Shown: one piece after another, positions 1-49,772 of the stretch
How the letters are laid out: each line of letters begins with the position of its first letter
How positions within the stretch are numbered: position 1 is the first letter of the stretch
Origin: Candidatus Fermentibacteraceae bacterium
GTDB lineage: Bacteria; Fermentibacterota; Fermentibacteria; Fermentibacterales; JCC-6
DNA length: 49,772 nucleotides
Direction: 5' to 3'
Assembly: GCA_016936235.1 (NCBI GenBank)
Contig: JAFGPK010000059.1
Span: forward strand, 1 to 49,772
Program-made: the position numbers and the translations under genes
Notes under the pieces: generated by a model
Told to the model about the DNA's origin: nothing
Databases searched by the model: none
The model's input: the letters and a program-made list of their open reading frames with translations, nothing else

Positions 1-1667
1 CCGAAGTAGTCCTTGGTGAGCTGCCTCTCCCTGACCTCCGGATTGCTGTAGTCGGGAAGGAGCATGGGAGCTATCCTGTCTTCCTCAATACCCGCCCTGT
101 CGACTTCCTCGTTGTAGCGTCTGACGTGGTCCAGGTTCGGCTGACCGGTCTCACCAGCGTTCCTGACGTACTCCGCGGCCCGTGTGCCGGCTATCCTGCC
201 GAAGACTATCACATCCAGGAGGGAGTTGCCCATGAGCCTGTTCTCGCCGTGGACCCCTCCGGTCACCTCGCCTGCTGCGTAGAGACCGGGGATCTTCGTC
301 TCGCAGCTGCTGTTGATATCCAGCCCTCCGTTCTGGTAATGTAGTGTCGGGTGGATGAGCATCGGCTCCTTCGAGATGTCTATTCCGAACCTCCTGAAGA
401 GGATGTGCTTGCCGGGGAATTCCTTCCTTACGGTGCCCTCTCCCTTCAGCATGTCTATCATCGGTGAGTCCAGCCAGACGCCGAACTTGCCCGTGGGGGT
501 GGGAACGCCGTTGCCCCTGCCCTTGGGGCTGCATTCCCTGATTATGCAGGCGGCTTCCACGTCCCTGGGCTCGCGCTCGTAGACGAACTGCTCACCGTGG
601 ACGTTGAGGACGTTCGCCCCGGCACCCCGGAACTTCTCGGTGATGAGGATTCCCTCCGCCTGTTCCGGGAATACCACACCCGTGGGGTGGTACTGCACGG
701 TATGAAGAAAAGAAATGGGCACTCCCGCCCGGTAGGCCATGACTATGCCGTCGGCGGTCGCTCCGTAGTGGTTGGTGGTCATGAACCCCTGGATATGGAG
801 CCTGCCGCTCCCTCCTGTGGCTATGATCACGGCGCTGGCCTTCACAAAGTGATACTCGGCCGTCTCCAGGTTGTAGAGCACGGCCCCGGCGCAGCGTCCC
901 TGGTCGTCAAGGACGAGCTCCACCGCCGGGCAGAACTCTACCACGTCTATCCTGTCCTTGTGGTTGCGGGCCTCGTCACGGATGGTCTTCATTATCTCGG
1001 CACCTGTGATGTCGGCGGCGTAGTGCATCCTCTTCCTGCATGTGCCGCCGCCGTGCATGGTCTTCATGGTGCCGTCCTCGAACTTGGAGAAGGATGCCCC
1101 GAGACCTTCCAGCCACCTGAGCGCGTCCGGGGCGTTGGTGACCATGGTGTAGACAAGCTCGGGGTCGTTAACGAAGTGCCCGCCGCCGAGGACGTCCAGG
1201 TAATGGTAGTACGGGGAATCCTTGCCCACCTTGTCGGCCGCCTGAATGCCTCCCTCGGCCATCATGGTGTTCGCGTCGCCGTGGCGGAGCTTGGTGGCGA
1301 TGAGGACCCTGGCCCCGTTCTCGGCCGCCAGGATGGCCGCAGCGGTTCCGGCGCCGCCGGCGCCTATCACAAGTACATCAGTCTCGTAATCAGGAGAGGA
1401 GAGGTCCACCAGGTCCGGGTTCATCCTGCTCCTGGCCTCCAGCAGGTCCACGAATTCGTTGCTGATGCTGTAGCCCTTGCTCGGGCCGACCTTTATCTCC
1501 CTCCGGGTCCCCTGGATGAAGTCCGGATGGAAAGCCCTGAGGATCGGGTCGCGCTCCTCCAGCTTCAGGGCCTGGAACTCCACCCCCTTCTTCTTGCGTT
1601 CCACTCTTTCCGGACGGGTGGCCTCAACTTTTTCTATGAGCTTCTTCAGTGATTCAGGATACGGCAT
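1..1667 (-). CDS. Fumarate reductase/succinate dehydrogenase-type flavoprotein subunit (3' end beyond window)
   Basis: FAD-dependent flavoprotein of the fumarate reductase/succinate dehydrogenase A family; about 555 N-terminal residues are visible and the C-terminus runs off the left edge. The start ATG at 1667 follows a strong AGGAGGTC site. Visible motifs: the FAD dinucleotide fold VLVIGAGGAGTAAA, the substrate-site segments QYHPTG, EKFRGAGA, LHYQNGG and GVHGENRLMGNSL. These carry the histidines and arginines used for fumarate reduction in this family. The stretch ANTMMAEGG has Asn where membrane fumarate reductases have the His that binds FAD covalently, so FAD is probably non-covalent, as in soluble thiol:fumarate reductases. 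It is the last visible gene of the Hdr/MvhD operon, 30 bases after the Fe-S subunit, so it probably takes electrons from that complex. The natural substrate (fumarate or another enoate) is inferred, not shown. Confidence 0.85.
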   Translation of the reverse strand, partial: MPYPESLKKLIEKVEATRPERVERKKKGVEFQALKLEERDPILRAFHPDFIQGTRREIKVGPSKGYSISNEFVDLLEARSRMNPDLVDLSSPDYETDVLVIGAGGAGTAAAILAAENGARVLIATKLRHGDANTMMAEGGIQAADKVGKDSPYYHYLDVLGGGHFVNDPELVYTMVTNAPDALRWLEGLGASFSKFEDGTMKTMHGGGTCRKRMHYAADITGAEIMKTIRDEARNHKDRIDVVEFCPAVELVLDDQGRCAGAVLYNLETAEYHFVKASAVIIATGGSGRLHIQGFMTTNHYGATADGIVMAYRAGVPISFLHTVQYHPTGVVFPEQAEGILITEKFRGAGANVLNVHGEQFVYEREPRDVEAACIIRECSPKGRGNGVPTPTGKFGVWLDSPMIDMLKGEGTVRKEFPGKHILFRRFGIDISKEPMLIHPTLHYQNGGLDINSSCETKIPGLYAAGEVTGGVHGENRLMGNSLLDVIVFGRIAGTRAAEYVRNAGETGQPNLDHVRRYNEEVDRAGIEEDRIAPMLLPDYSNPEVRERQLTKDYF

Positions 1668-1697
1668 CGCTGACCTCCTGTCCAATTGTTGCATGCA

Positions 1698-2441
1698 TCA
1701 GACGTACCTCGCATCCTGAGGTGTCCAGTTTTCCTCCGCCATCTGGGGTTCCGTCTCCCTGGCACTGTACATCTTCTTGAGCTCATCGATGGATCTCGAC
1801 ATGAGATCGTGCAGAGGCTCCTCGAACCTGCCCTCCTTTATCTCCCTTACACGCTTATCCAGATGTTCGGCCCTGGGAACCCGGTACCTTGCGTTGAGCC
1901 TCCTTGCGAGGATGGCCACATTGAACTGGACTTCCTCCGCGGGGCATCTCGAGGCGCACAGGCCGCACATGATGCAGTCGAAGGAGGTTACCGCCACTCC
2001 CGGGACGTCGCCCCTTATGGCCTGGGCCATGTAGTGCATCACGTCTATGTCCATGGGGCAGCCCATGGTGCAGGCGTTGCATCCTATACACTTGAATATC
2101 TCCGGGTAGAGGGCCGCCACTTCGCCTCCGGTACCCTTGAGCTCCTCGATGTCGAACTCCGTCCTGTTGCCCGGGTAGTAGGGCATTATCATGAGATGCA
2201 TCCCGGGCTGCACAACGGTCTGGCAGGCCAGCCCCACCTGGAGCTTGTAGCTGTCGGGTATCCTGTACACGGTACCGCAGGCCCCGCAGACACCGCCCCT
2301 GCATCCGCAGCCCCGCACATGCTGGTAGCCAGCATATTCCAGGGCCTTCTGAATGGTCAGACTCGCCGGCACCTCGTACCTCTTCCCCATGAAGAAGATG
2401 GGGACCAGCTCGTCCATCGGCTTCTCGGACGCTTTCGTCAT
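1698..2441 (-). CDS. Iron-sulfur subunit, [2Fe-2S] plus two [4Fe-4S] (SdhB/TfrB N-terminal type)
   Basis: Electron-transfer subunit of 247 residues, partner of the downstream flavoprotein. The start is ATG 2441: it overlaps the mvhD stop as ATGA and has GGGAGA upstream. The reading frame stays open further upstream, but that part lies inside mvhD. The N-terminal half holds a plant-type [2Fe-2S] motif GCGCRGGVCGACG followed by ACQT. The C-terminal half has two classic [4Fe-4S] motifs, CIGCNACTMGCP and CIMCGLCASRCP. Canonical SdhB/FrdB carries [2Fe-2S], [4Fe-4S] and [3Fe-4S]; here both C-terminal motifs look four-cysteine. Methanogen TfrB continues into an HdrB-like CCG domain, absent here; a separate HdrB is encoded in the same operon. 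A role as the wire between Hdr/MvhD and the flavoprotein is inferred from context. Confidence 0.85.
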   Translation of the reverse strand: MTKASEKPMDELVPIFFMGKRYEVPASLTIQKALEYAGYQHVRGCGCRGGVCGACGTVYRIPDSYKLQVGLACQTVVQPGMHLMIMPYYPGNRTEFDIEELKGTGGEVAALYPEIFKCIGCNACTMGCPMDIDVMHYMAQAIRGDVPGVAVTSFDCIMCGLCASRCPAEEVQFNVAILARRLNARYRVPRAEHLDKRVREIKEGRFEEPLHDLMSRSIDELKKMYSARETEPQMAEENWTPQDARYV

Positions 2442-2860
2442 TTTGCCATCTCCCTTGCCGCTAGTTTGATCGGTCCCAAGGAACGCAGCTCCTCGGTGAA
2501 TTCGTTCATTACTGCGGCGAATTTGGTTCCCTCCGCCGCGGATATCCATTCGAGCCTGAGCCGGGCCCTGTCTATGCCGAAATCATCCAGCAGACGGTAC
2601 AGGAGGGACACCCTTGCCTGCGTCCTGTAGTTCCCGTCCTGGTAATGGCAGTCGCCCGGGTGGCACCCTCCGATCAGGACTCCGTCAGCGCCCTCCCGAA
2701 AAGCCCACAGGACATGCTCGGGGTCGACCCTGCTGGAGCACATGAACTTGATATTGACTCCGTTCGGCCTGTACTGCAGCCGGGACGTACCCGCCAGATC
2801 GGCTCCGGCGCTGGTACACCAGGTGCAGAGGAAGCAGACTATCCTGGGCTCGAACATCAT
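2438..2860 (-). CDS. mvhD: MvhD-type hydrogenase-linked iron-sulfur protein
   Basis: A 140-residue MvhD family protein (F420-non-reducing hydrogenase iron-sulfur subunit D). In methanogens MvhD passes electrons from the hydrogenase or formate dehydrogenase to HdrA. Visible family features: N-terminal FLCTWC, the central CSSRVDPEHVLWAF segment, and GGCHPGDCHY, which together supply the conserved cysteines for a [2Fe-2S] cluster. The start overlaps the hdrA stop (ATGA), and its own stop overlaps the Fe-S subunit start in the same way, so production is probably tied to its neighbours. Two adjacent ATG codons (2860 and 2857) are possible starts. Length is normal for the family. It marks the Hdr complex as one fed by a hydrogenase or formate dehydrogenase rather than acting alone. 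Confidence 0.92.
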   Translation of the reverse strand: MMFEPRIVCFLCTWCTSAGADLAGTSRLQYRPNGVNIKFMCSSRVDPEHVLWAFREGADGVLIGGCHPGDCHYQDGNYRTQARVSLLYRLLDDFGIDRARLRLEWISAAEGTKFAAVMNEFTEELRSLGPIKLAAREMAK

Positions 2861-4812
2861 TCACCTCCCAGACTTGCGGTGACCATCGATTTGATCTGCG
2901 AGTCGGAGAGGTTCCGCTGCTGCGTGGCGCCGCAGGCGCATGCAGCCACGCAGGAGCCGCAGCCCTCGCACAGAGCCTCGTTCACTCTTGCTATGCACTT
3001 CTCCTCGTCGTATTCGCGGGCGTCGTAGGGGCATACGGAGATGCATATCCTGCACCCTCCGCAAAGCTCCTCGTCCACCCAGGCTATGGCGGGGTCCTGT
3101 TCCAGGTGGTCCCTGGAGAAGAGGGATATCACCTTGCAGGCCGCGCCGCTTGCCTGGGCCACCGTCTCCGGAATGTCCCTGGGCCCCTGGGCGACACCGG
3201 CTATGAAGAACCCGCTGTTGATGCTCTCCACCGGTCTGAGCTTGGGGTGGGCCTCGGAGAGGAAGCCGTTCGGGCCGGTCTGTATCCTCAGCTTCTTCAC
3301 AAGCTCGGCGGTGCTCTCCCTGGGAACGACGGCGGTGGCCAGTACGACAAGGTCCGCCTGGATCTCAACGTTCCTGCCCGTGAGGGTATCGGTGCCCCAG
3401 ACGATGGTCTTGTCGCCGTCGCGGAAGATCTTCGCCACCTTTCCCCGAAGGTAGATTATCCCTTCATCCTGCTCCGCATTGTGATAGAACTCCTCGTACC
3501 CCTTGCCTCCGGTCCTGATGTCTATGTAGAAGATGTAGGGCTGTCCGTCATGAACCCTGTGCTTGTACAGAAGGGCATGCTTCGTGGTGTACATGCAGCA
3601 TATCTTGGAGCAGTAGGGCCTGTACCTCTCCGGGTCCCTGGATCCGGCGCACTGGACGAAGACCACCTCCTTCGGCACCCTGCCGTCGGACGGTCTCCTG
3701 ACCTCGCCGCTGGTGGGCCCCGAGGCCGACAGCAGTCTTTCGAAGGCCAGGCCGTCGATGACATCGGGAACCTCACCTGCGCCGTACTCCTGAAGCTCAG
3801 TCACCGGCAGGGTCTCGTAGCCGGTGGCTGTTATTATGGCCCCGATCTCCTCCTCGATTATCTGGTCCTCCTGGTCGAACTTGATTGCGCCTATCTCGCA
3901 TGTCTTTTCACACAACCTGCATTTGCCGGTCTTGAAGTAGATGCAGCTTTCCCTGTCTATCACGGGCTTGTTGGGCACCGCCTGGGGGAATGGGATGTAG
4001 ATCGCGCCATGAGTGGAGAGACCCCTGTCGAACTCCGAAGGGACCTTTGCCGGACATTTCTCCATGCAAAGACCGCAACCGGTGCATGTGGACCAGTCCA
4101 CGAAGGGGGCCTTTCTCCTGATCCGCACATTGAAGTTCCCCACGTAGCCGGAGACCTCTTCCACCTCTGAATAGGTCATCAGCTGTATATTCCTGTGCTT
4201 TCCCGCCGCAACCATCTTCGGTGTGAGTATGCACTGGGAGCAGTCCAGGGTCGGGAATGTCTCCGAGAGCTGGGCCATGTGACCGCCTATGGAGGACTCC
4301 TTCTCCACGAGAATCACCTTGTGGCCGGAATCGGCGATGTCCAGGGCCGCCTGGATGCCGGCTATCCCTCCTCCTATCACCAGTGCCTTCTTCGTGATGG
4401 AAACGGGAATGGGCTCCAGTGACTCGTTCAGCCTGGTTTTCTCCACCATGGTGCTGACTATCCTTATCGCCTTCTCCGTGGCCTTCTTCCTGTCGGTGTG
4501 CACCCAGCTGCACTGCTCGCGGATATTGGCGATCTCGCACTGCCAGGGGTTCAGGCCGGCCTCCTCCGCCGCGGTTCTGAAGGTGGATTCATGCAGGCTG
4601 GGGGAGCAGGCTGCGATTATGATCCCGTCCAGCTTCTCCTGGCGTATCTTCTCCCGAACCAGCGCCTGGCCGGGATCGGAGCACATGTAGATGTAATCCT
4701 GGGCGTAGACCACGCTGTCCAGCTTGGCAACTTCCTCCGCCACCCGCTTCACGTCCACGGTCCCGGCTATATTGATGCCGCAGTGGCAGATGAATACTCC
4801 TATCCTCTTCAT
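2857..4812 (-). CDS. hdrA: HdrA, FAD and multi-[4Fe-4S] electron-bifurcating subunit
   Basis: HdrA of 651 residues, the flavin-containing core of heterodisulfide reductase-type complexes, where FAD splits electron pairs between a high- and a low-potential acceptor. Visible: the N-terminal domain beginning IGVFICHCGINIAG, the FAD motif VIGGGIAGIQAALDIADSG, the family signature DCSQCILTPKM, a [4Fe-4S] motif CTGCGLCMEKCP, a CRLCEKTCEIGA segment, and a C-terminal two-cluster ferredoxin domain (CGGCRICISVCP and CEGCGSCVAACACGA). Length matches stand-alone HdrA; it is not fused to MvhD. ATGA overlaps join it to hdrB upstream and mvhD downstream. Bacteria lacking CoM and CoB use HdrA with other acceptors; here the fumarate reductase-like pair in the same operon is the obvious candidate. 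Confidence 0.95.
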   Translation of the reverse strand: MKRIGVFICHCGINIAGTVDVKRVAEEVAKLDSVVYAQDYIYMCSDPGQALVREKIRQEKLDGIIIAACSPSLHESTFRTAAEEAGLNPWQCEIANIREQCSWVHTDRKKATEKAIRIVSTMVEKTRLNESLEPIPVSITKKALVIGGGIAGIQAALDIADSGHKVILVEKESSIGGHMAQLSETFPTLDCSQCILTPKMVAAGKHRNIQLMTYSEVEEVSGYVGNFNVRIRRKAPFVDWSTCTGCGLCMEKCPAKVPSEFDRGLSTHGAIYIPFPQAVPNKPVIDRESCIYFKTGKCRLCEKTCEIGAIKFDQEDQIIEEEIGAIITATGYETLPVTELQEYGAGEVPDVIDGLAFERLLSASGPTSGEVRRPSDGRVPKEVVFVQCAGSRDPERYRPYCSKICCMYTTKHALLYKHRVHDGQPYIFYIDIRTGGKGYEEFYHNAEQDEGIIYLRGKVAKIFRDGDKTIVWGTDTLTGRNVEIQADLVVLATAVVPRESTAELVKKLRIQTGPNGFLSEAHPKLRPVESINSGFFIAGVAQGPRDIPETVAQASGAACKVISLFSRDHLEQDPAIAWVDEELCGGCRICISVCPYDAREYDEEKCIARVNEALCEGCGSCVAACACGATQQRNLSDSQIKSMVTASLGGE

Positions 4813-5753
4813 GTCCGGTCCCCTTTCCCGGATCCCTGCAGGATCATGTCAAGAACCGGGGCGACATCCACGAAATGTCTTTCGAATCCCTGTCTCCCCT
4901 CATCGACACCCAGGGCTACTGAGAGGAGCTGGGTGAAGTAGAACACGGGTATCGGCTTGAAATCCGGGTAAGCTTCCGCAATTGCCTTCTGCCTGGAATC
5001 CAGGTTGTAGAAGCAGAGGGGACAGCTGATGACCATGGCATCGGCCCCGTGCTGCTGGGCCGAGGTGAGGATGCGGTAGCAGAGTCTCGTGGAGGCGTCC
5101 GGGCTCGAGACCGACAGGTAGGACCCGCAGCATTCCGTCCTGTAGGGGTACCTGATTGTCTCGGCTCCCAGGGAATCTATGAAATCCTCGATGATGGACG
5201 GGTTCTCGGGTTCGTCCAGCTGGATCTCGTTCTGGGGCCGAAGCATCACGCAGCCGTAGTACGGAGCTATCTTGAGTCCCGAAAGCGGTCTCTTCAGCTT
5301 CTCCCTGATGTTCCCGTAGCCGATCTCGTCCCTTAAGTATTCCATCAGGTGGACGACACGCACTTCGCCGGTGTAGTCCACCCAGTATGCATCCTTCTTC
5401 TCGATGTAGTCCCGTTCCGGTTCATCGTCCGCCAGAAAGGCGTTGATCCTCTTCCTCGTTATCTCGTTGGTCCTTATGCTGTAGTTAGTTCTCTTGAGGG
5501 TGTTGTAACAGAAATCGCATATGGTTATGAGGACGTCCCTTCCGGAGTCCCTCACGTCCTTGAGTATCCTGGAGGGTGCGACCAGGTTCATCACCCTTTC
5601 CTCGGACACCGGGGGAACAGCCCCGCAGCAGGTCCAGGTCGGGAGCTCGTCCAGCTCGAAGCCCAGCCTGACCGCTGAGTCGCGCGCCGACGTGTCGAGA
5701 TGGGAGGACCTTTCCTTAAGGGCACAGCCCGGATAGTAAGCGACCTTGGCCAT
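4809..5753 (-). CDS. hdrB: HdrB, CCG-domain subunit
   Basis: HdrB-family protein of 314 residues with two CCG domains. In methanogens each domain binds a non-cubane [4Fe-4S] cluster, and HdrB is the disulfide-cleaving subunit. The sequence shows YPGCALKERSS and TWTCCGAVPP in the first half, then YYGCVMLRP, ECCGSYLSVSS and CPLCFYN in the second half, which is the expected C...CCG...CxxC pattern. Its stop overlaps the hdrA start (ATGA). It starts 13 bases after hdrC behind a GGAGG-like site. The same domain type also occurs in lactate and glycolate oxidase subunits, but the HdrC-HdrB-HdrA order fixes the assignment. The real disulfide or other substrate in this organism is unknown. Confidence 0.93.
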   Translation of the reverse strand: MAKVAYYPGCALKERSSHLDTSARDSAVRLGFELDELPTWTCCGAVPPVSEERVMNLVAPSRILKDVRDSGRDVLITICDFCYNTLKRTNYSIRTNEITRKRINAFLADDEPERDYIEKKDAYWVDYTGEVRVVHLMEYLRDEIGYGNIREKLKRPLSGLKIAPYYGCVMLRPQNEIQLDEPENPSIIEDFIDSLGAETIRYPYRTECCGSYLSVSSPDASTRLCYRILTSAQQHGADAMVISCPLCFYNLDSRQKAIAEAYPDFKPIPVFYFTQLLSVALGVDEGRQGFERHFVDVAPVLDMILQGSGKGDRT

Positions 5754-5766
5754 GTTTCCTCCAGTT

Positions 5767-6210
5767 CTAGGTTGACAGCTTCCTGTATACGCCTACGAGC
5801 CCGGGCTGGGGGACCGAAGCGGCCTGTTCCGGGTCGATCTGGTCCGGGCCGAAGTGGTCCACTCCCTCGTCAAGGGCGATCTGCCGCAGCGTGTCCATCA
5901 CTCCCTGTATGTCGATGCCCCTGGGGCACCTTACAGTGCACTGAAAGCAGCTGGCGCAGATCCACAGAGTGGCGCTGTGGATGATGTCGTCCTTCAGACC
6001 CAGCTGGGCGAGGCGCATGATCCTGTTCGGCAGGATATCCATCTCCTGGGCCACCGGACATCCTGACGAGCAGTTGCCGCACTGGTAGCAGGAATCCATG
6101 TTCTGTCCGCTGAGCTCGATAACGCGTTTCTTGAATCCGCCGCTGACCGTTTCTCGGGTCAGACGGACCGGAGGGCTCTTGGGGGGAGCCAGACCAGTTC
6201 TTTCGCTCAT
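5767..6210 (-). CDS. hdrC: HdrC, two-[4Fe-4S] subunit
   Basis: Small electron-carrier subunit of 147 residues, linking HdrA to HdrB. Two [4Fe-4S] motifs are visible, CYQCGNCSSGCP and CASCFQCTVRCPRGI, each ending in the CP typical of HdrC, GlpC and related proteins. The hydrophobic helix between them (LPNRIMRLAQLGL) fits HdrC. The N-terminal 35 residues are basic and lack clear family similarity. The start ATG overlaps the stop of the upstream hydrogenase maturation protease (ATGA) and has AGGAGAA a little upstream. It lies directly before hdrB in the normal hdrC-hdrB order. Confidence 0.92.
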   Translation of the reverse strand: MSERTGLAPPKSPPVRLTRETVSGGFKKRVIELSGQNMDSCYQCGNCSSGCPVAQEMDILPNRIMRLAQLGLKDDIIHSATLWICASCFQCTVRCPRGIDIQGVMDTLRQIALDEGVDHFGPDQIDPEQAASVPQPGLVGVYRKLST

Positions 6211-6701
6211 ACCGCCTGTTCTCCTCTCGCTGGATCGTCTGAATCATTCCTGTTGAAATCCGTGAGTTCAAGTTCGATGATACTCTCCGCCAGGGAAGGA
6301 AGCAGCCGGCTGATCCTTTCGGACAGGCGGTCGGAGTATTCTCCGGGAGGCTCTATCTCTATGCCGTATACCTTTATGATGTTCGGGCAGGGAAGCCCGA
6401 GAGCGCGTGATATTTCCGGGATCTGATGCACCGGGAAATGATGGGAGGTGGGTGGAAGATCCTCCCCGGGTTTGAAGTCGATCTCGAGCAGGTCCCCGGG
6501 TTCAGCCCGGCCGGTGCTTACGGAATCGACGATAATGAGACGGCTGCAACATGCTATCCGGTCCACCAGTCTTACGGGCGACACCGATGCGGACAGGATC
6601 TCGAGGTCTCCGGAGGGTTCCAGCATCTCCAGGATCAGATCGGCCAGGGAGCAGCCCACCCCGTCATCGCCAAGGATAGGGTTTCCCAGCCCCAGCAGCA
6701 T
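6207..6701 (-). CDS. [NiFe] hydrogenase maturation protease (HyaD/HycI family)
   Basis: Endopeptidase of the HyaD/HycI/FrcD family, which trims the C-terminus of a [NiFe] hydrogenase large subunit after nickel insertion. The N-terminus LGLGNPILGDDGVG contains the Glu/Asp-type nickel-sensing region, and VDSVSTG and HHFPVHQIPEI supply the later conserved Asp and His positions. I place the start at ATG 6701 behind GGAAGA; a TTG at 6731 would add ten residues but has no clear ribosome site. Translation is coupled to hdrC by ATGA. No hydrogenase structural gene is in the window. The protease therefore predicts one close by, probably beyond the left edge in the same operon, feeding MvhD. About 164 residues, normal for the family. 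Confidence 0.85.
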   Translation of the reverse strand: MLLGLGNPILGDDGVGCSLADLILEMLEPSGDLEILSASVSPVRLVDRIACCSRLIIVDSVSTGRAEPGDLLEIDFKPGEDLPPTSHHFPVHQIPEISRALGLPCPNIIKVYGIEIEPPGEYSDRLSERISRLLPSLAESIIELELTDFNRNDSDDPARGEQAV

Positions 6702-6768
6702 GGTTCTTCCGGGAACGGTTTCGGAATTCAAACGATACCCGGCCGGTTGCGACCGGTGAAGCCTCCCT

Positions 6769-7116
6769 TCAGGGTCCTCTGACGGAACCTGTCTCTATGG
6801 CGTAATCGAAGTAGAACCAGAAATAGTAGACGATCTCTTCATCGGAAAAAGTATCTATCAGTTCGGCATGGGCAATGGAATCGAGAGCCGCCGAAAGCGG
6901 GGCGGAACGGCTCCGCGCCTCTTCGAGCATGATGCCCACATCATGGCAGTCATCACTGTCAGAGACGGCGTCGAAGCTTTCCCTGATGCTGTCGGGGAGA
7001 CATGCCCGGAAGGTGTCCAGCCTTCGCTGACGACCTTCTTCGCGGGTTTCCCTGTCACAAGAAGACACCAGCAGGATACTAGCTGCGAGCAGGACAGTCA
7101 GGGAATCGAAACTCAC
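6769..7116 (-). CDS. Putative lipoprotein of unknown function
   Basis: A 115-residue protein with an N-terminal signal ending in the lipobox LVSSC, so Cys20 or so would be lipid-modified and the protein anchored to a membrane. The rest is acidic and probably helical, with two further cysteines and a tail rich in aromatic residues (VYYFWFYFDYAIE). The start is GTG 7116, overlapping the stop of the PorV-like gene as GTGA; no strong ribosome site is present, which fits translational coupling. I do not recognise the family. It sits between the PorV-like barrel and the hydrogenase/Hdr operon on the same strand, but about 67 bases separate it from the protease start, so membership of that operon is uncertain. 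Confidence 0.6.
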   Translation of the reverse strand: MSFDSLTVLLAASILLVSSCDRETREEGRQRRLDTFRACLPDSIRESFDAVSDSDDCHDVGIMLEEARSRSAPLSAALDSIAHAELIDTFSDEEIVYYFWFYFDYAIETGSVRGP

Positions 7117-8021
7117 AGACCGATGCCGAGACTGAACCTGTGAATGTTCCCCAGGTCCGCCAGGGGCTTGAAGGCGTAGTCCAGCGTGAACCTGTTCCAG
7201 CCTGTCCCGGCGCCGAAAGCCAGGGCGTCAAGGAATCCGCCGCCTGCATTGTCAGCGGTATCCAGGTCTCTAAGGTTTCCGCCGGCCCTGAGGGCCAGCA
7301 TCTCCATGGGCGAGTACTCCACCCCCAGCGCGGCGTTGAAATCACCCTGGAACGGGTAGCATCCGTCCAGCGCAACCAGAAGCCGGTCATCCAGGAAAGC
7401 GAGCGATGCACCTGCAGCTATCTCCGTGGGAACCGGGTCGTTCTCCTGGTAGAACGCCTTGGTCTGGATACCAGCGTTCCTCACCGCCAGACCCAGGGAG
7501 ATAACGGAAGGCCTGTACCATGCGCCGACATCCACCAGGAATGCGTTCCCGCTGTAAGTGTCGATGCTTGAATAGACGAACTTCGCTGTTGTGCCGACGG
7601 AGAGGTCGGGACCGAAGCTGTGTACGTACGTGCCCCCCAGCGCCACGCTGTTGGTGCTGAATTCCTCGCCGGTACCAGTGGGATTGGTCATGGAAGTCCT
7701 GGTGAAGCTGCCTCCGTAGAAATAGTTCACAGAAACACCTACGATGTCGCCCCCGGATGGGTTGACCCATCCCGCGAACCCGGCCTGCATGTCCATGAGG
7801 TATCCCGTGTACGTGGATGTGAACATCTGACGCTGCATTCCGGCCAGGGTGGCCGGATTCCAGTACAGGCCCATGGGATCGCCGGGTACGGCCGTGAAGG
7901 CTCCTCCCATAGCCACAGCTCTTGCTCCCGCGGGAACCCGGAGGAACGCGAACCCTGCCGTTTCAGCCGATGCGGAGCCTGCAAGCAGCGCAAGCAGGAC
8001 CGATGCCATAATAATCTTCAT
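7113..8021 (-). CDS. PorV/PorQ-like outer-membrane beta-barrel protein
   Basis: Secreted protein of 302 residues with signal peptide MKIIMASVLLALLAGSASA. The mature N-terminus has the family hallmark GFAFLRVPAGARAVAMGGAF followed by GLYWNPA, seen in PorV/PorQ (UPF0164-like, FadL-related) barrels of the FCB group. In type IX secretion, PorV carries cargo to the surface attachment machinery, and PorQ-like relatives are common in these lineages. The start chosen is ATG 8021 with a GGAGA site. An ATG at 8072 overlapping the previous stop (TAATG) is in frame, but it has no ribosome site and would bury the signal peptide. The C-terminal part alternates hydrophobic residues as expected for strands. 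Transport cargo unknown. Confidence 0.82.
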   Translation of the reverse strand: MKIIMASVLLALLAGSASAETAGFAFLRVPAGARAVAMGGAFTAVPGDPMGLYWNPATLAGMQRQMFTSTYTGYLMDMQAGFAGWVNPSGGDIVGVSVNYFYGGSFTRTSMTNPTGTGEEFSTNSVALGGTYVHSFGPDLSVGTTAKFVYSSIDTYSGNAFLVDVGAWYRPSVISLGLAVRNAGIQTKAFYQENDPVPTEIAAGASLAFLDDRLLVALDGCYPFQGDFNAALGVEYSPMEMLALRAGGNLRDLDTADNAGGGFLDALAFGAGTGWNRFTLDYAFKPLADLGNIHRFSLGIGL

Positions 8022-8071
8022 CACTGATCTCCGTTTCGAAATTCTTTCAAGTAACCTATAGACTATGGCCA

Positions 8072-8506
8072 TTACATGTTCGGGTCAACGGGGGCGAAGG
8101 CCCATATCACAACCGTACTGTCGGTCCTGAAGCCTCTTATCATGTCCCACGCGCAGACTATCAGGCGCCTGCTCCCGGCGATTTCCGCCGAATCCACTCT
8201 CAATACCGGAATATCGTCGGGCAGGCTGTCCTCCAGGAACCAGCCCTCACCCTCCAGTCTTAGACCCAGATCGAGGATATTGTTCCCGCCAAGGGCGGCG
8301 TAGTAGCCATCCGAACATGTGCCCTCCGGCGGGTACACGCTCACTGTACAGGGCTCAAGGAGGTCAAGTCTCATGTCCGCCAGAGCCACGCACGTGTAGC
8401 CCTGCGAGCTGAGTCTCTCCAGCAGGGAGACCGCTTCAGAGTGAAGAGTGCCCCCGTGGGCCGACTCCATGGCCAGTACTGCCAGGGCAATGTGAAAGAC
8501 TCTCAT
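8072..8506 (-). CDS. Small secreted protein, unknown family
   Basis: A 144-residue protein starting at ATG 8506, overlapping the stop of the ABC permease by one base (TGATG). The frame is open far upstream, but that part runs through the permease gene in another frame and is not real. A short hydrophobic N-terminus (MRVFHIALAVLAMESAHGG) looks like a signal peptide. The remainder has no motif I recognise: two cysteines (in YTCVALA and EPCTVSV), a GYYAALGGNNILDLGLRL segment, and a strand-rich C-terminus ending APVDPNM. It is coupled to two sugar-type permeases, but nothing shows it is a substrate-binding protein; it is far too short for one. Confidence 0.6.
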   Translation of the reverse strand: MRVFHIALAVLAMESAHGGTLHSEAVSLLERLSSQGYTCVALADMRLDLLEPCTVSVYPPEGTCSDGYYAALGGNNILDLGLRLEGEGWFLEDSLPDDIPVLRVDSAEIAGSRRLIVCAWDMIRGFRTDSTVVIWAFAPVDPNM

Positions 8507-9297
8507 CAGTCCTTGATTCCGGACCTGCTGTAACTGGCCACTATTCGCTTCTGAGCGGCCAGGAACAGTAGTATCAGGGGCATGGTTGAGAACGTGGACG
8601 CGGCCATGAGGAGGTGGAAATTGCTGGACTGCTCCTGATTGAAGTATGACAGTCCGACCTGGAGCACTCTCAGTTCCTCGGAATGAGTCACCACAAGCGG
8701 CCACATGAAGCTGTTCCACGATCCTATGATATTGAACAGGATCACCGTGATAAGTACCGATTTCGAAAGGGGAAGGACCACCTTCCAGAGATATTTCAGC
8801 CTTCCGCACCCATCGAGGATGGCGGCCTCGTAGAGCGTCCTGGGTATGGTCCTGAAATGCTGCCTCAGAAGGAAGACAGTGAAGACGTTGGCGGTCCATG
8901 GTACTATCAGCGCCATGTAAGTATTTATCCAACCAAGTTTTGACAGGATGACGTAGGATGGCGCCAGGTAGACGGGCTGCGGGACCATCATCGTGGAGAG
9001 GAAGAGAAGGAATATGGCGCTCCTTCCCGGGAACTCCATGGTCGCGAATGCGTAGGCAGCCAGGGACGAAGTCACCATGACACCCGCCAGTGTCAGCACG
9101 GTCACGAGGAGTGTGTTCAGGAAGTACCTGCCGAAGGGGACTTTCGTCCAGGCTTCCACATAGTTGCCCAGACCTCCCTGCTGAAGCGAGGTGTTCACCA
9201 TCCACAGGAAGGGGAGCAGCATGATGATACCCCCCAGGATGAGCAGGAAGTGCTTGCCGACCGTAAGGACCATGGTCCTGCCGTCCGCCTGTATCAT
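8506..9297 (-). CDS. Carbohydrate ABC transporter permease, MalG type
   Basis: Inner-membrane permease of 263 residues from the MalG-like (CUT1) family. About six hydrophobic segments are visible. The EAA loop that contacts the ATPase is present as EAAILDGCGRLKYLWKVVLP, with the usual EAAxxDG start. The C-terminus QKRIVASYSRSGIKD resembles the QRYFVxGLTxGAVKG end of MalG relatives, with the second half changed. The start ATG 9297 overlaps the stop of the MalF-type gene (ATGA), so the two are co-translated and should form a heterodimer. No substrate-binding protein or ATPase gene lies in the window, so the substrate cannot be named. Confidence 0.88.
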   Translation of the reverse strand: MIQADGRTMVLTVGKHFLLILGGIIMLLPFLWMVNTSLQQGGLGNYVEAWTKVPFGRYFLNTLLVTVLTLAGVMVTSSLAAYAFATMEFPGRSAIFLLFLSTMMVPQPVYLAPSYVILSKLGWINTYMALIVPWTANVFTVFLLRQHFRTIPRTLYEAAILDGCGRLKYLWKVVLPLSKSVLITVILFNIIGSWNSFMWPLVVTHSEELRVLQVGLSYFNQEQSSNFHLLMAASTFSTMPLILLFLAAQKRIVASYSRSGIKD

Positions 9298-10244
9298 GAG
9301 TAATGCACTCTTCCCCCGGCCACTTTGCGCTGGATTATGGTGAGTGACAGAAGAATGATGAACAGGAACACCGAGATCGCGCTGGCGTATCCTATGTCGA
9401 AGCGGTCAAAGGCTTTCTGAAACAGATAGAAGACAATGACGTTGGTGGTCCCCAGGGGTCCCCCGCCGGGAGGAGGGGTCATGACGTACACCAGGGCGAA
9501 GGTCTGGAACGATATGATGGTGCTCATGATGAGCACATAGTAGGTGGTGGGTGACAGCATGGGCCAGGTGATGTGCCGGAACGTTCCCCATTTTCCCGCT
9601 CCGTCAAGCTTCGCCGCTTCGTAGTACGTATCCGGAATGTTCTCCAGCCCGGCGAGGAAAAGCACCATATTGTATCCCGTGCTCTTCCAGACGCTGACGA
9701 TCATCAGCGAGACCAGGGCCAGGCTGGGTCCCGCCAGCACGCCTTTCGGATGGATGCCCAGGGGTGACAGCATCATCTCGAAGATCCCGCGCGGTTCTCT
9801 CAGCCATTGCAGGGGCTCTCCCCCCAGTGCTGTAATTACCTGGTTCACGGGTCCGGCCTCCGGGTTGAAGAGCCAGGACCACACCACGGAGATGGCCACC
9901 GCCGAAGTGACCACGGGGAGGAAGTAGATGGTCCTGTAGACGCTCTTGCCCGCCAGACTGCGCCTCAGGAGTATGGCGAGGAAAAGGGGTATGAGAATGC
10001 TTGCCGGTACGACTCCCAGAACGAAATAGACGGTGTTGAGGACACTCTGCCAGAAACGGGCGTCCGAGAGCATCCGGCCGTAGTTCGCCAGGCCGACGAA
10101 GCCGTGGAAGCCTCCGATGTCATAGTCGGTGAAGGAGGCGGTGAAGGAGCTCAGTATCGGGAGTGTCCTGAAAACCAGCACTACGGAAAGTGCCGGAAGG
10201 ATGTAGAAATAGGGAGCTATCCTGCTTCTAATGTTCAATGTCAT
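9294..10244 (-). CDS. Carbohydrate ABC transporter permease, MalF type
   Basis: Inner-membrane permease of 316 residues, MalF/UgpA-like, partner of the downstream MalG-type protein. Opening IAPYFYILPALSVVLVFRTLPIL is the first membrane span typical of the family. The EAA loop reads YYEAAKLDGAGKWGTFRHIT. The start ATG 10244 overlaps the end of the ComEA/ComEC-like gene by 17 bases; a TTG at 10310 lies deeper inside that gene and is less likely. A large periplasmic section containing GGEPLQWLREPRGIFEMM lies between spans, as often in MalF relatives. The pair is encoded without a binding protein or ATPase, suggesting the rest of the transporter is elsewhere or a shared ATPase is used. Confidence 0.88.
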   Translation of the reverse strand: MTLNIRSRIAPYFYILPALSVVLVFRTLPILSSFTASFTDYDIGGFHGFVGLANYGRMLSDARFWQSVLNTVYFVLGVVPASILIPLFLAILLRRSLAGKSVYRTIYFLPVVTSAVAISVVWSWLFNPEAGPVNQVITALGGEPLQWLREPRGIFEMMLSPLGIHPKGVLAGPSLALVSLMIVSVWKSTGYNMVLFLAGLENIPDTYYEAAKLDGAGKWGTFRHITWPMLSPTTYYVLIMSTIISFQTFALVYVMTPPPGGGPLGTTNVIVFYLFQKAFDRFDIGYASAISVFLFIILLSLTIIQRKVAGGRVHYS

Positions 10245-11328
10245 CCCCAGGCCGGTATAACGCCTCCGCGGCCGATGTGCTGAAAACCTCTCCGTCAGAC
10301 TGGACAACAATAGTTCCCTCCGTATCAGTACGCAAGATTACACATCCCATCTCACTGTAGGTCTCGACGACTCCGGGATTGGGATGGCCGAAGGGATTTC
10401 CCCTGCCGGCGGAGAAGACCGCCACCTGGGGGGACAGCCTCCTGAGGTATGGTGGAAAAGCGGAGGAGAGGCTTCCGTGGTGCGGTACCTTCAGGACCGT
10501 TACAGGCATTGCGGAAGGGGTCAGGAGCATTTCGGCGCCCACCTCTATGTCACCTGTCAGCAGCGCGGAGAAATCGCCGCAGGTGACTCTCAGCAGGGCC
10601 GAGTTCTCGTTCAGGTCCAGGTCCGCTCCCTCCATCCCCATTGATTCCACTGTCACCAGGACCCTGTCGGACAGCTCCAGTTCCATTCCTTCACGCATCA
10701 GCACGTAGGAGCATCCGGCTTCCGCTACGGAGGCAAGAAGGTCCTCGTATACGAAGGAGGCGAACACCATGCCTGGGTCCAGGACCTCCAGAACGGCGAA
10801 GTGCCCGATCACGGCGGAAAGGCCCCCGATATGGTCCGAATGGGGATGCGAGAACGCCAGCACGTGGATGGTGTCCACTCCAAGTTCGCGAAGCCTGAAT
10901 ACCACAGGCGGCTCCAGCGGGCCTCCCGGGTCAGGACCTCCATCGAAGAGCAGGGTCATCCCCTCCTCAGCCTGGACAAGTATCGCGTCCCCCTGGCCCA
11001 CATCCAGAAAGCTCACCGTGACGACAGGCTCCAGGGAGTCGACTTCCGGGAGCCAGTGGGATGTATCCGGTGAAGGGCCGACGCAGGGATCGATGAAGGC
11101 ATGCTCCTCTATCAACTCAGCCGTCTCCGGTCCAATCCCCCTTACGTATTCAAGCTCGGACATTTCCACGAAAGGACCGAAGTCCTCACGGTACTCGACT
11201 ATGGACGCAGCGACTGTCTGACCTATTCCGGGAATGGTCAGCAGAAGGCGTTCGTCCGCCGTGTTCAGATCGATCAGATGGTTTGACAATAATGAAAAGA
11301 TTAATAATATGGCTGGGATCCATTGCAT
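10228..11328 (-). CDS. ComEA-like helix-hairpin-helix fused to ComEC-like metallo-beta-lactamase domain
   Basis: A 366-residue two-domain protein with a hydrophobic N-terminus (MQWIPAILLIFSLLSN) that should export or anchor it. Residues about 20-75 form a ComEA-type helix-hairpin-helix DNA-binding module, with IDLNTADERLLLTIPGIG and YVRGIGPETAELI. Residues about 105-350 form a metallo-beta-lactamase hydrolase like the C-terminal domain of ComEC, with VSFLDVGQGDAILVQ, SHPHSDHIGG, LLTGDIE and VPHHGS. The ComEC membrane channel is missing. In natural competence ComEA binds incoming DNA, and the ComEC hydrolase domain is thought to degrade one strand, so the fusion suggests an exported DNA-binding nuclease, for uptake, scavenging or defence. 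ATG 11328 has no clear ribosome site. Confidence 0.82.
   Translation of the reverse strand: MQWIPAILLIFSLLSNHLIDLNTADERLLLTIPGIGQTVAASIVEYREDFGPFVEMSELEYVRGIGPETAELIEEHAFIDPCVGPSPDTSHWLPEVDSLEPVVTVSFLDVGQGDAILVQAEEGMTLLFDGGPDPGGPLEPPVVFRLRELGVDTIHVLAFSHPHSDHIGGLSAVIGHFAVLEVLDPGMVFASFVYEDLLASVAEAGCSYVLMREGMELELSDRVLVTVESMGMEGADLDLNENSALLRVTCGDFSALLTGDIEVGAEMLLTPSAMPVTVLKVPHHGSLSSAFPPYLRRLSPQVAVFSAGRGNPFGHPNPGVVETYSEMGCVILRTDTEGTIVVQSDGEVFSTSAAEALYRPGDDIEH
11283..11310 (+). promoter_or_regulatory. Candidate sigma70-like promoter for the 17-residue-repeat gene
   Basis: TTGACA at 11283-11288 and TAATAT at 11305-11310 with a 16-base spacer, in a locally AT-rich stretch. It faces the repeat-protein gene starting at 11388, and lies inside the first 15 codons of the oppositely oriented ComEA/ComEC-like gene. 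A second TTGACA at 11332-11337 has no convincing -10. Sigma factor preferences of this lineage are unknown. Confidence 0.4.
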
Positions 11329-11387
11329 TACTTGACATTCCTCTCTTTCTGGTTAAGCATATCCCTATAACCGGAAAGGGGGTTCTG

Positions 11388-11825
11388 ATGAGGAACCTAC
11401 TTGCATCGCTGGCTCTTCTCCTGCTTCTCGCCGCCGCGTCCATGGCCGGCGACATAAGGCTTGAAGACAGCAACTTCACAACAGTTGGTTACATAAGGGA
11501 TAACGGTAGAATAGAAAATGCCTCCTTCCAGATCATAGGCTATATCAAGGAGGAAGGAAGGATCGAGGACGATTCGTACCATACCATCGGCTATATCGAC
11601 GAGGATGGCAACATAGAGGATGATGACTACAACGAGCTCTACAGCATCAACGAAAGCGGAAGGCTCACAGACACCGGCTTCAGGAAAGTGGCCGAGATAC
11701 AGAGCGACGGGACCGTCGAGAACGGCCGGTATCAGGTCATACTGTACGCCGACGGAACACATCAGGACATGATGCGGCGGATAGCCATTTTCCTTGTGTT
11801 CTTCAGCGATATACTCGAGGAATAG
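11388..11825 (+). CDS. Secreted protein made of 17-residue repeats
   Basis: A 145-residue protein with signal peptide MRNLLASLALLLLLAAASMA. Start ATG 11388 is chosen because AAAGGGGG stands 6-8 bases upstream and the signal peptide starts there; the frame is open to 11283. Residues 22-116 are a clear 17-residue repeat, about five copies, with the pattern GYIxxxGxIExxxY/F. For example GYIRDNGRIENASF, GYIKEEGRIEDDSY and GYIDEDGNIEDDDY are in perfect register, while the last two copies have diverged. The repeats are acidic. It resembles the short repeat proteins labelled 5-fold beta-flower in domain databases, but that is from memory. The C-terminus (IAIFLVFFSDILEE) is hydrophobic and could be membrane-bound. 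Function unknown. Confidence 0.75.
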   Translation: MRNLLASLALLLLLAAASMAGDIRLEDSNFTTVGYIRDNGRIENASFQIIGYIKEEGRIEDDSYHTIGYIDEDGNIEDDDYNELYSINESGRLTDTGFRKVAEIQSDGTVENGRYQVILYADGTHQDMMRRIAIFLVFFSDILEE

Positions 11826-11850
11826 AGAGCAAGCATCCTTCATCGGACCG

Positions 11851-11878
11851 CCGCCCGGCTCCAGCCGGGCGGTTCTTC
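11851..11878. terminator. Rho-independent terminator, probably bidirectional
   Basis: Perfect 9-base-pair GC stem CCGCCCGGC / GCCGGGCGG with a TCCA loop (11851-11872), followed by TTCTTC. It lies between the convergent repeat-protein gene (stop at 11825) and the glycosyltransferase gene (stop at 11899), so it can serve both. Confidence 0.7.
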
Positions 11879-11898
11879 ATGAAAGGGTCAAATGCGGG

Positions 11899-13122
11899 CT
11901 AGCGGGGTTCCCTGCGACCAGCCAGTCTTTCCCTGACCGCATTCACAGTCCTGCCGGTGGTCTCCTCCCAGGTCGGAAAGCCCGAAGCCCGCTTCAGGGC
12001 CTCGGATGCCAGACGCCGTCTCAGGCCCCGGTCCGTGAAAAGCATATCTATCCTTTCCGCGGCTCCCTTCCAGTCACCGGGCGCCACAAGAAGCCCGGCT
12101 TCCCCATCCTCCACCAGTCCCGGTATCGCCCCTGCGGTGGTGGAGATTATCGGAAGGCCCGAAGCCATGGCCTCGGCTATCGCCATTCCATAGCCCTCCC
12201 AGCCGGAGAGAAGCATGAAAGCGTCTGCGCTTCCATAGGCTCCCACAAGTTCCTCCCTGGTCATCCTGCCCGGCAGCCTGACCCTGGAGGAGAGGCCCAG
12301 CTCTCCTATGAGTTCCAGGACCCTTTTCGTGTATCCGGTATCCTGGCCGAGATCGCCGGCGATGGTCAGGGTAATGTCTGGCAGACCCGAGGCGCCGAGG
12401 GCCCGCACCATCTCCATCACACCCTTGCGGGGTTCGATACCGCAAACGCTGAGGATCTCACGAGGCTCGTCCCTGCACACCGGCTCGGACGCCACGGGAA
12501 CGCTGAGTCCCGGCGGCGCCAGTACGATGTCCCCCTGGTGCCTTCCCATGGACTTGAGCACACTGACGGTATGGGGACTGTTGGCCACCAGCAGTTGGGC
12601 GCCCCCGACCACCCTGGCCTCCGAGTATCTATGGAGGAGCCTTCTCAGCGGAGTGCTCTCCAGGCCGGAACGGAAATGGTGGCAGATTAGCACAGTGAGC
12701 CTGCCCGTCCTCCGGGCATGTTCCTGGAAGCCCATGGTGAGGGTGCTGTTCCCGAGGTCCGATACCAGAATGTCGAAATCAGGCGAGTTCCTCCTGAGGC
12801 AGGCTGTGGCCGGGAACCTCAGGAACTTCGCCGTTCGGGGAAGGGTGTCCAGGTCGAAGCAGTCCACTTGGAAGCCCTCTTCCCCGAACCTCAGGCAGAC
12901 CCTGTGATCGTAAAGGATGCCTCCGGTCAGCCTTCTCAGCGACCGGGCATCATCCAGATGAACGTAACCGGGCATGAAGAGCCGGTATTGATGGTCAGGG
13001 CCGATACTGTTCCTTCTTTCATCGAAATGGACCCGACGTCCTTCCCCAGGAAGGCATCCGACGATGCGCCGGCGGGTCCCGCAATATAGTGCATCGGTGC
13101 TTACGTCAGAAAGCCTTGACAT
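11899..13122 (-). CDS. Glycosyltransferase family 4
   Basis: GT-B fold glycosyltransferase of about 407 residues, cytoplasmic, probably building a cell-surface glycan. The donor-binding half shows ILSVCGIEPRKGVMEMVRAL, ITLTIAGDLGQ, RVRLPGRMTREELVGAYGSA, and the GT4 signature LLSGWEGYGMAIAEAMASGLP with the ExxxxxxxE pair, followed by GLLVAPGD. The N-terminal acceptor half begins near RLFMPGYVHLDD and includes GGILYDHRVCLRFGEEGF. The start is uncertain: ATG 13122 (MSRLSD) lies very close to its GGAGAG, ATG 13164 would cover the lexA ribosome site, and ATG 12975 lacks one. Divergent from lexA. Sugar donor and acceptor cannot be told from sequence. Confidence 0.85.
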   Translation of the reverse strand: MSRLSDVSTDALYCGTRRRIVGCLPGEGRRVHFDERRNSIGPDHQYRLFMPGYVHLDDARSLRRLTGGILYDHRVCLRFGEEGFQVDCFDLDTLPRTAKFLRFPATACLRRNSPDFDILVSDLGNSTLTMGFQEHARRTGRLTVLICHHFRSGLESTPLRRLLHRYSEARVVGGAQLLVANSPHTVSVLKSMGRHQGDIVLAPPGLSVPVASEPVCRDEPREILSVCGIEPRKGVMEMVRALGASGLPDITLTIAGDLGQDTGYTKRVLELIGELGLSSRVRLPGRMTREELVGAYGSADAFMLLSGWEGYGMAIAEAMASGLPIISTTAGAIPGLVEDGEAGLLVAPGDWKGAAERIDMLFTDRGLRRRLASEALKRASGFPTWEETTGRTVNAVRERLAGRREPR

Positions 13123-13145
13123 CTCTCCATGTAAACATATGTATA
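13116..13145 (+). promoter_or_regulatory. Candidate lexA promoter with palindromic SOS-box-like operator
   Basis: TTGACA at 13116-13121, with the palindrome TAAACATATGTATA at 13132-13145 where the -10 should lie. Its core ACATATGT is a perfect palindrome and 12 of 14 positions match its own reverse complement. It is 18 bases upstream of the lexA TTG start. Position and symmetry fit LexA self-repression; the LexA box of this lineage is not known to me. Confidence 0.5.
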
Positions 13146-13163
13146 GACCATAGGAGGTGGACA

Positions 13164-13775
13164 TTGAAAAAGCTCACCGCGCGTCAGCAGCAGTTCCTTG
13201 ATTTCATCCGGGAATACATCGATAAGCATTCCTTCCCGCCCAGCATCAGGGAGATACAGGGTCATTTCGATCTCAGGAGCACCAAGGGGGTGAAGGACCA
13301 TATCGACCGGCTGGTGGCCTGCGGCTATCTGAAAAGGGTCGACGGGGCGGCCCGTGCCCTGGAAGTGGTTGGCAGCCGCTATAAGGGGGATGACAGGGTT
13401 CCTCTTGTGGGAACGGTAGCGGCAGGTCTGCCCATTCTCGCCGATGAGAACATAGAGGACTACCTCCCTGTTCCTTCAGGCCCGCCCCGCACAAGGGGCA
13501 TGTTCTACCTCCGGGTATCCGGCGACAGCATGGTGGGTGCCGCCATACTCGAGGGAGACCTTGTGCTGGTGCGTCCGCAGCCTTTCGTCGAGCAGGGGGA
13601 GATAGCCGTGGTTCGGATCGGTGACGAAGCAACCGTTAAGAGGTTCTTCAAGTTCAGCGACCGGATCGAACTGCATTCGGAGAATCCGAAGTACGATCCC
13701 ATCGTCTGCCGGCGGGGCGACGAGGAGATAAGGGTGATAGGCAGGGTGGCTGCGGTCTTCAGGGAGCTGGAGTAG
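13164..13775 (+). CDS. lexA: LexA repressor (SOS regulator, self-cleaving)
   Basis: LexA of 203 residues. The start is TTG 13164, 6 bases after a perfect AGGAGG; the protein then opens MKKLTARQQQFLDFIREYID as in known LexA proteins. Residues 1-65 form the winged helix-turn-helix (FPPSIREIQGHFDLRSTKGV). The cleavage site is Ala87-Gly88 in VAAGLP. The catalytic pair is Ser122 (GDSM) and Lys159 (TVKRFFK). Cytoplasmic transcription repressor of DNA-damage genes, inactivated by RecA-stimulated self-cleavage. A palindrome in the promoter suggests it represses itself. The 3' end overlaps the convergent HAD phosphatase gene by 17 bases. Confidence 0.95.
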   Translation: MKKLTARQQQFLDFIREYIDKHSFPPSIREIQGHFDLRSTKGVKDHIDRLVACGYLKRVDGAARALEVVGSRYKGDDRVPLVGTVAAGLPILADENIEDYLPVPSGPPRTRGMFYLRVSGDSMVGAAILEGDLVLVRPQPFVEQGEIAVVRIGDEATVKRFFKFSDRIELHSENPKYDPIVCRRGDEEIRVIGRVAAVFRELE

Positions 13776-14433
13776 CCCCGGCGCTTCGTGCCGTCCCCAT
13801 CAGAAGCTCTCTTACAACCTTCGGTATCTCCGGGGGACTTGCCACCTGCCTGTCCGAGTCAGCCATCTCCCCTTCACCCCCGTAGCCGTAGAGGCATCCT
13901 ATTGAAGGTATCCCGTTCTCAGCCGCCGCCTGTATGTCATGGTACCTGTCCCCCACCATCACGTTGAACGGTGTGCCTGAATCTTCAATGATCCCGGCGA
14001 CCCTGTCGGCCTTGGAAGCCTGGCCGTCCCGTCCCACCAGAAACCGGAACAGATCGATTATTCCCAGCGATCGGGTCACCAGCCCGATGTAATCCAGTCC
14101 GGCGTTGGAGCATACCGCCAGGATCATTCCCATTATCCTCAGCTCCTCAAGCATATCCAGGGTGCCGGGGTAGAGGGCTCCGCTCCGGGGGAGCGTGGTC
14201 CTCTGGTGCTTTCTTATGCTTCTCTGGAAGTCCGCGTGGTACTTCCCCTCATCGCTGAGGAGAACACGGCTGAAAACCTCGAGGGGCTCGCCGTAGAGGG
14301 CGTTTATGACTTCCGCGGAGGCCGGGGGAAAACCCAGGTCGGCCATGGCCATACGAATGGCCGGGACCAGGGCTTTCTCGGTGCAGTGGAGCGTGCCGTC
14401 AAGGTCGAAGATAACGGTTCCGGTGGTTCTCAA
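13759..14433 (-). CDS. HAD-family phosphatase, phosphoglycolate phosphatase-like
   Basis: HAD hydrolase of about 224 residues. Motif I is VIFDLDGTLHCTE (nucleophile and acid Asp), motif II VCSNAG, motif III the Lys in ASKADRV, and motif IV MVGDRYHDIQAA. A helical cap between motifs I and II matches the Gph/PGPase subgroup. I use TTG 14433 as start, with GAAAGG about 7 bases upstream; the in-frame ATG at 14526 would add a hydrophobic, AT-rich stretch that looks like the upstream promoter region. The substrate could be phosphoglycolate, pyrophosphate or a nucleotide. The end overlaps lexA tail to tail by 17 bases. Confidence 0.82.
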   Translation of the reverse strand: MRTTGTVIFDLDGTLHCTEKALVPAIRMAMADLGFPPASAEVINALYGEPLEVFSRVLLSDEGKYHADFQRSIRKHQRTTLPRSGALYPGTLDMLEELRIMGMILAVCSNAGLDYIGLVTRSLGIIDLFRFLVGRDGQASKADRVAGIIEDSGTPFNVMVGDRYHDIQAAAENGIPSIGCLYGYGGEGEMADSDRQVASPPEIPKVVRELLMGTARSAGATPAP

Positions 14434-14576
14434 GGGTAGCCTTTCATATGCTGAAGGAAGCGGGAATATAAGAAAACTACATGGAAACCGCAGTTTGATT
14501 ATTATCATGTAATCGTGGGACTGCACTTTACCTGACTACGCCGCGCGGAAGGAACCGCAATGACCCGGAGAGACAA

Positions 14577-15440
14577 TTGATAGCCCGGCTGGAATGTCTG
14601 CCGTGCCTGGTGCGGCAGGCCAGGGAGATGGCACTGATGACCAGCACTGATCAGCAGGTCCAGATGAACATACTCAGGCGCGTGCTCGCCTATATGGCCG
14701 AAACGGACCTGGACAGGTCGCCTCCCGAGATCATGCAGGGGATCGGCGAGGTGGTCAGAACCATCACAGGGATAGAAGACCCCTACAGGGAGATCAAGGA
14801 GTTCCACACCGCAGTGGCCATGGACCTTCTGCCCGAGATGGACAGGATGGTCGAGGATTCCACGGACCCGTTCCTGACCGGAATGAAACTCGCCATTGCA
14901 GGCAACATCATCGATCTGGGCGCCAGAAGCAGCGTCTCGGAGGACGCGATACTGAAGATCCTGGACGAAGCGATGAACCTGAATGTATCCGGTATGGCCC
15001 CCCATCTGCTGAAGGAAAGGGTGGAGGAGGCGGATACGGTTCTCTACCTGGCCGACAACGCCGGAGAGACGGTGTTCGACAGGAAGTTCCTGCAGCAGTT
15101 CCCCGTGGGAAGGACCACCGTGGCGGTCAGGGGCGGTCCGGCACTGAACGACGCCACGATGAGTGACGCTCTCCAGGCGGGACTTGATACCGTGGCGTCG
15201 CTCATGGAGAACGGCTCCCGGGCTCCGGCCACCGTCCTGGACGACTGCTCTCCCCAATTCAACCGGCTCTTCAGCGGGGCCGATCTGGTGATAGCAAAGG
15301 GCCAGGGCAACTACGAGTCGCTGTCCTCCTGCGGCAGGGAAGTGCATTTCCTGTTCAGGGTCAAGTGCGAACTTGTGGCTCGTCACTCGGGTTTTCCGCT
15401 GGGAAGCCTGGTTCTCCTCCAATCCAGCGGTGAAGGCTAG
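14577..15440 (+). CDS. DUF89/ARMT1-like damage-control phosphatase
   Basis: A 287-residue protein of the DUF89 family, metal-dependent phosphatases proposed to remove damaged phosphometabolites. The N-terminal ECLPCLVRQA supplies the CxxC of the prokaryotic subgroup. The metal site region is YLADNAGETVFDRKFL, followed by VRGGPALNDATMSDA and LVIAKGQGNYESL, all typical. The start is TTG 14577 with GGAG six bases upstream. The next gene, a Cof-type HAD phosphatase, begins 7 bases later, so the two are co-transcribed and may act on related phosphate esters. Substrate not predictable. Confidence 0.85.
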   Translation: MIARLECLPCLVRQAREMALMTSTDQQVQMNILRRVLAYMAETDLDRSPPEIMQGIGEVVRTITGIEDPYREIKEFHTAVAMDLLPEMDRMVEDSTDPFLTGMKLAIAGNIIDLGARSSVSEDAILKILDEAMNLNVSGMAPHLLKERVEEADTVLYLADNAGETVFDRKFLQQFPVGRTTVAVRGGPALNDATMSDALQAGLDTVASLMENGSRAPATVLDDCSPQFNRLFSGADLVIAKGQGNYESLSSCGREVHFLFRVKCELVARHSGFPLGSLVLLQSSGEG

Positions 15441-15447
15441 ACCGGCA

Positions 15448-16326
15448 ATGGCTTCGTTCAGGGGTCTCTTCGCCACGGACATGGATGGGACTCTTCTGCT
15501 TCCGGGAGGGGATTTCCACCGGGACGACGTACTTGCCCTGAAGGCCCTGGGCGGAATGGGCGTAATCAGGGTAATAGCCACGGGCAGGTCGCCTTTTTCT
15601 TTTTGGAGGATGATGGGGGAAAGGATTCTCCCGGTGGACTACCTGATACTGTCCAGCGGCGCGGGGATCATGGATTACTCCACCGGCGAATACCTTCGAT
15701 TGTCCTCGATGGACCCGGAGCGTACTGACCGGTTTGCGGGCAGGCTGATGGGGGGAAGCTTCGATTTCTGCGTGCAGGACGCCATCCCGTCCAACCATGT
15801 CTTCAGGTATTGTTACCAGTCGGGGGACAATCCCGACCTTGAGAGAAGGATAGCCCTCTACGCAGGCAACTGCAGTCCACTGACAGAGAGGGATAGGGGC
15901 AGACCTGCAACACAGATACTTGTGATAGTCCCTCCGGGGAAGGACGGCGGACAGGTCATGGCTGATCTGAGGGGGATGCTGGGGGAGGAGTGCAGCATGC
16001 TCCGCACCACTTCACCCCTGGACGGCGAATCGCTGTGGATTGAGATATTCCCCCCCGGGATATCCAAGAGCACCGGTGTCCGCTGGATAGCGGAAAGACA
16101 CGGGCTGACAGGAGCTGATTCGGCCGCGGTAGGAAACGATTACAACGATCACGACCTGCTGGAGTGGGCGGCCCATGCTTTCGTTGTGGGGGATTCCCCC
16201 GAACACCTTCGGACGGCCTTTACAGAGGTGACTTCCCCCCGCCACGGCGCAGTCGCCCACGCCGCGAGGCTGTGGCTCATAGAAAAGGGCCAGCTGTCAG
16301 AGCATGACAGCTGGCCCTCTCCCTAG
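15448..16326 (+). CDS. Cof-like HAD-superfamily sugar phosphatase
   Basis: HAD hydrolase of 292 residues, Cof/SPP type. Motif I is FATDMDGTLLLP, motif II IATGRSP, and motif IV AVGNDYNDHDLLEWA with the GNDxND arrangement of this class. The large C2 cap lies between. Start ATG 15448, 7 bases after the DUF89 stop, with only a weak ribosome site, suggesting coupling. Class members dephosphorylate sugar phosphates, pyridoxal phosphate or flavin mononucleotide. The last codons form a long perfect hairpin in the DNA (see terminator), so the C-terminal residues GQLSEHDSWPSP are partly dictated by the hairpin. Confidence 0.82.
   Translation: MASFRGLFATDMDGTLLLPGGDFHRDDVLALKALGGMGVIRVIATGRSPFSFWRMMGERILPVDYLILSSGAGIMDYSTGEYLRLSSMDPERTDRFAGRLMGGSFDFCVQDAIPSNHVFRYCYQSGDNPDLERRIALYAGNCSPLTERDRGRPATQILVIVPPGKDGGQVMADLRGMLGEECSMLRTTSPLDGESLWIEIFPPGISKSTGVRWIAERHGLTGADSAAVGNDYNDHDLLEWAAHAFVVGDSPEHLRTAFTEVTSPRHGAVAHAARLWLIEKGQLSEHDSWPSP
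16287..16323 (+). terminator. Hairpin terminator overlapping the HAD stop codon
   Basis: Perfect 13-base-pair inverted repeat GGGCCAGCTGTCA (16287-16299) and TGACAGCTGGCCC (16305-16317) around a GAGCA loop, followed by TCTCCC. It lies inside the last codons of the Cof-like phosphatase gene and ends just before the stop. The downstream tract is pyrimidine-rich but not a run of T. Confidence 0.55.
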
Positions 16327-16578
16327 CGCAGGCTCGCATTCATGCGCTACTGGAGGTATTCCGACAGATCCCGATAGGCCTGATGGAATCCTGAAACACA
16401 CTGATGCATATATCTTTCCAGAATACGTAATACCAGTTTAGTATGATCAATACCGAATCATACGCACCGATATCACTTTCATCATGCAATCTGCATAGCC
16501 GTGATCACAGATATAGGCATACTTCGTGAGCGTGGGAACGTCGGTTCTCCATGAGAATGGTCCTCATGAAAATGAGAA
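16327..16578. other. AT-rich intergenic region, no gene seen
   Basis: About 250 bases between convergent genes. Lower GC than the surroundings, with no reading frame having a ribosome site. It contains a short inverted repeat CATGAG...CTCATG (about 16551-16569). No RNA gene recognised. Confidence 0.5.
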
Positions 16579-16605
16579 GGCCGACTGTCGCAACGACGGT
16601 CGGCC
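16579..16605 (-). terminator. Rho-independent terminator of the C25 peptidase gene
   Basis: On the minus strand GGCCGACCGTCG and CGACAGTCGGCC pair over 12 positions with one G-T type mismatch around a TTG loop, followed by TTCTCATTTTC. It starts 20 bases after the peptidase stop codon. Confidence 0.7.
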
Positions 16606-16625
16606 CACTCTTCGGATGAACCGAG

Positions 16626-18893
16626 CTACCTTGCCACTACGAACATCCTTGTGATGGTCCCGGCGGACGGGGTCGCCAGCTTAAGGAAGTAGACTCCATT
16701 GGGCACCGGCTCCCCGCTGTCCGAGATACAGCCCCACTGGATCGAATGAGATCCTGCCTGCAGCACGCCGGGTCTAAGGGAGGTCACCACCCTTCCGGAC
16801 AGATCGTAGATTGCTATATCGGCATCCTGGGCTGCCGGAATGCCGAACTCGATGGAAGCTGTTCCGGTTACAGGGTTGGGGCAGGGTGTGTGAAGGTAAA
16901 GGACGGGCAAAGCCCAGGTTTCACCTTCACCGGTGCCGACCGAAGGACTGGCGTAGGTGATGGCAGGCGCCATGCTGTAGGCTGTGGAAGTTATGGTGAC
17001 CTGCTCGGGCCCGGGAATGGATGTGATGGAGAGCGTAGCTATTCCGGATGAGTTGGTGTGCTCCGAACCCAGCAGCTCTCCTGTATCCGGGTAGTATGCG
17101 GCCACAGTCGCACCCTCAACAGGCGCTTTCGAATCGTCAGTAACCGTCACGGTGAAGTTCCCCGTACCAATGGTTGCGGCATGCGTATTCGTGAGCAGGG
17201 CTATAGGAGAGGTGTCGTTGTAGATGGCGGTCTCAGGGTCGCCGAACAGGTGCGCCATCATTATCATGTCTGCGCCGCTGCCGCCGAAGTACTGGTCGCA
17301 CTTGATCTTGCCCCAGGTATGGGCTGCTCCGAGGTGGTGAAGTTCCTCCGTGAAGTAGCCTCTGAAAGTATGGACTTGAAGTGTGTCGCCAGGGCCCACT
17401 GGCGTGTTGGTGGAAGAGCCCATGATTGTGATGGCGCCCCTGGGATTGGCGACGGTGCCCTCGGAGAGAAAGGCCTCGCAGATGCAGTAATAATTATCGA
17501 ACTCGCCGTTCTGGCATCCGATGGTGTAAACCCAGGGCATCCTCCTGCCGTTGGTCAGAGAGGCGATGTTTGAGTTGCTGAAACCGGTTGTGATCCAGGT
17601 AGTAGGGTTGCCGTGACCGATGTACGAGATCACGGACCGGCCCTCGTTGATGTCCGCCACTACCTGCGACAGGCTGGGGGGTGAGCCTCCCATGGCGCTG
17701 CAGTAGAAATCCGACACGATGGCGTGGGCCTGGAAGAGCTGATGGATACGCAGTGCTTCCTGGGGAGCCTCGAAATCCGTACAGGCCATACTGAAGCCCC
17801 GCATGAACCAGTTCTCGCCGGCGGGCTGGTAAGGGTTCATCTCATGCTGAACCAGCTTCCAGGAGATGTAGGCCAGGTCGTCGGTATCGTTGCCGCAGAT
17901 CCTACCGATGTGCATTGAAGGCAAAGCACCGGAGCCGACCACGGCGTACACGTTGTCCGCTGCGTGACCGCCGTACTGAGGTGTCTCCACAACGTTGTCT
18001 CCGCCTACCAGCATCACGTATTCAGGAGGGTTGGGCCATGTGTTGTAGGCATCTTCCAGCCATGCATCGATGGCTGCGGGAGTCCCTCCTATCTCCGATA
18101 TCAGGCCCGTCTCGACCTGGTATCCCTTCTGGGCCTTCCAGTCGATGAGGTCCTGGGCAAGGTCAATGGACTCCTCGGAACCGATGAAGACGTAGCTGCC
18201 GTCAATGACATCGGCGTCTGTTACAGGGACCATCCCCAGGACTTCATCGTACATGCCGAGGAAGCTCCTGGTGAAGCCCTGGGCGCACCTGATCAGCTCG
18301 TTCTCGCCGGTTCCCCCGGTGCCCTCTATCCTGGCCGTGACGGAAGTTGTGACGAACACTTCCCCGGTAACGGGGTTCACGCTTACGGGGCTGTACCTGA
18401 CCCGGGCCACCCTGATGTCCCTCAGTATGTTGACTGATTCTATCTCAACCGGGGACGCCGGAAAGGTCTGGGAAGTACCGTAGAGTTCATTGTTTATCCG
18501 GTATGGTCCCTGTCCTCCCGTATAAGTGGGAGGCGCCTGATAGGGTGCAACGGAGTACAGGCCCAGATACTGAGTGTCCTGGCTCACGATCTCCACCTGC
18601 ACATTCCCCATGTTCGGAACAAGGACCATCCTTCGAATGACGGGAAGATCGGGGGAACCGATGATCGCCATGTAATCGCTGCCGGTGGGGTTCCTGAAGA
18701 TAGTTCCGGGTCCGAACTCTTCCAGAATAACGTCCAAAGCTTCCAGTGCCTGAAGGTTGAACTGGATAAGTCTGCTCTCGTCAGTGGACTCCAGCAACAC
18801 GACTTCCTCCACCGGGTTTTCCGCACGGAAGACCACGTCTCCCAGAGCAACCGAAGCGGTGACGACCATGCACAGCAGAACGAAATACCTCAT
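16626..18893 (-). CDS. Gingipain-like C25 cysteine peptidase with C-terminal sorting-type domain
   Basis: Secreted protein of 755 residues. The signal peptide is MRYFVLLCMVVTASVALG, followed by a propeptide-like region to about 230. The peptidase C25 domain runs from about 230 to 570, with catalytic His427 in SYIGHGNP and Cys460 in YTIGCQNGEFD. An Ig-like region follows (DDSKAPVEGATVAAYYP). The last ~85 residues read CPNPVTGTASIEFGIP, IYDLSGRVV and NGVYFLKLA, the FlgD-like/type IX sorting domain pattern. It should be exported and attached to, or released from, the cell surface. Start ATG 18893 has GGGAG upstream. Single-gene transcript with its own terminator. In gingipains this family cleaves after Arg or Lys; specificity here is unknown. 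Confidence 0.9.
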   Translation of the reverse strand: MRYFVLLCMVVTASVALGDVVFRAENPVEEVVLLESTDESRLIQFNLQALEALDVILEEFGPGTIFRNPTGSDYMAIIGSPDLPVIRRMVLVPNMGNVQVEIVSQDTQYLGLYSVAPYQAPPTYTGGQGPYRINNELYGTSQTFPASPVEIESVNILRDIRVARVRYSPVSVNPVTGEVFVTTSVTARIEGTGGTGENELIRCAQGFTRSFLGMYDEVLGMVPVTDADVIDGSYVFIGSEESIDLAQDLIDWKAQKGYQVETGLISEIGGTPAAIDAWLEDAYNTWPNPPEYVMLVGGDNVVETPQYGGHAADNVYAVVGSGALPSMHIGRICGNDTDDLAYISWKLVQHEMNPYQPAGENWFMRGFSMACTDFEAPQEALRIHQLFQAHAIVSDFYCSAMGGSPPSLSQVVADINEGRSVISYIGHGNPTTWITTGFSNSNIASLTNGRRMPWVYTIGCQNGEFDNYYCICEAFLSEGTVANPRGAITIMGSSTNTPVGPGDTLQVHTFRGYFTEELHHLGAAHTWGKIKCDQYFGGSGADMIMMAHLFGDPETAIYNDTSPIALLTNTHAATIGTGNFTVTVTDDSKAPVEGATVAAYYPDTGELLGSEHTNSSGIATLSITSIPGPEQVTITSTAYSMAPAITYASPSVGTGEGETWALPVLYLHTPCPNPVTGTASIEFGIPAAQDADIAIYDLSGRVVTSLRPGVLQAGSHSIQWGCISDSGEPVPNGVYFLKLATPSAGTITRMFVVAR

Positions 18894-19066
18894 CTCAACT
18901 CCCTCGTATTTATAGTGATGGTCACAAAATGGAATTTACCTACTATCCGAATTCCGGTACTGCAAGTCAATGAAAAGGGTTAATATCGATACTCCTTTAT
19001 CAGTTCAGCGTTCATGCAGTTTTTCGGTGTTGCGGAATTTAGATGAGCTTTTTCCAGTCTGTCGAA

Positions 19067-19075
19067 TGTTATAAT
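19067..19075 (+). promoter_or_regulatory. Extended -10 promoter for the metallophosphoesterase/ABC-F pair
   Basis: TG-T-TATAAT at 19067-19075, a perfect extended -10 element 31 bases before the ATG at 19107, in an AT-rich stretch. No clear -35 is visible, as is usual for extended -10 promoters. Confidence 0.5.
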
Positions 19076-19106
19076 CGGATGGTCTGAGCGAAATGGGAGG
19101 CTTTGA

Positions 19107-19811
19107 ATGAGGTTGTTCGCCATCGGCGACCTGCACCTGTCCATGTCCGGCGACAAGCCAATGGACGTTTTCGGGGAGCACTGGAAGGACCATCACATGC
19201 TACTGGAGAGGAACTGGAGGAGAGACGTGTGCGATGATGACACCGTTCTCCTGCCAGGCGACCTCTCCTGGGCCATGGACCTCGAGGAGGCCCGTGAGGA
19301 CCTGGAATGGCTTGGTCGACTGCCGGGGAGGAAAGTAGTCATCAAAGGGAACCACGATCTCTGGTGGGCTTCCCTCTCGAAGCTGCGAAGCGCCCTTCCC
19401 AAGGGCATAATCCCCCTTCAGCACACGGCGCTGAGGACGGGTCCCGCGGTGATAACGGGCGTGCGGGGCTGGATCACCCCCTTATGGGATGAATTCGATG
19501 AGGAGAGGGATGGTAAGGTCTATCGCAGGGAGCTCCTCAGGCTGGAGATGGCGCTTGAAGCGGCCGGTGGCCTGATGGATCGCCGGAGGAAGCTGGTGGT
19601 GATGATGCATTACCCTCCCATAGTCGGAGGGGCGCCGACGGAGTTCGCCGACATGATGTCGGACAGGGGTGTCGATGTCTGCGTCTACGGACACATCCAT
19701 TGCGCTCCGGGCTGCTGGCCCGAACGTCTTGACACGGAATCGGGAGGTGTTCTCTACAGACTGGTCTCAGCTGACAGGCTGGACTTCACACCTTTGGAAC
19801 TGGCGGTATAG
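19107..19811 (+). CDS. Metallophosphoesterase (calcineurin-like)
   Basis: Cytoplasmic metallophosphatase of 234 residues. The metal-binding blocks are in order: FAIGDLHLS (D-x-H), LLPGDLSW (GD), VIKGNHDLWW (GNH[DE]), MMHYPP (H) and VYGHIHCAP (GHxH). Start ATG 19107, with GGGAGG about 12 bases upstream. It belongs to the short YmdB/YvnB-unlike family often annotated as a predicted phosphohydrolase. The ABC-F gene begins 3 bases after its stop, so they share a transcript. Substrate unknown. Confidence 0.88.
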   Translation: MRLFAIGDLHLSMSGDKPMDVFGEHWKDHHMLLERNWRRDVCDDDTVLLPGDLSWAMDLEEAREDLEWLGRLPGRKVVIKGNHDLWWASLSKLRSALPKGIIPLQHTALRTGPAVITGVRGWITPLWDEFDEERDGKVYRRELLRLEMALEAAGGLMDRRRKLVVMMHYPPIVGGAPTEFADMMSDRGVDVCVYGHIHCAPGCWPERLDTESGGVLYRLVSADRLDFTPLELAV

Positions 19812-19814
19812 ATA

Positions 19815-21749
19815 ATGCTCGTGAACGGCTCGGCACTGGGAATGAGGTTCGGGGCGGAGGAGATCTTCGACGACGTGAGCTTCACCATCAACAGGGGGGA
19901 CAGGGCTGCTCTGGTTGGCGTGAACGGGGCCGGGAAGACGACGCTCATAAGGCTGATAACGGGGGAGCTTGAACCCACTTCGGGAGATCTCCACGTATCC
20001 GCCGGGACCAGGCTCGCCCATCTGCCGCAGCAGATGAGCGGTTTTCCGCGCGGACCCCTTCAGGAAGCGGTGTGCAGGGAGGCCGGGGAAGCCGCCAGAG
20101 CTCTCAGGAGGATGAACAGGATACACGCCGACCTTGAGACGGCGAGGGACGGGGAGATGAAGAAGCAGCTCCTCGAGAGTCTGGCCCATGCCCACGACCT
20201 GGCAGACTCCACCGACGCCTTCAGGCTCAGATCCAACTCGGAGAAGGTCCTTGCGGGTCTCGGATTCACATCGGAAGACCTTTCCAAGCCGCTGGAGGAG
20301 TTCTCCGGAGGATGGAGGATGAGGGCCCAGCTGGCTTCCCTGCTCCTGTCGGACCCTGACATTCTTCTGCTGGACGAGCCCACGAACCACCTGGACCTGG
20401 ACGCCAGGATATGGCTGGAGGAGTACCTGACAAGGTTCGGCGGAGCGGTCTGGATAATATCCCACGACCCGGGTTTCCTTGACAGGATAGTGGACCGCGT
20501 GAACGAGCTGGAGTTCGGAAGCCTCACCTCGTACTCAGGCAACTACACCTTCTACGAGAACATGAAGCGCGAGGAGATATCCCGCAGGGAGAAGCAGGCC
20601 AGGCACCAGGCGGAGCAGATGGAGAAGATCCAGAGGTTCATCAAGAGGTTCAAGGCCACGGAGAGCAAGAGGTTCCAGGTCAGGAGCCGGGAGAAGATGC
20701 TGGAGAGAATAGAGATAGTGCAGACGCACCGTGATCCCAGGCACATAAGGCTCAGGTTCCCTGACCCCCCAAGGAGCGGCGAGATAGTGGCCAGGCTGGA
20801 GGGTGTCTGCAAGGAGTACGACCGTCCCGTGTTCAGCGATGTCGACCTTGTGGTGAACAGGGGGGACCGGATAGGTATCGTGGGAAGGAACGGAGAGGGG
20901 AAGTCCACCCTTTCCAGGATACTGGCCGGGGCGGAGTCGCCCAGCAGCGGTAGCTTCAGGCCGGGCTCAGGAGTGGAGACGGGTTTCTACACCCAGGAAG
21001 TGGACCAGGGCCTGAATCCCGAGCTGAACCTTCTGGAGCAGCTCTCGATGGTCAGTCCCGCCAGCGGGGAGAAGGAACTCCGCTCCATCCTCGGAGGGTT
21101 CCTCTTCACCGGAGACGATGTATTCAAGAGCACGGGAGTGCTTTCAGGAGGTGAGAAGAGCCGCCTGGCGCTTGCGCGCATACTCCTCAGCCCAGTAAAC
21201 TTCCTCATTCTCGACGAGCCCACCAACCACCTTGACCTTTTCTCCCGCAAGGTACTGTGCGAGGCCCTGGAGGAGTATTCCGGCACCCTGGTGCTGATAA
21301 GCCATGACGAGCAGCTGCTCTCGGCCCTTGTGGAAAAGGTCTACGAAGTGGGTGACGGGAGGGTAAGGCTGTTCGGCGGCTCCTTCGACTACTACCTGGA
21401 GAAGAAACAGGAGCAGATCCGGCGCGAGTTCGAACCCTCGGAGAGAAAGACATCCGCCGGCAGCTCCCCCAGGGAGATGGAAAGGGAGAGGAAGCGCCGT
21501 GAAGCGGACCAGAGGAAGCTGAAGTACGCGGAGCAGAAGAAGAGCCGACAGAGATTGGAGAGGGTAGAACGGAAGCTGCTGCCCCTGGAGGAGAAGAGGG
21601 AAGAACTGGAAGCCCTTCTGCAGGACCCTGAGGTCATCTCCAGGTCCTCGAGACTGGTGGAGCTTCAGAAGGAGCATGCGTACCTGTGCCAGGAGATACA
21701 GGAGTACCAGAAGACGTGGGACCGGCTTGCTGAAGAGCTGGAAGACTAG
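19815..21749 (+). CDS. ABC-F family ATPase (ribosome-associated translation factor type)
   Basis: Soluble protein of 644 residues with two ABC ATPase domains and no membrane segment. Domain 1 has Walker A GVNGAGKTT (35-43), signature FSGGWRMRAQLA and Walker B ILLLDEPTNHLDL. Domain 2 has GRNGEGKST, LSGGEKSRLALA and FLILDEPTNHLDL. The linker between them is charged and helical (KREEISRREKQARHQAEQ). The last ~90 residues form a basic coiled coil, as in Uup-like members. ABC-F proteins bind the ribosomal E site and rescue stalled or drug-bound ribosomes. Which subgroup this is cannot be settled by eye. The stop overlaps the tail of the opposite-strand cyclase gene by 4 bases. Confidence 0.92.
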   Translation: MLVNGSALGMRFGAEEIFDDVSFTINRGDRAALVGVNGAGKTTLIRLITGELEPTSGDLHVSAGTRLAHLPQQMSGFPRGPLQEAVCREAGEAARALRRMNRIHADLETARDGEMKKQLLESLAHAHDLADSTDAFRLRSNSEKVLAGLGFTSEDLSKPLEEFSGGWRMRAQLASLLLSDPDILLLDEPTNHLDLDARIWLEEYLTRFGGAVWIISHDPGFLDRIVDRVNELEFGSLTSYSGNYTFYENMKREEISRREKQARHQAEQMEKIQRFIKRFKATESKRFQVRSREKMLERIEIVQTHRDPRHIRLRFPDPPRSGEIVARLEGVCKEYDRPVFSDVDLVVNRGDRIGIVGRNGEGKSTLSRILAGAESPSSGSFRPGSGVETGFYTQEVDQGLNPELNLLEQLSMVSPASGEKELRSILGGFLFTGDDVFKSTGVLSGGEKSRLALARILLSPVNFLILDEPTNHLDLFSRKVLCEALEEYSGTLVLISHDEQLLSALVEKVYEVGDGRVRLFGGSFDYYLEKKQEQIRREFEPSERKTSAGSSPREMERERKRREADQRKLKYAEQKKSRQRLERVERKLLPLEEKREELEALLQDPEVISRSSRLVELQKEHAYLCQEIQEYQKTWDRLAEELED

Positions 21750-24442
21750 CCGGATCCCGGCGCCCCGCGGTCACGATGAGCTTCAACCTGAGACCTGAAC
21801 TCGGCGCACTTCGCCTCCATCTTCCTGCTGTCCAGGATCGCCACCTCACGCTCCGCCTCGGCAAGCTGGCCCATGGCTTCCTCGAAGAGCCCGTTCATGG
21901 AGTCTATCATGGCCAGCCTCAGCCTGGCCTGCACGGTCCTGCTCACCGATCCCGATTCCAGCGCCAGCCTCACCGATTCTTCCGCCGGTTCCACGGATGA
22001 TTCCGGTGACCTGCGGGAGACGATATCGGCGATGTTCTCGAGGCAGTACGAAGCGCCTCTCAGGTTGCCGATCCCCAGACTCAGCTCGAGGGATTCCCTG
22101 AATTGCCCCTCCGCTCCGGCCAGATCGCCTTCCATCCGGGAAATATCCGCCAGGGAGGATAGTATCGAAGAGTTGAGGTAGGTATCACCCGAGCGCGCGT
22201 TCAGCTCCCCGACCTCCTGCAGGATGGCCCTGGCCTCGGCGAACTCGCCCCTGATCTTCCTTGCGCTGGCGAGATTGCACATCAGAGAGAGGCTGTACTT
22301 CACCGTTCCTTCCTTCCTGACTGTCTCGAGGGAACGCGACCAGTAATCCTCGGCCCCGTTCCAGTCTTCGTTCAGGTATGCGAGGTTCCCGAGTCCCGCC
22401 AGGCACAGGGCGCTGAACATCGGATCGTCCATCCCCCCGGCCAGCGCCGAAGCCTCCTGGAGGTACGATGCAGCTTCCCTGCGCCTTCCGGCGATAAGCA
22501 GAAAGGTCGATATCCGTTCTTTGAGCTTCGCTTCGATGGAATTCATGAGTTTCTCATCATCCCGGAGGTCCTCCGTGGACCCTGCTGCCATTGAAAGCAG
22601 GTTCCGGAACAGGTCCACAGCCTCTGAGAGCCTGGACCTGACCTGAAGAAAGTGCGAGATGATCTTCGTGTACTCGCTTATCCTGTCAAGGCGCAGCGTT
22701 CTGTGAGCCGTCATCGCGCCCTTCCTCAGATTCGGGAGTTCAAGGGATATGGCGCCGAGGGTTTCCGCCTGTCTGCTGTCCTGCAGGCGCGGCTGCGCTT
22801 CCCGGAGGAATGCGTGATAATGGTCGCAGTGGCGGCTGAGCAGCCCTGCGGAACCGCCCTCGCACAGCTCCTGCTTCTCGTTGACGAATTCCCTGGTCAT
22901 CGGATGGAGGGAGTAGCGTCCTCCTCCGCCTGACCTGACCAGCGAGCGGTCGCAGAGCCTTTGCATTGTCCGTATCCCGCAGCCGGCCACTTCCTCCGCC
23001 GCCGTCCTGTCGAACCCTCCGTCGAAGACCGAGAGCCCGGCCAGCGCTTCCCGTTCTGAGTCGGACAGAAGGTTCCAGGAATATTCGAACACGGACCGCA
23101 TGCTGCGCTGACGAACGGGCAGGTCTCCCGCCGTGCTCTCCAGGATATCCCGGCTTCTGCCGAGCTCTCTCTGCAGCTCGACGCAGGAAATGGTGCGCAC
23201 CCAGGAAGCAGCCAGCTCGATGGCGAGGGGCATCCCGCCCAGGATGCAGCAAATGTCAATGATGGCCGGTATGTCCCGTTCCTCCGGGGAGAAATCCGGC
23301 AGAACCCTCCTGGCAGAGGAAAGGAAGAGCATTACGGCGTCGTAATCCTCCAGATCCCAGTGGGGGGAGGAGGAGGAGTCCCCGATCGATGGATCGTTAT
23401 TCTCCGGTGGAACCCTCATTCCCGAGAGGTCGTAGACGCTCTCCTCCCTTATACCCAGCCTGTGCCGGGAGGTGACCAGGACCTTCAGGCCGGGTGCTCC
23501 GGCAAGAAGGTCGGATACCATATGAGCGTGATCGGTGAGGTGTTCGAAGTTGTCCATCACCATCAGGATTTCCCTGTTCGAGAGAAATCCGATCAGCTGT
23601 TCGAACTCTTTGCCGCCGCCCGAGAAGCAGTATGAGATGCTTTCGGCCATGGTGGAGATGATGGACGGTTGCCCTTCCGCCTCCTCAAGTGGGACGAACC
23701 AGGCGCCGTGCCTGAACAGGTGTACCGATTCCGCAGCCGTCTGCAGGGCGGTACGCGTCTTTCCGGAGCCCCCGTACCCCAGCAGCGTGACCAGCCGCCG
23801 TTCGGGGTCCGCGAGAAGCTCACCTATTTCCCTCAGCTCCCTCTGCCTTCCCACGAAGGGGGTGGGCTGGACCGGAAGGTTGTGGGGATGGGCTGAAACC
23901 GTCGCCAGAGGGGGGTGGGGCATGTCGATGTCAGGATAGGACAGCGTGAAGAGCTGCTGCGGATTCAGGAGGTCCCTGAGCATATGGACACCCTCGTCCC
24001 TGAGCTTGGCTCCCTCGGGGAGCGATTCGGATGCGGCGGCTTCGGCGCTGAGTACCGTCTGTCCTCCCCATCCGGCGGACATGAGCCTGGCGGTTCGGCT
24101 GACATCGCTGCCGAAGAAATCCCCTTCCTTCTCCGAAGCTTCTCCGGAATGGACGCCGATCCGGATCCGCAGACCTCCGACGGACGACCAGTCGGCACGG
24201 CCTATGACCCTCTGCAAGGTCAGAGCGCACTCCAGGGCGCGGCCGTTTTCGAACACGGCCATGAGCCCGTCACCCGTATGCTTCACTATCCGACCCGAAC
24301 AACCCTCCACGGCTTCGGCCGTCATGCTGTCGTGCCTTGCCAGCGCTTCGTCCATGGCGCCGCCGCAGGTCTGCCACTTCCTTGTGGACCCTTCGATGTC
24401 GGTGAACAGGAACGTCGGCAAGTAGGACATCCTCCTTCCCAT
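21746..24442 (-). CDS. Class III nucleotide cyclase fused to STAND ATPase and TPR-type repeats
   Basis: Large regulator of 898 residues. Residues 5-165 form a class III adenylate/guanylate cyclase domain: metal Asp15 in FLFTDIEGST, metal Asp58 in KHTGDG, Lys54 and Asp108 at the positions that favour ATP, and transition-state Arg119 in SRTARLMSAG. Ser115 stands where cyclases normally have Asn. Residues 190-500 form an NB-ARC/AfsR-like STAND ATPase: PTPFVGRQRELREI, Walker A GYGGSGKT (222-229), Walker B ILMVMDNFEH and TSRHRLGI. Residues 560-890 are helical TPR-like repeats. No C-terminal helix-turn-helix is seen, unlike LuxR-ended relatives. ATG 24442 is used; ATG 24430 sits directly on GGAGG. 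Divergent from the MATE gene. Input and output signals unknown. Confidence 0.88.
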   Translation of the reverse strand: MGRRMSYLPTFLFTDIEGSTRKWQTCGGAMDEALARHDSMTAEAVEGCSGRIVKHTGDGLMAVFENGRALECALTLQRVIGRADWSSVGGLRIRIGVHSGEASEKEGDFFGSDVSRTARLMSAGWGGQTVLSAEAAASESLPEGAKLRDEGVHMLRDLLNPQQLFTLSYPDIDMPHPPLATVSAHPHNLPVQPTPFVGRQRELREIGELLADPERRLVTLLGYGGSGKTRTALQTAAESVHLFRHGAWFVPLEEAEGQPSIISTMAESISYCFSGGGKEFEQLIGFLSNREILMVMDNFEHLTDHAHMVSDLLAGAPGLKVLVTSRHRLGIREESVYDLSGMRVPPENNDPSIGDSSSSPHWDLEDYDAVMLFLSSARRVLPDFSPEERDIPAIIDICCILGGMPLAIELAASWVRTISCVELQRELGRSRDILESTAGDLPVRQRSMRSVFEYSWNLLSDSEREALAGLSVFDGGFDRTAAEEVAGCGIRTMQRLCDRSLVRSGGGGRYSLHPMTREFVNEKQELCEGGSAGLLSRHCDHYHAFLREAQPRLQDSRQAETLGAISLELPNLRKGAMTAHRTLRLDRISEYTKIISHFLQVRSRLSEAVDLFRNLLSMAAGSTEDLRDDEKLMNSIEAKLKERISTFLLIAGRRREAASYLQEASALAGGMDDPMFSALCLAGLGNLAYLNEDWNGAEDYWSRSLETVRKEGTVKYSLSLMCNLASARKIRGEFAEARAILQEVGELNARSGDTYLNSSILSSLADISRMEGDLAGAEGQFRESLELSLGIGNLRGASYCLENIADIVSRRSPESSVEPAEESVRLALESGSVSRTVQARLRLAMIDSMNGLFEEAMGQLAEAEREVAILDSRKMEAKCAEFRSQVEAHRDRGAPGSG

Positions 24443-24530
24443 GTGCGAGGCAGAGCGGAATAGTCAGTGCAACACTGCTCCAGGCCAACGCCGCAGTCAA
24501 GATTGGGCGCGGTTCTCACTGGGGTTGGAC

Positions 24531-24566
24531 GGTCAGTTATATTGGCGGCTGGAATATCTGCTGACC
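24531..24566. repeat. Imperfect inverted repeat upstream of the MATE gene
   Basis: GGTCAG (24531-24536) and ATATT (24539-24543) pair with AATAT (24553-24557) and CTGACC (24561-24566), giving 11 base pairs interrupted by a 2/3-base internal loop and a 9-base apex. It lies 46 bases before the MATE start, within the divergent promoter region. It could be an operator or leader hairpin. Confidence 0.45.
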
Positions 24567-24611
24567 GCGGCATGATCCGTGCCCTCATCGTTCCGGAGGA
24601 GAGGCGGCCCC

Positions 24612-26033
24612 TTGAGACCAGCACACGTCACGAGGAACGTTGACATGACCTCCGGTCCCGTGAGGACCAAGCTTATCCTCCTTGCCTGGCCCGTAATGCT
24701 CTCGCACCTGCTTCAGACGCTTTACAACCTGGCCGATGCCTTCTGGCTGGGCAAGCTGGGCCGGCAGGCCCTCACGGCGCCCACGATAACCATGCACGTG
24801 GTCTTCATAGGCGTTGCGCTGGCCATGGGGCTGGGCGCCGCGGGCACCACCCTGGTGAGCCAGTACAAAGGCGCCGGAAGGGAGGACCTGGCCGCAGGCG
24901 TGGCGGGACAGCTCCTCACCCTTCTCACCGGTCTGGGCATCGTCCTCGGCGTCGTCGGGTTCCTGCTTACGCCTCAGCTTCTCCGGCTGCTCCAGACCCC
25001 GCCGGACGCGTGGAGTATGACCTACGACTACATGCGCTGGATATGGGCCGGCATTCCCATGCTCTTCGCGTTCACCGTTTATCAGGGCGTCAGCACGGGA
25101 CTGGGGGACACCGTGGGACCGATGCAGGTCAATCTGATATCAGTGGTGCTGAACGTGATACTCGACCCTATCCTGATATTCGGCCTCGGACCGATCCCCC
25201 CCATGGGTGTCGTGGGGGCGGCGGTGGCAACGGTCTTCTGCCGCGGGATAGCCTCGGCGATCGGCGTTTCGAGGCTGATCAGGGGCAGGGGAGGTCTTCG
25301 AATAAGGCTCTCCCACATGAAACCGCGATCTTCCGTGGTGGGGAGGATACTGAGGATAGGCCTTCCGGTGGGAATGGGCCAGATGGGCACAAGCATGGGG
25401 TTCACAATGATGATAGGCATCGTCAATTCCTTCGGCAGCGCGGTGACAGCGGCATTCGGCGTGGGGAACAGGATAATACACATGGCCACGGTCCCGGCCA
25501 TGGGACTGAGCCAGGCCAATGCCACCGCCGTGGGGCAGAACCTGGGGGCCGGGGATGAATCAAGGGCCGAGAGTTCCGTCAGGAGCTCCCTGCTTATCAT
25601 AGGGATCATCCTGCTTCCGCTGTCCATTCTCATGTTCTTCTTCGGGGGCGACATATCCAGGGCCTTCGTGAACGATCCCACTGTCGTGGCACTTGGAAGG
25701 ACCATGTTCAGGATCACGACGCCCTCCGTCTTCGTCTTCGGCTTCCTTCTTGTGATACTGGGAAGCTTCCAGGGCTCCGGCCACACTATGCCGGTCATGG
25801 TGCTCAACATGTCCAGGCTCTGGGCACTCAGGGTCCCGGCGGCCTATCTGCTGGCCTATACCGCGGGAATGGGCGCAATGGGGATCTGGTGGGCCATGTT
25901 CCTGTCGAACACCGTGATAGCCGTAGCCGGATGGCTCTGGTTCCGGACAGGCAGCTGGAAGAGGAAGGGCGGTCACCTGGTCAGGGACGCCCTGGAGGCC
26001 GAAGCCATACCCGTTTCCACCGATCTCGATTGA
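24612..26033 (+). CDS. MATE-family multidrug/sodium antiporter
   Basis: Inner-membrane efflux protein of about 473 residues with 12 predicted spans in two related halves. The N-terminal LLAWPVMLSHLLQTLYNLADAFWLG and the second-half GLPVGMGQMGTSMG / GIVNSFGSAVTAAFGVGNR are typical MATE/NorM-DinF sequences. I choose TTG 24612 because family members usually have an RxVDxTxGP lead-in that precedes the ATG at 24645; both starts have ribosome-like sequences (GAGG and AGGA). It would export cationic compounds in exchange for sodium or protons. It is divergent from the cyclase-STAND gene and has an inverted repeat upstream, so control by that regulator's pathway is possible but unproven. Confidence 0.9.
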   Translation: MRPAHVTRNVDMTSGPVRTKLILLAWPVMLSHLLQTLYNLADAFWLGKLGRQALTAPTITMHVVFIGVALAMGLGAAGTTLVSQYKGAGREDLAAGVAGQLLTLLTGLGIVLGVVGFLLTPQLLRLLQTPPDAWSMTYDYMRWIWAGIPMLFAFTVYQGVSTGLGDTVGPMQVNLISVVLNVILDPILIFGLGPIPPMGVVGAAVATVFCRGIASAIGVSRLIRGRGGLRIRLSHMKPRSSVVGRILRIGLPVGMGQMGTSMGFTMMIGIVNSFGSAVTAAFGVGNRIIHMATVPAMGLSQANATAVGQNLGAGDESRAESSVRSSLLIIGIILLPLSILMFFFGGDISRAFVNDPTVVALGRTMFRITTPSVFVFGFLLVILGSFQGSGHTMPVMVLNMSRLWALRVPAAYLLAYTAGMGAMGIWWAMFLSNTVIAVAGWLWFRTGSWKRKGGHLVRDALEAEAIPVSTDLD

Positions 26034-26062
26034 GGCTGTCCGTCAGAGTTCCGCACCGGGTC

Positions 26063-27217
26063 TCAGAGTTCATCCACCTCGTCCGACAGGTCCAGCTGGA
26101 CCACGATCTCTTCGTAGGTGATCCCGAAGAGCTGGTAGTCGCCGGTGATGTACAGGTCGTAGAGGGTCTCGCCGGGATCGAGGGTCGCGATGTAGGTTCC
26201 GTCGTTGTCGAACACCAGCAGGTCGCCGAAATCGCTGACCCAGATCCTGCCCATGGGATCGGTGCACATGCAGGACGGTGAGGTGAACTGACCCTCCCTG
26301 TCGCCGTCGCTACCGAACCTGTTGAGGAACCGGCCGTTGGGGCTGAACTTGAAGATGCTCCCGTTGAAGGAGCCGTAGGCGAAGATGTTCCCGGAGCCAT
26401 CCACAGCCACTTCCGTATCCAGCTCCGAGTCTCCGCTCTGACCGCTGATGGCTTCCCTGAGGACGAATTCCAGACTGCCATCGGGGGCGAACTTCAGGAT
26501 GTCGTCACGGTTGCAGTACCATGATGCGACCACGCTTCCGTCATCGCAGACCGCAACGTCCTCGAAACCCCATCCGTCGGGGTGCATGAGCTGGCCCAGG
26601 AGCTCGCCGGTCTGCGCGTCGTGGATGTACAGCTCGCTGTCGTATACCAAGTACAGCCTGCCGTCCCTTGAGATGTCCATGCCGTAGATGTATATGTCCT
26701 CGGCCTTCCCCACTTCCCACTGCCCGGTCCAGGTCCCGTAGGGATCGAAGACCTGTATCCTGCCGGTGCCGTACTCCGCGACGTAGATGTTGCCCTGAGG
26801 GTCAACGCACACATGCTCCGCGTCCTGGAAGAATCCGGCGCTCATGCCCTCCCCCCCGAACGACATCACCAGAGGGATGGAGGAGCCGCCCGTCAGTGAG
26901 GCCACCGGGCCGCTGAGGGCTTCCTTGACCTCCTCGGATTTCATGATCCAGAAGAACAGCGCCGCCGCCAGTCCGATAATGAATATCACCACGGCTGCGA
27001 TGACGCCCGAGCAGGACCTCTGGACCGCGGAAGTGTCCACGATCACCGTGGGTCTCACGGTGGGCTGTTCCTGGGTCCATCCGGCCTCGTCCTTCTCCAA
27101 CATGGCGTCGGGTACAATCACCGTGCTGTCGCAGAAGGGGCAGGAGAGGGTCTTCTTACCTTTCTCAACGTGCAGGGAAGCCCCGCAGGACGGGCAGTTA
27201 AAATCCATTATCTTCAT
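26063..27217 (-). CDS. Zinc-ribbon, single-span membrane protein with NHL-type propeller
   Basis: A 384-residue membrane protein. Residues 1-40 hold a zinc ribbon (CPSCGASL ... CPFCDST). A Pro/Thr-rich linker leads to one membrane span (about 73-93, IAAVVIFIIGLAAALFFWI). The remaining ~280 residues are NHL/beta-propeller repeats with the pattern DPQGNIYVAEYGTGRIQVFD, then DISRDGRLYLV, VAVDGSGNIFAYGS and TDPMGRIWVSDFGD. Topology suggests zinc ribbon inside, propeller outside. Start ATG 27217, six bases after GAGGGG; a TTG two codons earlier is unlikely. It is the last gene of the hydF cluster, 28 bases after the previous stop. Function unknown; a scaffold or sensor is possible. Confidence 0.75.
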   Translation of the reverse strand: MKIMDFNCPSCGASLHVEKGKKTLSCPFCDSTVIVPDAMLEKDEAGWTQEQPTVRPTVIVDTSAVQRSCSGVIAAVVIFIIGLAAALFFWIMKSEEVKEALSGPVASLTGGSSIPLVMSFGGEGMSAGFFQDAEHVCVDPQGNIYVAEYGTGRIQVFDPYGTWTGQWEVGKAEDIYIYGMDISRDGRLYLVYDSELYIHDAQTGELLGQLMHPDGWGFEDVAVCDDGSVVASWYCNRDDILKFAPDGSLEFVLREAISGQSGDSELDTEVAVDGSGNIFAYGSFNGSIFKFSPNGRFLNRFGSDGDREGQFTSPSCMCTDPMGRIWVSDFGDLLVFDNDGTYIATLDPGETLYDLYITGDYQLFGITYEEIVVQLDLSDEVDEL

Positions 27218-27245
27218 ATACAACCCCTCTATGTAATACGGGACT

Positions 27246-28514
27246 TCACTGTTCAGGGTAAAGGATGTTCATCAGCTCCATGGACACTTCCCTGACCCCC
27301 ACGGACTCCACGGGCTCTCCCTCCAGATAGGATGCCCTTGTCACGGCATTGCCTATCAGGGTGCTTCCCGGAGGCACAAGGAGGGAGTTACGCAGGATCT
27401 CGTCCAGCTGCGAGACGCAGTCGTTCCCGGGAACAATGCCCTGGTCACCAACGAGCCAGATCGACACTTCTCCAGAGGACCCTACCTCGACATCGAAGTG
27501 CAGGTTCTCACCTGTGTCCGAATGGAGGTCCCTGCCTATGACCCTCTCCAGGACCGCCTCCAGCACCGGCGCCATGGACAGGCGGTCAAGCCTTCCCGGG
27601 AGGGCTACACTGACCGCGTTGGGGATGCTCGAGGCGTTGAAATCCCTGAGGGGATGCCCACCCTCAGGCTCCGAAGGCATGGTTACACTGTAGGAGGCGG
27701 ATGGAGGCGGGAGGGGCGAAGGGGACGTTCTCCAGGGCCTGCCCACGTCGTCTCCCCTAATCCACAGGAGATGGTCCGAATCGGGCCTTTCGGGGTATAT
27801 GGCCGCGATGAGGCTGTCCACCGCTGCGAATCCGCTGCCCCATGTGGACATGTACTGCCGGTCGAGAGGGTGCGGCTCAACCTCGATGCCCGGGAGGTTC
27901 GAAGGCACGCTTCCATGAACACACGTGAACGAAAGCTTCACGGATCCCTCTCCGGAAGGGACCAGTTCTTCACCCGTACCCCTCCAGGCGGCGGATGACA
28001 GGTCGATCTCATCCGGATGACCTGTCCAGAAGAACGCGTTGCCCTCCACCGGCGACTGGATCATCAGCGTATCCGGCTCGTCTTCCAGCCAGGCGCTGGC
28101 CCTGAGGGGAAGCTCGGCGGGAAACGGACCTGTCCCGCCACGGCTGAAGATGATCACGGCGGACGAGCAGCCGGATACCGGTACCAGCTCCAGTCCTCGG
28201 CTCAGGGCCGAGTTGTCCGGCGTGCCTTCTGCGGATGCCAGGGCCAGGGCCGTCTCAAGCATATGCTGTCCGGTGCCCAGGGGACAGATGATGAGGTACC
28301 CGGCCCAGCCGGCCCTCTGGACCATCATCCCGCTGCACGCAAGGGTCCAGTACTCCTCCCTCTGATAGGATGTCATGCCTTCCCATGGTTCCACGGGGAG
28401 AAGTCCGTCCTTCATCATGACCACAATGATGTCCGCAGAATCGGTTACCGGCGGAAGGTCGTATACCGCTGAACCGAGGCCGGCCATGATGGCGATGACT
28501 GATAGGAGATTCAA
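27246..28514 (-). CDS. Secreted protein of unknown family (422 residues)
   Basis: The start is TTG 28514, immediately after the stop of the small lipoprotein gene. The N-terminus MNLLSVIAIMAGLGSAVYD is a plausible signal peptide. I recognise no catalytic motif. The protein has strand-rich stretches with serine/proline-rich loops (TSPSPLPPPSASYSV), and it ends with a conserved-looking segment from VPPGSTLIGNAVTR to SMELMNILYPEQ. Two-lobed, peptidase-M16-like folds have a similar feel, but no metal-binding HxxEH is present. It sits between a lipoprotein and a zinc-ribbon propeller protein behind hydF on one apparent transcript. An envelope role is all that can be inferred. Confidence 0.6.
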   Translation of the reverse strand: MNLLSVIAIMAGLGSAVYDLPPVTDSADIIVVMMKDGLLPVEPWEGMTSYQREEYWTLACSGMMVQRAGWAGYLIICPLGTGQHMLETALALASAEGTPDNSALSRGLELVPVSGCSSAVIIFSRGGTGPFPAELPLRASAWLEDEPDTLMIQSPVEGNAFFWTGHPDEIDLSSAAWRGTGEELVPSGEGSVKLSFTCVHGSVPSNLPGIEVEPHPLDRQYMSTWGSGFAAVDSLIAAIYPERPDSDHLLWIRGDDVGRPWRTSPSPLPPPSASYSVTMPSEPEGGHPLRDFNASSIPNAVSVALPGRLDRLSMAPVLEAVLERVIGRDLHSDTGENLHFDVEVGSSGEVSIWLVGDQGIVPGNDCVSQLDEILRNSLLVPPGSTLIGNAVTRASYLEGEPVESVGVREVSMELMNILYPEQ

Positions 28515-28808
28515 TTAGATGTCCCCGATCATCTGCTGGAGCTCCTCGTTATGCTGGTTCGCCTGGTCCGCCGCGGAATGCGCCTCGTTTATAAGAGACT
28601 GCGCCCCGGATAGAGGCTGCTGAACCTGCAGGATATCCTCCGCCGCCGACCTGAGCGTGCCATCCCCGGTTGATGACAGGGTATCGGGAGTTGCCTCCGG
28701 TGAGGATGATGTGTCCGGCGGCGCTTCGGCCTCCTCGCTCCCTCCGCCGCAGCCGGTGAAGGCAAGGCAGAATAGAGCGCCGGCTAGCAGGACAATGGTC
28801 TTTCTCAT
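28515..28808 (-). CDS. Small lipoprotein of unknown function
   Basis: A 97-residue lipoprotein: signal MRKTIVLLAGALFCLAFTGC with the lipobox AFTGC, then a Ser/Glu/Pro/Thr-rich linker of about 30 residues, then a helix (LRSAAEDILQVQQPLSG onwards) rich in Gln and Ala that could form a coiled coil. The ATG at 28808 overlaps the hydF stop (ATGA) and has GGGAG upstream. Architecture is that of an envelope tether or spacer; no family recognised. It is followed directly by the 422-residue secreted protein. Confidence 0.7.
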   Translation of the reverse strand: MRKTIVLLAGALFCLAFTGCGGGSEEAEAPPDTSSSPEATPDTLSSTGDGTLRSAAEDILQVQQPLSGAQSLINEAHSAADQANQHNEELQQMIGDI

Positions 28809-30121
28809 GATTGCTCCCTCCAGGGTTTCAGAACCCTTTCCAGTATTTCCGGTCCCTCCAGCCAGGATAGGACTATGCCGTAATTTGTCACGGGCACTCC
28901 TGCGAGGGCAAGTCTGGAAACCCTGGCCGAGAGTTTCTGTGCGCTTATCATACAGCCTCCGCAGTGTATTACCACACTGTACTCAGCCAGCTCTTCCTGT
29001 GAGGGGAACTCCCTGCCGAAAGTATGCTCCACCCTTACGCCGGGGCATGCCCGGGCCAGTTTCTCCGGTATCTGGACAGTTCCGATGTCCTCGGCTATCC
29101 GATCATGGTTGCAGGCTTCCGCTATCAGTACCCTGTCGCCCTCCCTGAGTCCGTCAAGGGCCGCGGCACCCCTTGCGAACAGGGGGAGGTTCCCGCCGGA
29201 AGTGGCGTGTATCATCATTATGGAGAATGTGGTCAGGCTGATGTCTTCCGGGACCCATCGGCCCATTACGTCTATTGCCTGCGAATCGGTAAGGACAAGC
29301 TGCACCCCTTCGTCGGACCCGATGGAGCCCAGGAATGAGCCGAACCTTTTCCTCTCCCCCTCGGATATGGACGACGAACCGCTTCGGGCCAGCTTGAGAT
29401 CGGTTCGGTACAGGCCTATGGGGACGCCCAGCCTGAGCAGGTATTCCATGGCCATCTCCTGCGGCCGGAGCAGCCTTCCGCTGGGGGATTCCTCGTCCAG
29501 GGGTATGTGCAGCAGCACCGGCGCCCTCGTGCTGAGGAAAGGCAGCAGTTCCACCCTCTTCCTTTCCGAGGGTTCCGAATCCTCGATGAATCCCACCAGC
29601 TCGGACACATTGCCCGGGCGGCTCAGGTCCAGAAGGATGTGGGGCGTACCGGTCATGTTAAGCAGCGAGGACCTGCAGTACTCCACCGTCTCCTCCAGGC
29701 TGGCCCCGCTTGCTTCAAGCCTCTCGCCTGCGTCGGCGTGGATGTTGAAGACCGCGCAGAGCTTTCTTCCAGACTTTCTTGAAAGGGCCGAGACGCCGGA
29801 TTCCACTTCCAGGTTCCCCGACAGGAATGACTGGACCGGGTCTATGACCAGGATGGCCAGGTCGACCTCCTCCAGTGCCGCGAGGGTCTTCCTGCGCTTC
29901 TTCTCCCCGAGACCGCTGCCCTCGTCGAGTCCCGCGGTGTCCAGGATGCGCACCGGCCCAAGGCCGTGGATCTCCATGATGGCGCTCTTGATGTCCGCCG
30001 TGGTCCCCGGCGCGGGGTCCACTATCGATGTTTCCTGCTGGGTCAGCAGGTTCATCAGCGTGCTCTTTCCCGCGTTTATCCTTCCGAATATCCCCAGAAC
30101 GAGGCGGTCAACCCTGGGCAA
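28805..30121 (-). CDS. hydF: HydF, [FeFe] hydrogenase maturation GTPase
   Basis: HydF of 438 residues, the GTPase scaffold on which the H-cluster two-iron subsite is assembled before transfer to [FeFe] hydrogenase. The start is TTG 30121, seven bases after AAGGAG; translation from here opens MPRVDRLVLGIFGRINAGKS as expected. GTPase motifs: Walker A GRINAGKST, DTAGL (G3), and NIHAD where NKxD is usual (G4). The cluster ligands are intact: Cys337-x-His339 in EACNHD and His386-Cys387-x2-Cys390 in IHCGGC, with the family spacing. It predicts [FeFe] hydrogenase and HydE/HydG elsewhere; none is in the window. First gene of a four-gene minus-strand string. Confidence 0.93.
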   Translation of the reverse strand: MPRVDRLVLGIFGRINAGKSTLMNLLTQQETSIVDPAPGTTADIKSAIMEIHGLGPVRILDTAGLDEGSGLGEKKRRKTLAALEEVDLAILVIDPVQSFLSGNLEVESGVSALSRKSGRKLCAVFNIHADAGERLEASGASLEETVEYCRSSLLNMTGTPHILLDLSRPGNVSELVGFIEDSEPSERKRVELLPFLSTRAPVLLHIPLDEESPSGRLLRPQEMAMEYLLRLGVPIGLYRTDLKLARSGSSSISEGERKRFGSFLGSIGSDEGVQLVLTDSQAIDVMGRWVPEDISLTTFSIMMIHATSGGNLPLFARGAAALDGLREGDRVLIAEACNHDRIAEDIGTVQIPEKLARACPGVRVEHTFGREFPSQEELAEYSVVIHCGGCMISAQKLSARVSRLALAGVPVTNYGIVLSWLEGPEILERVLKPWREQS

Positions 30122-30258
30122 AGCGGATCTCCTTCCTGCACCGGCCCTGCTTATACCGCTATTTATAGTCAAATACTCTTCAGCGGGCATGCACTCCGGA
30201 TCGATCATGTACCTTGACCCGAACCACATACTTTACGATAATTCGGTCCCGTCCGCGC

Positions 30259-30353
30259 GGAGAGGTGGCCGAGCATGGCTTAAGGCGTACGCCTGCTAAG
30301 CGTATGAGGGGCGTTGAGCCTCTCCGAGGGTTCAAATCCCTCCCTCTCCGCCA
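30259..30353 (+). tRNA. tRNA-Ser (anticodon GCU)
   Basis: A complete class II tRNA of 95 bases with encoded CCA. The acceptor stem GGAGAGG pairs with CCTCTCC, discriminator G. The anticodon stem TACGC/GCGTA encloses the loop CTGCTAA, anticodon GCT at 30295-30297 (reads AGC/AGU). A long variable arm follows, and the T arm GAGGG-TTCAAAT-CCCTC is perfect. Confidence 0.97.
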
Positions 30354-30705
30354 GTTCACTGAATTCTCAGGAATCGACAGATTTTCACAAATCGACTCGC
30401 GCGCCGCGACTATTCTCCACGGCATCGGGTATTGAATCTCAAGAATCGGATCTGAAGCTGACCCTGATGAACTGAAACTCCCGAGTCCGAAATCATTTGA
30501 ATCAATAGTCGCTTGATTCAAGTCCAGGGAGTCCGCGGCGGAGATTGTCCGCTCATGACAGGCAGATTGCTGTCCTTCCGCACCCAATACTCCTGAACTG
30601 GAAGATGAATGATGCGACACGGAAACAATGTTTTAACCGTGACACTACCCTGATTCGGTTCTGGAATACCACTGACCATGATTCGCCATCCCAATCCAGC
30701 CCGGT
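30354..30705. other. Gene-free stretch downstream of tRNA-Ser
   Basis: About 350 bases with no reading frame having a ribosome site. It is lower in GC than flanking genes and rich in GAATC/GATTC words. Short inverted repeats occur, including GATTT-TCAC-AAATC about 30 bases after the tRNA and the longer one listed separately. No integrase or second tRNA copy is seen. Confidence 0.5.
30497..30521. repeat. Perfect 9-bp inverted repeat
   Basis: TTGAATCAA (30497-30505) and TTGATTCAA (30513-30521) are exact reverse complements separated by 7 bases. The arms are AT-rich and no T run follows, so this looks more like a protein-binding site than a terminator. Orphan position between tRNA-Ser and the small secreted ORF. 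Confidence 0.5.
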
Positions 30706-30915
30706 CTAGCTAGCTCTTCCGCTCCCTCGAACCTCAGATCCCTTTCGACGGGTATCACGTAGGGGTTTGCTGGATGTTGGATCGTTAGGATCGGGCAGCG
30801 TAGAGCAGTAATTGGCCTCATAAGCCGGGCGGGTTTCTACCCCGGACTGGCAGTCATCACAATCGCGCGAGATAAGCGATCCCGCGAATACCGACCATAG
30901 AAGCAAGTATCTCAT
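30706..30915 (-). CDS. Possible small secreted peptide (69 residues)
   Basis: Start ATG 30915, six bases after a strong AGGAGG (GGTAGGAGGAAATGACATG). The N-terminus MRYLLLWSVFAGSLIS looks like a short signal peptide and is followed by RDCDDCQSG, then a polar chain with four cysteines in total and a basic end (RRKGSEVRGSGRAS). No family recognised. The ribosome site and signal-like start are the only support; the surrounding DNA is otherwise gene-poor, so a decayed gene is also possible. Confidence 0.4.
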   Translation of the reverse strand: MRYLLLWSVFAGSLISRDCDDCQSGVETRPAYEANYCSTLPDPNDPTSSKPLRDTRRKGSEVRGSGRAS

Positions 30916-31191
30916 GTCATTTCCTCCTACCAACTGCGAGACCCGAACAACGTGACCCCAGCACCACGTTGCTGATATTGTGCAACCATGATTCAGAAAG
31001 GCTAAAGGATTGTAACAGAATGTAATAGGACCCCACACTTTAATTCACTCAATCCAGACTATACTATGAGAAGTATTTATAGAAGCCCAGTACTTGATGA
31101 TTGCCTGAAAGAACTGAATACTTGCATGTAAACAGAAATAGCCATCAACAGCACATCAGAATTCCGATCAAGAGAGCAGTAATGGGTTGAT

Positions 31192-32178
31192 ATGAAACGG
31201 ATATCATCAACTGCAACAGCACTGATGATCATGCTCTTGGCAGCTTCAACAGCACAGACTGCGGCTGATCCGCCTGAGGGCTGGGTAGTATTTACAAGTG
31301 CCAGGTTCGGCAACAGTGACATCTTTCTGATGAATACAGCGAATGGCTCTCTGAAAAGGCTGACCAGCGATCCGGCCAGAGATCACAGACCCGCCATCTC
31401 TGCGGACGGATCCATGGTGGTTTTCGTAAGCGATCGGAACGGACAGCCGGATCTCTATCTCATTCATCTCGATGATTGGGGCGATCCTGCAGGAAGTATA
31501 GAGCAACTCACCGATGATCCATGGGAGGAGTTCGATACCGACTGGTGCAGCGACTCCCACAACTTCCAGTTCACGGTATTCAGAACTCCCGATACTGAAG
31601 CCATGGAACTCTTCTACGGATCGGACATTCCAGATATCGATGGCGAGTGGGACATCTACCGCTACTACCCGTATACGGAGACCATTGATCGCATGAGTCT
31701 CGAGCCGGGAGATTACAGGTATCCGATCTATGCCGAGGGCTTCGGAACCGTTTACGCCAGGCGCGAATGGGAGAATCCGGAGGACCAGTTCGACATCCTC
31801 GGGTACTCCCACGGAGACCTGGCCAACAGGTTTTTCAACTTCGATCAGGGAACAATCAACGGACCCATAAGACAATCTTCCGGATCAGTTCTTTTCTTGC
31901 CATGCACGGACGGCGAAGATGACTATTACATCTTCTACGACCTGATCGATGAGAGTCCTGTTGATTCGATAAACGCAAACGGGCAGCATTTTGAATACAT
32001 AACTCCCATCGGTTTCAGCGAAGGGGGCAGATGGTTCCTGGCCCAGGCAGTCCCGAATGGTGGCAGTTTCTCGGAAATAGTGCTCTTTCAGGGTCTGGGA
32101 ACCACGGATCCCGTGATTCTCCAGCTTACCAGGAACGACTGCTACGACGGTGAACCCAGGTGGTTATCGAGGGAGTGA
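31192..32178 (+). CDS. Secreted TolB-like (PD40) beta-propeller protein
   Basis: A 328-residue exported protein with signal peptide MKRISSTATALMIMLLAASTAQTA. WD40-like PD40 repeats are visible at the start: VVFTSARFGNSDIFLMN and MVVFVSDRNGQPDLYLIHL, plus the closing GEPRWLS, as in TolB C-terminal propellers. It is too short for TolB (no N-terminal TolB domain) and there are no Pal or Tol neighbours. The middle is rich in Asp and Tyr. Base composition is lower in GC than in the flanking gene blocks and AGG arginine is less dominant, so recent transfer is possible. Function unknown. Confidence 0.75.
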   Translation: MKRISSTATALMIMLLAASTAQTAADPPEGWVVFTSARFGNSDIFLMNTANGSLKRLTSDPARDHRPAISADGSMVVFVSDRNGQPDLYLIHLDDWGDPAGSIEQLTDDPWEEFDTDWCSDSHNFQFTVFRTPDTEAMELFYGSDIPDIDGEWDIYRYYPYTETIDRMSLEPGDYRYPIYAEGFGTVYARREWENPEDQFDILGYSHGDLANRFFNFDQGTINGPIRQSSGSVLFLPCTDGEDDYYIFYDLIDESPVDSINANGQHFEYITPIGFSEGGRWFLAQAVPNGGSFSEIVLFQGLGTTDPVILQLTRNDCYDGEPRWLSRE

Positions 32179-32271
32179 AGCAGAACAGCCTTCGACCCTG
32201 AACCAAGCGTGTAACCCGGTCTTCTCGAACAAGGAATTGAACAGCGGTACAGATCTGAGTCTTGCCTCTGC

Positions 32272-32700
32272 CTAGGGAGTTCTCCTGCCCTTCTTTGCCG
32301 GCTTCGTCTTCATGTGGGTCGGTTCGGAGGGTCTTACTTTCTTCCCGCCGTGCCGGAGTTCTTTCGTCTTCGTCCCATCGGACTCGGCCGGTTTTACATT
32401 CTTCCGCAGAGGTTTGGCAGGTTTCTCGGGCCTTGTGTGCTTCCCCTTTAGAATCATCCGGTCGGAGACCTTGGCTATACCCCAGACGTTACCCGCTATC
32501 TGCACCGCCTTATCACGGTCCTCTTCACTTATCGGGTAACCCTTCAGGACAGCAATCTCACCGTCTACGTCAACATCCAGCCCTTCTACCTTCACACCGA
32601 GATTTAATATCCTCTTCTCTATTTTGCTGGCGAGTTTGGCTTCCTCACCCATCTCTGTTAGCTTCTCCCCTGTATCCCGAATGAAATCCAGCACACCCAT
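32272..32700 (-). CDS. BON-domain protein with basic Lys/Pro tail
   Basis: A 142-residue protein. The start is ATG 32700 behind GGGGAGG. Residues 1-85 match the BON-containing N-terminal half of YgaU/LysM-BON proteins: MGVLDFIRDTGEKL, KIEKRILNLGVKVEGLDVDV, GEIAVLKGYPISEEDRDKAV and GNVWGIAKVSDRMI. In YgaU this is followed by a LysM domain; here the LysM is replaced by about 57 residues rich in Lys, Arg and Pro (KPAKPLRKNVKPAES ... KKGRRTP). BON domains bind membranes or potassium; the basic tail might bind nucleic acid, peptidoglycan polymers or acidic lipids. No signal peptide, so probably cytoplasmic. Confidence 0.75.
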   Translation of the reverse strand: MGVLDFIRDTGEKLTEMGEEAKLASKIEKRILNLGVKVEGLDVDVDGEIAVLKGYPISEEDRDKAVQIAGNVWGIAKVSDRMILKGKHTRPEKPAKPLRKNVKPAESDGTKTKELRHGGKKVRPSEPTHMKTKPAKKGRRTP

Positions 32701-32866
32701 AATCCTCCCCTTTCTCCGGTTCAGCGACCACCCCTGCAACAGCACTATACATGAGACGAGAACCCGTGTCACTGAATTTCCTGGACTGCACCACATCTGA
32801 TCTTACGAAGGATCGAAGAACAGTCCTCTTACAGGCTGCTGGATTTTCATTACAAGGAGTTCCGGG

Positions 32867-33013
32867 ATGCGTATTCACGCACTGATTACCGATGCCTTTT
32901 TGGACAGGGAGGGTAACCAATGCGCAACGGCCGAGATAAGCGCTGCGAATCTCAAGGTCATTGAAGAACTCATAGCAGCATTAGTTCTCAGTATGCTACC
33001 CGAGAAAGCATGA
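32867..33013 (+). CDS. Possible small protein (48 residues)
   Basis: ATG 32867 lies seven bases after a full AAGGAG (32854-32859). The translation begins MRIHALITDAFLDREG and ends AALVLSMLPEKA, an amphipathic helix-like product with one cysteine. Codon choice is plausible, but the reading frame is short and could be chance. A 6-bp inverted repeat (CCGAGA / TCTCGG) spans the stop codon. No family recognised. Confidence 0.35.
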   Translation: MRIHALITDAFLDREGNQCATAEISAANLKVIEELIAALVLSMLPEKA

Positions 33014-33325
33014 TCTCGGAGGTTGAACGGAACCTCAGGTCCACAACCCCGGGAGGACGAGTGTACCTGCGGAGCGTGGTCTGTTAACGATTCTGGTCTC
33101 GATACCCGCTTAACCGGATGGTTCCGCATCAATATCCCACAATAAAACGCTATGATCGATGAAATTGGATGAGAAATGCGGGTCTTGAAGCTCATGAAGC
33201 AAGATCTCCGGGTACATTGTGGAAGGCGTGAAATCCACCATGTTCTGTGTATTCCGGCAGAAAGAAGGTTATCACCTGCCTGAAGACTATCCGCCATTCT
33301 CGGACAGGCTCTTCCTTCGGGGATC
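33014..33325. other. Intergenic region, no supported gene
   Basis: About 310 bases between the possible small ORF and the DUF6544-like gene. Reading frames here lack ribosome sites. A short inverted repeat GAGGTT-GAACGG-AACCTC lies near the left end. Nothing else recognised. Confidence 0.5.
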
Positions 33326-34072
33326 CTACCTGAAAGTGGCCTCGTCAATTGTCACCCTGAAGAACTGGCCCTCCCTCTCGAAGCGATCCGTTCCGAAGAA
33401 CCACCCCACCCTCAGTTTCGAGGGGATGGTATAGCCGCCGAAGGTCTTTTCATCCTCCATGAAGGCGCCGAAGTCGTGAAGACCGTATCCTTCGCCCAGG
33501 GGGTTGCCCCACCGCTTCATTCGCAGCGACACTGGGCGGCCTTCAGAGTCGATCTCGATTGTGACCGGAGAATCGTCCCCATGCAGTGAGAGGTCGATGG
33601 TGATGTGCCCGGGATCCTCCTGGGATATCCTGGCTCCGCTTTGAAGGAACGCGGAGGGAAGCCAGAGCATCTCGGCCTTCACCCTTCCCGCTGCGGAGCG
33701 GGTTACGTCACTCCCCGAAGCCCTCATTACGGGGATGACGCCCAGGACTTTCCAGTCGAGTTCGCCCTTTCCGTCGAGGAGCCTGTCGTAGCCCTTTACG
33801 GGAATTCCCATTCTTCTGACCGTGGCGGCCCAGACCATCTCCCCGCGGCCCAGTATCACCTGCTCCGCCCTGAAGGGCAGCCAGCCGGAAAGGTCGATCT
33901 CCCCGTGCATCCTCAACCTGACGCCCCGGGCAAGGACGGTGCCCGGCAGGATGGAGTGCTGGAAGTAGAGTCGCACTCCCTCGGGCATGTCCTTCAGGGA
34001 TTTCGGGCCGAAGGTGTCGGATCCGCGACTCACCGACCCCCACAGGCCGCCGGAGGTGCTTGTGTCCTTCAT
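33326..34072 (-). CDS. DUF6544-like protein
   Basis: A 248-residue protein resembling the DUF6544 family: PEGVRLYFQHSILPGTVLARGVRLRMHGEI at the start (two conserved blocks), GRGEMVWAATVRRMGIPVKG, the GKGELDWKVLGVIPV block, then AEMLWLPSAFL and a C-terminal lipid-binding-like beta cup. The fold is related to outer-membrane lipid-carrier domains, but the function is not known. No signal peptide is apparent. It begins 6 bases after the serpin stop with a poor ribosome site, so it is probably co-translated with the serpin. An internal ATG at residue 29 is an alternative start. Confidence 0.65.
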   Translation of the reverse strand: MKDTSTSGGLWGSVSRGSDTFGPKSLKDMPEGVRLYFQHSILPGTVLARGVRLRMHGEIDLSGWLPFRAEQVILGRGEMVWAATVRRMGIPVKGYDRLLDGKGELDWKVLGVIPVMRASGSDVTRSAAGRVKAEMLWLPSAFLQSGARISQEDPGHITIDLSLHGDDSPVTIEIDSEGRPVSLRMKRWGNPLGEGYGLHDFGAFMEDEKTFGGYTIPSKLRVGWFFGTDRFEREGQFFRVTIDEATFR

Positions 34073-34078
34073 GAAGGG

Positions 34079-35287
34079 CTATTCCCGGGGGTCCAGGACG
34101 CGGCCCATGAAGAGTACGGTGCCCGTCGTCCTGTCCATGACAAGATATATGAACGGCCGGTCGACGCTGAAGGGGGATGCGGACTCGCCGTTCATCTTGG
34201 CCATCACCACCGCCGTGGCCGCGGCGGCCTCGGTGCCGTACTCGTCCACGGAGACGAAGGCCTGGTGGACCACGCTGGATATGTAGAGCCACCGCGTGCC
34301 GTCCATGCCGGAGAAGTCCGCTTCAGGGCCGAACGCGGAGGTCATGCCCATACCGTATAGAGCGTCCTCCAGCAGGAACCTTGATACACTCTGGAACTTC
34401 GGGAGCCTGAGGATCAGGCTGGCGTCGCCGAGGCCCTCCATGATCTCGTCCACAAGCTCTCCGTCAAGCCGCTCCTCCACATCGCTGAACATGCCCTCAT
34501 CCGGGAGTATCACCAGCATGAAGAAGTCCCTTTCCCTGTACGGCAGTTCCACGGCGCTGTAACCGCAGCCTTCCGCCGTCCTGAAGTGCTCTGAGACGGT
34601 CATCGTCGGGACCTCCACCTTTACCCCAGAAAGAAGCGAGAAGTCCCTCGGGGCGGTTCCCATGGGATCGAACTGGAAAAGCCAGTCGGCCTTGAAATAG
34701 ATGGCGTTTGTCAGTACCAGCCTGGTGGCAGTGGTGAGCAGTTCCTGCGGGATGAGGTCGGCTATCCGGCCCGCTGTCTGTTCCGCCACCCAAAGGTTGA
34801 TGGTCTCGCGGCAGGACTCCGGGTCCTCCGAGAAGTCCAGCAGCCTCAATCCCGAGCCGTAGTCATCGGAAAGCAGGGCGAGGAAGCCCGGCAGGAATTC
34901 GTACCCCGACTGTCCCCAGAGAGCATTCACGGTCCGGAGTTCGAAGCCGGCGTCTTCCCCTGTCCCCCGGTCAAGGTGTGCCTTCAGGTCCCGGAAAGCG
35001 CGGTGCAGCTCGTCTCCGGGAAGACTGAAGTTCAGGACATCTCTCATCTGCTCTTCCGTGACCCCTCCGGCCCCGGCGTAGGTCATGGCCAGTGCCGTGG
35101 ATATGCTGAAAGGTGAGAAGAAGATATTCCCGTCATCCGACGCCAGGACCCTGTAGAGATCCATGGCGAAGGTCGTATTGTCGGCGGCCAGAACCGTCAG
35201 GCCATCGTCTGAAGCACCAAGGGAGGTGCATATGCAGGCAAAGGACAGGAGGACGGCGGATGCAGGCACCATTGAGAGCTTTCCCAT
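34079..35287 (-). CDS. Secreted serpin (protease inhibitor)
   Basis: Serpin of 402 residues with signal peptide MGKLSMVPASAVLLSFACICTSLGA, so it acts outside the cytoplasm. Family blocks are present: FFSPFSISTALAMTYAGAGG, TVNALWGQSGYEF, LVLTNAIYFKADW, VELPYRERDFFMLVILPDEG and the C-terminal RPFIYLVMDRTTGTVLFMGR. The reactive loop has an inhibitory-type hinge GTEAAAATA; counting from it puts Met at P1 and Lys at P2 in VVMAKMNG. That suggests an active suicide inhibitor of a serine (or possibly cysteine) protease. Start ATG 35287 behind GGGAGAG. Serpins are patchy in bacteria, consistent with horizontal spread. Confidence 0.93.
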   Translation of the reverse strand: MGKLSMVPASAVLLSFACICTSLGASDDGLTVLAADNTTFAMDLYRVLASDDGNIFFSPFSISTALAMTYAGAGGVTEEQMRDVLNFSLPGDELHRAFRDLKAHLDRGTGEDAGFELRTVNALWGQSGYEFLPGFLALLSDDYGSGLRLLDFSEDPESCRETINLWVAEQTAGRIADLIPQELLTTATRLVLTNAIYFKADWLFQFDPMGTAPRDFSLLSGVKVEVPTMTVSEHFRTAEGCGYSAVELPYRERDFFMLVILPDEGMFSDVEERLDGELVDEIMEGLGDASLILRLPKFQSVSRFLLEDALYGMGMTSAFGPEADFSGMDGTRWLYISSVVHQAFVSVDEYGTEAAAATAVVMAKMNGESASPFSVDRPFIYLVMDRTTGTVLFMGRVLDPRE

Positions 35288-35379
35288 GTCTCTCCCTTCC
35301 CGGAGAATGTGATAATGCTGACGAATATGAAAATAGTCCCATTGTCGCGGTTCAGCAATGATGGGAAGGATGGTCGGAC

Positions 35380-35426
35380 TTGACGGTCGTCTTCAGCCAA
35401 TTATAATAGTAATAGTTCCTATTACT
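35380..35426 (+). promoter_or_regulatory. Promoter and palindromic operator of the Fur/PerR-headed operon
   Basis: TTGACG (35380-35385), 16-base spacer, TATAAT (35402-35407): a near-consensus promoter. Directly after the -10 lies a perfect inverted repeat AGTAATAG-TTC-CTATTACT (35408-35426), covering the expected transcription start. AT-rich symmetry of this kind is typical of Fur/PerR boxes, and the first gene downstream encodes a Fur-family protein, so autoregulation is likely. Confidence 0.75.
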
Positions 35427-35438
35427 GATTAGGAGATA

Positions 35439-35855
35439 ATGCAGGTGTCGGAAGTGCGAAGGAACACGAGGCAGAGACAGGTTATACTGAGGGCGGTGAG
35501 GGAGCTCGGATGCCACCCCACGGCTGAGCAGGTCTACGACAGAGTGAGGAGTGAGCTGCCCAGGACGAGCCTGAGCACAGTATACAGGAACCTCGGAGTG
35601 CTGGCTGACCAGGGATTGCTGTCCACGGTTGCCGGTGCTGGCAAAGAAGTGCATTATGATCATAATAGGGAAGAGCACTGCCATATCCGGTGTTCTCTGT
35701 GCGGCAGAATCTGTGATGTGGATATATTTCCTTCAGATATGGAGGGGTTCCCGCCGGAAGACCTGTCAGGTTTTATCCTCCAGGAGGTAAGTATCAACCT
35801 GGTGGGAATATGTCCGGCATGTTCAGGAAAAATGGAAAAGGAGAAGACGGTATGA
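35439..35855 (+). CDS. Fur-family transcription regulator, PerR-like
   Basis: Fur superfamily repressor of 138 residues. The N-terminal winged helix is [31 protein letters not shown] ending in [17 protein letters not shown]. The regulatory metal region is [16 protein letters not shown]. Two CxxC pairs, CSLC and CPAC, build the structural zinc site. ATG 35439 is only 3 bases from AGGAG, so GTG 35445 (9 bases away) may be the real start. The stop overlaps the rubrerythrin start (ATGA). The operon content (rubrerythrin, superoxide reductase, ferritins) and the operator point to a peroxide-sensing PerR role; iron-sensing Fur cannot be excluded by sequence alone. Confidence 0.88.
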
Positions 35856-36424
35856 GCATCAGAGGAACAAGGACCGAGAAGAACATACTCAAGGCCTTCG
35901 CCGGGGAATCCCAGGCGAGGAACAGGTATACGTACTTCGCTTCCCAGGCTAAGAAGGAAGGGTACGAACAGATCTCCAGGATATTCGATGAGACGGCCAA
36001 CCAGGAGAAGGAGCACGCCAAGCGCCTCTTCAAGCTTCTTGAAGGCGGCAGTGTCGAGATAACCGACAGCTACCCCGCCGGCATGATCGGATGCACGGAA
36101 GAGAACCTGAAGGCCGCCGCCGCTGGCGAGAACCACGAGCACACCGAGATGTACCCGGGATTCGCTAAGACAGCGAGGGAAGAGGGCCTCAACGCCGTGG
36201 CCGCCATATTCGAGGCCATCGCCGTTGCTGAGAAGCAGCACGAGAACAGGTACCTGGCCCTCATGAAGAACATCAACGAGGGCAGGGTATTCAGAAAGGA
36301 CGGTATCGTGATCTGGCGATGCCTTAACTGCGGATACCTCCATGAAGGTGTGGAGGCTCCCAACCTCTGTCCCGCCTGCGCCCATCCGCAGGCTTACTTC
36401 GAACTTCTTGCAGAGAACTGGTAG
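35852..36424 (+). CDS. rbr: Rubrerythrin
   Basis: Rubrerythrin of 190 residues, a cytoplasmic NADH-dependent peroxide reductase of anaerobes (electrons arrive via rubredoxin). The four-helix di-iron domain shows [44 protein letters not shown] and [11 protein letters not shown], supplying the Glu and His ligands. The C-terminal rubredoxin-like knuckle has CLNCG and CPACAHP. Start ATG 35852 overlaps the regulator stop; the in-frame start at 35810 would lie inside the regulator gene. Co-transcribed with the regulator, so its induction by peroxide is expected. Confidence 0.94.
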
Positions 36425-36432
36425 GTGATCAG

Positions 36433-36888
36433 ATGAAGCAGTTCAAGTCCACCGAGGAGATACTTGATTTCGCCATTGGAGAAGAGCAGTCGGCGTCGGA
36501 CTTCTATACCGCCCTCGCTCAGCAGGTGAGCAGCCCTTCGGTTCGCAGGATGTTCATGGAGTTCAGCGAAGAGGAGCTTCAGCACAAGAGCAAGCTGGAG
36601 AACATCAGGATGGGCAGTGTCGAGTACCTGCCCAGGGATCAGGTGGTGAACCTGGGCCTGGAAGAGGTGCTGGTGGATGTGGCGCCCACGAGCAACATGG
36701 ACTATCAGGACGCTCTCATACTGGCGATGAAGAAGGAGAAGGCCGCCTACCAGATGTACATGAGACTGGCAACCGTGGCTTCGGACCCTCGGATAAGCGA
36801 TCTTCTCAGGGGTCTTGCGAGCCAGGAGGCCAACCACAGGCTGAGATTCGAGATAGAGTACGATGAGCATGTCCTCACGGAGGACTAG
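36433..36888 (+). CDS. Ferritin-like (rubrerythrin-domain) protein
   Basis: A 151-residue four-helix ferritin-like protein without a rubredoxin end. Ligand-bearing helices: [45 protein letters not shown] and [18 protein letters not shown], each with the Glu or ExxH spacing of di-iron rubrerythrin domains. Start ATG 36433 is 8 bases after the rubrerythrin stop with AGGTGA upstream. It could be a peroxidase using an external rubredoxin, or an iron-binding protein. Confidence 0.85.
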
Positions 36889-36902
36889 AAAGGGGTAAGG
36901 AA

Positions 36903-37280
36903 ATGCCCAAGCGCATGGAGATCTACAAATGCGAGATATGCGGCAACATCGTCGAGCTGACACACGGAGGAGCGGGCCAACTGGTCTGCTGCGGGCAGCC
37001 CATGAAGCAGATGGAGGCCCAGACCGCCGAGATGGCAACCGAGAAGCACGTGCCGGTAATCGAGAAGACAGAGGCAGGCTACAGGGTCACGGTGGGCTCC
37101 ACCATTCACCCGATGATCGACAAGCACTACATCGAGTGGATCGAACTCGTTTCGGGCGAGGGAATCCACAGGCAGTACCTGAAGCCCGGGATGGACCCGA
37201 TAGTCGAGTTCCGCACCGGCGACCTCGGCGAGGTCAGCGCGAGGGAGTACTGCAATATCCATGGACTCTGGAGGGACTAG
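36903..37280 (+). CDS. dfx: Desulfoferrodoxin (superoxide reductase)
   Basis: Two-iron superoxide reductase of 125 residues; reduces superoxide to hydrogen peroxide without making oxygen. The N-terminal desulforedoxin domain binds Fe(Cys)4 through Cys10, Cys13 (CEIC) and Cys29-Cys30 (VCCGQP). The catalytic centre has [19 protein letters not shown] and the C-terminal CNIHG, giving the four His and one Cys ligands plus the mobile Glu-Lys. Start ATG 36903 with AAGGGG and TAAGGA upstream. Its peroxide product would be handled by the rubrerythrin of the same operon. Confidence 0.95.
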
Positions 37281-37283
37281 GAA

Positions 37284-37799
37284 ATGCTCAGCGAAAGGAT
37301 GCAGAAGGCCATAAACGACCAGATAAACGCGGAACTCTACTCCTCCTACATGTACGCCGCGATGTCCATGTACTTCCAGTCGGTCGACATGAGCGGCGCC
37401 GCCGGGTGGATGAACGCCCAGGCGAAGGAGGAGCTGGTCCACGCGGAGAAGTTCATGAACTACGTCAACGAGAGGGGCGGCAGGGTCACGCTTCAGGCAA
37501 TAGAGAAACCCCCTTCCGAGTGGAAGTCGGTGCTGGATACCTTTGAGGCGGCGCTCAAGCACGAGCAGAAGGTGTCCTCCATGATAAACAGCCTGGTCAC
37601 GCTTGCCAGGGACGAGAAGGACCACATGACCGACAACTTCCTCCAGTGGTACGTGGCGGAGCAGGTTGAGGAGGAGGCCTCTGCGGCCGAGGTTGTCAGG
37701 AAGCTCAAGCTGATAGGCGATTCCGGCGGCGGAATGTTCATGATCGACAATGAACTCGGCCGGAGGGGCCTGGTACCCGAAACCTCAAGCGGAGAGTAG
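37284..37799 (+). CDS. ftnA: Ferritin (non-heme, FtnA type)
   Basis: Ferritin of 171 residues that stores iron in a 24-subunit shell and oxidises Fe(II). The ferroxidase ligands lie in ELYSSYMYAAM and KEELVHAEKFMNYV, with ALKHEQKVSSMINSL and HMTDNFLQWYVAEQVEEE completing the site. Start ATG 37284, three bases after the superoxide reductase stop, with TAGGAA before it. Together with the neighbours it would lock away iron that could fuel hydroxyl radical formation. Confidence 0.93.
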   Translation: MLSERMQKAINDQINAELYSSYMYAAMSMYFQSVDMSGAAGWMNAQAKEELVHAEKFMNYVNERGGRVTLQAIEKPPSEWKSVLDTFEAALKHEQKVSSMINSLVTLARDEKDHMTDNFLQWYVAEQVEEEASAAEVVRKLKLIGDSGGGMFMIDNELGRRGLVPETSSGE

Positions 37800-37808
37800 G
37801 TGCTCGAA

Positions 37809-38306
37809 ATGTCAGATCAGTTCAATGCCCGTGAAGTGCTGACAATGGCAGTGCAGATCGAGAGGAACGGGCAGGAGTTCTACAGGGAGGCTTCCAGTGC
37901 GGTGGACGACGAACAGGCTTCGACGCTGCTTTCGGACCTGGCCGGGTGGGAGCATGGCCACGAGGCCCTTTTCGAGTCCATGAGATCCGATCTCACGGAG
38001 GAGGAAGAATCCTCCACGGCCATCGACCCTTACGGTGAATCGGAGATGTACCTGAAGGTCATGGCCGATGACCATGTTTTCAGGCAGCGGACGGGAAAGC
38101 CTGCGAGGGAAATGGTCGCCGGCAGGAGCACGCAGGAGATAATCGACCTGGCCATCAGGTTCGAGAAGGACTCGCTGCTGTTCTTCCTCGGCATGGAGAG
38201 ACTGGTCTCGCCTCGCCTCGGCAAGGACAGACTGTACAAGGTAATAGACGAGGAGATAGGACACATTTCGTACCTCGAGCGCCAGAGGAGCAGGCTGAAG
38301 GGCTAG
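37809..38306 (+). CDS. Ferritin-like/rubrerythrin-family protein
   Basis: A 165-residue ferritin-like protein, the third ferritin-like gene after rubrerythrin. Helix motifs: AVQIERNGQEFYREA, LAGWEHGHEALFESM, LAIRFEKDSLLFFLGME and VIDEEIGHISYLE, with Glu/His ligands in the rubrerythrin pattern. ATG 37809 has AGGTG six bases upstream; a GTG at 37800 is possible. It shares the organisation of family members annotated as ferritin family proteins in anaerobes. No rubredoxin domain. A gap of 66 bases follows before the flavodiiron gene. Confidence 0.82.
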   Translation: MSDQFNAREVLTMAVQIERNGQEFYREASSAVDDEQASTLLSDLAGWEHGHEALFESMRSDLTEEEESSTAIDPYGESEMYLKVMADDHVFRQRTGKPAREMVAGRSTQEIIDLAIRFEKDSLLFFLGMERLVSPRLGKDRLYKVIDEEIGHISYLERQRSRLKG

Positions 38307-38372
38307 CGTACACGGGCAGCTGCGGAGGATATCGTCAGGACCGCTCCCCGCGGAAAGGCAGAAGGAGTTCCC

Positions 38373-39587
38373 ATGAGCGTTTTCCAGGCCGTCAGGCTAA
38401 CTGACAGGGTCTACTGGGTCGGTGCCATAGACTGGGCCCTGAGGGATTTCCACGGCTACAGCACCAGCCGCGGTTCCACTTACAACGCCTACCTGATCAT
38501 GTCGGACAGGATCACCCTGGTGGACACTGTGAAGAGGCCCTTCTTCGATGAGATGATGCAGAGGATATCTTCGGTCGCCGACCCTTCAGACATAGACATC
38601 ATAGTCAGCAACCACTCGGAGATGGATCATTCAGGTTCCCTTCCGGAGACCGTCAGGGCGGTGGGACCCTCAAGGGTCATCGCTTCCCCCATGGGCTGCA
38701 AGGCCCTGTCGGCGCATTTCCACTGGGAAGCGGACACTGTTGAGGCAATGGGTACCGGAGACAGCATCGACCTCGGAGGCATGAATCTCAGGTTCATAGA
38801 GACACGCATGCTGCACTGGCCTGACAGCATGGTCTCCTACCTGCCGGAGGGGAAGCTCCTTTTCAGCCAGGACGGTTTCGGCATGCACCTGGCCAGCACC
38901 GAAAGGTTCGACGACCAGCTTCCCCGCGACCTTCTCGAGGCGGAGGCAAGGAAATACTACGCCAACATCCTCATGCCGTACTCCCCTCTTGTCAGGGGCC
39001 TGATCGCAAACCTAAAGAAGATGGACCTGGACATCGACCTGCTCTGCCCTGACCACGGGCCGGTCTGGAGGAGCGGGATCCAGTGGATAATGGAGAAGTG
39101 GGCGTACTGGGCCGAGGGCAGACCGGCTCCCAGGGCGGTAGTGATCTACGACACCATGTGGGGAAGCACTAGGAGCATGGCGGAAGCCGTGGCTGAGGGG
39201 CTGGCCGGCGAAGGCGTGAGCACCAGGGTTCTTCCCCTTCGCGCAACCCATATAAGCGACATCGCCTCCGAGGTCCTGGAGTCCTCGGCGATCGTCGTCG
39301 GAAGCCCCACTGTGAACGGCAGGATATTCCCGTCGGTGGCCGAATGCATGAACTACCTCGGAGGACTCAGGCCTGCGGGAATGATAGGGGCTGCCTTCGG
39401 TTCCTACGGCTGGAGCGGCGAAGCCGTGAAGGAGCTGAACGGACTGCTGGAGGGGATGAAGGTCAGGCTGGTGGGCGATGGTCTGAGAACCCTTTATGTA
39501 CCTGACGGCGCTGCGCTCATGGAAGCCGTGGAGCTGGGCGGAAGTGTCGGACGGGAACTGAACGGCATGCTCAAAGGAGAGGGCTGA
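38373..39587 (+). CDS. fprA: Flavodiiron protein (oxygen/NO reductase)
   Basis: FprA-type flavodiiron protein of 404 residues; reduces O2 to water or NO to N2O in the cytoplasm. The metallo-beta-lactamase-like domain has the whole di-iron ligand set: His81, Glu83, Asp85 and His86 in NHSEMDHSG, His148 in MLHWPDSM, Asp167 in QDGFG and His228 in CPDHGP. From about residue 255 a flavodoxin domain binds FMN ([30 protein letters not shown]). Start ATG 38373 with GAAGGAG upstream. Its stop overlaps the flavin reductase-rubredoxin gene (TGATG), which is the likely electron donor. Confidence 0.95.
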
Positions 39588-40294
39588 TGGATATAACCCC
39601 GCTTTTTACGATTACCTACGGGCTCTATATCGTAGGATCTCGCCGGGGAGAGAAGCTTAACGGGCAGATAGCTAACACCGTATTCCAGATAACATCGGAA
39701 CCGGTCAAGGTCGCTGTCTCGATAAACAAGACGGAACTCACCCATGAACTGATAAGCGAGACGGGGAAGTGCTGCATCGGGATCCTCAGCCGGGAGGCGG
39801 ACATGCCCTTCATCGGCAGTTTCGGCTTCAGGAGCGGAAGGGATACCGATAAGTACTCCGGGATACCCCATACGCTGACTCCCGGCGGATGCCCTCTTCC
39901 GGAGAAGAACATCCTCTCGTACATTGATCTCGAGATCACCGAATCCCTTGACGTGCATACGCATACCGTTTTCATTGGCAGGGTCACCGATTGCGGGATA
40001 ATGGCGGAGGGTATTCCCATGACCTACAGCTACTACAGGGAGGTCCTCTGCGGAAAGACCCCTCCCACAGCTCCCTCCTACACGGCGGCCGCCGGTGATA
40101 TGAAGAAGAGACCAGAAGGAAAGGAAGATGACCTTATGAAGAAGTACGTTTGCAACATCTGCGGATACGTATACGATCCGCAGCAGGGTGATCCCGACGG
40201 AGGCATCGAGCCGGGAACAGCCTTCGAGGATATTCCTGACGACTGGGTCTGCCCCGTATGCGGCGTGGGCAAGGACCAGTTCTCGCCCGAGTAG
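39587..40294 (+). CDS. hrb: Flavin reductase-rubredoxin fusion (high-molecular-weight rubredoxin)
   Basis: A 235-residue fusion of an FMN-binding flavin reductase-like domain (1 to about 155; [32 protein letters not shown]) and a C-terminal rubredoxin (183-235) with [10 protein letters not shown] and [11 protein letters not shown], the four iron-binding cysteines. A Lys-rich linker joins them. In Moorella, Hrb is the NADH-linked donor of the flavodiiron protein FprA; here the gene overlaps fprA by one base, the same pairing. It should carry electrons from NAD(P)H to the flavodiiron protein and perhaps to rubrerythrin and superoxide reductase. Confidence 0.93.
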
Positions 40295-40302
40295 AGGGAC
40301 CG

Positions 40303-40359
40303 GGCCCCGCGATGGATGGCGGTACCCCTCCCACCCGGCCGTCAGGCCGTTGCGGGGCC
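40303..40359. repeat. Nested inverted repeats after hrb
   Basis: GGCCCCGC (40303-40310) is the exact reverse complement of GCGGGGCC (40352-40359), and between them CGGCC-GTCA-GGCCG (40336-40349) forms a second hairpin. The element fills the gap between the rubredoxin fusion and the next gene. A weak terminator or RNA-processing structure is possible. Confidence 0.4.
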
Positions 40360-40394
40360 TCTCAGCTCCCGAGAACAGGCTTCCAGGGGGAGCG

Positions 40395-40910
40395 ATGACC
40401 ACGGTCTGGAAGCCCACGGAGAACGCCTGGTGGATATGGCTCATCCCCATAGTCGTCTTCACTCTGGTTGGAGGGGCTATCATCGTGGCGGCGCTTCACA
40501 TGCCGTCGACCCTCAGGTCGGGTTTCCTCGGCCTTTCGAGAAGGATGGAGCTTATCGTTCTTGGAGCTTTCTTCATAGTGGCTCCCGCACTGTTCTCGGC
40601 ATCCCTGTTCCTCTCCCTGAGGAGGAGGGAGAAGGACGCTGAACGGATCCAGTCCGAAGGCATCCCGGCCACCGCCGAGATACTGTCCTTCGAGCACACG
40701 GGCGCCACCATCAACAATCTTCCCCAGTACAGGTTCAGGCTGATGGTGCGGGCCGAGGACGGGACATCGATGGAGGTGGGCATGAAATCCTGCGTCGGCC
40801 TGCTAGAGCTCCAGAACATCAGGGAGGGTAACGTATTCAGGGCAAAGATCGATCCCGTGACCCGTGACGGTATGGTGGTCGACTTCGGAAAGATGCTCAG
40901 CGAGGGATAG
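40395..40910 (+). CDS. Two-span membrane protein of unknown function (DUF3592-like)
   Basis: A 171-residue protein starting at ATG 40395 behind GGGGGAG; the frame is open well upstream but only inside other genes. Two membrane spans are visible (WIWLIPIVVFTLVGGAIIVA, then LIVLGAFFIVAPALFSASLF) followed by a basic stop-transfer RRREKD. A soluble domain of about 95 residues follows with GIPATAEILSFEHTGATINN and PQYRFRLMV, reminiscent of DUF3592-type domains. It follows the stress operon after a structured 100-base gap, so linkage is uncertain. Its end overlaps the opposite-strand xdhC gene by 14 bases. Confidence 0.65.
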   Translation: MTTVWKPTENAWWIWLIPIVVFTLVGGAIIVAALHMPSTLRSGFLGLSRRMELIVLGAFFIVAPALFSASLFLSLRRREKDAERIQSEGIPATAEILSFEHTGATINNLPQYRFRLMVRAEDGTSMEVGMKSCVGLLELQNIREGNVFRAKIDPVTRDGMVVDFGKMLSEG

Positions 40911-41871
40911 GACCCGGGGAACGGAATACCGTGCCCGACCTGATGCCTATCAGTTCCGCCGCTATGCTGACGGCTATCTCCTTCGGGGTCCTGCTGCCTA
41001 TCGTCAGCCCGATGGGGCAGTGCACGCCTTCCAGGAATCCGGCGGGCGCGCCATTCTGCAGGAGTTCCCGGTAGACAGCCGCCCTCTTCGCGCTGCTGGC
41101 CATCATACCCACGTACCTGAGAGCCATCCCCGAAAGGCTGCCGAGTACCTCCGCATCAGCTCTGTGCCCGGGGGTCATTATGACGGCCCAGCTGTGCTCA
41201 CCCTGATCCATATGCTCTCGGGCGCTTCCGTAGGGTGAGACGATCCACCGGCAGTCCGGCGGGTCCGGGAGGAAATCCCTCTCCCTGCAGTCGATTACAA
41301 CAGGCCTGAAGGACAGTCCGGGCAGCAGGTCCGCCAGCGCCCTGCCCACGTGACCTCCTCCGATTATGTACACAGTATCGATAACGCCCAGCGGACCCCT
41401 GTACGTCCATCCGGCGTCACTCTCCGTGAACCCGTGACCCTGCGGAACCTCTCCCTCTCTAAAGGAGAAGGAACTTTCAGTTATCTCCAGGAGCCCGCTG
41501 GAATCGCGGTCCAGAATCGCGCAGATATCACGCACCCCTGCGGACACCGGAGGCGTCACAGGGACGATGAGGGTGGTCTGGGAACCCGAGCAGATCATTC
41601 CGGAGGAATCCTCGATATCCTCGATATGCCTGTGCACCAGCGGTTCCGGAACAGGGTCCCACTCCCGGAGCTTCTCCACGGACCGGTCCACGAGCATCTC
41701 CTCCATGGACCCGCCTCCCACGGTACCTGAGCTCTCTTCCTCCGACACCGCCATGACGGACCCGGCGCTTCCAGGGCCGCTGCCCTCGGTCCCGGCCACT
41801 ATGAGAAGTACGCAGGGTCTTCCCTCCAGGCTCCACGCAAGCAGCCTCCTCCAGGGGCGGAGGTCGGTCAC
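40897..41871 (-). CDS. xdhC: XdhC/CoxI-family molybdenum hydroxylase maturation protein
   Basis: XdhC family protein of 324 residues; these bind molybdenum cofactor and insert its sulfido form into xanthine dehydrogenase-type enzymes. N-terminal XdhC/CoxI block: GTVGGGSMEEMLVDRSV. C-terminal Rossmann part: YIIGGGHVGRALADLLP, then YVGMMASSAKRAAVYREL and HCPIGLTIGSRTPKEIAVSI, the classic end. The start is GTG 41871, overlapping the adenosine deaminase stop (GTGA). Co-translation with a purine deaminase suggests a purine-degrading xanthine dehydrogenase elsewhere in the genome. Confidence 0.9.
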   Translation of the reverse strand: MTDLRPWRRLLAWSLEGRPCVLLIVAGTEGSGPGSAGSVMAVSEEESSGTVGGGSMEEMLVDRSVEKLREWDPVPEPLVHRHIEDIEDSSGMICSGSQTTLIVPVTPPVSAGVRDICAILDRDSSGLLEITESSFSFREGEVPQGHGFTESDAGWTYRGPLGVIDTVYIIGGGHVGRALADLLPGLSFRPVVIDCRERDFLPDPPDCRWIVSPYGSAREHMDQGEHSWAVIMTPGHRADAEVLGSLSGMALRYVGMMASSAKRAAVYRELLQNGAPAGFLEGVHCPIGLTIGSRTPKEIAVSIAAELIGIRSGTVFRSPGPIPR

Positions 41872-43088
41872 CGGTCACCGTCTTCCGCGGAAAACTCCTT
41901 CTCTATCTTCTCGAAGTACTCCATGCACCGTCTCACGTAACGGCGCTTCTCGTCGTACCTGCCGGGGAAGAAGCTCCTCTTGAAGCCGTAGACGATGATG
42001 TTCCTCAGCTCGTAACTGCTCAGGCCGAAGGTGGTGACCGCCTTGTGAAGCTCGTCGGTCACGGTGGTGTTGGACACGGTGCGATTGTCCGTGCATATGG
42101 TGACAGAGAGCTTCCTCTGCATCATCTTGCCGAAGGGATGGTCCTCAAGATTGCGGAAGGAGGGATTGGTCTGCTGGTTGGATGTGAGGCAGACCTCCAC
42201 CGTAATTCTCCTGTCGGCGATGTAGCCCGTCAGGGAGTCCACGTACTTCTGTGGGTCGCGGATGTAGCTCGACTGAACCGACCCCGGGTCCAGAAGGGTC
42301 AGACCGTGGCCGATCCTGTCAGCGTAGAGCTCGGTTATGGCCTGGTATATGCTCTCCGGCCCGTATGCCTCCCCTGCGTGTACCGTCTTTTTCAGGAAGT
42401 GCCTCTGCGCCCTCCTGAAGGCTTCCAGGTGATTGATCGCCGGCCAGCCGGCCTCGGAACCAGCAAGGTCAATGCCCACCACCGGAAGACCCTCTTCCCA
42501 CCTTGCTATGGCCACCGCGGACTCCAGCTCCAGTGATGCCAGGGCGAAGACCCTCTCCTGGTTGGTGTAGCTGTGCATGCTGCAGAACTTCCTGTACCAG
42601 TCGGAGAAGGCGGGAGTGAAGTAGCGCATCGCGCATGCGATTATGCCGTAGTGGAATGGAGGCTCCCCCATCTCCTTCACCCTGGGTCCCGTGTTGAACT
42701 CCTCAGCAGCCCTTTTCAGCCCGTCATCCACCGCCCTTATGCAATCGATTATGTCCATCTCCTCATTGGCGTGGAGCTGGGGCGCGAACCTCACCTCGAT
42801 ATACCGCACACCCTCTCTCTGATTGTCCACTGCCACCTCGTAGCTTATTCTCTCTATCTGCTCCCTGGTCCTCATCACCTGGCCGGTGTAGGCGAAACCC
42901 TTCAGGTAATCGTCCAGGCTCTGGTAATTGTCCTTGAACACGGTCTCCCGAAGTCCCTGTTCAGTGTAGGAGGGCAGTACCACTCCTGATTCCCTTGCCA
43001 GGTCTATGAGTGTGGACAGCCTTACGCAACCGTCAAGGTGCACGTGAAGGTCTGTTTTCGGGAGTCTCTCCAGAAATGCTCGATCCAT
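41868..43088 (-). CDS. Adenosine deaminase-family protein
   Basis: Zinc-dependent purine deaminase of 406 residues. Motifs: zinc His15 and His17 in KTDLHVHLDG, VHAGEAYGPES (zinc His and catalytic Glu), and a CLTSNQQTN segment. ICTDNRTVSNT carries the catalytic Asp of the usual TDDP, but the second Asp is Asn. Start ATG 43088 with AAAGGTGA upstream; the reading frame upstream of it overlaps the barrel gene and is not real. It is coupled to xdhC, so conversion of adenosine to inosine in purine salvage or breakdown is the likely role. The DN variant may be a distinct subfamily with altered substrate choice. Confidence 0.88.
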   Translation of the reverse strand: MDRAFLERLPKTDLHVHLDGCVRLSTLIDLARESGVVLPSYTEQGLRETVFKDNYQSLDDYLKGFAYTGQVMRTREQIERISYEVAVDNQREGVRYIEVRFAPQLHANEEMDIIDCIRAVDDGLKRAAEEFNTGPRVKEMGEPPFHYGIIACAMRYFTPAFSDWYRKFCSMHSYTNQERVFALASLELESAVAIARWEEGLPVVGIDLAGSEAGWPAINHLEAFRRAQRHFLKKTVHAGEAYGPESIYQAITELYADRIGHGLTLLDPGSVQSSYIRDPQKYVDSLTGYIADRRITVEVCLTSNQQTNPSFRNLEDHPFGKMMQRKLSVTICTDNRTVSNTTVTDELHKAVTTFGLSSYELRNIIVYGFKRSFFPGRYDEKRRYVRRCMEYFEKIEKEFSAEDGDR

Positions 43089-43113
43089 TAAGGTCACCTT
43101 TCCTTTTTGCTGC

Positions 43114-44154
43114 TCAGAACAGCTCTCCAAGACCCATCTGTATACCCAGTCCCTCAGGGGAGAGGGCGAAGTCGGCCCTGAGGGCGCCTCCGCCGGGAAG
43201 GGACATCCTGGCCCCGAGTCCGCCGTCCAGGTGGAACCTGTCCCATTCGAACCCGTCCAGGTGATCGGCGGCCTGTCCGGCATCTCCGAAGAGAACCAGA
43301 GAAAGATCGAACCTGTTGCTCTCGTCGATCTCCAGGCTGAATATCCTCTGCCTCAGTTCCGCGTTCACCAGGAGCGTCCAGTCCCCGGTGAACCGGCCGT
43401 CATTGTAGCCCCTGAGCCCGGAAGAGCCCCCGAGAGAGGGAAGGAACGGGAAAGGAGTGGACCCGGCGCCGATATGGCGACCCAGCTTCACCCTGAAACC
43501 GGGGAGAGTCGAGCCTCCTATGGGAGTGAAGACCGCGACCGAAGCCTGTGTGCGGGAATAGGTGACGTCTTCTCCGGTTTGAAGATCGAAGGCTCCCGTC
43601 AGGTAACCGTCAAGAAGGGCCGGTATGGTCCATCTCCCCTGAATGAACGGCCCGGCGGTCCAGAGTGAGCCGTACCCTTCCGAAGGGGACTGTTCCCAGA
43701 GGTCCCCCCCTGTTCTGTCGTAGACCGTTGAATGCCGCCCCATGAGGCCGGCTGTCAGCAGATAACCTCCGAAAGGACTGAAACTGTACGAGGCGGAACC
43801 CTCGAGTATCTCATTGGCGTATTCCTCGTAGGTTTCATCGGAGCCTTCGTTCCCCCAGCCGAAGAACTTGTTCTTCCTGTCAGCCAGATAGTTCACACTG
43901 AAACGGAACAGCCCGTCCCCCGACGGGAGGAGGAGCTGAGGCTCGGCCGAGACGCTGCCGTCTGTGTAGACGTAGCCCATGGTGCTGAAGGCGAAGGGCT
44001 CGAAGGGAGGGAACATGTTATGGTTCACCACTCCTCCAAGCAGGACACCCGAGCTGGTGCTGTAGCTCAGCAGGGGGACGACCTTCCAAGCATGCAGGGG
44101 GAGCGCTGTCAGGAATACCATCAATGACGCCGATACTGCCGTTCTGATCTTCAT
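43114..44154 (-). CDS. Outer-membrane beta-barrel, Omp85/surface-antigen type
   Basis: A 346-residue exported protein with signal peptide MKIRTAVSASLMVFLTALPLHA, lacking POTRA domains. The C-terminal half carries the Omp85-like signature SLGGSSGLRGYNDGRFTGDW (the RGY lid-lock motif) followed by VNAELRQRIF and RFDLSLVLFGDAGQA. The last strand ends in Phe, as outer-membrane barrels do (GIQMGLGELF). Probably a short BamA/TamA-like or patatin-associated barrel without periplasmic repeats. It is 25 bases upstream of the deaminase gene and may share its transcript. Function unknown. Confidence 0.78.
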   Translation of the reverse strand: MKIRTAVSASLMVFLTALPLHAWKVVPLLSYSTSSGVLLGGVVNHNMFPPFEPFAFSTMGYVYTDGSVSAEPQLLLPSGDGLFRFSVNYLADRKNKFFGWGNEGSDETYEEYANEILEGSASYSFSPFGGYLLTAGLMGRHSTVYDRTGGDLWEQSPSEGYGSLWTAGPFIQGRWTIPALLDGYLTGAFDLQTGEDVTYSRTQASVAVFTPIGGSTLPGFRVKLGRHIGAGSTPFPFLPSLGGSSGLRGYNDGRFTGDWTLLVNAELRQRIFSLEIDESNRFDLSLVLFGDAGQAADHLDGFEWDRFHLDGGLGARMSLPGGGALRADFALSPEGLGIQMGLGELF

Positions 44155-44331
44155 CTCGCCTGCCCGTGGTATGAGTGTTGATCCTGAGTTTCATTAATCC
44201 ATAAGTATAGCAAAGACAGGCGGAAACCGGAGGGGCTTTATCGACTATCGTATTATGTTCGGCAACCGGCGGTATTCCCCCCCAGTGGTGGGATGGTATA
44301 TTTTAGCTAGATCAGAGGAGGCGGAGGTCCC

Positions 44332-45039
44332 TTGAAAAAACCACTGATAGTGATCCCCACCTACAACGAGGTGGAGAATGTAAGGAACCTTATCCCGGTC
44401 CTGCTTGCTCTGTCGATCGAGCCGGACATCCTTGTCGTGGACGACAACAGTCCCGACGGCACCGGCGAGACCGTGATGGAGTTCAGTGGTACAGGAAGGG
44501 TCCATCTGCTGAGCAGGCCGAAGAAGGCCGGGCTCGGGCAGGCGTACATCGCCGGTTTCAGGTGGACTCTGGACAGAGGTGAGTTCGACCCCGTCGTACA
44601 GATGGACGCTGACTTCTCACACGACCCGGACAAAGTGGTTGAACTGGTGGAGGCGCTGTCGGATCACGACCTTGCCATAGGCTCCCGCTACTGCAGCGGG
44701 GTGAACGTGGTGAACTGGCCCCTGTCAAGGCTTCTTCTATCCTGGTTCGCGAACCGGTACACCAAGCTTATTACCGGCCTTCCGGTGAAGGACGCCACGG
44801 GCGGGTTCAAGGCTTTCAGGCTTGAGGCCCTGCGGAAGCTGGACCTGTCAGGCATCAAGTCCGACGGGTACTCGTTCCAGATAGAGGTGACCTACAAGCT
44901 CTACAAGGCGGGCTGCTCCATCAAGGAGGTTCCCATAGTCTTCGTGGACAGGAACGCAGGCACATCCAAGATGACGAAGAGCATAGTCTGGGAAGCTGTA
45001 TGGATGGTCTGGCACCTGCGCTTCCCGTGGCTGTTCTGA
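44332..45039 (+). CDS. Polyprenol-phosphate sugar synthase (GT2, DPM1-like)
   Basis: GT2 glycosyltransferase of 235 residues, soluble DPM1 type without the C-terminal membrane spans of DpgD/ArnC relatives. Motifs: VIPTYNEVENVRNLIP, VVDDNSPDGTGE, QMDADFSHDP (the DxD metal site), GSRYCSG and DATGGFKAFR. It transfers mannose or another sugar from a nucleotide donor to polyprenol phosphate at the inner face of the membrane. The start is TTG 44332 behind GGAGG. It heads a five-gene plus-strand group; the lipid-linked sugar could be used by the GT-C-like protein at 48263. Confidence 0.9.
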   Translation: MKKPLIVIPTYNEVENVRNLIPVLLALSIEPDILVVDDNSPDGTGETVMEFSGTGRVHLLSRPKKAGLGQAYIAGFRWTLDRGEFDPVVQMDADFSHDPDKVVELVEALSDHDLAIGSRYCSGVNVVNWPLSRLLLSWFANRYTKLITGLPVKDATGGFKAFRLEALRKLDLSGIKSDGYSFQIEVTYKLYKAGCSIKEVPIVFVDRNAGTSKMTKSIVWEAVWMVWHLRFPWLF

Positions 45040-45054
45040 AAGGTCGCTGAGACG

Positions 45055-47298
45055 ATGTCTGTTCTCCTTCTGGCGCTGCTCGTATCAGCAGGAGTCTCCT
45101 ACCAGTGGGACTTCCAGACCTCCCAGTCGTACATATCCTCCATCGAGGAGGACGACGACGGCACGATGTGGTGCGCCACCTCGGGAGGGATCGTCCATTA
45201 CGACCCGGTTGAGGGATGGCTTCAGCCGATGATCTACCCGGACGGGTTCCCCTGTATCGGAGTCCGCGATATCCACATTCAGGATTCCCTCATGTGGGCT
45301 GCCACGGATGGAGGCGGTCTGGCGCTCCTGGATGGAGACGGCTGGCAGGTCTTCTCATCCTACGAGGGCATCCCTGGAACCGGAGTGGTCCACACAGTGC
45401 ACGAAGCGGGGGGCTACATCTGGACCGGTACGGACGGCGGACTGGCAAGAGGCGGTCCTGAAGGGTTCACGCTGATTGATTCAGACATCACGGGCGGAGG
45501 CTTCGAGGCGGACGAGGTGACCGGGATATCGAGCCTGGGCGATACGATGTACCTGGCCACAGACAGGGGTGTCTACGCCCTTGACCTCAACGGCAGCGTC
45601 TTCGACCCTGCGTCATGGACCAGCTACACTTCCTCGACCATCTCACTCGGCATACGGGATTTTCTCGCGCACTCCCCTGATTCTGTTTTCGGATACGGTT
45701 CAGGAGGCGTATCTATAATGACCGGCGGAGCCTGGACTAGGATACTGGATTATTCCACCAGCCAGGATTCAGTGATCACCGGTCTTCTGATGACCGAGGA
45801 CGGCCTCATAGCTTCAGGAAGGGTTGTCATGGTCTACAGTGGAGGTGACTGGTTACACTACGGCGAGGGGTACCCCGACGAGAGCTACGGGTCCTGCCTT
45901 CAGCAGGCCCTGGGAAGGATCTGGTGCGGATACGGCATAATTGACGCAAGCGCCTCCGATGCCGGAAGGGGTCTGGGGTATCTTCAGGACGGCGGCTGGA
46001 CCTCGCTGCCCGTACCTGGAATGGGAGGCGCCAGCTGTTATCAGATGGTCATGGACGGTGGAAGGACATACATTGGCAGCCATCGGATGGGGCTCATGGT
46101 AAGCTATCCAGATCAGGGCTGGACCCAGTTCAACAGGCAGACTGCCGACATGCCCCGCGCTCTGAGATGCTACTCGGCCGCGGTCACCGATTCCCCCGGA
46201 GTGTGGACCGGCGCCTACCACTGGGGTCTGACCTGGATAGGTGACAGGGGAACGTTCCCTCTCAGCGACGACACCGTCATCACCTTCGTGTCTGATTCCC
46301 TTCCCGGCCTGCCGCCGGAAGTCGTACAGGTGGTGTGCCCCATGCTGAACAACCAGGTGGTTATGCTCGCGTCCCAGGCAGGGGACCTGTGGGTGGCCCA
46401 GGAGGCGTACTGGCAGACACCGGATGAACCCAGCGGTATTGTTGCCGTATCCGGGAACCCGGAGGACGATGACCTGCGCTGGGCCGCCAGGACCGAAGCG
46501 GACGGGCTGGCTGGCAGGAATATCGGTAGGATATTCCCCTGCGGCGATGACAGCCTCTGGATCGCCTTCGCCTCCGACGGCGGCTGTCAGCTGCTGATCC
46601 ATGGCGGAGATCCCGCAGACAAGTCTTCGGATACATGGTATCCCGGTCCCGGAGAAGCCTTCACCACTTCATGGGGCCTGCCGTCGGGCCAGGTGTTCTG
46701 TTTCGCCCGGGACCTGCAGGGCTCGTTGCTGCTGGGCACCGGGAACGGCATATGCCGCTGGAACGGCAGTGTTTTCGTGGAGGTCGACGGGCCCGAAGGC
46801 TCGGTGAAGGCCATGGAGGTTGACAGGTACGGAGCGGTATGGTGCATGACGGAGGATGCTGTCTGCTGCGTCGATGCCTCCGGGACCACAGAGTATACGT
46901 CTTCGAATTCCATATACATTCCCACCAACAGGTCTGAGAACGAGTTCAGCTACAGTGATCCCGCCACCGGGACGATGTACTTCTCCTCCCTTGCGGGACT
47001 CTGGTCGATCACTCCCGGTCAGGCTTCCCATCAGGGGCCGTCCCCGCTCTTCTACCCCCAGCCGTTCCTGCCGGCTGTGGAAGATCTGAGAATGGCCTGG
47101 TCCGGCGAGAGGGGAGCCGTCTCCGCGAGGTTCTTCTCGTTGACCGGCGAGTATATCGGGACCCTTGATGCCGAAGGCTGGGAGGAGTGGAGCTGGAACG
47201 GCACCCTGGATGGAGAAGAACTGTCCAGCGGAGTATATTTCGTAATTGTGGACACAGTGACCGGTACCACCACCAACAAGATTGCGCTGGTGAGATGA
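45055..47298 (+). CDS. Secreted beta-propeller protein with C-terminal sorting-type domain
   Basis: A 747-residue protein. A short signal peptide (MSVLLLALLVSAGVSYQ) is followed by repeats of the two-component-regulator propeller type: EDDDGTMWCATSGGIVHYD, IQDSLMWAATDGGGLALLD, AGGYIWTGTDGGLARGG, and late copies DLQGSLLLGTGNGICRW and DRYGAVWCMTEDAVCCV. No kinase or membrane segment follows. The last ~75 residues (FFSLTGEYIGTLDAEGWEEW, LSSGVYFVIVD, TNKIALVR) are the FlgD-like/type IX sorting pattern. So it should be exported and possibly anchored to a surface glycan. The stop overlaps the next start (ATGA), embedding it in a glycan-gene operon. Confidence 0.82.
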   Translation: MSVLLLALLVSAGVSYQWDFQTSQSYISSIEEDDDGTMWCATSGGIVHYDPVEGWLQPMIYPDGFPCIGVRDIHIQDSLMWAATDGGGLALLDGDGWQVFSSYEGIPGTGVVHTVHEAGGYIWTGTDGGLARGGPEGFTLIDSDITGGGFEADEVTGISSLGDTMYLATDRGVYALDLNGSVFDPASWTSYTSSTISLGIRDFLAHSPDSVFGYGSGGVSIMTGGAWTRILDYSTSQDSVITGLLMTEDGLIASGRVVMVYSGGDWLHYGEGYPDESYGSCLQQALGRIWCGYGIIDASASDAGRGLGYLQDGGWTSLPVPGMGGASCYQMVMDGGRTYIGSHRMGLMVSYPDQGWTQFNRQTADMPRALRCYSAAVTDSPGVWTGAYHWGLTWIGDRGTFPLSDDTVITFVSDSLPGLPPEVVQVVCPMLNNQVVMLASQAGDLWVAQEAYWQTPDEPSGIVAVSGNPEDDDLRWAARTEADGLAGRNIGRIFPCGDDSLWIAFASDGGCQLLIHGGDPADKSSDTWYPGPGEAFTTSWGLPSGQVFCFARDLQGSLLLGTGNGICRWNGSVFVEVDGPEGSVKAMEVDRYGAVWCMTEDAVCCVDASGTTEYTSSNSIYIPTNRSENEFSYSDPATGTMYFSSLAGLWSITPGQASHQGPSPLFYPQPFLPAVEDLRMAWSGERGAVSARFFSLTGEYIGTLDAEGWEEWSWNGTLDGEELSSGVYFVIVDTVTGTTTNKIALVR

Positions 47299-48263
47299 TA
47301 CAGCTCAGAAGGATCGAGGGAGGGGACAGGAACAACTGGACGGACTTCGTCCAGCGATCCAACAACGGGACCATCTTTCACCTGCCGGACTTTCTCGACT
47401 ACCATCCGGAGGGCAGGTTCCAAAACCACCATCTTCTGGCGGAGGACGGGAGCGGAATGGTCTCGGTCATCCCGGGAGCGCTGTCCGACAGGGAGGACGG
47501 AACCTGGTTCAGGTCCTATCCGGGGGCTTCCTACGGAGGCCCTGTCCTGACCGACGTCATGGGGCTCCGAAAGACGGAGAAGCTGGTGGATGAACTGATA
47601 GCCTACTGCAGGGGCAACGGGTGGAAGGGGATAGAGATGACCCCGCCCCCCATCGTCTACTACCGAAGGCCGCACAACTACCTTGAGTTCTCTCTCGTCA
47701 GGCGCGGCTTCCGGTACAGGAGGAGGGAACTCACGGCGGTGATTGATCTCAGCAGGTTTGGAGAGGAGCTCAGACTGGGATTCCGGTCCTCGGCCCTGAG
47801 AGGCGTCAGGAAAGCCCAGAAGAGCGGAGTGACTGTTGAGGAGAACTGGGATTTCGACAGGTTCTATCCGGTCCTGGAATCCAATCTGCAGGAGCGCCAC
47901 GATGTGAGACCCACACACACCCTGGAGGAACTTGAGAGGCTGCGGCAGCTCCTTGGGAACGACAGGATAAAGCAGTTCATCGCGGTCAGGGGCGGAGAGG
48001 TCCTGGCGGGCATGGTCATGTTCCACTGCAACCCCAGGGTGACCCTGGCATTCTATATCTCCCATGACCAGGAGCACCAGGCCCTCCGCCCGGTGAACCT
48101 TGTCTACATGGAGGTCATCAGGTGGGCCAAGCAGATGGGATACCACTACATTGACCTCGGTACATTCACCCTTGACATGGAGGTCAATTACGGTCTCTGC
48201 AGGTTCAAGGAGTCATTCTCGGCCAGGGGCATCTTCAGGAACACCCTCTTCGGAACCGTTTAG
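47295..48263 (+). CDS. FemAB/GNAT-like acyltransferase
   Basis: A 322-residue protein of the FemAB-like GNAT superfamily (family members add amino acids to peptidoglycan bridges or acyl groups to glycans). Visible: the N-terminal NNGTIFHLPDFLDYHP, the central SSALRGVRKAQKSGVTVEE (typical RRxIRKAxKxGV block), LAGMVMFHCNPRVTLAFYIS, and the closing YHYIDLGTFTLDMEVNYGLCRFKESF. Start ATG 47295 overlaps the preceding stop (ATGA); the upstream open frame lies within the propeller gene. Cytoplasmic. Substrate unknown, but the glycan context suggests acylation or aminoacylation of a surface precursor. Confidence 0.82.
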   Translation: MIQLRRIEGGDRNNWTDFVQRSNNGTIFHLPDFLDYHPEGRFQNHHLLAEDGSGMVSVIPGALSDREDGTWFRSYPGASYGGPVLTDVMGLRKTEKLVDELIAYCRGNGWKGIEMTPPPIVYYRRPHNYLEFSLVRRGFRYRRRELTAVIDLSRFGEELRLGFRSSALRGVRKAQKSGVTVEENWDFDRFYPVLESNLQERHDVRPTHTLEELERLRQLLGNDRIKQFIAVRGGEVLAGMVMFHCNPRVTLAFYISHDQEHQALRPVNLVYMEVIRWAKQMGYHYIDLGTFTLDMEVNYGLCRFKESFSARGIFRNTLFGTV

Positions 48264-49555
48264 TGGGAACAGCTCAGACAAGGAGACTCGGATCGATCCT
48301 GGTGCTCTGGGCTTCCCTCCTGCTCCTGGTGTTCAGCGGGAGGATGTACACCACCGATGTGCTGGCCCAGATGGAGGTGGCAGGTTCCCTTTCGGGAAGC
48401 AGGCCGTTCATGACCGTCTCGGGGGATTACGGATGGACGGTCCAGGGAGCCCGGTCAGGCGTTTTCGTTCCCCATGGACTGGGATTCTCCATCCTGCTGG
48501 TGCCCGCCGCGCTTGCCGGAGGAGCCTTCGGCCTCCAGGGGGGCAAGGTGGCGGCGGCTCTGTTGAACTCCGGTCTGAGCCTGGTCCTCCTGGGCTTCTG
48601 GTACGCTGAGGCCTCGCGGAAATACGACCGGGTGCCTGCAGCCCGCTTCATTCTGGTGGCGATAGGGAGCATGGCCCTGGTATATGGGAAGGTTACCTTC
48701 GACGTGACGGCTGCCGCGGCGGCATCCATGGCGGCTTACTACTTCTTTCAAGTCGGTAGATCCGTCACCGCAGGGGCCCTATTCGGTTTCGCAGTACTTG
48801 TCAGGGCGGACAGCGTTCTCCTCTTTCCCCTGTTCATAGGCGGCTGGAGGGACCTTCGACGTTTCTCGGCCGGGGCTATACCGTTCCTGCTGATGATCCT
48901 CCTGGTGAACTGGTACAGGTTCGGCAGCCCTCTTCTGGACGGCCACGGGCAGGATCCTGCCATCGCCATGGAGCCCTTCAGGGGAGGCATCCCGGGTCTT
49001 CTGCTCAGTCCGGGCAAGGGACTTCTTTATTACGCTCCACTCTGTGTTCTTGCCCTCTTCCACCAGAGGGAGTGGCGGCTCTGGACTCCCTTCGCGCTGT
49101 CACTGGTTTTTCACGGCATGCTCCACGACTGGACAGGCGGGACCGGATGGGGTCCCAGGTTCCTGTTCACGTCACTTCCCTTCCTTCTGATGCCGCTGTG
49201 CAGGAAGAGCTCCGGCGGCTGGGCCTTCTGGGCGGTGGCGGCCCTGGGAGCCGTTGTCTGCCTGCCTGCACTCTGGAGCAACCCCAGCATAGTGGAGCAG
49301 TCCTCCGGAGCCGACCTTTTCGATGACCCCACCCGCCAGGCCGTGATATGGAGCTACTCCTCCTCGCCACTGTTCCTGGCTTTCCGCGGTTTCGCCCGGG
49401 GACTTCCCGACGTGTTCGGGGCGACGGCCGCCGCCGCAGCCGGTTTCAGCCCGTGGCTGGGAGCATTCCTTCAGTGGTCGGCCGGAGTCGTCCTGTCACT
49501 GTTCGGCGTATTCCGGATGAGAATGCCGCCGGGAGCCGAGGGAGAGCCCGCATGA
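48263..49555 (+). CDS. Multi-spanning membrane protein, GT-C glycosyltransferase-like
   Basis: A 430-residue membrane protein with roughly 9-11 hydrophobic segments. The start is GTG 48263, overlapping the previous stop (TAGTG). After span 1 an external loop carries MYTTDVLAQMEVAGSL, placing an Asp where GT-C enzymes keep a catalytic acid. Later DWTGGTGWGPRFLFTSLPFL resembles the loop of PMT/ArnT-like transferases and related uncharacterised families. GT-C proteins use polyprenyl-phosphate sugars, which the GT2 gene at 44332 could provide. The stop overlaps the next gene (ATGA). Exact family not settled. Confidence 0.7.
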   Translation: MGTAQTRRLGSILVLWASLLLLVFSGRMYTTDVLAQMEVAGSLSGSRPFMTVSGDYGWTVQGARSGVFVPHGLGFSILLVPAALAGGAFGLQGGKVAAALLNSGLSLVLLGFWYAEASRKYDRVPAARFILVAIGSMALVYGKVTFDVTAAAAASMAAYYFFQVGRSVTAGALFGFAVLVRADSVLLFPLFIGGWRDLRRFSAGAIPFLLMILLVNWYRFGSPLLDGHGQDPAIAMEPFRGGIPGLLLSPGKGLLYYAPLCVLALFHQREWRLWTPFALSLVFHGMLHDWTGGTGWGPRFLFTSLPFLLMPLCRKSSGGWAFWAVAALGAVVCLPALWSNPSIVEQSSGADLFDDPTRQAVIWSYSSSPLFLAFRGFARGLPDVFGATAAAAAGFSPWLGAFLQWSAGVVLSLFGVFRMRMPPGAEGEPA

Positions 49556-49772
49556 AGATACTCCACCTCTCTCCGCAGAACTACACCGGCACCATCGATC
49601 TCTTCGTCAGGGGACATCAGGCTCTGGGCCACCGGAGCCGGCTGGTTACATTCTACAGAGCCGTCAACCAGTACAGGGAGGACATCTGTCTCGACCTGCC
49701 CTTCGTCGGCCCCCAGAGCTGGCTTCTGAAACTGAAGAAACTCGTCCGGGCCGGCAGCCTCAGGGTGCCCTA
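49552..49772 (+). CDS. Glycosyltransferase-like protein, N-terminus only
   Basis: The first 73 residues are visible before the right edge. MKILHLSPQNYTGTIDLFVRG followed by HQALGHRSRLVTFYR is the usual opening of a GT4-type GT-B glycosyltransferase (first strand, glycine turn, GHxxxLVT). The ATG overlaps the stop of the membrane protein gene. Only the acceptor-side start is present, so the assignment is tentative. Confidence 0.65.
   Translation, partial: MKILHLSPQNYTGTIDLFVRGHQALGHRSRLVTFYRAVNQYREDICLDLPFVGPQSWLLKLKKLVRAGSLRVP

Follow-up and report, generated by a model that had tools for sequence, protein, structure and literature searches.

A predicted Hdr-linked fumarate reductase operon in Fermentibacterota whose hydrogen-handling module appears to have been lost three times

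We analyzed a 49,772-nucleotide stretch of a Candidatus Fermentibacteraceae genome (GenBank assembly GCA_016936235.1, contig JAFGPK010000059.1; hereafter the window), which begins at base 1 of its contig. Its first genes form a tight minus-strand run, hycI-hdrC-hdrB-hdrA-mvhD-FeS-frdA, joined by 4-bp overlaps or tiny gaps:

6207..6731, minus strand: hycI, HycI-type hydrogenase maturation endoprotease; start at TTG 6731 or ATG 6701
5767..6210, minus strand: hdrC (PF13183); two [4Fe-4S] clusters expected
4809..5753, minus strand: hdrB, with two PF02754 (CCG cysteine-rich) domains; two non-cubane [4Fe-4S] sites expected
2857..4812, minus strand: hdrA, the FAD/Fe-S bifurcation core; matches to the HdrA2 model and to structures 8rvu and 5odc
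2438..2860, minus strand: mvhD (FlpD; PF02662, 168.8 bits), the [2Fe-2S] link between hydrogenase and HdrA
1698..2441, minus strand: FeS protein with an N-terminal [2Fe-2S] part and two [4Fe-4S] clusters; ATG at 2441; Fer4 Pfam match
3..1694, minus strand: frdA-type flavoprotein (PF00890); 3' end cut at the contig end

The 4-bp overlaps lie at hycI/hdrC, hdrB/hdrA, hdrA/mvhD and mvhD/FeS, and the gaps measure 13 bp between hdrC and hdrB and, given a frdA start at 1694, 3 bp between FeS and frdA. The contig end truncates frdA just ahead of its stop; when C-termini are compared, FrdA of relatives is four residues longer than the window copy. ORF coordinates and profile families together bear out the tightly packed seven-gene operon that an earlier note on this DNA had claimed. 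The window contains no hydrogenase genes, and we detected no match to FlxA, FlxB, FlxC or ChlX either in the window or in 35 loci of the Fermentibacterota set (duplicates and G042 included).

The upstream genes encode recognizable members of the Hdr and Mvh families. HycI scores 77.2 bits against TIGR00072 (cut-off 47.45) and also exceeds the cut-off of PF01750. HdrC reaches 84.8 bits with TIGR03290, under the cut-off of 160, and an alignment shows eight cysteines invariant in both operon variants. HdrB, which matches the methanogen HdrB of structures 8rvu and 5odc, scores 166 bits with TIGR03288 and 141 bits with the MFR anchor SdhE, both under the cut-offs; ten of its cysteines are invariant in the alignment of the hydrogenase-bearing set. 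HdrA aligns over residues 3-648 with methanogen HdrA of 8rvu (E=1.8e-217; 5odc is matched too) and matches the HdrA2 model at E=3.4e-241 (802.6 bits, under the cut-off of 1100), and MvhD matches the FlpD Pfam profile at E=6.2e-50.

We aligned the FeS protein of the window with 50 of 52 non-redundant homologs (68 usable), and found that 12 cysteines fitting one [2Fe-2S] and two [4Fe-4S] clusters are invariant in all 51 sequences. The Pfam search that matched Fer4 returned no [2Fe-2S] family. A fold model of this protein (pTM 0.58) gave weak structural matches, with a query-normalised TM of at most 0.33 among the 50 PDB matches listed; by E-value the best of these are subunits of other bifurcating enzymes, RnfC and complex I, with HdrC at rank 8 and FrdB/SdhB absent from the 50.

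The flavoprotein matches FAD_binding_2 (PF00890) at E=1.2e-78, and its top PDB match by E-value in a fold search is E. coli fumarate reductase (1kf6_A); it carries an N-terminal extension of about 100 residues. In an alignment of the window copy with all 54 non-redundant homologs (72 usable), H336, T338, T352, R356, H452 and R486 are invariant (55/55) and E353 is present in 53 of 55. The substrate-site His, Thr, Arg, His and Arg of fumarate reductase flavoproteins are thereby kept, and we take their roles to be those of the corresponding residues in E. coli FrdA. Asn142 replaces the FAD-linking histidine in 55/55 sequences, and from this pattern FAD is expected to be held non-covalently. We also considered selenocysteine in frdA and rejected it: the TGAs flagged as in-frame in G010, G012 and G013 lie outside the frames of their loci (L134, L132 and L128), which have no internal stop.

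We determined locus gene content by tblastn across the 20 Fermentibacterota genomes that bear frdA. In 12 of them frdA is followed by mvhG-mvhA, which encode a Vhu/Mvh-type [NiFe]-hydrogenase, and in six these genes are missing; one more has mvhD-G-A about 20 kb from frdA, and the window's own genome is cut at the contig end. One of the 12, G036, belongs to another family and has its locus split across two contigs, with the frdA end, mvhG and mvhA on C301. In the 17 rows that reach the C-terminus, out of 20 with duplicate records included, MvhA has both [NiFe] motifs and extends past DPCxxCxxH in a C-terminal tail, the expected target of a HycI protease. The hycI gene is present in 9/9 mvhGA-bearing genomes whose upstream side is visible. 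Selenocysteine was rejected for mvhA as well, since the sole TGA, in G004 (L124), does not coincide with a [NiFe] cysteine.

A search of the window's own assembly did not find the mvhA of this operon, and returned just a relative at 34% identity (C111) and a NuoD-like one (C30). We rejected the idea that the operon continues on C111, which encodes a different hydrogenase (34% to MvhA) and shows no frdA or FeS match. The earlier note had suggested looking for a hydrogenase near the operon, and one follows frdA in 12 of the 20 frdA-bearing genomes, but this operon's own is present neither in the window nor in its assembly. Because the mvhGA of this genome is missing from the assembly, we infer the window's H2 link from hycI and synteny. 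The same genome also has Flx-like genes on C32, inside another Hdr cluster.

The six relatives without mvhGA all retain mvhD as a C-terminal remnant of 37-51 codons. A genome-wide search found no mvhA at more than 40% identity in any of these six, and hycI is absent at 5/5 loss loci that could be judged. A tree of the core proteins (20 rows) requires three changes between operon variants and rejects a single clade (AU p=1.15e-6), and the mvhD remnants fall into three breakpoint classes that agree with the three tree changes. In a tree of flanking genes (14 rows; AU p=0.0445 against one clade), strongly supported branches force two changes, versus three. The retained core shows dN/dS of 0.02-0.10 in three loss pairs, indicating strong purifying selection. 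These patterns suggest that sister species dropped the whole hydrogen-handling part on three separate occasions and kept the remainder. The core persists in six genomes that have neither an intact mvhD nor mvhGA, so it does not need H2 to function. As these relatives lost the module but kept the rest, H2 is one candidate among several electron donors.

For loci elsewhere we used a sample made up of the 80 best among 257 confirmed loci; 64 of the 80 come from outside Fermentibacterota. Of the sampled loci from other phyla, 51 include 3 kb or more of upstream sequence. In 46 of these the FeS-FrdA pair has an Hdr, MvhD, Flx or ChlX gene nearby, an outcome in favour of the earlier note, and in five none of the four is within reach. 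Outside partners are often Hdr genes together with NADH (Flx) or other modules, as in L104, where Fum is followed by HdrC-HdrB-HdrA-MvhD-FlxC-FlxB-FlxA and homologues of the window's FeS-FrdA pair. None of the 64 outside loci in this sample has mvhGA beside the pair.

We propose, at somewhat better than even odds (roughly 0.55), that the products of the operon make up a soluble fumarate reductase that is built on HdrA, driven by H2 and electron-bifurcating. An MvhA/MvhG [NiFe]-hydrogenase, matured by the HycI protease and expected just beyond the contig end, would oxidise H2 and pass electrons via MvhD to the FAD of HdrA. One stream would then leave through the HdrA ferredoxin domains to ferredoxin, which could feed Rnf, and the other would travel by way of HdrC, HdrB and the FeS protein to FrdA, reducing fumarate to succinate. 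FeS, HdrC and HdrB give weak alignments with a TfrB model, and this, with the HdrB-SdhE match, gives a precedent for wiring an HdrB-like to an FrdB-like protein. We infer mvhGA beside the window copy, complex formation, the electron path, bifurcation, fumarate as substrate and the direction of the reaction. The earlier note's idea of an H2-driven bifurcating reductase gains from mvhGA synteny and the FrdA active-site residues, but the six losses reduce H2 to one possible donor.

The usual account of fumarate respiration places it in the membrane and routes it through quinones. We counted host genes in 19 of the 20 frdA-bearing genomes, or in 11 chosen ones that are each at least 90% complete. 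MqnA/D and MenD were found in 0/11 genomes, with positive control searches, while class I fumarase is present in 17/19 and RnfC exceeds its cut-off in 16/19; the window's own genome has both fumarase and Rnf. A soluble bifurcating version driven by H2 would allow fermenters to recover H2, produce succinate or propionate, and keep the energy in the form of reduced ferredoxin for Rnf.

The HdrCBA-FeS-FrdA core would take varied donors: H2 here, NADH (Flx) in some Clostridia and another in Mvh-less lineages. More tentatively, and at less than even odds, this core may be a self-standing soluble fumarate-respiration unit of menaquinone-less bacteria with plug-in donors (MvhD-G-A for H2, Flx for NADH), and three lineages of Fermentibacterota would have shed the H2 module in one piece, each at a different place in the operon. 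In these lineages the core would now run without its own MvhD, acting as a ferredoxin:fumarate reductase or else relying on MvhD or Flx from the other Hdr clusters in the genome. The Fermentibacterota set is in effect a natural deletion series whose joint losses point to the genes of the unit and to the stand-alone core, making the Hdr-fumarate reductase proposal directly testable.

The same persistence of a core under purifying selection in six genomes without whole MvhD or MvhGA would suit a non-bifurcating H2- or ferredoxin-dependent fumarate reductase, in which fumarate serves as a fermentation sink to which electrons simply flow downhill. Fumarate, at +33 mV, lies far above H2, so the reaction would proceed without bifurcation, and passages of PMC5296606 describe ferredoxin-dependent heterodisulfide reduction by Methanosarcina acetivorans HdrA2B2C2. 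We nonetheless consider this unlikely: the window HdrA can be aligned over its full length with the bifurcating HdrA of methanogens, and the loss variants retain 27 of 29 genus-invariant HdrA cysteines (one of the other two is a gap in L042, whose row was cut at a stop, and the second shows a Cys/Ser change, found in L033 and L125).

Because HdrB keeps both CCG motifs, it could instead reduce a disulfide. HdrABC-MvhD(-MvhGA) would then act on a small or protein disulfide, and FeS-FrdA would reduce fumarate or another enoate separately or via a thiol carrier; thiol:fumarate reductase uses CoM/CoB thiols. Besides the conserved HdrB cysteines, this reading can draw on the relevant passages of PMC11636981, which leave room for a DsrC-like route in the tubeworm symbiont cluster and give tfrAB an expression pattern unlike that of the Hdr-Flx genes. 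The 4-bp overlap of the FeS gene with mvhD and the recurrence of the FeS-FrdA pair beside Hdr-type genes across phyla speak against such a division, which we judge improbable.

Confurcation in reverse, with succinate and reduced ferredoxin oxidised and H2 made during propionate or amino-acid oxidation, draws on methylmalonyl-CoA mutase in 8/11 genomes (the window's own included) and on the description of MLS_C with propionate oxidation through succinate in part of PMC4846661. Standard energetics, however, strongly favour fumarate reduction. The FAD-linking histidine is Asn in 55/55 sequences, and E. coli FrdA without the covalent link loses succinate oxidation but keeps fumarate reduction; we regard the reverse direction as very unlikely. 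We dismiss L-aspartate oxidase (NadB) for NAD synthesis, as the flavoprotein matches the NadB model at 278.9 bits but under the cut-off of 452.75, and a separate NadB above it occurs in 11/11 genomes (504.7 bits in the window's own), with NadA in 17/19.

The H2-driven bifurcating reductase that we favor shares HdrA, HdrB, HdrC and MvhD with the MvhADG-HdrABC complex of methanogens (5odc, 8rvu) and, in the window's relatives, MvhG and MvhA too. The window has the full-length HdrA, two-CCG HdrB, HdrC and hdrA-overlapping MvhD of that system, but adds an FeS protein and FrdA-type flavoprotein, sits in a bacterial host, and has an acceptor that we take to be fumarate rather than CoM-S-S-CoB. Quinone-linked FrdABCD/SdhABCD differ in having the histidine for covalent FAD where window FrdA has Asn142, and in hosts that make menaquinone. 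TfrAB and SdhABE (methylmenaquinol:fumarate reductase), whose subunit roles we take as assigned, likewise combine an FrdA-type flavoprotein, an FeS protein and an HdrB-like part. The window proteins nevertheless score far under the TfrA, TfrB and SdhE cut-offs (TfrA 339 vs 718 bits), and TfrB fuses the FeS and HdrB parts that are separate genes here.

The general idea is not new, as passages of earlier papers propose NADH- and H2-linked relatives; our literature search found no assay of such an Hdr-linked fumarate reductase. The proposed Hdr-coupled enzyme has an FeS-FrdA pair adjoining HdrABC and an electron-input module, as found here, with an Flx NADH module that the window operon lacks. 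For Pseudoclostridium thermosuccinogenes, the pertinent part of PMC7282089, which refers to a 2019 preprint (Koendjbiharie and van Kranenburg), proposes a Flx-Hdr-linked fumarate reductase and gives the order fumarase, seven Flx-Hdr genes and two fumarate reductase genes. This resembles L104 in reported gene order rather than by protein comparison, and its donor module is NADH-linked (Flx), against a [NiFe]-hydrogenase in the window's relatives. Tubeworm symbionts carry a flxABCD-hdrABC-tfrAB-korABCD cluster with interspersed Hdr and fumarate reductase genes, for which portions of PMC6315080 and PMC11636981 suggest a direct complex; as described there, it is NADH-linked and set in an rTCA context, unlike the window operon. 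An H2 link has already been noted for the Mvh-Hdr-thiol:fumarate reductase-OGOR cluster of Ca. Celaenobacter (Cloacimonadota), in the section of PMC8542988 that describes it. By that description the cluster differs in its reverse TCA setting, with 2-oxoglutarate:ferredoxin oxidoreductase and succinyl-CoA synthetase, and shares the gathering of group 3c Mvh, Hdr, fumarate reductase and fumarase.

The genome containing the window (2.68 Mb, 94% complete) has Candidatus Aegiribacteria, phylum Fermentibacterota, as its closest named relatives, and the Fe-S protein (FeS) of the window is 87% identical to that of strain MLS_C. The window starts at base 1 of contig C46, so that the minus-strand operon loses the 3' end of frdA at the contig edge, a few codons short of the stop. 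Pfam and NCBIfam agree with the earlier note on the families of the operon genes, the hydrogenase protease and the fumarate-reductase-type flavoprotein among them. The features are:

About 6701 to 3, minus strand: operon of seven genes, encoding a HycI-type protease, HdrC, HdrB, HdrA, MvhD, an Fe-S protein and an FrdA-type flavoprotein
6769-8072, minus strand: a small lipoprotein-like gene and a PorV-family gene directly upstream of the operon
1395-1694, minus strand: frdA residues 1-100, an N-terminal extension with Y12, R27, R30, H56, P57, D58 and G70 invariant in 55 aligned rows

The earlier note had proposed an H2- or formate-driven bifurcating complex and advised looking for a hydrogenase or formate dehydrogenase nearby. 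The window holds no hydrogenase genes, and we found no close mvhA anywhere in the assembly, where the operon is cut at frdA. Our genome set, however, comprised 41 relatives (down to order level) plus this genome, and in 12 of the 20 that carry this frdA (19 relatives and our own) mvhG and mvhA come next in the operon after frdA (G001-G005, G010, G011, G013, G015, G016, G019 and G036, the last spread over two contigs). In a further genome, G020, the contig with frdA also carries an mvhD-mvhG-mvhA set, at a distance of ~20 kb. At one locus (L035), MvhA and MvhG best fit Vhu models, with 410 and 227 bits, both below the curated cut-offs. Among 20 aligned MvhA rows, in which some genomes appear more than once as duplicate records, all 17 that reach the C-terminus have both [NiFe] motifs and a tail past DPCxxCxxH, so an endoprotease such as HycI should be needed. 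hycI was found in 9/9 hydrogenase-bearing genomes whose upstream side is visible (the G036 copy at 27% identity) and is missing from all five loci without the hydrogenase genes that can be judged; we therefore expect mvhGA just past the contig edge in our genome. One mvhA (L124, G004:C90) has a single in-frame stop away from the [NiFe] motifs, in a single metagenome record (sequence error or decay). Elsewhere in our genome, L005 (C30:14000-32677) encodes a NuoD-like hydrogenase-type subunit; judged by eye, the apparent neighbours are genes for antiporter subunits, for hydrogenase maturation, and for a glycyl-radical enzyme and its activase.

Six genomes, 73-96% complete, carry the operon without the hydrogenase module (G006, G007, G009, G012, G017 and G018). 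In all six, mvhD is reduced to an ORF of 37-51 codons aligning to the last 35-50 MvhD residues (E ~1e-9 or better, as a two-sequence comparison). Where hycI is missing, less than 200 bp separates its neighbours (5/6 loci; the G007 contig does not reach that side), and no mvhGA follows frdA in any of the six, with ~240 bp visible in G007 and 2.0 kb in G012. The best mvhA match across these genomes is 40% identical (G018), and G007, G012 and G017 have no match reaching E 1e-20. Across the genus, the lipoprotein-like and PorV-family genes lie upstream of the operon in either variant on every contig that covers this side, including five of the loss loci, indicating that the changes happened in place. 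A tree built on the five proteins that are retained, with 12/17 inner branches strongly supported, requires three changes between the variants, and an AU test rejects a single loss clade (p=1.15e-6); a tree of three flanking genes, with G007 left out, gives the same grouping and a weaker rejection (p=0.0445). The mvhD remnants show that the direction is loss, which the tree alone cannot show. The first MvhD residue still aligning is 100-101 in L033 and L125, 91 in L034, and 103-106 in L042, L043 and L129, and these three breakpoint classes match the three loss groups of the tree. For the retained HdrCBA-FeS-FrdA core, three loss pairs give dN/dS values of 0.02-0.10 and three intact pairs give 0.03-0.18; hdrA of L042, which has an in-frame stop near its start in a single metagenome record (sequence error or decay), was excluded. 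Joint loss and these ratios together argue that hycI, mvhD, mvhG and mvhA behave as one unit, though spread over three separate positions along the operon, and that the core stays under selection without them.

The window HdrA aligns over its full length, and HdrB likewise aligns, to the subunits of solved bifurcating methanogen complexes. In the Fe-S protein, 12 cysteines are invariant in 51/51 aligned sequences, and their spacing suggests one [2Fe-2S] and two [4Fe-4S] sites as the earlier note had read them, but a Pfam search gave no [2Fe-2S] domain match. PDB matches to its fold model are weak: among the best 50 listed, parts of other bifurcating enzymes, RnfC and complex I come first, HdrC stands at rank 8 with plant-type ferredoxins lower, and FrdB is absent.

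The substrate-site residues of FrdA are kept in 55/55 sequences (E353 in 53), and all 55 have Asn at the position of the His that makes the covalent FAD link in E. coli FrdA. All 55 rows have at least 85 residues before residue 103, and the PDB sequences matched by FrdA (57/57) align only from residue 97 or later. The extension, predicted with high confidence to be mostly helical, is not matched by any of the solved Frd/Sdh/NadB chains in the alignment, and is perhaps a docking region for FeS or Hdr subunits.

In the proposed path, electrons from H2 would pass through MvhA, MvhG and MvhD to the HdrA FAD, which would send one branch to ferredoxin and the other through HdrC, HdrB, FeS and FrdA to fumarate. 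A TfrB model matches window FeS, HdrC and HdrB at ~33-35 bits each, and HdrB scores 141 bits against SdhE, which is the HdrB-like partner in methylmenaquinol:fumarate reductase; these matches lend indirect backing to the putative HdrB-FeS link. The E0' of H2 is -414 mV. Those of fumarate and ferredoxin are +33 and -420 mV (PMC5861303). Our own arithmetic from these E0' values gives about -85 kJ/mol for 2 H2 + fumarate + Fd, so that bifurcation is easily affordable. The cell context fits an internal fumarate sink, not a menaquinone-linked one: MqnA/D and MenD were found in 0/11 genomes each (control searches were positive), and a separate NadB in 11/11, NadA and class I fumarase each in 17/19, RnfC over cut-off in 16/19, methylmalonyl-CoA mutase in 8/11, and [FeFe]-hydrogenase in 5/11, our own included.

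All six loss genomes have further MvhD genes; G018 and our genome have Flx-like genes inside another Hdr cluster, and HdrA2B2C2 is able to use ferredoxin (PMC5296606). In our genome this is a second, large Hdr cluster (L156, C32:1-19000), which contains three genes for MvhD, several resembling HdrA, two resembling ChlX, and FlxC-FlxB-FlxA-HdrC; it is a possible donor pool for the core. Our genome also has an MvhD-HdrA-like-ChlX-ChlX set (L157, C36:6650-11706), and loss genomes G006 (L161) and G018 (L159) have a similar layout.

The best 80 of 257 confirmed loci were kept, 64 of them outside Fermentibacterota. In these 64, FeS precedes frdA in 62, and in the remaining two the sequence breaks off within 125 bp. 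HdrA is near in 47 of the 64; nearby genes also include MvhD (42), ChlX (36; our label for an Fe-S protein gene, mostly in Anaerolineae), a full Flx set (8; FlxA AsrB-like, FlxB AsrA-like) and fumarase (6), and mvhGA was near the pair in 0/64. Where at least 3 kb upstream is visible, 46/51 loci have Hdr, MvhD, Flx or ChlX near and 5/51 have none. In G020, fumarase lies ~2.3 kb from frdA on the opposite strand, and a distant second copy (L139, C51:90000-106460; FrdA 50-51% identical) has the order HdrA-MvhD-HdrC-HdrB-FeS-FrdA, unlike the main operon. In a genome outside the order, L137 (G042:C83) carries a 72% identical FrdA with FeS and MvhD, and nothing in the following 9 kb matches mvhGA; this copy may have been transferred between phyla.

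The passages seen from the abstract and tables of a 2018 review on bifurcating enzymes name no fumarate reductase (PMC5861303). Citing a 2019 preprint, one paper puts forward an Hdr-coupled fumarate reductase for Pseudoclostridium thermosuccinogenes, in which H2 addition almost stopped succinate formation (PMC7282089); the order reported for its succinate operon is that of L104, namely fumarase, HdrCBA-MvhD-FlxCBA and FeS-FrdA. An Hdr-linked fumarate reductase was hinted at in tubeworm symbionts (PMC6315080, PMC11636981), where tfrAB expression diverged from the rest of the cluster (PMC11636981), and Celaenobacter was noted to have a cluster combining Mvh, Hdr, fumarate reductase and OGOR (PMC8542988). 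For MLS_C, the passages seen mention heterodisulfide reductase and hydrogenases and draw no link to fumarate (PMC4846661). Among the titles and abstract starts listed by our searches of open-licence papers, none describes an assay of a complex of this kind or reports the operon from Fermentibacterota. The Hdr-coupled fumarate reductase is thus already known as a proposal; the new part is that there is a compact, H2-linked operon whose hydrogenase module was jointly lost three times.
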